NCBI GenBank assembly: GCA_029253965.1
Contig: JAQWYM010000012.1
Span: 1-39,520 of the forward strand
DNA length: 39,520 nucleotides
From: Gammaproteobacteria bacterium
GTDB taxonomy: Bacteria; Pseudomonadota; Gammaproteobacteria; UBA4575
Reading direction: 5' to 3'
The first letter of the stretch is position 1, and each line of letters opens with the position of its first letter. The notes beneath the pieces are model-generated. The model was not told the origin of the DNA. It saw only the letters and a program-made list of their open reading frames with translations, and made no database searches. This document shows positions 1-39,520 of this stretch, piece by piece. Made by a program: the position numbers and the translations under genes.

Positions 1-128
1 CTATTATCAATAATTTCTTGCGCCAGATGGTTAGGTCGCGCAGTATCGGTATACATCCCAGGGCGTTTACGCACGGGGTCGAGGCCACTTAATACCTCGA
101 TGGATGCAGCATCATAATCTTTAGCCAT
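1..128 (-). CDS. parE: DNA topoisomerase IV subunit B, N-terminal fragment (cut by window edge)
   Basis: ParE is the ATPase subunit of topoisomerase IV, which decatenates daughter chromosomes. Only the first 42 codons are visible, reading leftward from an ATG at 128-126. The residues [15 protein letters not shown] followed by [12 protein letters not shown] match the start of the GHKL ATPase domain as in E. coli ParE; the last visible residues are the Asn-containing ATP-binding motif IIDN. The RPNHL segment resembles ParE more than GyrB. The gene continues past position 1. It is divergent from the helicase gene at 304, and the two share a 175 bp intergenic region. Confidence 0.9.
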
Positions 129-212
129 AGGAACTCAGTTAGCAGCGCTCTCAAAAATAAGAATTTAGTATGCGGACAGCCGATTATTTCAAGCAGCACA
201 TTTCCACAGTTG

Positions 213-239
213 GCGGGGATACCTCAAAGCTAGCCCCGC
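213..239. other. GC-rich inverted repeat in the divergent parE / helicase intergenic region
   Basis: GCGGGG at 213-218 and CCCCGC at 234-239 form a perfect 6 bp stem around a 15-base spacer, in the 175 bp between two divergent genes. There is no T-tract on either side, so it does not look like an intrinsic terminator. It could be a protein-binding site or chance. I could not pick a convincing promoter for either gene in this region. Confidence 0.25.
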
Positions 240-303
240 GTGCGCTGGCTAGTGTATACGAAACTGAAAGCAGAAAGCATCCCCTGATCTTTGGCGAAAA
301 ATC

Positions 304-3300
304 ATGACTAGTCTAATTAATGCTACCCAACCACAAATAAATGCGAATATTTTTGCATCTGCGGGCTCAGGTAAGACCTATCTACTGATTACCCGTATCT
401 GCCGCCTATTGTTGGCTGGCGCTGAACCCCAGCATATCTTAGCTATCACCTTTACCCGCAAAGGCGCTGCAGAAATGCGTCAACGCTTACACAGCACCCT
501 GCAAAACTGGGCAGAGTGGGATGAAGAGAGACTAAAAACAGCATTAATCTCGATTAATGAACCCGCAGACAAGGCGCAAATCGCTTTGGCACGGGATCTC
601 TATGAGCGCGTGCTGTTTGCTGATCAAAATATACGCATCAGTACTTTTCACGCCTTTTGCGAGGATATTGTGCATGCCTTCCCGCTAGAATCGGAGTTAG
701 CAACAGGCTTTGAACTATGTGAAGAGGTTACAGCCTTACAAACGCTCGCTTTTTCTCGCTTATTACGACTCAGCGAACAAGCCAATGAGAAAAAATTATC
801 TGAAGAAATCACCTGCTTAGCCCAGTGGTGCACCAGTTATTCGACATTAGGCGATGTTCTTAAACTGTTTTTAAACAAACAGAATGAATGGCGCAGCTTC
901 ATTGATGGGCATCAGTTAGAACACGCCCTGCACTGTTTAGATCAACAACATAAACCACTAGAGCCATTTAGCTCTGAAGCGGAGTTAATCAGGGCAGCTC
1001 AGCAGATTGCTGAAGTTTTTCGCCATGGTAATACTAGCCAACAGGGCCTGGTTGTAGATATCGATCTCTTCATTACTGCTGACTTAACGCTAGATCAACG
1101 CCTACTGAAGCTGCTTAATGTCTTCTATACGCTTAGCAGTAATCATGAGAAAGAACGGAGTCATAAGCTCTCTAAGACTTTAATCAAGAAGGTTGGCGAA
1201 GACATTAGTGATCAGTGCCTAAATGATCTCGTTCTGCTTAAGATTAATTTAGATCTAGCGATTGAAAGCCATCAACGTCGAATTTACCGCCGTGCTAGTG
1301 CCGCATGGTTTTACTGTGGCAAGCGCCTCATAGAGATTTTTCAAAACCTTAAGCAGGAACAGGGGGTCGTCGATTTTTCAGACTTAGAGTGGGAAACTTT
1401 TCGATTATTACGTGATCAAGGACAAGCACTCTGGGTGCAGTATAAGCTAGGTATGCGTATCCGCCATTATTTGGTTGATGAGTTCCAAGACACCAACCCG
1501 ATTCAATGGCAGTTCCTGCAACCGCTACTCCTCTCCTCTAAAGAGCTAGTCAGTGAGAGCCTCGCCCCTGCCAGCCTATTTTTAGTCGGTGATGTGAAAC
1601 AGTCGATTTATGGTTTTCGTGGTGCCAACTCCAGTATTCAGCAATATGCTAACGAGTGGTCGCAACAAGAATATGGCAGTCAGCATTTCAATAATGATCA
1701 CTCCTGGCGCTCATCAGCAATTATCATTGATGCCGTGAACGAGATATTCAGCCGACTCGGCCCACGTTTCCCAGCCTTTAGTCAACACCAATGCGAGCAT
1801 AGTGAGCGTTGGGGGATGCTCGAAATCCACCCCCTGATTGAACAGAAAAAAGCACCTAAAAAAGTTCAGGCAGAGACTGCTATCAGCTTTCGAAACCCGT
1901 TGTCAGAGGCCAAAACCGAGATTGAAGAATCAGTCTATCTCGAAGAAGGCCGTCTGATTGCTGCGCGTATCCAATCATTAATTAATGAGGAAACCCCAGT
2001 ATTTGATGGTGATCACTATCGTCCTGCGCGTTACAGCGACGTTCTAATTTTGCTGCGTAATCGAAGCCGGCTGGATGAACTTAAATCAGGTATGAACGAG
2101 TTTGGCATTCCCTTTCTAGCGGATAGCAAAAGCAAACTTGCTGATTATCTAGAAATTAAAGACCTGCTAGCGTTATTACAAGTCCTCAAAAACCCACTGC
2201 ATGATATCGCCTTTGGGCATGTGCTTAAGAGCCCTATATTTAATATCAAAGACAGTCAGCTCTTGCAGCTAGCCACATTTGAAGCAACGGCTTGGGTTCA
2301 CAAACTAGCGGCATACCATGCGAGTAATGCAACCAATCAGGCAGACAGTCTGCTTCAGGCCTATGAGACGCTGCTGCAGTGGCAGGCATTGGCCGACTGC
2401 ATACCGGTTCATGATTTATTAAATAGGATTTTTGAACAACAAGAACTACTTACTCGTTATCGCCAAACAGTACCCACAGAAGATGCTGAACAGGTTATTG
2501 CCAGGTTACAGCAGTTTTTAAGTATTAGCCTAGAGGCGAATAGTGGCCGTTACCCTAGCATTCAAAGTTTCCTACGTTACTTTGAGGAAACTCAGCCAAT
2601 CGCCGAGTTGAATGCGCAGACACAAGACTGTGTCAATATAATGACCATACATTCAGCTAAAGGATTAGAGTCAGCCATAGTCTTCTTAGCTAACACTGGG
2701 CCGCGTAAAAGTGTCAGTGATCACTACAGTGTGCTCTGTGATTGGCCAGTTGAATCAGATCGTCCTAGCCATTTCTTGTTGGCTGGGCCTAAGAAAAAAA
2801 GAACAGCCTGTATTACTGAATTAAAAAAGAGCAGCCAATTAAAGCAGGCAGAAGAATTGAACCTGCTCTATGTGGCGATTACTCGCAGCTGCCAAGTTCT
2901 CATTGTTAGCGGTTGCATTACAGCCGATAAGAAAGGTGAAAGCTGGCATAGCCTGATGCAGACTGCCTTGCTTACAAAAGATGATGACCCACAATTAGTC
3001 TGGAAAAAAGAGAGTGATATAAGGCCTGAGCTGAGTATAGCAACAACTCATAGTGCGACGGCCTCAGTGAGTACAGACCCTAAATTAGACGAGGTCATAA
3101 CACAAAAGTTAACGCCGAAACTGAGTCAACAAACGGCCACTGTTGAGCCCATAGGAAATGAGACAGCACGCCTTCGTGGCATTGCATTACATCAGTGTTT
3201 GGAATGGATGAGTCAAGCAGCTAGCTTGTCAGCAGCAGATTGCCTGCTGCGCCTAAAGACCTGTTATGGCGAGCAGTCCTTAGACCACACAGCTATCATC

Positions 3301-3648
3301 AGCGAAGCATTGAACTGTATTCAAGACCCAACGAGCATCGCTATTTTTCAACTCAAACCGACGCAACAGGCTTTTAATGAATTATCGATTGCATCTGCTC
3401 ATCACCAAAGACAGGCACTATTTGTTATTGATCGATTGATTGTTGAATCTAATGAAATCCATATTATCGATTATAAAACGGAAGCACTTGAAGACCAGCA
3501 AGCCGCACAGGCAGAAGCGCAGAAACACCTATTACAGTTACAAGATTACGCTCTGGCCCTAACACCTATTTATCCACAGCGACGAATCCGCGGTAGTATC
3601 TTATTTACACAGGGCCCATTCTTAGTTGAGCTCGCCCTTAATACTTAG
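304..3648 (+). CDS. AddA/RecB-type UvrD-family helicase-nuclease
   Basis: This is predicted to be an ATP-dependent superfamily 1A helicase with a C-terminal nuclease, acting in double-strand break end resection. The 1114 residues carry Walker A ASAGSGKT at 18-25, motif Ia AITFTRKGAAEM near 46, motif II LVDEFQD at 390-396, motif III VGDVKQSIYGFRGA near 430, motif V MTIHSAKGLE near 780 and motif VI LLYVAITRS near 853. The C-terminal RecB-like PD-(D/E)XK nuclease keeps its His (RGIALHQ, about 958), Asp (VIDRL), DYKT (about 1055) and QLQDY, so it should be active. Domain order and length fit AddA better than RecB. An AddB partner is expected but none is encoded next to it. The gene stands alone: divergent from parE and convergent with dsbC. 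The start is the ATG at 304; its ribosome binding site is weak. An orphan RecB-like exonuclease is the alternative. Confidence 0.85.
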   Translation: MTSLINATQPQINANIFASAGSGKTYLLITRICRLLLAGAEPQHILAITFTRKGAAEMRQRLHSTLQNWAEWDEERLKTALISINEPADKAQIALARDLYERVLFADQNIRISTFHAFCEDIVHAFPLESELATGFELCEEVTALQTLAFSRLLRLSEQANEKKLSEEITCLAQWCTSYSTLGDVLKLFLNKQNEWRSFIDGHQLEHALHCLDQQHKPLEPFSSEAELIRAAQQIAEVFRHGNTSQQGLVVDIDLFITADLTLDQRLLKLLNVFYTLSSNHEKERSHKLSKTLIKKVGEDISDQCLNDLVLLKINLDLAIESHQRRIYRRASAAWFYCGKRLIEIFQNLKQEQGVVDFSDLEWETFRLLRDQGQALWVQYKLGMRIRHYLVDEFQDTNPIQWQFLQPLLLSSKELVSESLAPASLFLVGDVKQSIYGFRGANSSIQQYANEWSQQEYGSQHFNNDHSWRSSAIIIDAVNEIFSRLGPRFPAFSQHQCEHSERWGMLEIHPLIEQKKAPKKVQAETAISFRNPLSEAKTEIEESVYLEEGRLIAARIQSLINEETPVFDGDHYRPARYSDVLILLRNRSRLDELKSGMNEFGIPFLADSKSKLADYLEIKDLLALLQVLKNPLHDIAFGHVLKSPIFNIKDSQLLQLATFEATAWVHKLAAYHASNATNQADSLLQAYETLLQWQALADCIPVHDLLNRIFEQQELLTRYRQTVPTEDAEQVIARLQQFLSISLEANSGRYPSIQSFLRYFEETQPIAELNAQTQDCVNIMTIHSAKGLESAIVFLANTGPRKSVSDHYSVLCDWPVESDRPSHFLLAGPKKKRTACITELKKSSQLKQAEELNLLYVAITRSCQVLIVSGCITADKKGESWHSLMQTALLTKDDDPQLVWKKESDIRPELSIATTHSATASVSTDPKLDEVITQKLTPKLSQQTATVEPIGNETARLRGIALHQCLEWMSQAASLSAADCLLRLKTCYGEQSLDHTAIISEALNCIQDPTSIAIFQLKPTQQAFNELSIASAHHQRQALFVIDRLIVESNEIHIIDYKTEALEDQQAAQAEAQKHLLQLQDYALALTPIYPQRRIRGSILFTQGPFLVELALNT

Positions 3649-3669
3649 AGGCGGGAATAAGAATAGGCT

Positions 3670-3690
3670 TTTTAAACGGACTGTTTAAAA
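3670..3690. terminator. AT-rich hairpin between convergent genes, possible weak bidirectional terminator
   Basis: TTTTAAAC (3670-3677), loop GGACT, GTTTAAAA (3683-3690): a perfect 8 bp stem that exactly fills the space before the dsbC stop codon. It lies between the ends of two convergent genes, where a shared terminator is expected. The stem has only one G-C pair and no separate U-tract, so it would be weak. Confidence 0.3.
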
Positions 3691-4452
3691 TTAACGTGTC
3701 GTGCCTAGTTGCTTTGCTAACTCTGCTGCCGGCACAAAGCCAGGAATCAAGGTGCCATCTTCAAGCAAGATTGCTGGAGTTCCGCTGACGCCAACTTTCT
3801 GACCCAATGCATAATGATCAGCGATTGGATTAGGGCAGTCTTTAGCTTCCACATCCTTACCTAGTTTGGCTTCAGTGAGGGCTTTTTCACGATCTGCACT
3901 ACACCAAACTGACACCGCTTTCTTATAGCCTTCACTGCCCATGCCTTTACGTGGAAACATCAGATAGTTTATAGCAATGCCATAGCTTGCATAACTATCT
4001 ACCTGACTGTGTAATTTACGGCAATAGGTGCAGTCAATATCAGTAAAAATCGTCACTGTATGCTGTGGATTCTTAGCCCCAAAGCGCAGTGCTGTCTGCG
4101 CCTTTACTTCTTGCATATAACTCTGTCTGGCCTGCTTGGTTGCCAAAGCAGTCAAATTTCGCTTGCCGTCATTGATATCCATCACTACACCCTGGATAAG
4201 GTAACGACCATCTACTGATATATAGATTACCTGTGTACCGTATAGCGCTTGATACCAACCCGCCATAGGCGCTGCTGTAATTGAATCAGGGCTGTAGGCT
4301 GGGAATCCTTCAAGTAGCTTGGCGCGAAGACGTTCAATATCACTGGCAGGATCTGCAAACGTGCTGCAGGATAAGGCTGTTAAAATTAGCACTATAAATA
4401 AATGTTGAAACATAGAAATACTCGTCTTGATGTGAAGTAATTTATCGGTCAT
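3691..4452 (-). CDS. dsbC: Thiol:disulfide interchange protein DsbC
   Basis: DsbC is the periplasmic disulfide isomerase that repairs wrongly paired cysteines. The 253 residues show a signal peptide (hydrophobic core about residues 18-30, cleavage near A33), an N-terminal dimerisation region, then a thioredoxin fold with the active-site CXXC as CTYC (C141, C144). It also has a second cysteine pair (C184, C206) in the position of the structural disulfide of E. coli DsbC, and the cis-proline loop GTP at 224-226. The ATG at 4452 has an AGG at suitable spacing. The Met at codon 14 (4413) would give a more conventional signal peptide and is a real alternative. The gene lies 22 bp after xerD, as in the E. 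coli xerD-dsbC pair. recJ, which follows dsbC in E. coli, is absent here. Confidence 0.93.
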   Translation of the reverse strand: MTDKLLHIKTSISMFQHLFIVLILTALSCSTFADPASDIERLRAKLLEGFPAYSPDSITAAPMAGWYQALYGTQVIYISVDGRYLIQGVVMDINDGKRNLTALATKQARQSYMQEVKAQTALRFGAKNPQHTVTIFTDIDCTYCRKLHSQVDSYASYGIAINYLMFPRKGMGSEGYKKAVSVWCSADREKALTEAKLGKDVEAKDCPNPIADHYALGQKVGVSGTPAILLEDGTLIPGFVPAAELAKQLGTTR

Positions 4453-4474
4453 ATCATACCTGAGCTAAGACTAT

Positions 4475-5395
4475 TTAGCCGCGTGGATGATGTTGTTTAT
4501 GCAACGCCTGCAAGCGTGCTCTAGCAATATGCGTGTATACCTGTGTTGTTGAAAGGTCGCTATGCCCTAAAAGTAATTGTACGACACGCAGATCAGCACC
4601 ATGGTTCAATAAATGTGTAGCAAATGCGTGACGTAAGGTGTGTGGGCTTAACGATTTCTCAATGGCTGCAGTCTTAGCATGGCGTTTAATAAGGTGCCAA
4701 AATGCTTGTCGTGTCATTGCTGATTTACGATTACTGACAAACAATGCAGGGCTCTCTGTACTGCCCTTTAAAAGTTCTGACCGCGCCTCTTGTAAATAAC
4801 GCTCAATCCAAACAGCGGCCTCATCACCAAAGGGGATTAAACGTTCTTTACTGCCCTTTCCGAGAACACGAATCACACCACTACGCAAATTAACCTGCTG
4901 CAGTAATAAGCCAACCAATTCAGATACGCGTAAGCCACAGGCATATAAGAGCTCCAACATGGCACGATCACGCAAGCCAGCAGCTGTCTCAATATCGGGG
5001 GCTAATAATAAACGCTCAACATCATCTTCGGTTAACACCTCTGGCAGATGTCGCGCACTTTTAGGAAATTCAATCTCAGCGCTGGGATCGATGTTGATGC
5101 TATGCAATCGAATTTGAAAGCGATAAAAACGTCGAATACTACTGAGCAATCTAGCTGCAGAGCTGGCTTTAATCCCTGCTGACACCTTGTCTGACAGAAA
5201 ACCTAAGAGCTCATGCCGCTGCGCCTTAACTAGATCACTGCCTGACTGAGCTAACCATCGCTCAAGCTGAACTAGGTCAGCGCGATAGGCAGAGAGCGTG
5301 TTTTTACTGAGGCCATACTCAATCCACAGATGATCGATAAAGGCCTCTAAGGTCTGACCATTTGTGCTCTCTTTAGGCTCTTCAATATCAGTCAT
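4475..5395 (-). CDS. xerD: Site-specific tyrosine recombinase XerD
   Basis: XerD resolves chromosome dimers at dif together with XerC, under FtsK control. The 306 residues contain an N-terminal SAM-like DNA-binding domain (about 15-100) and the C-terminal catalytic domain. All catalytic residues are visible: R156 (in GLRVSEL), K180 (GKGSKE), H252 and R255 (PHTLRH), H278 (LLGHSD) and nucleophile Y287 (TTQVYTH). Length and the adjacent dsbC support XerD over XerC. It begins an operon with dsbC and is divergent from the RDD gene, with about 160 bp between them. Confidence 0.95.
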   Translation of the reverse strand: MTDIEEPKESTNGQTLEAFIDHLWIEYGLSKNTLSAYRADLVQLERWLAQSGSDLVKAQRHELLGFLSDKVSAGIKASSAARLLSSIRRFYRFQIRLHSINIDPSAEIEFPKSARHLPEVLTEDDVERLLLAPDIETAAGLRDRAMLELLYACGLRVSELVGLLLQQVNLRSGVIRVLGKGSKERLIPFGDEAAVWIERYLQEARSELLKGSTESPALFVSNRKSAMTRQAFWHLIKRHAKTAAIEKSLSPHTLRHAFATHLLNHGADLRVVQLLLGHSDLSTTQVYTHIARARLQALHKQHHPRG

Positions 5396-5556
5396 AAGGG
5401 TTTCATCTGTACATCATGGCATTTGCATCCCCAGATCAGGCGACAGCACGCTATAGTACAGCCCAATTAGTTTTGCTCTAACCATAAGATATTGTAGAGT
5501 AAGCCATAAATAAATTGAATTTTCAGCCATCACAGAATAAAAATGACAGGAAAACC

Positions 5557-5982
5557 ATGACCGAGCAAAACCTTGAAATGAAAACCGTAGGCCTATTTAA
5601 ACGCTTTTCTTGTATGTTTTATGACGGCATCCTACTCATTCCCGTTTTGTTCTTTACTGCTGTCTTGGTCGTTGTACCAACCAACATGAACTCTGAACAC
5701 CCGTATTACTTCTTATTTATCGCTTATGTCTATGCGGTTAGTTTTGTTTTCTTTGCGTGGTGCTGGACTCATGGCGGACAAACATTAGGCCTAAAAACTT
5801 GGCGTTTACGGCTGGTAACCTTCGAGGGAGAGCCCGTCAATTGGAAACAGGCCGGCTTACGTTTCATCGGCTCCTGCCTCTGCTGGCTCAGCGCTGGCAT
5901 TGGTTTTGTTTGGTGTTACACCAATAAAGAGCGCCACGCATGGAACGACCTGCTATCCAAAACTTATATTCGGCATGATTAA
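5557..5982 (+). CDS. RDD family membrane protein
   Basis: This is a small integral membrane protein of the RDD family (named for conserved Arg and Asp residues); the function of most members is unknown. I use the ATG at 5557, which has a strong AGGA ribosome binding site four bases upstream, giving 141 residues. The frame stays open to a TTG at 5515. Visible features are the family start RFSCMFYDGILLIPV, with Arg and Asp in the first membrane segment, a second hydrophobic segment (YFLFIAYVYAVSFVFFAW), the characteristic GGQTLGLKTWRLRLV loop after it, and a C-terminal hydrophobic pair ending in RHAWNDLLSKT. RDD genes often sit near xerD and pepA in gammaproteobacteria. No operon partner lies close: pepA starts 117 bp downstream. 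Confidence 0.85.
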   Translation: MTEQNLEMKTVGLFKRFSCMFYDGILLIPVLFFTAVLVVVPTNMNSEHPYYFLFIAYVYAVSFVFFAWCWTHGGQTLGLKTWRLRLVTFEGEPVNWKQAGLRFIGSCLCWLSAGIGFVWCYTNKERHAWNDLLSKTYIRHD

Positions 5983-6099
5983 ATTATAACCATTGAGATA
6001 ATAAATTAGAGTCAATATAGGCAGTAGCATAGCGCTAATGGTCTACTGGTCGTGTTATATTTTTAAAAAGTATGTCTTTCAAAATTCAGGAGTATAAAG

Positions 6100-7593
6100 A
6101 TGCAATTCAGTGTAAGTCGCAGTCCCGTAGCTGAGGAAAAAACCGCCTGTGCCATCGTTGCAGTCCACGCAACCCGCCTCAGCGAAGAAGCCCAGATATT
6201 AGACAAACTCTATAATGGCCATCTAAGCCAGGCACTAAAGTCTGGTGATCTAGCAAGTAAGCGAGGCGCTACACTGAGTTTATTTATGCCTAAGGCCAGC
6301 AGACATAAACGTGTGCTATTAGTGCAAATAGGTAAGGGTAAAAGCCTTTCTATCGTCGCCTTTAAGAGCTTAATGCAATCTGTCGCTAAGGCCGTACATA
6401 CCAGTAATGCCAGCAGTGCACTCAACTTATTACTCAGTCTCGATGTTGATGACAGTAGCCCACGCGCTATAGCGCGACTTCAGAGCACTATCTTCAGTGA
6501 TAGCGTTTATAAGTACAGCGAAACTTTTTCCAAACAAAAGCCACCATCGGTATTGAAGCGTATTACTTTAAATTGTCCTGATACTGCCACTTCTCGTCAG
6601 GTACAGATCGGTTGTGCACAGGGTAAAGCGATTGCTTCAGGCATGGCAATTACTAAAAATCTTGGTGATCTACCCGCTAATATCTGCACACCAAGCCACC
6701 TCGCAGAGGTGGCAAAAAAACTTAAAACAAGTAGTAAACGACTCTCTGTTCAGGTTCTTGGTGAACCTGCAATGGAAAAGCTAGGCATGGGCTCGCTACT
6801 CTCTGTTTCTGCTGGTAGCGCTGAAGAAGCCAAGCTAATCGCAGTGCAATATAAAGGTGCAGCTGCAAGTAAAAAACCCATCGTATTGATTGGCAAAGGC
6901 ATTACTTTTGATACCGGTGGTATCTCATTAAAGGCTGGCGCTGGCATGGACGAGATGAAATTTGATATGTGTGGTGCTGCCACTGTACTTGGGGTAATGC
7001 AGACACTGGCTGAACTTGATCTCCCTATCAATGTTGTTGGCATTGTTGCTGCAGCAGAAAACATGCCAGGTAGTAAGGCCACTAAGCCGGGAGATGTCGT
7101 CACCTCGATGTCTGGGCAAACCATTGAAATTTTAAATACTGATGCCGAAGGACGCTTAGTGCTCTGTGATGCCCTCACCTATGCCGCACGTTTCAAGCCA
7201 GATGTCGTTATCGATATGGCAACTCTAACCGGTGCTTGTATTGTTGCGCTCGGTTTTGAGGCCTGTGGCTTGATGTCCAACTCAGATAAATTAAGTGAAG
7301 ATTTACTCGCCTCAGGACAGGCCAGTGCTGACCGTGCATGGCGTCTACCCATTTGGGATGAGTATCAGCCTAGCCTAGACAGTAACTTTGCTGACATGGC
7401 GAATATTGGAAATGGCCGTTGGGCTGGCGCGATTACTGCGGGCTGTTTCCTACAGCGCTTTGCAAAGGACTACCAATGGGCGCATCTAGATATTGCTGGT
7501 GTTGCTTGGAACATGGGCAAAAACAAAGGCGCCACGGCAAGACCGGTAGCGCTTCTCAGTGAGTATCTCTTACGTCGAGCAAAACAGGCTTAA
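6100..7593 (+). CDS. pepA: Leucyl aminopeptidase PepA (M17 family)
   Basis: PepA is a cytosolic hexameric di-metal aminopeptidase. In E. coli the same protein also acts as an accessory DNA-binding factor in Xer recombination at plasmid cer sites and regulates carAB. The 497 residues show the metal and catalytic set K266, D271 (in GITFDTGG), D289, D348 and E350 (in NTDAEGR) and R352. Each is four residues offset from the E. coli numbers, so the catalytic domain aligns without large gaps. The N-terminal macrodomain-like region (about 1-160) is less conserved, as is usual. An AGGAG lies eight bases before the ATG. holC follows after 34 bp, which is the standard gammaproteobacterial order. Confidence 0.96.
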   Translation: MQFSVSRSPVAEEKTACAIVAVHATRLSEEAQILDKLYNGHLSQALKSGDLASKRGATLSLFMPKASRHKRVLLVQIGKGKSLSIVAFKSLMQSVAKAVHTSNASSALNLLLSLDVDDSSPRAIARLQSTIFSDSVYKYSETFSKQKPPSVLKRITLNCPDTATSRQVQIGCAQGKAIASGMAITKNLGDLPANICTPSHLAEVAKKLKTSSKRLSVQVLGEPAMEKLGMGSLLSVSAGSAEEAKLIAVQYKGAAASKKPIVLIGKGITFDTGGISLKAGAGMDEMKFDMCGAATVLGVMQTLAELDLPINVVGIVAAAENMPGSKATKPGDVVTSMSGQTIEILNTDAEGRLVLCDALTYAARFKPDVVIDMATLTGACIVALGFEACGLMSNSDKLSEDLLASGQASADRAWRLPIWDEYQPSLDSNFADMANIGNGRWAGAITAGCFLQRFAKDYQWAHLDIAGVAWNMGKNKGATARPVALLSEYLLRRAKQA

Positions 7594-7627
7594 TTCTCAA
7601 TGAAACCGAAAAATCAATAGCGATAAA

Positions 7628-8050
7628 ATGCCACAGATCGACTTTTATGTACTGCCGGACACTAGTGCAGATAGCCATCTGCACTATGCTTGTAGATTAG
7701 TAGAAAAAGCCTATACCTTGGGTATGCAAATTTACATTCGCAGTGCAGATGAGGCGATGACAGAGCAGTTAGATGCCTTACTCTGGGTGTTTCGTGATCA
7801 AAGCTTTATTCCACATCATCGAGAACAAGATACGGCGCAACCCTGTGCCGTTATCATCAATCACAGCAAAGCGCCAAATCACCGTGAAATCATGCTCAAT
7901 CTAGGCTTAGATACGAGTCCTGATTATGCTGATTATGATCGACTGATTGAGATTGTCAGTGCTGTCAGTGAGATCAAGCAAGCAGGGCGAGAGCGCTTTC
8001 GTCACTACACCCAGCAGGGTCACAAACCCAAGCATCATGCGGTGAGCTGA
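7628..8050 (+). CDS. holC: DNA polymerase III chi subunit
   Basis: Chi is the clamp-loader accessory subunit that connects the polymerase III holoenzyme to SSB. The 140-residue protein begins MPQIDFYVLPD, followed by the HYACRLVEKAYTLGMQIYI and LLWVFRDQSFIPH segments typical of HolC. It is slightly shorter than the E. coli protein. It lies between pepA and valS, its conserved position. In E. coli, chi also binds the helicase YoaA; a yoaA gene is present at 16622-18544. The ribosome binding site is weak, so the gene may depend on pepA translation or readthrough. Confidence 0.93.
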   Translation: MPQIDFYVLPDTSADSHLHYACRLVEKAYTLGMQIYIRSADEAMTEQLDALLWVFRDQSFIPHHREQDTAQPCAVIINHSKAPNHREIMLNLGLDTSPDYADYDRLIEIVSAVSEIKQAGRERFRHYTQQGHKPKHHAVS

Positions 8051-8108
8051 TTAACTAGGCTGGGACTCAAGTCATACCCTACAAACTGCGCAACAATGTT
8101 AGACTAGG

Positions 8109-8191
8109 AAGCTGAGTCATAGGGAAGTTCCTGGCAGCTTATGATGCAGAAAAATACACAATAAAATAAATACTCTATCGGCCTTTGGCCG
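8109..8191 (+). other. Two hairpins in the holC-valS spacer (valS leader)
   Basis: The 183 bp before valS holds two inverted repeats. AAGCTG (8109-8114) pairs with CAGCTT (8135-8140), with a nested GGAA/TTCC inside its loop. CGGCC (8179-8183) pairs with GGCCG (8187-8191) across a TTT loop. Neither is followed by a T-tract, so they do not look like intrinsic terminators. They could shape the 5' leader of valS mRNA, or be chance. Confidence 0.25.
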
Positions 8192-8233
8192 CAGCCAGAC
8201 TATCAAACCAAGCGTTTAGGATTACAACACACT

Positions 8234-10993
8234 GTGGACAAAGTCTATCAACCAAATGCCATCGAAGACCGTTGGTACCAAGAATGGAAAGCAAAGGGCT
8301 ACTTTCAGCCGAGTGAGCAGTCAGAACAATCCTTTTGCATCATGATCCCACCGCCAAATGTTACTGGCACCTTACATATGGGACATGCCTTCAATAACAC
8401 CATCATGGATGGCCTTACTCGCTACCACCGTATGTGTGGTGACAATACGCTATGGCAACCAGGCACCGATCATGCCGGTATCGCCACGCAGATGGTGGTT
8501 GAACGCCAGCTCAATGCCGCCGGCCAATCACGCACCGAACTCGGTCGTGAAGCCTTTCTAGAAAAGGTTTGGGATTGGAAGGAAGAATCTGGCAGTAGTA
8601 TTTCAAAGCAATTAGAACGACTTGGCTCATCAGTTGACTGGTCGCGTGAACGTTTCACTATGGACGAAGGCCTCTCTGAGGCTGTTCGTGAAGTCTTTGT
8701 TCGTCTCTATGAAGAGGACTTAATTTATCGTGGTACGCGCTTGGTCAACTGGGATCCGGTACTGCATACCGCTGTCTCTGATCTTGAAGTGGTCTCAGAA
8801 GAAGAGCAGGGTCATCTCTGGCATATGCGCTATCCGTTAGCCGATGGTAGTGGTCACTTAGTGGTTGCGACCACCCGCCCAGAAACCATGCTGGGTGATA
8901 GTGCTGTTGCAGTCCACCCCGAAGATGAACGCTACCAGCAGCTGATTGGTAAAACCATCCGCCTTCCTTTGACTGGGCGTGAGATACCTATTATTGCAGA
9001 CGATTATGTCGATCCTGAATTTGGTAGTGGCTGCGTTAAAATTACACCGGCGCATGATTTTAATGACTATGAGATGGGCCAGCGTCATGATTTAGCGATG
9101 CTCAACATCTTCACTATCGATGCGAAGATAAATACTGAGGCACCAAGCGCCTATCAGGGACTAGATCGCTATGCTGCACGTAAGGCGATTATTCATGATC
9201 TTGAGCAACTGGATCTATTAGAGAAGATCGTTGATCACAAGCTTATGGTGCCACGCGGTGACCGCTCAGGCGCTGTAATCGAACCCTTCCTAACCGACCA
9301 GTGGTATGTCAAAACAGAGAGTTTGGCAGCCCCTGCAATCGAAGCTGTAGAAAGTGGCAAGATTCGTTTCGTACCGGACAACTGGAAAAACACTTACTTT
9401 GCATGGATGAATGATATACAAGATTGGTGCATCAGCCGCCAACTCTGGTGGGGCCATCGCATCCCCGCTTGGTATGACGATCAAGGCAAGGTTTATGTTG
9501 GGCGTGATGAAGCTGAAGTCCGCAGCAAGTATGAGTTAGCTGCTGACTTTAACCTGCGACAGGATGAAGATGTTTTAGACACATGGTTCTCCTCAGCACT
9601 GTGGCCCTTCTCTACCCTAGGCTGGCCTCAGAAAACACCTGAATTAAAAGCCTTCTATCCAACGTCGGTCTTAGTCACTGGCTTTGATATCATTTTCTTT
9701 TGGGTGGCACGAATGATCATGATGGGCATGAAGTTTGTCGATGATGTGCCCTTCCATGACATCTATATTCATGGCCTGGTGCGTGATTCTGATGGACAGA
9801 AGATGTCGAAATCAAAGGGCAATGTGCTTGATCCAATCGACCTCATCGATGGCATTACCTTAGACGAGCTAATTAGCAAACGCACACAGGGGTTAATGCA
9901 GCCACAGATGGCAGCAAAAATTGAAGCCTCTACACGCAAACAGTACCCAGAGGGTATTTCAGCCTACGGTACAGATGCCCTGCGCTTTACCTTTGCTGCC
10001 TTAGCCTCGACCGGACGAGACGTCAAATTCGACCTCAATCGTATCGAAGGTTATCGCAACTTCTGCAATAAGTTATGGAATGCATCACGCTTCGTACTCA
10101 TGAACTGTGATGATGCCGAAATAGCTGAAAAAATAGACTTTAAAACCCTGAGTATCACTGATCGCTGGATCCTTAGTCGACAACAAGAATTAATTGATAT
10201 CGTGCATCGCGACTTTCAGAACTATCGTTTTGACCTCGCCGCCAAGGCACTCTATGAGTTCACCTGGAATGAATTTTGTGATTGGTACCTTGAACTAATC
10301 AAGCCAGTCATGTTTTCTGATGATGAGGCTGCTAAACGACAAACAAGGCGTGTACTTCTTCAAGTCTTAGAAACGCTGTTACGCCTGATGCATCCAATTA
10401 TCCCATTCATTACTGAAGAAATTTGGCAAACCGTCGCTCCAAAGTTAGGCAAAGAAGCGACAACCATCATGCTGCAAGACTACCCACGCAGTGATAACGC
10501 CTGGGTTGATGTCGACAGTGCAGTGAGTATCGATTGGCTTAAAGAATTTATTATTGGTGTTCGTAAGATTCGTTCAGAGATGGACATCGCGCCGAAACAA
10601 GGCTTAAACGTGCTCTGCCAGCAAGCAAGTGAAAATGATCTCAAGCAGATTAAACACCATCAAGCTGCCTTAAAGAAAGTAGCAAAAATTGAGAGCATCA
10701 CCCTGCTAGAAAATGAGGAAGCCCCTGAGGCCGCTCTAGCTTTAGTCGGTGAGATGAAGGTATTAATTCCTCTCGCTGGATTGATTGATAAAGATGCTGA
10801 AATAGAGCGTCTAAGCAAAGACATCAGTAAGCTTGAAGTCAATATTGGCAAGACACGGGCAAAACTAGCTAACCCTGGCTTCACCGATAAGGCACCGGCT
10901 GCGGTTGTTGAGAAAGAGCAGCAACGTGTGCATGAACAGGAACAAACCTTGCATGATCTATTACAACAACGAGAAAAGATGGCGAAACTGTAA
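8234..10993 (+). CDS. valS: Valyl-tRNA synthetase
   Basis: ValS charges tRNA-Val with valine; it is a class Ia synthetase with an editing domain. The 919 residues show the HIGH motif as HMGH (48-51) after PPPNVTGTL, the CP1 editing region around residues 200-330 ([12 protein letters not shown]), the KMSKS motif at 523-527, an anticodon-binding domain around 640-790, and the C-terminal coiled-coil arm (about 850-919, rich in Lys, Glu and Gln) that marks ValS against IleS and LeuS. The start is a GTG at 8234. [15 protein letters not shown] aligns with the known N-terminus, so the GTG is required. An AGGA lies about 12 bases upstream, rather far. It is convergent with the barrel gene, with only 18 bp between the stop codons. 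Confidence 0.97.
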
Positions 10994-11011
10994 GGATAGA
11001 ATCAGTCTTTC

Positions 11012-12199
11012 CTAATAATGATGTGCTAATCGTAGGACGATAAAATCATCATCCTGAAAAGCCCTGCTGGTCGCATTGGCGCTGCTATTGATAAACAGCT
11101 GCGCCTCCAGTTCAAGCTTGAGCTGACTACCAAGCCTGCGTTCAGCTTCAAGCCGCAGGCTACTAGAGCCATCATCCAAGTCTCTCATTAGACCCAGCAG
11201 CAGCGCACTGTCTTGAAAATCATTGAGGCTATAACGCAGACCGAGAAAAATGTCGTTATCCTGATGACTGCGTGGCGCTTCTTCTAGGTCACGGCCATCG
11301 TATAAGTGTTCAATTAAAAATCCAAGATCTGCATTGCTAGCAAGCCATTGAAACCAGCTGTACTCTAGGCCGATAACACTCGCAAGAAATGTATGCCCCT
11401 GCCCCTCACGCAGTAAACCTTCAAACTTCCAGAGCCATTGCTGATCAGTGTACTGCAGATCAACAGCCAGTTGTTTAATTTGATCATAGTGGGCAATTAA
11501 GTGCGCCTGACTGCTGTTAATAACGAGCATTGGGGCGCGACTGGTGCCATCAAAATAGCTCAGCCCCAGATCCCAGTCGCCTATATAGTGGGCGTAACGT
11601 AAAGCAAAGTCAGGATGCCATTGTTTAGCATTTGATTGATATTTTGTGCTGTTTTTATCAACAACTGCAGCACCACGCAGCCGACCCTCAGCACCGCTAA
11701 AGGTCCTCTCTCTAAACAGTGGCATCAGGTAAAAAGAAAAACGACCGTAGTCTTTCTGCAGTGAAAGGTTAAACATTAGCTGCCCCAGATAATCCTCACC
11801 ATCTAGGCTCTCAACCGCATCTATCTGGTTAATCACATTGACCAGATGGCGTGACTCAGTCACTCCCCAAAACTCTCTATTAAACCCGGCTAGTAACTCC
11901 CACTCATCAGCCATATAAAGCCAGTAGGCCTCGCGGATATCAGCATGGGTTCTATTCTGATCGCGCGTATCCAGCCGAATAAAAGGCACAAAGCTCAGCT
12001 GTGTGTGAGCGCTTGGCATAAAACTCCATTCAGCCTCAACAAATGCTGAGGTTTGTAGTGCATTTAGCTGTTCTGCATATTGCGCCTGCTTCAAAAACAA
12101 GCGCGACTCAATCCCAAGCTCACCCGAAAACTCAGCCTTTGCCGTTAGAGTCAGTAACAGTGCAAGTGATAGATAACTGAGTAACGTCTTAGCGCGCAC
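11012..12199 (-). CDS. Predicted outer-membrane beta-barrel protein, third gene of an MMPL/LolA-like operon
   Basis: I cannot name a family with certainty. The 395 residues begin with a clear signal peptide (MRAKTLLSY, hydrophobic core, AKA before EFSGELG). Short alternating hydrophobic/polar segments rich in Tyr, Trp and Phe follow (for example FSFYLMPLF, WLWKFEGLL, IFLGLRYSL). The protein ends in IVLRLAHHY with a terminal aromatic residue, as barrels recognised by BamA do. It has few cysteines and no catalytic motif. The first 11 bases overlap the end of the LolA-like gene, so the two are probably translationally coupled. By inference it is the outer-membrane component of the three-gene system, acting as acceptor, pore or insertion site for whatever the other two move. 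Confidence 0.75.
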   Translation of the reverse strand: MRAKTLLSYLSLALLLTLTAKAEFSGELGIESRLFLKQAQYAEQLNALQTSAFVEAEWSFMPSAHTQLSFVPFIRLDTRDQNRTHADIREAYWLYMADEWELLAGFNREFWGVTESRHLVNVINQIDAVESLDGEDYLGQLMFNLSLQKDYGRFSFYLMPLFRERTFSGAEGRLRGAAVVDKNSTKYQSNAKQWHPDFALRYAHYIGDWDLGLSYFDGTSRAPMLVINSSQAHLIAHYDQIKQLAVDLQYTDQQWLWKFEGLLREGQGHTFLASVIGLEYSWFQWLASNADLGFLIEHLYDGRDLEEAPRSHQDNDIFLGLRYSLNDFQDSALLLGLMRDLDDGSSSLRLEAERRLGSQLKLELEAQLFINSSANATSRAFQDDDFIVLRLAHHY

Positions 12200-12992
12200 G
12201 CTTCAAGACACCCTTCACAAAGTCATTCGCTGTTAAGCCTGTTTTAAACTCATAGTTAGAGTAAAGCAGATCTGTATTTTTTTCTGTCTGATGATTGTGC
12301 ATCAACAAACGTTTCGCACGCCAATAACCGTCATTAAATTTTTCGTAATCTTCAAATTTCAGAGTCTTTAATAAGGTGTTTTTACGATCGTAGAATTCCA
12401 ATTTACGCATCTGATAAACCGCTTGATCAAGCCAAGCAATCTGTCGTGTATAACCTGAGTTTTCGTAACGTGGCTGACGTTCAATGACGTCACAGATAAA
12501 CTCAGCACATGGCTCAGTACGCAGCCATTTATGCGTGTACTTATTTAATTCATTAGCGGTGAAATCTTCAAACGCAAATTCTGAACCTACAAATGGCCCC
12601 GATTTATTACTTGATGAGATACGTTTAACTCTTTTCAGAGCCGGTAAATAAAGCCACTGATCATCCGCTTCAAGAATTTTTGCAAAGGAGAGTAATGCGG
12701 TGCCTTTTATATCTCTTGGACTGGAGAAGATAATTAAGCTTTTGTCACCACTGTCTTCATTCATTACTTCTAAGGTGCGAATCTCTAACTGACGTTTTGA
12801 CTCAGCACCAGCAGCATTCCTTAACACCATAGTGATACTCGCTGTGCTGTCTGAAAACCCCTGATCACTGTGATCACTTCTTTTTGCTATGTCATAGCCT
12901 TTAGTCTCCACCTCTGCTGCTGAAACAGAGCACAGAAATAGATACATAAGTGCCGCTATAGACAGCCTATTACGAGTTAAATGTGTTCTCAT
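12189..12992 (-). CDS. LolA-like outer membrane lipoprotein-sorting family protein (periplasmic)
   Basis: This is a predicted secreted protein with the LolA/LolB-type half-barrel fold, of the group annotated as 'outer membrane lipoprotein-sorting protein' and distinct from LolA itself. Hallmarks are IIFSSPRDIKGTALLSF, WLYLPALKRVKRIS, and SSNKSGPFVGSEFAFED. I choose the ATG at 12992 (267 residues). It lies 10 bp after the permease stop, has a GGAACTAAG-type ribosome binding site, and puts a normal signal peptide (about residues 1-26, ending VSAAE) at the N-terminus. The frame remains open to 13043, inside the permease gene. The fold binds lipid acyl chains in characterised relatives, so a role as a periplasmic lipid or lipoprotein carrier between the permease and the barrel protein is a reasonable inference. 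Confidence 0.82.
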   Translation of the reverse strand: MRTHLTRNRLSIAALMYLFLCSVSAAEVETKGYDIAKRSDHSDQGFSDSTASITMVLRNAAGAESKRQLEIRTLEVMNEDSGDKSLIIFSSPRDIKGTALLSFAKILEADDQWLYLPALKRVKRISSSNKSGPFVGSEFAFEDFTANELNKYTHKWLRTEPCAEFICDVIERQPRYENSGYTRQIAWLDQAVYQMRKLEFYDRKNTLLKTLKFEDYEKFNDGYWRAKRLLMHNHQTEKNTDLLYSNYEFKTGLTANDFVKGVLKRAR

Positions 12993-13002
12993 TCTTAGTT
13001 CC

Positions 13003-15342
13003 TTATGCAGTGGAATGTTGTTTCGTTTTTTTATCAAGTACACATAAAATAGCGGGTAACATGAGGAAGTCGAGCACCAGGGCTACGACAACAACTAGGG
13101 CTGTGAGCATGCCTGTTTCTTGGTTAATCTTGAATGAAGATAAGGCTAGGACACTAAATCCAATCGCGATAATAATCGTATTCATCGTAATGGCCTTACC
13201 TACTGTCTTTAATGCATAGCGAATAGACTCTTCAGCACTTAAGTTTTTCTCACGCCGACCACGCAGATATTTAGTTAATAGATGCACTGTGTCATCGACG
13301 ACAATGCCCAGCGACATCACAGTAACAATAGCAACCGGTAAGCCCACCTGACCAACAGCCAAGGCCCAGATCCCCAAGGTCACGAGAACGGGGGTTGCAT
13401 TGGGAATAATACTTAGCACCCCTAAGCGAAAACTGCGCAGAATGATAATCAAAACTAAAGCAATCAAAGTCACCGCGACGACATTACCAGTGAGCATGCT
13501 TTCAATATTTCTCTTTGCAATATAGGAGAACATCTGTGTCGCACCAGTGGCTTTACCCCACATGTATTCAGGTGCATTTTGTTCTAACCATTGACGTGAA
13601 TCAGCAATGAATTCACGTGTTTGCACCGTGTCTACATCACCAAGAGTGGCTGTGACCCGAGAGGAAGACTTATCAATACTGACACGATCATTCATATCCA
13701 AGCCATAAGGCAGTGATAACTCATAGAGAAGCAAATATTGTGCTGAAAGTTCTCTCTCTTCAGGCAGACGGTAATAGGCCTCATTATCAGCATGCATATT
13801 TTTATTTAAGCGCTTCATGATATCGCTCAATGAATAGACATGTTCTACATAGGGGTGGCTTCGAAGCCAGAGCACGAAATCATCTAATGTCTGCAAATAT
13901 TCAGGATCACTAATACCCTCTGCAGCCTTCGCACTAATTGAAAACTCTACGGGATAAAAGGCACCCAGATGTTTTATAGCAAAGTCAGTATCGGTACGAA
14001 ACTGAATGGATTCATCAAAATATTTAGTCCAGACATCATTTAATTGATTAGTAAAAGCTAACGTAGAAAAAAGTGTTATCAAGAGTGCAAAACTGATGAG
14101 AATCTTCTTTGGCCTAGCAAAGACAAAGTCGGCTAGATAATCAAAGAACTGTGGACCTTGTGTTTGCTTTGAGAGCAAGGCCACCTTCACTGGCAAGATA
14201 CTAATTAGAGCAGGCAATAAAGTAATCGATAATAACCAAGCTGCAGCAATACCAAAGGCGGTCATATTACCAAGATGATGAAAAGGCGGTGAATCAGAAA
14301 AATTCAGCGCCATAAAACCAATAATAGTGGTAATGCTGGTAACCATAACAGCAGTAAAGTTAATTCTTACTGATTCCACTAAGGCTTGGTTCTTGGTTAC
14401 TCCCTTAGCCATCAGCTCGCGCATTGTGACCAGTATGTGAATGCTATCAGCAATCGCTAGGGTCAGCACAATAGTCGGCGCAGACAGCGATATAGGCGTC
14501 ATCAGCACCTGCATCAAACCACCAGCTCCCAAGGTAATTAAAGATGAGAAGACGATAAGAATAAACGTTGCTAAGGTCGCAGTCACTGAACGTAACATGA
14601 AGAATGTAATCAACATCAACACGCCATACATTAATGGAGTGAGGCTGCTCATATCTTTAATGCTCGCTTCGGTAAACGCCATATTGAGCATGGCTGTACC
14701 GGTAAGCACCATTTTTATCTGTGGATAATCTGCTTGCAGAGAAAGCAACATTTGTCGCGCATAAGCGACCGACTCAGGGCCTTCTGAAAGCGCCTTACCC
14801 GGATATTGCAGGGTCACATTAACGGCTGTGGTATCGCTTTCAGGTGAGATTAAAAAATTATTCAGCAATGGCTCTTGCAGTGCATTATTAACTGCCTGAG
14901 CAAGTAAGGAAGGGTTCATGCTGACCCCGTCTTTAATCAAATCAGCCACTACCAGTTCATCCTCACTGGCTATCGTATGTTGGAAATTAGTAATGGAATC
15001 GACTCGAGTCGCGAAGGGGATCTGCCAAGCCTCTTCAGTAATGCGTTCAAGCAAACCAGCGATTTCATTATCAATACTTCTACCGTCTTCAGCTCGTATA
15101 ACAATAAGTAAGTTGTCATTCTTAGTATAGGTTTGCTGAAATTTTTCAAATGCAACCAGATCAGGATTTTGTCCAGAAAAGAATACACGGTAATCAGTGG
15201 CAAAATTGAGGAACCTCGCGTTGCTAGCAATAAGGGCTGTAATGACTATGCTTAAAGCGATCACCCACCAGCGACGACGGATAACCCATGTGCATAGGGC
15301 AACTGAAAATTGATCAATGAATCCGGTATTTTTGGGCGACAT
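13003..15342 (-). CDS. MMPL/RND-superfamily permease (sterol-sensing-like)
   Basis: This is an inner-membrane RND-superfamily transporter of 779 residues. That is shorter than AcrB-type pumps and in the range of MMPL/HpnN-like lipid exporters. Each half has one membrane helix, a periplasmic domain, then five helices: TM1 about 25-42, periplasmic 45-230, TM2-6 about 235-385, TM7 about 413-431, periplasmic to about 640, and TM8-12 to the end. Charged residues likely to couple proton flow lie in TM4 (D299 in LAIADSIHI) and in the second half near 683 (GIVVDDTVHLL). No membrane-fusion adaptor gene is near. GAGG lies just upstream of the ATG. It leads the operon with the LolA-like and barrel genes. 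By inference it energises extraction or export of a lipid or lipoprotein. Confidence 0.87.
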   Translation of the reverse strand: MSPKNTGFIDQFSVALCTWVIRRRWWVIALSIVITALIASNARFLNFATDYRVFFSGQNPDLVAFEKFQQTYTKNDNLLIVIRAEDGRSIDNEIAGLLERITEEAWQIPFATRVDSITNFQHTIASEDELVVADLIKDGVSMNPSLLAQAVNNALQEPLLNNFLISPESDTTAVNVTLQYPGKALSEGPESVAYARQMLLSLQADYPQIKMVLTGTAMLNMAFTEASIKDMSSLTPLMYGVLMLITFFMLRSVTATLATFILIVFSSLITLGAGGLMQVLMTPISLSAPTIVLTLAIADSIHILVTMRELMAKGVTKNQALVESVRINFTAVMVTSITTIIGFMALNFSDSPPFHHLGNMTAFGIAAAWLLSITLLPALISILPVKVALLSKQTQGPQFFDYLADFVFARPKKILISFALLITLFSTLAFTNQLNDVWTKYFDESIQFRTDTDFAIKHLGAFYPVEFSISAKAAEGISDPEYLQTLDDFVLWLRSHPYVEHVYSLSDIMKRLNKNMHADNEAYYRLPEERELSAQYLLLYELSLPYGLDMNDRVSIDKSSSRVTATLGDVDTVQTREFIADSRQWLEQNAPEYMWGKATGATQMFSYIAKRNIESMLTGNVVAVTLIALVLIIILRSFRLGVLSIIPNATPVLVTLGIWALAVGQVGLPVAIVTVMSLGIVVDDTVHLLTKYLRGRREKNLSAEESIRYALKTVGKAITMNTIIIAIGFSVLALSSFKINQETGMLTALVVVVALVLDFLMLPAILCVLDKKTKQHSTA

Positions 15343-15410
15343 GAAACCTCAAACAAGCATGTTAGTGTGTATGTTGATGTAACCAGAACTAAGGTATCAA
15401 TGAAATCTTA

Positions 15411-15511
15411 CCTAGTCACTGAGAGAAATCAAACGACAAATGTACTGTTATTTAACCATTCCTAATGACTCTAGGTGTTGCCCTGATCCTGGAACTCTAC
15501 CCTAGTCACTG
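15411..15511. repeat. 11-bp direct repeat spaced 90 bp, second copy over the VOC gene stop codon
   Basis: CCTAGTCACTG occurs at 15411-15421 and again at 15501-15511. The second copy includes the TAG stop of the VOC gene. The region between the VOC gene and the permease start (15343-15501) otherwise shows no gene and no terminator that I can support. It may be a small duplication scar or chance. Confidence 0.35.
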
Positions 15512-15918
15512 GCAAAGACATATCGCTCTTCACGGAAACATTTAAACTCGAGGAAGTTTCCACTAGGGTCCTTGATAAAGAAGGTACGCTGCTCACCGAC
15601 TTCACCCGCAAAACGAGTATAAGGTTGGATACTGAATGTCATCCCTTCTTGCTTAAGATGTGCCAGCAGTTCATCCCATTGCTGCCACAGCAAAACCATC
15701 CCAAAATGGCGCGAGGGCACTGCTTGTTGATCAACCGTATTGCACTCCGATGAGTGTTCTAAGGATTCATCTAGATGCGCACTAATCTGGTGGCCAAAAA
15801 AATCAAAATCTATCCAACGCCGGTCTTCTCTACCGACACTACAGCCAAGCATCTGCGTATAAAATTCACGGCTAGCTATGATATCCCTAACTGGAAAAGC
15901 CAAATGAAATGGCTGCAT
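15502..15918 (-). CDS. VOC (glyoxalase/dioxygenase) superfamily protein
   Basis: The 138-residue protein has the paired beta-alpha-beta-beta-beta modules of the vicinal oxygen chelate fold. The first is HLAFPVRDIIASREFYTQMLGC. The second has HFGMVLLW, then IKDPSGNFLEFKCF. Candidate metal ligands are H5, the His of HFGM and the Glu of FLEFK, the usual VOC positions. The substrate cannot be told from the sequence; it is not clearly glyoxalase I. The ATG overlaps the tsaB stop by one base (TAATG), so it is co-translated as the last gene of the pyrG-to-tsaB operon. Confidence 0.85.
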   Translation of the reverse strand: MQPFHLAFPVRDIIASREFYTQMLGCSVGREDRRWIDFDFFGHQISAHLDESLEHSSECNTVDQQAVPSRHFGMVLLWQQWDELLAHLKQEGMTFSIQPYTRFAGEVGEQRTFFIKDPSGNFLEFKCFREERYVFASD

Positions 15919-16622
15919 TATGGCTGCCCCTTAGTTTGCTTTTGATGCACCACATTATTGCGCAGATAGGTGGGCTGAGCTTGCTCTGCTGTGAGTAACG
16001 TCGCCTGCTGCCACTGCATCGCTGCCAGACGCGCTGTCACTGAGGCTCGCGGTAAGGCTGCAGCATCAACTGCCGCCTCTTCTAGGTCTGTTTTTTGCAG
16101 CAGTGTTTCAGCATCGCTTTGCCATCCTGTGCCTATTCCGTAATCCAGTTTAGCTGCGCCTAGATCTAAGGCTTCAGCAGTGATTACCTGCTCTGCAGAA
16201 AATAATATTGGCACACTATTATTATGCATCACCGTATATTGGCCAGCGTAAATCTCAGCCATGCGCGCATCAATTGCAGCTAACACCTGTTGTTGCTCAC
16301 CCTGCTCACTAGCGGGTGCTTGAGCTGCCAAATTAGCAAGGCTGGAAATACCCAGCAATGGCAGGTCATGTGCAAACGCAATACCTTGACTGACTGCAAC
16401 ACAGATACGCACACCAGTAAACGCACCTGGACCACAGCCAAAAGCTAAACCATCCAGTTGTGATAGATTTATTTGTGCCTCAGCTAAAACCTCTTCAACC
16501 ATTGGCAAGATCAATTCATTATGTTGTCTGGCAGCAATTTGATAGCGTTCAACCACCTCACCATCGATATAAACAGCGGCTGAGCAAGCTTCAGTACAGG
16601 TCTCGATTGCGAGTAGTTTCAT
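15918..16622 (-). CDS. tsaB: tRNA threonylcarbamoyladenosine biosynthesis protein TsaB
   Basis: TsaB is the inactive-homologue partner of TsaD in the TsaB-TsaD-TsaE complex that makes t6A37 in ANN-decoding tRNAs. The 234 residues start with MKLLAIETCTEACSAAVY, the ASKHA nucleotide-binding fold. They contain RQHNELILPMV, and GCGPGAFTGVRICVAVSQG (about 67-85), the signature of the TsaB/YeaZ group. Length is normal. The ATG overlaps the yoaA stop by one base (TAATG), and the stop overlaps the VOC start in the same way. The yoaA-tsaB pairing is also found in E. coli. Confidence 0.95.
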   Translation of the reverse strand: MKLLAIETCTEACSAAVYIDGEVVERYQIAARQHNELILPMVEEVLAEAQINLSQLDGLAFGCGPGAFTGVRICVAVSQGIAFAHDLPLLGISSLANLAAQAPASEQGEQQQVLAAIDARMAEIYAGQYTVMHNNSVPILFSAEQVITAEALDLGAAKLDYGIGTGWQSDAETLLQKTDLEEAAVDAAALPRASVTARLAAMQWQQATLLTAEQAQPTYLRNNVVHQKQTKGQP

Positions 16623-18544
16623 TACTTCCGTTCACTCTGGATGGTTTCTAGAAATTCGATTACAGGCCCCGGTTGATCACAAACAGTCATCGCTGGTAGG
16701 CTGCTGATAAAGGATTTTCCATAGCCTTTGGTTTTAATCCTTGGGTCCATTAATACCACCACACCACGGTCACGCTCACCACGAATTAAACGACCGACAC
16801 CCTGTTTCAGATTGAGGATCGCTTGTGGGATCTGGAAGCTGGTGAATGGATTTTCCCCGGCCTCTTCTAAGGCACGTGAACGTGCTTGAATTAAAGGGTC
16901 TGATGGTGACATAAAGGGCAGTTTATCAATGATCACTAAACACAGACCATCACCCTTAACATCAACGCCTTCCCAAAAACTTTGTGTCCCTAGAAGAACA
17001 CTACGCTTGCGTGACTGAAACTCTTTCAATAGTTCACGTTTGGCCGCGGTACCCTGGACTAAGACATGAAATTCAGTGTCATTCTTAAGCAAACTTGCAG
17101 CACGCTTAAGGGCGCGGTGGCTGGTAAAAAGGATAAAGGCATTGCCTTCACTGGCCTGTAGTAGTCGTCGACTGAGGGCAATTACGGCGTCGGTATAGCC
17201 TTCATCATTAGGTTGCATAGGCAACTGTGGTAGGAATAAACGCGCCTGCTTTGGATAATCAAATGGGCTATCACAAAGAACACACTCCGCATCATCCAGC
17301 CCAAGCTGCCGTGTAAAATGATGGAAACTTTTATTTGCGGTTAAGGTTGCTGAGGTATAAATCCAAGTGCAGTCATAGTCTTGGATTGCACGTTGAAATG
17401 GTACTGAAACATCCAGTGGCACACTGCCTAAGCGAAAACCACGGCGGCCGCTTTCCAACCATTGCACTGATTTTCGACTCACCTGTGAAAACTCATCTAG
17501 GTTGCCATTGATCGTCATTAATCGCTTATAACACTGCGTAAGTCCTGGACTATCAGCGGCATAACTCATTAGCACTTCTTCAAGTTCGAGGCTTTTTTCG
17601 AGTAACGCTTGAAAACGATCTGCGACCTTAGGCTGATCTAAGACCTTAGCCCAGAGTACTTTGGGCTCACCTGCAAACTTAGCCACGCTGGCATAAAACT
17701 GTTCCATGCGTTCAAGTAAGGCATAGTAGGTTTTTGCTACAGCACCACCATCAGCGCTTATAGCTTTACCTTCTTTACTCAGGTCAGTGACTAAATCATT
17801 TAATTGGCGACTGCTCATACCCGTACCAAAAAAGTTGGGTAAGACATCTGTCAGTTGATGTGCCTCATCTAAGACAAAGACATCAGCCGTTGGTAATAAC
17901 TCACCAAATCCTTCATCTTTTAATACAAGGTCAGCGCATAAGAGGTGATGATTAATCACTACCAGATTGGCATCTTGTGCTCGTTTACGTGCCTTCAAAA
18001 CATGGCACTGTTTGAAGTCTGGGCAATCACTGCCTAGGCAGTTTTCGCGTGTCGAGGTGACCTGTGACCAGAGCATAGAGCGCTCAGTGACCTTGTTGAC
18101 TTCAGCAATATCTCCAGTCTGTGTCAGTTTGGACCAGTCACCAATCTCTAATAGATCACGATAATCTCTAGCGGATTCCTCGGTTGTTTGCTGTACCTGC
18201 TTAAGTCGATAGAGACAGAGGTAGTTAGCACGGCCTTTCAGAATCGCTGCATCAACAGGGACTGGCAAGGCTTTTTGTAATGCCGGTAAATCGGTATAAA
18301 ACAACTGATCTTGTAAGTGTCGCGTGCCGGTAGAGACCACAACCTTCAGGGCAGATAGTATCGCCGGGATAAGGTAGGCAAAGGTTTTACCAACACCGGT
18401 TCCCGCTTCAACCACTAAGGTACCGTTGTGATCAATGGCCTCTTCAACCGCACGTGCCATTTCTAATTGCTGCGGCCTCTGTTTGAAACCATTAACAGAC
18501 TCTGCAAGACGCCCTTCCGGGGAAAAATAATCTTCTACTGACAT
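16622..18544 (-). CDS. yoaA: DinG/XPD-family ATP-dependent DNA helicase YoaA
   Basis: This is a superfamily 2 iron-sulfur helicase of 640 residues, close to E. coli YoaA in length. Walker A EAGTGVGKT is at 46-54. Four cysteines for a 4Fe-4S cluster are at C110, C169, C174 and C180. The DEAH box is at 226-229 (VLDEAHQL). Later motifs include YTSATL, LLGTQSFWEGVDV, and GVGRLIRGERDRGVV near the C-terminus. Adjacency to tsaB, as in E. coli, favours YoaA over DinG. In E. coli, YoaA acts with the chi subunit (HolC) on stalled or damaged replication forks. The gene starts only 4 bp after ispF, so it is expressed with the isoprenoid and division genes and not as an isolated damage-response gene. Confidence 0.92.
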   Translation of the reverse strand: MSVEDYFSPEGRLAESVNGFKQRPQQLEMARAVEEAIDHNGTLVVEAGTGVGKTFAYLIPAILSALKVVVSTGTRHLQDQLFYTDLPALQKALPVPVDAAILKGRANYLCLYRLKQVQQTTEESARDYRDLLEIGDWSKLTQTGDIAEVNKVTERSMLWSQVTSTRENCLGSDCPDFKQCHVLKARKRAQDANLVVINHHLLCADLVLKDEGFGELLPTADVFVLDEAHQLTDVLPNFFGTGMSSRQLNDLVTDLSKEGKAISADGGAVAKTYYALLERMEQFYASVAKFAGEPKVLWAKVLDQPKVADRFQALLEKSLELEEVLMSYAADSPGLTQCYKRLMTINGNLDEFSQVSRKSVQWLESGRRGFRLGSVPLDVSVPFQRAIQDYDCTWIYTSATLTANKSFHHFTRQLGLDDAECVLCDSPFDYPKQARLFLPQLPMQPNDEGYTDAVIALSRRLLQASEGNAFILFTSHRALKRAASLLKNDTEFHVLVQGTAAKRELLKEFQSRKRSVLLGTQSFWEGVDVKGDGLCLVIIDKLPFMSPSDPLIQARSRALEEAGENPFTSFQIPQAILNLKQGVGRLIRGERDRGVVVLMDPRIKTKGYGKSFISSLPAMTVCDQPGPVIEFLETIQSERK

Positions 18545-18548
18545 GGCA

Positions 18549-19025
18549 TTAGATAGACTCTAAGCAAGCGATAGCCAACGCCGCTATACCTTCTTCACGC
18601 CCAGTAAAACCAAGCTGCTCTGTGGTCGTTGCTTTAATATTAACCGCCGCCAGCGTAATGCCGAGATCGGCACTGATATTCTTTCGCATCGCAGCGGTAT
18701 GTGGGCTCATTTTAGGCCTCTGTGCGACAATAGTGGCATCGATATTACCGATAGCATAACCAGCCGTCTCAAGCATCGCCGCCACTTCACGTAGGAATTC
18801 TCTGGAGTCACGATTCTTGTGCACCGCCTCTTGGTCTGAGAAATGACAGCCAATATCGCCTAATGCGGCAGCACCTAGCAAGGCATCACAGATCGCATGC
18901 AATAAGACATCACCATCAGAATGTGCCTCTAAGGCTTGATCATGGGGAATACTCACTCCACCTAGGATAAGTTTATCTCCGGCACAAAAACGGTGCGCAT
19001 CTAAGCCCTGTCCTATTCGCATCAT
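18549..19025 (-). CDS. ispF: 2-C-methyl-D-erythritol 2,4-cyclodiphosphate synthase
   Basis: IspF cyclises CDP-ME 2-phosphate to MEcPP with loss of CMP, in the MEP isoprenoid pathway. The 158-residue sequence starts [13 protein letters not shown]. The zinc ligands are D9, H11 and H43; counting from the second ATG they become 8, 10 and 42 as in E. coli, so the second ATG is an equally good start. [24 protein letters not shown] and the [17 protein letters not shown]-terminus are typical. The start overlaps the ispD stop (GGATGATG), the usual ispD-ispF coupling. dxr lies in the same window at 35501-36694. Confidence 0.96.
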
Positions 19026-19726
19026 CCTCGCTCCAAAGACAACAAAGATTCAGCAATGCTGACATCCTCTTGTCGTGTAATCTTAATGTTACTGGCCTTG
19101 GCTTCAACAATATTCACCGTCAAACCGAGTCGCTCTACAGCGCTGGCTTCATCTGTAGTTTCAAAATTGGCCGCTAATGCACTCGTTAAAGCATCAAACA
19201 AAACACCAAAGCGGAACATTTGTGGGGTTACTGCCCGCCATAATGCTGTGCGATCAACCGTCTCAACAATCTGCTGTCCTACCACCCGCTTCACTGTATC
19301 GTTCATCGGTAACGCTAAAATGGCGCCCACCGCCTCATCCTCAGAGGCCGCTAATAAGTCATCAATCTCTGCCGCTTGTAGGCAGGGTCTGGCGGCATCA
19401 TGGACTAGAACAAAATCATTCTGTTTGGCCTTACCCTGTAAAAACTGTAGGCCATTAAGCACCGATTGGGTACGGCTTCCACCACCCTCTACCTGTTCTA
19501 GTTGTGTGCCATGCTGAGTGAATTCAAGCTTTGCAAAATGCTCATCATTGGGCGCAAGGGCGATAACCACTGCGTGCAGTTTTGGATGAATAAATAAAGG
19601 CTTTAAGGCATGCTCAAGCACACTAGCACCGGCCAGAGACGTATATTGCTTAGGAGTTTCTGAAGCAAAGCGTGCACCGATACCGGCCGCTGGAACTACC
19701 ACCCAATAGCGCGCTGCTCTAGTCAT
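19022..19726 (-). CDS. ispD: 2-C-methyl-D-erythritol 4-phosphate cytidylyltransferase
   Basis: IspD transfers CMP from CTP to MEP in the MEP pathway. The 234 residues have the nucleotidyltransferase P-loop [19 protein letters not shown] (10-28), with the conserved Arg and Lys for CTP. They also have [11 protein letters not shown] (Asp-containing metal site) and the C-terminal [17 protein letters not shown] block. The gene overlaps the end of ftsB by 8 bp and the start of ispF by 4 bp, giving the classical ftsB-ispD-ispF order. Confidence 0.96.
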
Positions 19727-19997
19727 TTTTTTCTATGACCTGAAAGAAGGTCTCACCTTTACGAATCATACCGAGCTCAGAACGGGCTCGCTCTTCAATC
19801 GCATCATTACCTGATTTTAAATCCTGCACTTCTGCATCCAGCAAATGATTACGCGCGGCGAGAACACTATTTTTTTCACGCTGTACCTGCATATCCTGCT
19901 GCAGCTGCATGACCGCACGCATACCATTGGGAGCGAGCCATAATTGATACTGAAGCAGTAGCAAGATGATTACTAGGAACAGCAGGAAGATTCTCAT
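19719..19997 (-). CDS. ftsB: Cell division protein FtsB
   Basis: FtsB is a small bitopic divisome protein that joins FtsL and FtsQ and helps activate septal peptidoglycan synthesis by FtsWI. The 92 residues show one N-terminal membrane segment (about 3-20, MRIFLLFLVIILLLLQYQLWL). A predicted coiled coil with heptads of Leu and Val follows (about 28-62). The conserved IEERARSELGMIRKGETFFQV end also matches. It lies between eno and ispD, as in E. coli, and starts 22 bp after eno. Confidence 0.95.
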   Translation of the reverse strand: MRIFLLFLVIILLLLQYQLWLAPNGMRAVMQLQQDMQVQREKNSVLAARNHLLDAEVQDLKSGNDAIEERARSELGMIRKGETFFQVIEKND

Positions 19998-20019
19998 CAG
20001 TCCGGCCGTTCACTTATGC

Positions 20020-21315
<1,296 letters not shown>

Positions 21316-21332
21316 TTAATTCGCGTGACCTT

Positions 21333-23869
<2,537 letters not shown>

Positions 23870-23919
23870 CTAAATGCAGGATGGAATCATAGGGTACCAA
23901 AGCGGGCCCCAAGGCTCAA

Positions 23920-25227
23920 TTAATATCCGTCGCTAATCACTATATTCCAGACACAAATTAGCTCGCTTTGGTAAAAAATCAAGGGGACCCGATCGCGCAG
24001 CCAGGGTGGTAAGCCAAACTCTTGGAAGACAGCCTTCAGGTCCTTGCTACAAGCTCTTTTACTTACGCTAATGGATTCGCCACCCGTACGGAAGCGAACC
24101 TCTACCTGCGCGTCCTGCGGAAGTTTCAGGCCCTGTCGAAACAAATCAGCGGTAGTCAGTGACAAGCCTAATATCGGTAAACTTAAGGTTTGCTCGAGGT
24201 TCCAGCACAAGCATTGACTGGCATCATGCTCAGACAAAGGCCTCTGCAGGTATAATTGTTCTCGGTAGCAGCGGATTTCTGCCTGCCCCCACTGCACGCG
24301 AGGACTGGCCTTAATAGCAGTGGCAGAGGCTGCCCTACGAATTTGCTCGAGCACCGCCGCTGAAGGCAGAAGAAAACCCTGCTTACTAATCCAGTAACGC
24401 AACGCATTGCGTTGACGTGCTGCACTCAATGCCTGCAGCCTACTAGAGTCTAAGGTACTAACCACTGAGCTCAAGCCGTTATCAGTTAGCGCTGCATCTA
24501 TGCCTAGCCCAGCACAATCAATAATTGCCAGATCAGCCAGTAGCTGACTTTGCTCCACCTGCCACGCAATCGAGCGTGAGACGGTACTGTTTAGCTGTGG
24601 CCAGCGTGTACTCAAGCGTGGAATGACTTCATGGCGTAAATAATTACGATCAAACGTTAGCTTTTGGTTACTAGGGTCTTCTATCCAACTGAGCTGATGT
24701 TGCTCGGCATACTCTCGTAACTGCTGTCGTGAAACATCTAATAATGGCCGTAGTAACTGGCCCTGACCAAGACTGCGTTGTGTTGCACAGGCGGATAGGC
24801 CGAGGGCGCCACTGCCGCGTACTAAGGCAAGTATCATCGTTTCCACTTGATCATCAGCATGATGCGCTGTCAGCAATGACTCGCCTGCCGCTAGATTCTC
24901 TGCAAAGGCTTGATAGCGCGCCGCACGAGCAGCGCCTTCAAGCCCCAGCCCTGAGAATGACTCAGTCTCGACAGCTAGCGCTTGAAAAGCAATATCATGG
25001 GCTGAGCAAAACCGCTGGCAATGTGCCTGCCAATCATCGGCACTGTCTTGCAACTGATGATTGATATGCAAGGCACGCAGCGGCCTGTGACCCGACTGCT
25101 GAACTAGAGCATGGAGTAATACGCTGGAATCAAGGCCACCACTAAAGGCGACACATAAAGGTGATTGCTGATCTGCACCGAGTATCAGCTGCAGCTGCTC
25201 AGTGATTTCACTTTGCAAATCAATCAT
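23920..25227 (-). CDS. tilS: tRNA(Ile)-lysidine synthase
   Basis: TilS attaches lysine to C34 of the CAU-anticodon tRNA-Ile, changing it from Met to Ile identity; it is essential in most bacteria. The 435 residues show the N-type ATP pyrophosphatase P-loop SGGLDSS (29-35), LTAHHADDQVETMIL, RPLLDVSRQQLREYA, DPSNQKLTFDRNYLRH, then the more variable substrate-binding and C-terminal domains (about 240-435, ending VPLIFYQSELICVWNI). The accA-tilS-pyrG order is common in gammaproteobacteria. The ATG has an AGG just upstream and follows a pair of hairpins in the accA-tilS spacer. Confidence 0.95.
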   Translation of the reverse strand: MIDLQSEITEQLQLILGADQQSPLCVAFSGGLDSSVLLHALVQQSGHRPLRALHINHQLQDSADDWQAHCQRFCSAHDIAFQALAVETESFSGLGLEGAARAARYQAFAENLAAGESLLTAHHADDQVETMILALVRGSGALGLSACATQRSLGQGQLLRPLLDVSRQQLREYAEQHQLSWIEDPSNQKLTFDRNYLRHEVIPRLSTRWPQLNSTVSRSIAWQVEQSQLLADLAIIDCAGLGIDAALTDNGLSSVVSTLDSSRLQALSAARQRNALRYWISKQGFLLPSAAVLEQIRRAASATAIKASPRVQWGQAEIRCYREQLYLQRPLSEHDASQCLCWNLEQTLSLPILGLSLTTADLFRQGLKLPQDAQVEVRFRTGGESISVSKRACSKDLKAVFQEFGLPPWLRDRVPLIFYQSELICVWNIVISDGY

Positions 25228-25236
25228 ATTTTAACC

Positions 25237-25277
25237 TGCGCTGATAGGCGCAAGACTGCTGTGGCTGAAGCCACAGC
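25237..25277 (-). other. Tandem hairpins between accA and tilS
   Basis: Reading in the direction of transcription, GCTGTGGCT (25277-25269) pairs perfectly with AGCCACAGC (25266-25258). Then TGCGC (25252-25248) pairs with GCGCA (25241-25237). The first is a 9 bp GC-rich stem with a very small loop (about 7 pairs if a six-base loop forms). The second ends a few bases before the tilS ribosome binding site. No U-tract follows, so this is not a canonical terminator. Candidates are an mRNA processing or stability element, a partial attenuator, or a control of tilS translation. Confidence 0.45.
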
Positions 25278-25289
25278 GGAATCATTCGA

Positions 25290-26246
25290 TTACTTCTTGA
25301 AGGCACCGTAGCTTGTCAGTCGCTCATAACGTTTAGCTAACATTTGATTGACCTCCAACTTAGCCATACGCTCTAGATTGGCACTGATCGAAACACGCAT
25401 AGCTTTACAGGTTTGCTCTAAGTTACGGTGCGCACCACTCTGCGGCTCAGGAATGATTTCATCGATGAGCCCTAACTCCATCAGGCGCTCGGCAGTAATG
25501 CCTAAAGTGGTCGCAGCTTCTTCTGCTTTGTCCGCACTCTTCCATAGAATTGAGGCGCAGCCTTCTGGAGAAATCACTGAATAGGTGCTGTAACTTAGCA
25601 TCGACAGGTGGTCACCGACGCCAATAGCCAGAGCGCCACCCGAGCCACCTTCGCCAATCACATGACAGATAATCGGCGTTCTTAATCGCGCCATCTCATA
25701 TAAGTTCTGTGCAATCGCCTGAGCTTGTCCACGCTCTTCAGCACCGACTCCTGGGTAAGCACCCGGAGTATCAATAAAGGTCATAACCGGCAGCTGGAAC
25801 TTTTCTGCCATCTTCATCACACGTAAGGCCTTGCGGTAACCTTCAGGTCTTGGCATGCCAAAATTACGCTCTAGATTTTCTTTGGTGTTGCGGCCTTTTT
25901 GATGACCAATAACCACCACTGAACGCCCTTCAAAACGAGCTAATCCAGTAATAATAGCGGAGTCATCGGCATAGGCACGATCGCCATGAAGTTCTTCAAA
26001 ATCCGTGAATAGATGCTCGACATAATCAAGCGTGTAAGGGCGACGTGGATGACGCGCGATCTGCGCAACCTGCCATGGCGTGAGGTTACCGTAAATAGAG
26101 TCACTAAGGACTTTACGACGGGCGCTTAATTTAGCAATCTCACTGCTGAGTTCAAGTTCACTGTCTTGTTCTACACGGTGCAATTCGTCAATCTTTGCTT
26201 CAATCTCAAAGATCGGCTGCTCAAATTCTAAGTGATCAATAATCAT
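25290..26246 (-). CDS. accA: Acetyl-CoA carboxylase carboxyltransferase subunit alpha
   Basis: AccA forms the carboxyltransferase half of acetyl-CoA carboxylase with AccD and makes malonyl-CoA for fatty acid synthesis. The 318 residues are normal length. Family blocks visible are [15 protein letters not shown] at the N-terminus, [30 protein letters not shown] (about 66-95), [53 protein letters not shown] and [15 protein letters not shown] (oxyanion-hole glycines), then [11 protein letters not shown]. It lies downstream of dnaE as in E. coli. The 75 bp spacer carries a possible promoter. Confidence 0.97.
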
Positions 26247-26300
26247 ATCTTGTTCGGTCTATTTTCTTGGCCAATCATGGCCTTAGGAGTGTAAACACAT

Positions 26301-26328
26301 AGTATAACAATAGGAGGTGGTTTAATAA
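26301..26328 (-). promoter_or_regulatory. Possible sigma70-type promoter for accA
   Basis: On the minus strand, TATACT (26306-26301) is a good -10. TTATTA (26328-26323) lies 16 bp upstream as a weak -35 that overlaps the dnaE stop codon. It would let accA be transcribed apart from rnhB-dnaE. It is supported by sequence match only. Confidence 0.3.
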
Positions 26329-29300
26329 CGGACTTTTATAGCGCTGACACCTTCCAAATTATACAGGCGTCGTAGTAACTCTTGCTCTGGGATCACCTTC
26401 CACTGCTCACCAAGGCGTAAATTACCCTGTTCAGTCAGGGTCTGGTAATGGATTTCCATGTGACATTGGCCACCGCAGTATTGTTGCAGTGTCGCCATGA
26501 GGTCCTTGGCCAGAGCGCTTTTTTGTTGCGCTGTAACACTACCATCGACCTCGATGATAAGACTACGGGCTTTTTCAACCCGCATCTCCTCCAAGGCAAC
26601 AATCTCGTTTGCACGTAAACGTGGCTGACTATTGAATTCATCAATACTCAAGCTGCCTTCAATGATCAGAATGCGGTCTTTCACTAAAAGATGCTTAAAG
26701 CGACTATAGGCATCGGTAAACACAGCGATATCCAAGCGTGCCGTGTTGTCATCAATCGTCAAAAATGCGATGCGGCCGGATGGACTATTACGTAGACGCA
26801 TATGCATCAATAAGCCCGCAACTTTAATCGTGTTTTTATTGCGATTTCGATAATCTACCTCAGGCACAGGCATAGCCAGGCGCTGACTCAAGTTTTTACC
26901 CACCAGACTATTTAACTCTTGCCGGTATTGATCAACGGGATGTCCCGTTAGGTAAAGCCCTAGGGTCTCTCGCTCAGCAGCCAGCTTGGCATCCATGTCC
27001 CATTCAGGCTTCTGTTCTAGGAGTGCTTCTTTGGCCATGACCTGACCACCGCCAAACAAATCATTTTGCCCCGTGTCATTATTTTTTTGCTGTTGATCAG
27101 CCAGTTGCACAGCCTTTGGCAGGGCATGCATCAAGGTTGCACGATTTTGCATAAAGACATCGGCAGCACCCGATCGGATCATCGCCTCTAAGCTACGGCG
27201 ATTAAACTTTTGCAGGTCTAAGCGAATACAGAGGTCACCCAGCGTTTTATAGGGGCCACTGGCACGCTCTTGCACCAGTGATTCTACTGCGGCCTCACCG
27301 ACACCTTTAATGGCACCAAGGCCATAGACCACTTGATGCTCTTCGGTCACGGTAAAGGCATAGTACGAACTGTTTAAATCGGGTGGCATAACTTCCAGCC
27401 CCATGCTGCGACATTCATCAATCAGGTTGACCACCTTATCGGTGTTATCCATATCAGCCGATAAGACTGAAGCCATAAATTCTGCTGGATAGTGTGCCTT
27501 CAACCACGCTGTTTGATAAGCCAACAAGGCATAGGCGACAGAGTGAGACTTGTTAAAACCATAGCCAGCAAACTTTTCCATGAGATCAAAAATAAAGTTG
27601 GCTTGATCTTTATCAACACCACGCTTGGTCGAGCCTTCGACAAAAACACTCCGTTGCTTGGCCATTTCAGAGGCCTTTTTCTTACCCATGGCTCGACGTA
27701 GCAAGTCGGCACCACCGAGTGTGTAGCCAGCTAAAACCTGTGCGATTTGCATCACTTGCTCTTGATACAAGATGACACCATAGGTTTGATTTAGAATTGG
27801 CTCCAAATCAGGGTGTGGGTACTCAATCGCAGCGCCGTGCTTACGATCAATGAAGTCATCAACCATACCTGACTGCAGTGGACCCGGACGATAAAGAGCA
27901 ACCATGGCAACGACGTCATCAAACTTATCTGGTTTCAAACGCCCTAGAATATCTTTGATACCTGAGGACTCCAGCTGAAACACGGCGGTTGTCTGCTGGT
28001 CTTGTAACAGCTGATAACTGGCATCATCATCTAGTGAAATCTGATTAAGCTCTAACGGTTCGGCATTTTCTTTCTTGCGTCGACGATTCACCGACTTCAC
28101 CGTGCCATCAATAATCGTCAAGGTTCTTAGACCTAAGAAATCAAACTTAACCAGACCAATGGCTTCAACATCATCCTTGTCCAGCTGGGTGACGATATTG
28201 GCACCACTCGCCTCACAATATAAAGGCGTAAAGTCAGTCAGCTTAGAGGGTGCAATAACAACACCACCGGCATGCTTACCGGCATTTCTTGCAATACCTT
28301 CCAACTGCAAAGCCATATCGATCAGGCCACGCACGTCTTCTTCTTCATCGTATAAGGCTTGAAAATCTTTCTCTTGGCTCAAGGCTTTTTTCAGTGTCAT
28401 GCCAATTTCAAAAGGCACCATCTTTGCGATACGATCAACAAAACCGTAGGAGTGCCCTAAGACACGCCCCACATCTCGCACCACGGCCTTCGCCGCCATC
28501 GTGCCATAGGTGATTATCTGGCTGACCTTTTCACGGCCATAGCGTTGTGCGACATAATCAATCACGCGATCTCGACCCGCCATACAGAAGTCGATATCAA
28601 AATCTGGCATCGAGACCCGCTCAGGATTCAAAAAGCGCTCAAAAAGCAGGTCATAGCGTAGTGGGTCAATATCGGTGATACCGAGGACATACGCGACTAG
28701 AGAACCGGCACCTGAGCCACGTCCCGGCCCGACTGGGACATCATTCTCACGCGCCCAGCGAGTAAAGTCAGAGACGATAAGAAAGTAGCCGGCATAGCCC
28801 ATACGTTGAATAACATCCAACTCTATTTCTAATCGTTTATGGTAATCAGATAATGGCAACATTTCGGTTGCTATACCGCCGGCATCTAAACGCTTCTGCA
28901 AGCCTATATCGGATTGCTGTCGGAGATATTCATCGGTGGATACTGCATCAGGAATTGGGAATTCTGGTAGGACATTATTTCCAAATTCAAGTGTGACGTT
29001 GCAGCGTTTGGCGATTTCTACGGTATTTTGTAATGCCGATGGCACATCACTAAAAAGCTGCAGCATCTCTGCTGTCGAGCGCAGATATTGCTGTTCGCTA
29101 TAGGCATGCGTACGCCTAGGATCAGAGAGGACACGGCTTTGATTAATACAGACACGCACCTCATGCGCATCGAATTCTTCTGTGCTAATAAAACGCACGT
29201 CATTAGTCGCAACCACAGGCATATTATGAGCCTTGGCTAAGGCTATGGCTCGCTGGTTGTAGATCTCTTCTTTGTCTCGGCCAGTGCGTTGCAACTCGAT

Positions 29301-29795
29301 ATAGAAACGATCCTTAAAGACCTTGGCGCAGTCATTCAGGTAAGTCTCAGCAAGCTCTTGCTTGTCTTTAAGCAGTAATTGCCCAAGCTCACCCGCCAGA
29401 CCACCCGATATCGCAATCAGGCCTTCTGCATGTTCAGTGACCCATTCCTGATCAACACAGGCCAGACCACTCTGCTGGCCATGAGTGTAAGCCTTGGTGA
29501 TCAGTTCAGTAATATTGCGGTAGCCAACATTATTCATGCACAGCAGTGTCAGGCGCGAGTTTTCACGTTGCTTAGCATGGCGCACATAAAAATCAGCACC
29601 AATGATTGGTTTCACACCACGCGCAAGCGCCGAACGGTAAAACTTCACCAGTGCAAACAGATTAGTTTGATCGGTTAGCGCCACTGCCGGCATCGCATCG
29701 GCAACGACTTTTTCAAGTAGTGTCGGAATGCGCACGATGCCATCAACGATGGAATATTCGCTATGCACTCGCAGATGAATGAAACGGCTACTCAT
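26322..29795 (-). CDS. dnaE: DNA polymerase III alpha subunit
   Basis: DnaE is the replicative polymerase (C-family). The 1157 residues show an N-terminal PHP domain (FIHLRVHSEYSIVDG, about 5-19, and on to about 270). The catalytic aspartates are D398 and D400 (PDFDIDFC) and D552 (KFDFLGL), each three below the E. coli numbers. Also visible are the GPGRGSGAGSLVAY block, the tandem helix-hairpin-helix region (YGLGAIKGVGEAAV), a clamp-binding motif QNDLF at 910-914, and an OB-fold (about 980-1060). The ATG overlaps the rnhB stop by 4 bp, so the two are coupled. The length is typical of DnaE1. Confidence 0.98.
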   Translation of the reverse strand: MSSRFIHLRVHSEYSIVDGIVRIPTLLEKVVADAMPAVALTDQTNLFALVKFYRSALARGVKPIIGADFYVRHAKQRENSRLTLLCMNNVGYRNITELITKAYTHGQQSGLACVDQEWVTEHAEGLIAISGGLAGELGQLLLKDKQELAETYLNDCAKVFKDRFYIELQRTGRDKEEIYNQRAIALAKAHNMPVVATNDVRFISTEEFDAHEVRVCINQSRVLSDPRRTHAYSEQQYLRSTAEMLQLFSDVPSALQNTVEIAKRCNVTLEFGNNVLPEFPIPDAVSTDEYLRQQSDIGLQKRLDAGGIATEMLPLSDYHKRLEIELDVIQRMGYAGYFLIVSDFTRWARENDVPVGPGRGSGAGSLVAYVLGITDIDPLRYDLLFERFLNPERVSMPDFDIDFCMAGRDRVIDYVAQRYGREKVSQIITYGTMAAKAVVRDVGRVLGHSYGFVDRIAKMVPFEIGMTLKKALSQEKDFQALYDEEEDVRGLIDMALQLEGIARNAGKHAGGVVIAPSKLTDFTPLYCEASGANIVTQLDKDDVEAIGLVKFDFLGLRTLTIIDGTVKSVNRRRKKENAEPLELNQISLDDDASYQLLQDQQTTAVFQLESSGIKDILGRLKPDKFDDVVAMVALYRPGPLQSGMVDDFIDRKHGAAIEYPHPDLEPILNQTYGVILYQEQVMQIAQVLAGYTLGGADLLRRAMGKKKASEMAKQRSVFVEGSTKRGVDKDQANFIFDLMEKFAGYGFNKSHSVAYALLAYQTAWLKAHYPAEFMASVLSADMDNTDKVVNLIDECRSMGLEVMPPDLNSSYYAFTVTEEHQVVYGLGAIKGVGEAAVESLVQERASGPYKTLGDLCIRLDLQKFNRRSLEAMIRSGAADVFMQNRATLMHALPKAVQLADQQQKNNDTGQNDLFGGGQVMAKEALLEQKPEWDMDAKLAAERETLGLYLTGHPVDQYRQELNSLVGKNLSQRLAMPVPEVDYRNRNKNTIKVAGLLMHMRLRNSPSGRIAFLTIDDNTARLDIAVFTDAYSRFKHLLVKDRILIIEGSLSIDEFNSQPRLRANEIVALEEMRVEKARSLIIEVDGSVTAQQKSALAKDLMATLQQYCGGQCHMEIHYQTLTEQGNLRLGEQWKVIPEQELLRRLYNLEGVSAIKVRY

Positions 29796-30451
29796 GCGAT
29801 CTGGTCGGTATGTTTACTGTGCAAACACTCACGGACCGGACGAAAGCTAGTGCGGTGATGGCTACAAGGTCCATGTTGTTTGAGTGCACTGAGGTGATTA
29901 GCGCTTGGATAGCCTTTATGTTGAGCAAAGCCATACAGTGGAAAGTCTAAATGAAGATCACGCATTTCTTGATCACGCGCCACTTTAGCAATAATAGATG
30001 CGGCTGCAATAGCTTTAACGCGCTGATCACCTTTCACTACTGCGTAGGATAGAACGTCAAATTCAGGACTGAAGTTACCGTCAACCAAAACCAGTTCAGC
30101 CTTACAATCAAGCCCAGAAAAGGCCCGCTGCATAGCCAGCAAACTAGCATTCAAGATATTCAAATCATCAATTTCAGCCACTTCAGCGCGGCCTATAGAC
30201 CAAGCTAGCGCGTGACTTTTGATATAGGTGGATAAGGTTTCTCGCTTACTCTCGCTGATTTTTTTTGAATCATTCACCTCAGACCAGTCAGAGCCATCAC
30301 CTAAAATAACGGCGGCTGCAATAACCGGACCTGCGAGTGGACCACGCCCTGCTTCGTCTATACCAGCACAGGCGAGTAAGGAGACCTCAAGGTCTTCAGG
30401 GTCAATCTGCTTGTTATGTCGTAGCATCACTAATATAGGCTGTGGCTTCAT
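29792..30451 (-). CDS. rnhB: Ribonuclease HII
   Basis: RNase HII cuts RNA in RNA-DNA hybrids and starts removal of single ribonucleotides from DNA. The 219 residues contain CAGIDEAGRGPLAGPV with the catalytic Asp-Glu pair, the substrate-sensing GRG, VLVDG (third Asp), KGDQRVKAIAAASIIAKVARD (fourth Asp) and the YGFAQHKGYPSANHL C-terminus. A short N-terminal extension of about 28 residues precedes the core. A second ATG at 30427 is possible, but the first has the better upstream purines. It starts after a 203 bp non-coding gap, where lpxA and lpxB are found in most relatives. Confidence 0.95.
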   Translation of the reverse strand: MKPQPILVMLRHNKQIDPEDLEVSLLACAGIDEAGRGPLAGPVIAAAVILGDGSDWSEVNDSKKISESKRETLSTYIKSHALAWSIGRAEVAEIDDLNILNASLLAMQRAFSGLDCKAELVLVDGNFSPEFDVLSYAVVKGDQRVKAIAAASIIAKVARDQEMRDLHLDFPLYGFAQHKGYPSANHLSALKQHGPCSHHRTSFRPVRECLHSKHTDQIA

Positions 30452-30654
30452 GCCGTTCTTGTCAGATTGGAATAGCTTTTTTATAACATAGATTGGCCGT
30501 TGTTATGATAGTAATTCGACGTCAGCGTAGATAATAATGGCCTGTTTTACCATGACGTTATAGCGAGAGTTGGCTTGGCCCGCGGTTGCAGCCAAGGAGT
30601 TTCCTATTGCCTACCAGACTTAGCTACCGAGTACGCTTGAACTAGAGGACTGAG
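30452..30654. other. Non-coding gap between fabZ and rnhB (usual position of lpxA-lpxB)
   Basis: I see no open frame of note and no recognisable LpxA hexapeptide repeat or LpxB residue block in any frame. The gap holds one inverted repeat, CTTGGC (30574-30579) with GCCAAG (30591-30596), whose 11-base loop contains the palindrome CCGCGG. No T-tract follows on either strand. AT-rich stretches upstream of rnhB (around 30478-30490, minus strand TTATAA) could hold a promoter, but I cannot identify a -35 element. Confidence 0.5.
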
Positions 30655-31104
30655 TTAGTCGTCTAGCTCTTTAAACATACACTTCAGCTGCCCACTGGCG
30701 GCTAATTCATCATCAACATAGGCTGAACATTCAAACAGGCCTAGATTTCGCTTCATTCGTGAGATACGAGACTTGAGAATAAGCTGATCTCCTGGCACCA
30801 CGGGGCGCTTAAAACGGACATCATCGACACCGACAAAAAGAAATAAACTCTTTTTTTCAGGTCGTAAGGCAGGATCACTCAAAACCAGCACACCAGAGGC
30901 CTGAGCTAAGGCTTCAAGGATTAAGACACCAGGAAAAACTGGCGTACTAGGAAAATGTCCCGTGAAAAATGGCTCATTAATGCTGACATTCTTCTTTGCA
31001 ATAATCGAGTCACCATGATTACACTCGATAACACTGTCCAATAAGAGAAATGGATAACGGTGCGGTAGACAATCCATTATCTCTTGAACTGACATTGCAC
31101 TCAT
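30655..31104 (-). CDS. fabZ: 3-hydroxyacyl-[acyl-carrier-protein] dehydratase FabZ
   Basis: FabZ dehydrates 3-hydroxyacyl-ACP in fatty acid elongation. The 149 residues form a single hot-dog domain with LPHRYPFLLLDSV (14-26), catalytic H50 in FFTGHFPSTPVFPG, and catalytic E64 in LILEALAQASG. The DDVRFKRPVVPGDQL block is also present. FabZ is told from FabA by length and by these motifs. AGGGG lies eight bases before the ATG. Unlike the usual lpxD-fabZ-lpxA-lpxB arrangement, it stands between non-coding gaps on both sides, with a terminator and a possible promoter upstream, so it is likely its own transcription unit. Confidence 0.96.
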   Translation of the reverse strand: MSAMSVQEIMDCLPHRYPFLLLDSVIECNHGDSIIAKKNVSINEPFFTGHFPSTPVFPGVLILEALAQASGVLVLSDPALRPEKKSLFLFVGVDDVRFKRPVVPGDQLILKSRISRMKRNLGLFECSAYVDDELAASGQLKCMFKELDD

Positions 31105-31143
31105 TCTTTGCCCCTAGCAAGTACGACCCGTTTACTTTTATTA

Positions 31144-31172
31144 CTCATAATCAAACCTATCTGTACTTACAA
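31144..31172 (-). promoter_or_regulatory. Possible sigma70-type promoter for fabZ
   Basis: On the minus strand TTGTAA (31172-31167) and TATGAG (31149-31144) are separated by exactly 17 bp, each matching four of six consensus bases. It lies directly after the skp terminator and about 40 bp before the fabZ start. This is the natural place for a new promoter once the terminator isolates fabZ. It is based on motif match only. Confidence 0.4.
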
Positions 31173-31207
31173 AAAAGCGGCCTGACAGCATAAATCCGTC
31201 ACGCCAC
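31171..31207 (-). terminator. Intrinsic terminator after skp
   Basis: In the minus-strand transcript GTGGCGTGAC (31207-31198) pairs with GTCAGGCCGC (31186-31177): nine of ten positions pair, one as G-U, with a single G-G mismatch. An 11-base loop separates the arms, and the stem is followed at once by six U residues (31176-31171). It lies 21 bp past the skp stop and should end the pyrH-to-skp transcript before fabZ. A second inverted repeat, GCAATAAG/CTTATTGC (31214-31221 and 31227-31234), spans the skp stop codon itself but has no U-tract. Confidence 0.65.
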
Positions 31208-31227
31208 CATATAGCAATAAGAGTTGC

Positions 31228-31731
31228 TTATTGCGAGCTTAACTTCTCTAGCACTCTTGCGGTGATATCAATACTTGGACTTGCGTACAAGACTGGCTGT
31301 GTCAGCACCAAATCATAAGATTCTTTAGTCGCAATCTGCTGAATTACTTCGTATACCTTCTTCTGCAACACACCTAATTCTTCGTTACGGCGAATATTGA
31401 AGTCTTCACGCATTTCGTCACGCATGCGATTGAAGTCACGCTTTTGACTCAAGACATCACGCTCTAACTTAACGCGATTGCTTTCACTCATGATACTGCC
31501 ATCATTATTGAGTTTTTCTTCCAGCTTGAGAACTGCTTCACGTGCCGCAGTCAATCCCTTATCGCGAGCTGCAAATTCCTTCTCTAGCGACGAGCGTGCA
31601 GCACCAGCCTGCGGTGATTTCTCCATAATCTCACCAATATTAACAAAGCCTAGTTTTGGCTCTGCCAATGCGGTGCCCGCAACCATAAGTGTTGCAGCAA
31701 GGAAAGTACTGACGATTTTCTTGGTATTCAA
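31228..31731 (-). CDS. skp: Periplasmic chaperone Skp (OmpH family)
   Basis: Skp is a trimeric periplasmic chaperone that carries unfolded outer-membrane proteins to the BAM complex. The 167 residues start with a signal peptide (MNTKKIVSTFLAATLMVAG, cleavage after ALA). The beta-strand core LGFVNIGEIMEKSPQA follows, then two long charged amphipathic helices (about 45-125, rich in Lys, Arg and Glu) that form the tentacles, and the C-terminal strand YDLVLTQPVLYASPSIDIT. It follows bamA by 15 bp, the conserved order. A terminator lies just downstream. Confidence 0.94.
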   Translation of the reverse strand: MNTKKIVSTFLAATLMVAGTALAEPKLGFVNIGEIMEKSPQAGAARSSLEKEFAARDKGLTAAREAVLKLEEKLNNDGSIMSESNRVKLERDVLSQKRDFNRMRDEMREDFNIRRNEELGVLQKKVYEVIQQIATKESYDLVLTQPVLYASPSIDITARVLEKLSSQ

Positions 31732-31746
31732 TTTTATGCTCCTGCT

Positions 31747-34026
31747 TTAAAAGCTTGTGCCAAATTCAAACTGAAATGATTCAGTTTTGTCATTTTCTTC
31801 ATCGTTATATGCGCTTGAGAAGGACAGTGAAATCCCACCCAAACCTGTAATCATATTAAGTTCCATGCCATAACTACCGCGTAGTTCACTGATCTTAAAT
31901 TCTTCGACTTCTTCGTATACGTTACCAATATCTGTAAACACTCCCAAACGGAAACTTTTTGAGTCTGCCAATGCAGGAACTGGAAAGAAAACTTCGAGTC
32001 CAGCTGTTGTTTTAAGATTACCACCAAAGGCTCGATCTGCAGAGTCTCTGGGCCCTAAACTATTCGCCTTATAACCACGTACTGATGACGAACCACCCGC
32101 ACGGTATTTTTCAAAGAACGGTAAATCTGTGGTCGAACCATAAGCGTCACCATAGCCGATATTTGAACGCGCTGAGATAGTAAATATATCCGTTAGAGGG
32201 TAAAGAAATATATTCTTATAATCTAGCTTATAGTATTCAACATCACTATACGGTACCGATAATTCTACACCTCCTCGCTGATAAAAGCCTTCTGTACCAA
32301 AAACACGTCTATTTCGTGAATCGTGGCTGAGGTAAGAGCTTATACTCAGATTAATGAAATCACTGCCATTATCTTTAAGGAACTCATCGATCTCATCAGA
32401 AGCATCCGAACCCTTGGTAATCTTAGTTTTACGTAACTCTACAGTAGCACCGATACGATCCTCTTCTGTCAGTGGAATACCGTAGTTCGTACGCATACTA
32501 ATCTGATCAGAGTTGTAATCTGAAATATCCGCTTCTTTTGCATCTGTCGAAATGTAGCTAAAACCATAGCCGCGATTAACACCGTCAATCGTGTAATACG
32601 GATCATTATAGCTCACGTCATAAACCGTATTGACCTTACTAGTATTAATACTGAATGCAACAGACTTACCCGTACCTAAGAAGTTTTCTTGAGAAAGACT
32701 CGTGGTAATCACCGCGCCCTGACTATCAGAAAGACCGGCACCAATAGTAAAACTACCTGCTAATCGCTCAGCCACCGTCATGTTAATATCGACCATGTCA
32801 TCAGCACCAGGGATACGGATGGTCTCAAACTCGACTGACTCGACAAAAGCTAAGCGCTGAACTCTACGTCTAGAGGCTTCAATGCCTGTCTGTGAGAACC
32901 AACCGCCTTCCATCTGGCGAAGCTCACGGCGATAGACTTCATCGCGACTGTAATCATTTCCTGTGATATTTATTCTACGCACATAGACGCGCTTACCGGG
33001 ATCGATAAAGAAGGTTAGAACAACTGTCTTATCTTCCTCATTTACATCAGGCACTGGATTGACGCGGGCAAAAGCATAACCATCTTCACTGAGACGATTC
33101 TTAATCGCTTCTGCTGAGGCCACTACCTCTGCGCGCGAGAAAAACTGTTCTGTTGTTGCCAGCAACTTGCTTTCAAGCTCTTCTTTTGCAACAACAAAAG
33201 TACCCGCCAGCTTAATTTCTTTAATTTTATACTGATCACCCTCATCAACATTAACGGTGATGAAAATATCTTTTTTATCCTGTGAAATAGAAACCTGTGT
33301 CGAGGCTACGTTAAAATTTAGATAGCCTGTATTCAGATATTTAGAACGAAGCTTTTCAAGGTCTGCCTGAAGGCGTTGCTTCGAGTATTTCTCGTTATCA
33401 GATAATGGTTTCCACCAGGGTTTGATTCCCGACTCAAAAGATTCTTTAAGTTCTTTATCTTCATAGACCTGATTACCAATAATATTGACACCGCGAATCT
33501 CAGCGGCCTCACCTTCTGAAATCTGTATCTCGATATCAACCCGATTACGACTTAGTTCCGTCATCTCCGTTTTCATCTGCACACTGTATTTACCGCGTGA
33601 AAAGTATTGCTGCAGCAGCTCATTCTCTAAGCGTCCGAGTACTGAACGATTCAAAACTCGACCTGGTGCAATACCAATATCAGCCAGACTTTCAATCAGT
33701 TGCTCATCCGCAATATCTTTATTACCGACAATCTTCAGACTAGCGATACCCGGTCGCTCTTCAAGTACAACAATCAGAACATCACCGTCCTGACCCAAAC
33801 TAATGTCATTGAACAGCTCAGTTTTATACAATTCTTTAATAACTATTGCCGAATCGGCATTGGAGAACGTGTCACCGACTTTAACGGGTAAATAGGTGAA
33901 AACAGTTCCTGGGGAGATCCTTTCAAGACCCTGTAGAACGATGTCGCGAACCTTAAAAGACTCCGCTTGCGCTACTCCGAATATAAGCAGACAGGCCAAG
34001 CTGGCTTTGATAATGGTTTTGATCAC
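31747..34026 (-). CDS. bamA: Outer membrane protein assembly factor BamA
   Basis: BamA is the essential Omp85 insertase of the outer membrane. The 759 residues show a signal peptide (to about AQA21), five POTRA domains (about 22-90, 91-170, 173-262, 264-342, 345-420) and a 16-strand barrel. The barrel has the conserved loop 6 motif SSVRGYKANSLGPRD and a C-terminal strand ending in FQFEFGTSF with terminal Phe. It is somewhat shorter than E. coli BamA, mainly in surface loops. It lies between rseP and skp, the conserved order. I searched the 47 bp upstream and did not find a convincing sigmaE promoter. Confidence 0.96.
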   Translation of the reverse strand: MIKTIIKASLACLLIFGVAQAESFKVRDIVLQGLERISPGTVFTYLPVKVGDTFSNADSAIVIKELYKTELFNDISLGQDGDVLIVVLEERPGIASLKIVGNKDIADEQLIESLADIGIAPGRVLNRSVLGRLENELLQQYFSRGKYSVQMKTEMTELSRNRVDIEIQISEGEAAEIRGVNIIGNQVYEDKELKESFESGIKPWWKPLSDNEKYSKQRLQADLEKLRSKYLNTGYLNFNVASTQVSISQDKKDIFITVNVDEGDQYKIKEIKLAGTFVVAKEELESKLLATTEQFFSRAEVVASAEAIKNRLSEDGYAFARVNPVPDVNEEDKTVVLTFFIDPGKRVYVRRINITGNDYSRDEVYRRELRQMEGGWFSQTGIEASRRRVQRLAFVESVEFETIRIPGADDMVDINMTVAERLAGSFTIGAGLSDSQGAVITTSLSQENFLGTGKSVAFSINTSKVNTVYDVSYNDPYYTIDGVNRGYGFSYISTDAKEADISDYNSDQISMRTNYGIPLTEEDRIGATVELRKTKITKGSDASDEIDEFLKDNGSDFINLSISSYLSHDSRNRRVFGTEGFYQRGGVELSVPYSDVEYYKLDYKNIFLYPLTDIFTISARSNIGYGDAYGSTTDLPFFEKYRAGGSSSVRGYKANSLGPRDSADRAFGGNLKTTAGLEVFFPVPALADSKSFRLGVFTDIGNVYEEVEEFKISELRGSYGMELNMITGLGGISLSFSSAYNDEENDKTESFQFEFGTSF

Positions 34027-34073
34027 GTTAATTTTAATCGCTTTGTTAGACTAGTTAGTCGTTATCACAACTG

Positions 34074-35465
34074 TTAGCCAAGTAACCGTTGAAAATCATT
34101 ATAGAAAGCCACCAGCATCAAGCTGGCAAGAAGAACAATGCCTAGCTGCTGGGCATAAATCTGAATACCTTCTGAGACAGGACTACCCTTTACTATCTCA
34201 ATGCAATAGTACATTAAATGACCACCATCCAACATCGGAATCGGTAATAAATTGAGAACACCGATACTAATACTGATAATAGCCAAAGTGCCCAAGAATG
34301 TCGCCAAGCCTAACTGTGCTGATAAACCTGCGTATTCCGCAATCGATATAGGCCCGCTAATGTTTTTTAGCGACGCTTCACCAACCACAAGCTTAGCCAG
34401 TAGTTTAATGGTCAACACGCTCATATCAAGCGTTTTTGACATCCCTTTTTGCAATGCTTCAAAAGGAGCATATATAACCGTCACCTGATGCGCCATTATT
34501 TCATCTTTAATTCGCTCGCGCTCGGCATCATTTTCACCTAACCATGGATAAACGCCAATACGTCCCTGAGGCAGTTGGCTATCAGGCGCGAAATCGGGCG
34601 TTAATACTAGTGATTGTTGACGACCCGCACGTTCAACTTGAACGCTCAATTCCTGACCCGGATGTTGCCGTATCACCTCAACCCAGTGCCCCCAATCTTT
34701 AATCGTCTGACCATCAACAGCTAAAATACGATCCTTTTGCTGCAGACCAGCAGCCTGCGCTGCGCCGTCTGCTGTCAGCTCACCTAATACAGCTGGCAAC
34801 GTCGCACGCCATGGCTTAATCCCCATCTTATCCAGAGCCATACCCTCATCTAATAAGGCCTGAGTATCGCTTAAATCCATAATCACCTCGGCCTCAAAGC
34901 CGTTTGTATCACGCGTGGTGACACCAACTACACCATGACTTAAGGCTTGATCAATCAGTGCAATCCCAGCCTCTTCCCATGTCTTTACGTCTACACTGTT
35001 AACACGGACGATCTCGTCACCAGAACGCAGGCCGGCAACATAAGCGGGGCTACCTTCAATAGTGGCTCCAATCTCTGCTTTAAACCCCTGCACTCCAACC
35101 ACATACATCATCAGATAAGCAATTATCGCTAAAAGGAAGTTGAATATAGGCCCTGCCACTACGATGGCAAATCGTGAGGCCACTGGCTTTCGATTAAAAG
35201 TGAAAGCGAGGTCTTTATCTTCAACCGTGCCCTCACGCTCATCAAGCATCTTCACGTAACCGCCTAAGGGTAGAGCGGCAAGAACATACTCAATGCCACT
35301 GCGGCGTGAGACATGGCGCCATAGTGGCTTACCAAAACCAACAGAAAAACGCAGCACACGGACGCCTAAGAGCCGTGCAGCCAAATAATGGCCCAACTCA
35401 TGAATGGTGACAATCACACTGATAGCCACAATAAAAGAAGCGATACTGATTAGCACTGTATTCAT
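34074..35465 (-). CDS. rseP: Site-2 intramembrane metalloprotease RseP
   Basis: RseP cleaves anti-sigma factor RseA to release sigmaE in the envelope stress response, and removes leftover signal peptides. I use the ATG at 35465, which has AGGAAG just upstream and places the zinc motif HELGH at residues 22-26, the same numbers as in E. coli; the frame extends only to a TTG at 35480. The 463 residues contain four membrane segments, two periplasmic PDZ domains (about 115-200 with GSPAYVAGLRSGDEIV, and 210-285 with GAAQAAGLQQKDRILAVDG), and the second zinc/active-site segment NLLPIPMLDGGHL. It lies between dxr and bamA as usual. Confidence 0.95.
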   Translation of the reverse strand: MNTVLISIASFIVAISVIVTIHELGHYLAARLLGVRVLRFSVGFGKPLWRHVSRRSGIEYVLAALPLGGYVKMLDEREGTVEDKDLAFTFNRKPVASRFAIVVAGPIFNFLLAIIAYLMMYVVGVQGFKAEIGATIEGSPAYVAGLRSGDEIVRVNSVDVKTWEEAGIALIDQALSHGVVGVTTRDTNGFEAEVIMDLSDTQALLDEGMALDKMGIKPWRATLPAVLGELTADGAAQAAGLQQKDRILAVDGQTIKDWGHWVEVIRQHPGQELSVQVERAGRQQSLVLTPDFAPDSQLPQGRIGVYPWLGENDAERERIKDEIMAHQVTVIYAPFEALQKGMSKTLDMSVLTIKLLAKLVVGEASLKNISGPISIAEYAGLSAQLGLATFLGTLAIISISIGVLNLLPIPMLDGGHLMYYCIEIVKGSPVSEGIQIYAQQLGIVLLASLMLVAFYNDFQRLLG

Positions 35466-35500
35466 AGTCTTCCTATCCAAACTAACATTATTGTCTCACT

Positions 35501-36694
35501 CTAGAGGCCACTAGCAATCAGACATTCGGCTTTATAGCGGGCATCTTTATCGACATCAAAGACATCTTCAATAGTCACAATTTTAACTGCTTGCTGTTGC
35601 TTGACGATGCTCGCAACCACTTTATAAATATCCTGATAAGCAATCCTCAACTTGAGAAAAGCTGCGACTGCAATCTCATTGGCTGCATTCAAGGCAATTG
35701 TTGCCGCCTGTCCTTGTCGCTGGGCATCTAAAGCCAAGTTAAGACAGGGGAAACGCTCTGCATCTGGCTCATAAAACTCAAGGTTGGCACAGTCTGCTAG
35801 AGATAATGCCGCCACGCCTGAGTGGATGCGTTGTGGCCAGCCTAGAGCATGTGCGATCGGCACACACATATCCGGCTGCCCTAGATGAGCTAGAACTGAC
35901 CCATCACAATAACTCACGAGGGCATGGACCAAGGATTGTGGATGGATCAGCACCTTCACTTGATCCGCGTTTAGATCAAACAAGAAACAAGCTTCAATAA
36001 CCTCCAGCCCCTTATTCATCATTGTTGCTGAATCCACTGAAATCTTGCGCCCCATATCCCAGTTCGGGTGGTCACAGGCTTGTTCTGGTGTAACGCTAGC
36101 CAGCTGTTGCAACGGTGTCTTTAGAAATGGGCCGCCTGAGGCAGTTAGTGTGATGTGCTCAACCCCACGCATAAGATCAGAGCTAGATTGGTTAGCTAGA
36201 CACTGTAATACCGCATTATGTTCGCTATCAATCGGTAACAGTTTAGCGCCACTTTCAGCGGCAGCAGTGATTAACAATTCGCCAGCCATGACTAAGGCTT
36301 CTTTATTCGCGAGCAGTACATTTTTACCCGCCTCAGCTGCCGCTAAGGTCGAGGCCAAGCCAGCCGCACCGACAATAGCCGCCATCACACTATCAACGAC
36401 GTCTAACTGCACCACCTCGACAAGACCATTTTCAGCAGAGAGTAGCTCCGGGCTATCACTTAAGTTTTTTAGCTTGAGGCTAAATTTTGCTGCGGCCACC
36501 GCATCAGTCACAACCACATACTGTGGCTTGAATTGGATCACCTGTTGTAACAATAAATCGATCGACTGATGTGCACTTAGAGCAATGACATTAAAGCGCT
36601 CAGGGTTACAGGCAATAACCTCTAGAGTGCTGCGCCCAACGCTTCCTGTTGAACCCAGAATAGCGACCCCAGTTATTTTTTCTTGCGGCGCCAT
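35501..36694 (-). CDS. dxr: 1-deoxy-D-xylulose 5-phosphate reductoisomerase
   Basis: Dxr converts DXP to MEP with NADPH, the committed step of the MEP pathway. From the ATG at 36694 it has 397 residues, matching the family. An in-frame GTG at 36706, inside the end of cdsA, is the alternative start and has a GGG at suitable distance. Visible features are the NADPH fold GVAILGSTGSVGRSTL near the N-terminus, NKEALVMAG, the metal-binding LPIDSEHNAVLQCL, TASGGPFLKTP, NWDMGRKISVDSATMMNKGLE and NAANEIAVAAFL. With ispD and ispF it gives three pathway enzymes in this window. Confidence 0.97.
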   Translation of the reverse strand: MAPQEKITGVAILGSTGSVGRSTLEVIACNPERFNVIALSAHQSIDLLLQQVIQFKPQYVVVTDAVAAAKFSLKLKNLSDSPELLSAENGLVEVVQLDVVDSVMAAIVGAAGLASTLAAAEAGKNVLLANKEALVMAGELLITAAAESGAKLLPIDSEHNAVLQCLANQSSSDLMRGVEHITLTASGGPFLKTPLQQLASVTPEQACDHPNWDMGRKISVDSATMMNKGLEVIEACFLFDLNADQVKVLIHPQSLVHALVSYCDGSVLAHLGQPDMCVPIAHALGWPQRIHSGVAALSLADCANLEFYEPDAERFPCLNLALDAQRQGQAATIALNAANEIAVAAFLKLRIAYQDIYKVVASIVKQQQAVKIVTIEDVFDVDKDARYKAECLIASGL

Positions 36695-36696
36695 GA

Positions 36697-37497
36697 TCAA
36701 AGCCACGTCAGACCCAAGACAAAACCTGGTGCTGCGGCAAGTAGACTGTCGATGCGATCCAAGACACCCCCATGACCAGGGAATAGTGAACCACTGTCTT
36801 TCACTCCAGCATTACGTTTTAAGAGACTCTCAAACAAATCACCGACCACCGATATCAGTGCGCTAAAGATCGACAGCAACACAAAATAAACTGAGCTGAT
36901 GACGTTATATTCAAACCATTGTGCCGCCAGAACAGCGAATACCATTGTTCCAAGCAGAGCCCCTAGAACACCTTCTTTGGTTTTACCTGGGCTGAGCTCA
37001 GGCGCCAGCTTATTACGACCGAAACGTTTACCTGAAAAATAAGCAGCAATATCAGCCACCCAGATCAAGAGGAAAAAATAGAGCAGTAAGCTGGCATCAA
37101 TTCGATGCAGCATGATTAAGGCCAACCAACCGCTAACGATAATAAAATAACCACTCTGCTTAAGGAAGGAACGCAGCATAGGGCTACCTAACCAATTTGA
37201 TTCATAGACACTTAGCAAAATCAGCGCGAAGACCCAGTAGATACTCATGATAAGCATCAATAAATGATGATGCTCAGCAGTCAGCCAGTAATAAACAAAA
37301 CCCATGAAACCAGCACATACGGCGACGAAAGCGACCTTAGCACTTGTCTTACGCAGCACCATAACAGCCCATTCCCAGGCGCCGATAACGGCAAATACCG
37401 CTAATAAGAGAGCCAATGGCTGACTCGGCATCCACAGCAGCGCAGACAACAGCAAAGGCGCGAGAATAAGACCGGTGATAATTCGTTGACGCAACAT
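36697..37497 (-). CDS. cdsA: Phosphatidate cytidylyltransferase
   Basis: CdsA makes CDP-diacylglycerol from phosphatidic acid and CTP, the branch point of phospholipid synthesis. I use the ATG at 37497, one base after the uppS stop (266 residues); the frame runs back only to a TTG at 37509. It is an integral membrane protein with about eight hydrophobic segments. The CdsA signature lies near the C-terminus: SLLKRNAGVKDSG, then LFPGHGGVLDRIDSL with the metal-binding Asp residues. Its stop overlaps the alternative dxr start. The uppS-cdsA-dxr order is standard. Confidence 0.95.
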   Translation of the reverse strand: MLRQRIITGLILAPLLLSALLWMPSQPLALLLAVFAVIGAWEWAVMVLRKTSAKVAFVAVCAGFMGFVYYWLTAEHHHLLMLIMSIYWVFALILLSVYESNWLGSPMLRSFLKQSGYFIIVSGWLALIMLHRIDASLLLYFFLLIWVADIAAYFSGKRFGRNKLAPELSPGKTKEGVLGALLGTMVFAVLAAQWFEYNVISSVYFVLLSIFSALISVVGDLFESLLKRNAGVKDSGSLFPGHGGVLDRIDSLLAAAPGFVLGLTWL

Positions 37498-37498
37498 A

Positions 37499-38227
37499 CT
37501 AAGTCTCAATTTGTTCAGGCACTAGCCCATAGCGACGCTTGCGTATCGTATAACTAGCCAGCGCGAGCTCTAGATCCTTAGCATCGAAGTCTGGCCATAG
37601 CGTGTCGCTAAAGTAGAGCTCAGTATAGGCTAACTGCCAAATAAGAAAGTTACTAATGCGCTGTTCACCACCAGTACGAATGAAGAGATCAGGATCAGGG
37701 AGTGGATAGGTTGAAAGATATTTTTCCAAGGCAGCTTCATCAAGCTCATCGACATTTAAATTCAGCAGATGCGCTTGCTTGCATAGTTGTTTACTGGCTT
37801 GCATTAGATCCCAGCGACCACTGTAGTCAATGGCGATACTCAACAACATTCTATCATTGCCTTCGGTCAGCCTTTCAGTCTTTTCAATAAGCTCACACAG
37901 TTGTGCACTGAACTGTGTGCGACCACCAATAAAACGCACCTTTATCCCCTGTTGATACAAGGTTTCGGCATCATTCTCTAAGGATGAAAGGAAGAGTTCC
38001 ATGAGCGTCCGCACTTCTTCTTGCGGACGTTTCCAGTTTTCGCTACTGAAGGCGAACAGGGTCAGGTATTTTATATTTTTCTTAAGACAGGCTTCAATAA
38101 TCTTACGGCTAGCTTTCGCACCCTGCCGATGGCCAACAGTGCGGGGGAGTAAACGTTTACTCGCCCAGCGTCCATTCCCATCCATTACCACAGCAACATG
38201 TGTTGGTAGTGTTTTAGCTTTTGCCAT
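37499..38227 (-). CDS. uppS: Undecaprenyl diphosphate synthase
   Basis: UppS is a cis-prenyltransferase that makes the C55 lipid carrier for peptidoglycan and O-antigen units. The 242 residues show HVAVVMDGNGRWA (10-22) with the catalytic Asp16, then RTVGHRQGAKA, LTLFAFSSENWKRP, and the C-terminal signature PDLFIRTGGEQRISNFLIWQLAYTELYF. Length is normal. It starts 43 bp after frr. That spacer has AAGGCCTT followed shortly by a T6 run, too weak to call a terminator. Confidence 0.97.
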   Translation of the reverse strand: MAKAKTLPTHVAVVMDGNGRWASKRLLPRTVGHRQGAKASRKIIEACLKKNIKYLTLFAFSSENWKRPQEEVRTLMELFLSSLENDAETLYQQGIKVRFIGGRTQFSAQLCELIEKTERLTEGNDRMLLSIAIDYSGRWDLMQASKQLCKQAHLLNLNVDELDEAALEKYLSTYPLPDPDLFIRTGGEQRISNFLIWQLAYTELYFSDTLWPDFDAKDLELALASYTIRKRRYGLVPEQIET

Positions 38228-38270
38228 AGTTAATAAGACTGCAGTAAAAAAGTTAAGGCCTTCAAGGGGA

Positions 38271-38828
38271 TTAAACTTCCATCAGCTCTTTTTCTTTAGC
38301 TGTAAGTACTTCATCAATATTTTTAATAAAACTATCCGTAAGTTTTTGTACCACTTCTAAAGAACCACGCTCATCATCTTCTGAGATTTCTTTTTCTTTG
38401 GTCAGCTCTTTGAGATCACCATTAGCATCACGGCGTATATTGCGAATAGCCACTCGAGCTTGCTCCGCTTCTGCACGCACTAGCTTGACGAAATCACGGC
38501 GCCTTTCTTCTGTTAGGGCCGGCAAAGGCACACGAATGAGCTCACCTGTGGTCACTGGATTCAGACCCATGTCTGAGTTCATAATCGCCTTCTCAATCGC
38601 CGGCACCATAGTTTTCTCCCATGGCGAAACAGCTAAAGTACGGGCATCATCAACACTGATATTAGCGGCCTGATTAAGCGGCACATCTGAACCATAGTAA
38701 TCGACCATAACGTGATCGAGTAAGCTCACGTTAGCGCGGCCAGTTCGAATCTTTGTTAACTCTACTTTCAGCGCTTCAACGCTCTTACTCATGCGCGTAT
38801 TCGCGTCTTTTTTAATCTCTTCAATCAT
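38271..38828 (-). CDS. frr: Ribosome recycling factor
   Basis: Frr works with EF-G to split post-termination ribosomes. From the ATG at 38828 it has 185 residues, the E. coli length; the GTG at 38831 just before it is less likely. Features are the three-helix bundle ends and hinge: [72 protein letters not shown] and the [11 protein letters not shown] helix. The ATG shares one base with the pyrH stop (TGATG), so translation is coupled. Confidence 0.97.
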
Positions 38829-39520
38829 CACTTGTTACCTGAAACTAAGGTGCCAACATCTTCACCTAGAGCGATACGCTTAAGGTCGCCAGCATGGAAC
38901 ATGTTAAATACACGCAAAGGAATATTATTATCTCGACACATGACAATGGCAGTAGCATCCATCACCTGTAAGTCATCGCGCAATACCTGATCATAACTCA
39001 GCTGCTTATACATTTTAGCGTCTGGATTTTTCATTGGATCAGCATCGTAAACGCCATCAACTTTCGTCGCCTTGAGCATCAGTTCGGCATCGATCTCTGT
39101 TGCACGCAAACTGGCTGCTGAATCTGTGGTAAAGAAGGGATTGCCTGTGCCTGCGGCAAAAACGACAACTCGTCCTCTTTCCAGATGACGTACAGCGCGA
39201 CGTCGAATGTAGTCCTCACAGACCTCATTAATTTGAATAGCTGACATGACGCGGCTGTTAGCACCCTGACTTTCTAGGGCGTCTTGTAATGCAAGACTGT
39301 TAATAACAGTTGCTAACATCCCCATCTGATCACCGGTTACACGATCAATACCACCCTCTGCTAGACCCGCGCCACGGAATATATTACCGCCGCCGATAAC
39401 AACAGCAACCTGTACCTTCATCTCAAGCAACTCAACAATCTCTGTTGCAACTCGAGAAATCACCTGTGGATCAATCCCGTAATCACACTCACCCATCAGG
39501 GCTTCGCCGCTCAATTTTAA
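38828..39520 (-). CDS. pyrH: UMP kinase, N-terminus cut by window edge
   Basis: PyrH phosphorylates UMP to UDP and is an amino acid kinase family protein, allosterically controlled by GTP and UTP. The frame is open to the window edge at 39520. The first visible residues are [10 protein letters not shown], the nucleotide-binding start that in E. coli lies about 15 residues into the protein, so only the first codons are missing. Further motifs are [71 protein letters not shown] and [25 protein letters not shown] at 39514 inside LKLSG is not a real start. It heads the pyrH-frr-uppS run. Confidence 0.97.

Follow-up and report, generated by a model that had tools for sequence, protein, structure and literature searches.

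The AmeABCD system of Castellaniella defragrans comprises an HAE3-type RND protein, a periplasmic protein of the LolA superfamily, and a DUF1302 outer membrane protein that are encoded together and act on hydrophobic substrates (PMC6394551). Deletion of this system was found to lower the tolerance for monoterpenes and to increase the accumulation of Nile Red (PMC6394551). The same three kinds of part are present among the P. putida proteins PP_0765 (DUF1302), PP_0766 (DUF1329), PP_2018, and PP_2019, which have a fitness phenotype on Tween 20 in common and for which contacts of the carrier with both the permease and the barrel were predicted with AlphaFold (PMC10866462). In Thalassolituus oleivorans, TOL_3187 is a fusion of MMPL and LolA-like domains that is followed by TOL_3188, a predicted porin without a conserved domain; on n-C28, TOL_3187 was up 42-fold, and TOL_3188 appeared only there (PMC6304351). 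A more distant likeness is seen in the iron-regulated PG1175-81 operon of P. gingivalis, where a "lipoprotein-sorting protein" is encoded beside an MMPL transporter, but this operon also contains genes for ABC transport and for a TetR regulator, and no barrel of the family described here has been reported from it (PMC10434189).

In this report, we describe a three-gene operon in a 39,520-nucleotide stretch of gammaproteobacterial DNA (the window; GCA_029253965.1, contig JAQWYM010000012.1). The operon is a three-component variant of the poorly characterized kind of system represented by AmeABCD, by PP_0765/0766/2018/2019, and apparently by TOL_3187/3188. The initial annotation had called it uncharacterized, which is no longer appropriate since related four-part systems have been described, one of them with a deletion phenotype (PMC6394551, PMC10866462). 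What is annotated piecemeal as a "drug exporter", a "lipoprotein-sorting protein", and an unannotated porin is one conserved system, and the separate annotations are misleading.

The Operon and Its Three Proteins

The operon consists of three minus-strand genes (15342-11012) that encode a permease, a LolA-like carrier, and a barrel. The permease gene ends with its stop at 13003, 10 bp from the carrier ATG at 12992, and the carrier and barrel genes have a spacing of -11 bp (an 11-bp overlap). A simple promoter scan of the 159-bp leader gap upstream of the operon (15343..15501, minus strand) revealed no promoter-like site. Neither a regulator gene adjoining the operon nor catabolic genes beside it were found in the window, and no adaptor (MFP) or TolC-type gene is annotated in the operon or its flanking genes. 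An aryl polyene cluster was considered as the genomic context and rejected, as no such genes surround the operon.

The permease (13003..15342, minus strand) was assigned from PF03176 and a structural model as an MMPL/HAE3-type RND protein of 779 amino acids with 12 transmembrane helices and two periplasmic loops. The match to PF03176 (149 bits) is well over the Pfam cutoff, 12 hydrophobic segments are recognized in the sequence, and the confident model (pLDDT 89.5) has MmpL4/5, MmpL3, NPC1L1, and HpnN as its closest folds in a structure search. The best NCBIfam match is TIGR00921 (HAE3), with an E value of 6e-53 and 180 bits, below the cutoff of 351.9; together with PF03176, this match places the permease in the HAE3-type group to which the permeases of AmeABCD-type systems belong. 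HpnN, BstA, and MmpL3/4/5 share the RND fold and have lipid-type substrates, but their partners are different or absent, and the permease is far under the curated cutoffs of the equivalogs for the hopanoid transporter HpnN (62.7 bits versus 1100 for NF052374 and 126.8 versus 751.85 for TIGR03480) and of the BstA sterol transporter equivalog (29.4 bits versus 1400; NCBIfam). Asp683, in the TM10 motif GIVVDDTVH (13294..13296, minus strand), is the same residue in 62/62 aligned permeases, and its counterpart in TM4, Asp299 (14446-14448, minus strand), is an aspartate in 52 of the 62. By analogy with the RND/MmpL mechanism, Asp683 is a candidate proton-relay residue.

The LolA-like periplasmic carrier (267 amino acids; 12189..12992, minus strand) matches PF17131 (LolA_like, 201 bits; Pfam) and DUF1329 (30.8 bits versus a cutoff of 23.1), as do all 36 of its aligned relatives. 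It thus belongs to the LolA-superfamily/DUF1329 proteins that are found in AmeABCD-type systems. The N-terminus, read by eye, resembles a signal peptide that ends with SVSA-AE and has no lipobox. The ATG at 12992 is taken as the start, a longer version from the GTG at 13043 being less likely. The most conserved block in alignment A3 is ADDQWLYLPALKRVKRI (residues 109-125; 12618..12668, minus strand).

The PDB relatives of the carrier are 3bk5 (E 1e-73), 9tp6, 4z48, and 3buu. Of these, 9tp6 is LolA3 from P. gingivalis, which matches with an E value of 5e-32, lacks the arginine and leucine hallmarks of LolA and LolB, and binds LolB only weakly; its authors have proposed a separate function for it (PMC13103446). 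Because of these properties of LolA3, a role of the carrier as a lipoprotein chaperone is unlikely, and the lipoprotein pathway suggested in the initial annotation is disfavored. A second Lol route, in which the permease would stand in for LolCDE and the barrel would be the lipoprotein acceptor, is suggested by the name of PF17131, "outer membrane lipoprotein-sorting protein", but we regard it as highly improbable, given the LolA3 results and a permease that is of the RND rather than the ABC type. We know of no RND/MMPL protein that extracts lipoproteins. At another locus (L134:2221-4896, minus strand), the domains read by eye are two resembling response-regulator receivers and a TM segment, followed by a LolA-like domain. 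This response-regulator fusion was rejected as a family member, being a distant protein without a permease or barrel of the operon family.

The third gene (11012..12199, minus strand) has a GTG start and encodes an outer-membrane beta-barrel of 395 amino acids. The model (pLDDT 91.3, pTM 0.86) is porin-like, with approximately 18 strands, and AlgE gave the top query TM-scores (0.55-0.58) among the matches listed. The N-terminus is signal-like, and the C-terminal residue is a tyrosine, in a column that holds phenylalanine in at least 90% of the relatives. No family in Pfam or NCBIfam was matched by the window barrel, and PDB sequence searches with either the barrel or its profile returned no match. 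DUF1302 was weakly matched by 16 of 58 barrel relatives and not directly by the window barrel itself. The barrel profile matched a set of DUF1302-matching barrels (A5) with an E value of 1.4e-17 and the common motif WG..S...N, and several members of this set have an adjoining LolA-like gene; the comparison with full-length DUF1302 proteins (A4) gave E 0.022, which is not a clear match. Judged from these profile comparisons, the barrel appears to be a divergent DUF1302 relative that is reached through intermediates. The barrel motif FWGVTESRHLVNVINQ (residues 110-125; 11825..11872, minus strand) lies in a strandless segment after a short strand in the alignment and model, and its counterpart in the DUF1302-matching set is VVWGKSD..RVVD..NP. 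We infer that this segment sits inside the barrel as a plug.

The coordinates, family matches, and models agree with the initial annotation of three minus-strand genes at 10 and -11 bp spacing, without an adaptor or TolC gene, for a 12-helix RND-superfamily permease, a secreted LolA-like protein, and a secreted barrel-like protein with a terminal aromatic residue. The strand count, put forward there as a check on the barrel, is the value of approximately 18 given above.

Comparison with Described Systems

Because the profile of the barrel matches the DUF1302-matching barrels, the permease, carrier, and barrel appear from sequence to correspond to AmeD, AmeB, and AmeA and to PP_2019, PP_0766, and PP_0765, respectively, with no equivalent of AmeC or PP_2018. 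The AmeABCD system differs in this fourth part (AmeC, COG4447), in its full DUF1329 carrier of 451 amino acids, and in its barrel of 605 amino acids (PMC6394551). An AmeC-like fourth gene was not found in the window operon, nor was a recurrent one found in 80 neighborhoods. The P. putida system differs in that its genes are at two loci, a fourth protein (PP_2018) takes part, and the trait affected is growth on Tween 20 (PMC10866462). By the domain description in the paper, TOL_3187/3188 is apparently a fused member of the operon family; it differs in this fusion, and a role in the transport of long-chain alkanes was proposed by its authors (PMC6304351). A literature search that combined the name of the carrier with alkane found no paper.

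Conservation and Distribution

The three genes were sought in 274 genomes of the same class. The carrier was found in 93, the barrel in 97, and the permease in 96 of these genomes; all three were present in 92, one or two in 7, and none in 175, so that 99 genomes hold at least one. The pairwise co-occurrence has Fisher P values of approximately 1e-65 to 1e-70 when shared ancestry is ignored. At the 107 places with a carrier of at least 40% identity, the permease adjoins the carrier in 82, the barrel in 85, and both in 70, and all 70 have the order permease-carrier-barrel. Most of the remaining places have one partner adjacent or are in fragmented assemblies. The arrangement of the trio is far beyond chance, and the co-occurrence of the neighborhood, which had been proposed as a check, is thereby borne out.

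Among the fetched loci, 70 of 109 have both neighbors, and several others are cut by a contig edge. A permease is present with no barrel recognized nearby at 13 of the 109, some of them at contig ends, and variants in gene order and with a single inserted gene were also found. For loci without a recognized permease, substitution of the RND protein by an ABC-type permease was considered and rejected, since the neighbors that were read are TetR or unrelated genes. Tandem permease genes precede the carrier at L078:2306-7001 and L085:2301-6953 (Cycloclasticus and a Methylococcaceae bin, respectively).

The operon is also found in Alphaproteobacteria, Nitrospirota, Verrucomicrobiota, Acidobacteriota, and Hydrogenedentota. 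Non-proteobacterial rows lie among proteobacterial ones in the carrier gene trees, which is no proof of transfer. Mirror-tree correlations among the three proteins are 0.86-0.90 for 46 operons, with shuffles giving no more than 0.21. The permease and carrier are fused in two genomes, G104 (1069 amino acids) and G011 (964 amino acids), with a domain composition that resembles that of TOL_3187. The G104 fusion retains all helices and has a hydrophobic segment before the carrier; the G011 fusion, in which TM12 and the signal peptide of the carrier are missing, may be decaying. Given the usual RND topology, the carrier part of both fusions would be periplasmic.

TetR-family genes in three clusters, with representatives confirmed by Pfam, occur near 27 of 80 loci, and such recurrent regulators beside the operon are a pattern that is usual for inducible efflux. 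Genes for PF09995 rubber-oxygenase-like proteins and amine-oxidase-like flavoproteins join the operon in Nitrospirota and some Gammaproteobacteria. At L114:5486-6871, L099, and L101, the flavoprotein gene lies between those of the permease and carrier, and the PF09995 oxygenase gene is upstream of the permease. The TetR, oxygenase, and oxidase neighbors fit an inducible handling of lipophiles without naming a lipophile.

Proposed Function

The operon is real and conserved, and its three products make up an envelope transport unit. Gene order is conserved, the three genes co-occur almost perfectly and are inherited together, two genomes carry fusions, and a fold class is assigned to each part; on these grounds, we consider it likely that the trio is one trans-envelope system that exports hydrophobic or amphiphilic small molecules, a reading in which the direction of transport and the substrate are inferred. 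The RND permease, presumably proton-driven, would power export from the inner membrane side of the route, the carrier would take the substrate into its hydrophobic groove and ferry it, and the DUF1302-type barrel would receive the substrate from the carrier and release it outward. Export would thus proceed by a shuttle in place of an adaptor/TolC tunnel. The trans-envelope route of the initial annotation therefore stands as a hydrophobic, three-compartment RND route, in agreement with the trio, fusions, folds, and related systems, but its lipoprotein and lipopolysaccharide connections do not.

The growth data from the related systems can be read in the opposite direction, and the Tween 20 and n-C28 results, which fit uptake equally well, are a point against export. 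Hydrocarbons or acyl esters from the environment would then enter through the barrel and be ferried inward by the carrier, and the permease would import them or load them into the inner membrane. An uptake model was proposed for TOL_3187/3188 from the induction on n-C28 (PMC6304351), and PP_0765/0766 are required for growth on Tween 20 (PMC10866462). We nevertheless think uptake unlikely, since the AmeABCD deletion strain accumulated more Nile Red (PMC6394551). In addition, the recurrent TetR genes fit efflux, and the window operon has no adjoining catabolic genes. The characterized RND proteins of the branch to which the permease belongs export their substrates or use proton antiport.

Within the export reading, a tentative and more specific proposal is that approximately one-third of the class genomes sampled here carry out RND-driven export of a specific self-made lipophile through a LolA-fold shuttle to a DUF1302-type barrel. 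If this is true, the operon would be a general Gram-negative counterpart of MmpL-type lipid export. The cultivable genera with the operon include Vibrio and Amphritea, and thus the substrate and direction are open to direct test.

The Operon and the Absence of LPS Genes

The fold relatives HpnN, MmpL3, and NPC1 move membrane lipids, and the trio might bring a structural lipid made by the cell to the outer membrane, which could include compensation for absent LPS. The lpx genes noted as missing in the initial annotation were not recovered here either. The bamA-skp-fabZ-rnhB-dnaE block has no lpxD, lpxA, or lpxB in the window genome or in a second genome of the genus (G002), and lpxC and lpxB have no match in any genome of the genus (three genomes, with a completeness of 83, 91, and 77%). 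In every other family member searched, lpxC and lpxB were matched; in G004, the gap between rnhB and fabZ holds four further genes and an LpxB match.

The link that had been drawn from this loss to the operon fails, because the operon is absent from the sister genomes that lack lpxC and lpxB. The valS and VOC genes are 32 bp apart in G002 and adjacent in G001, with no operon at the syntenic place, and a search of both genomes with the carrier gave no match. Relatives that bear LpxC retain the operon. Because a UBA1858-type genome from the neighboring genus (G017) has the operon between flanking genes shared with the window, loss from both sister genomes is likely, and a separate gain is less so. 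The sister genomes are thus a natural deletion of the operon that argues against LPS replacement, and 175 of the 274 genomes of the class hold none of the three genes. Delivery of a structural lipid is accordingly judged quite improbable. Export of a toxic or secreted lipophile, such as a hydrocarbon, terpenoid, or fatty-acid derivative, is more likely than that of a structural envelope lipid because close relatives manage without the operon.

From the window (26322-34026) and genomes G000, G001, and G002, the genus seems to have lost the synthesis of lipid A. LptD is nevertheless found in 3/3 genomes of the genus and LptF/LptG in two. The gene for Kdo-8-phosphate synthase, kdsA, has been kept (21333-22169; 449 bits to NF003543) and is 93% identical in G002.
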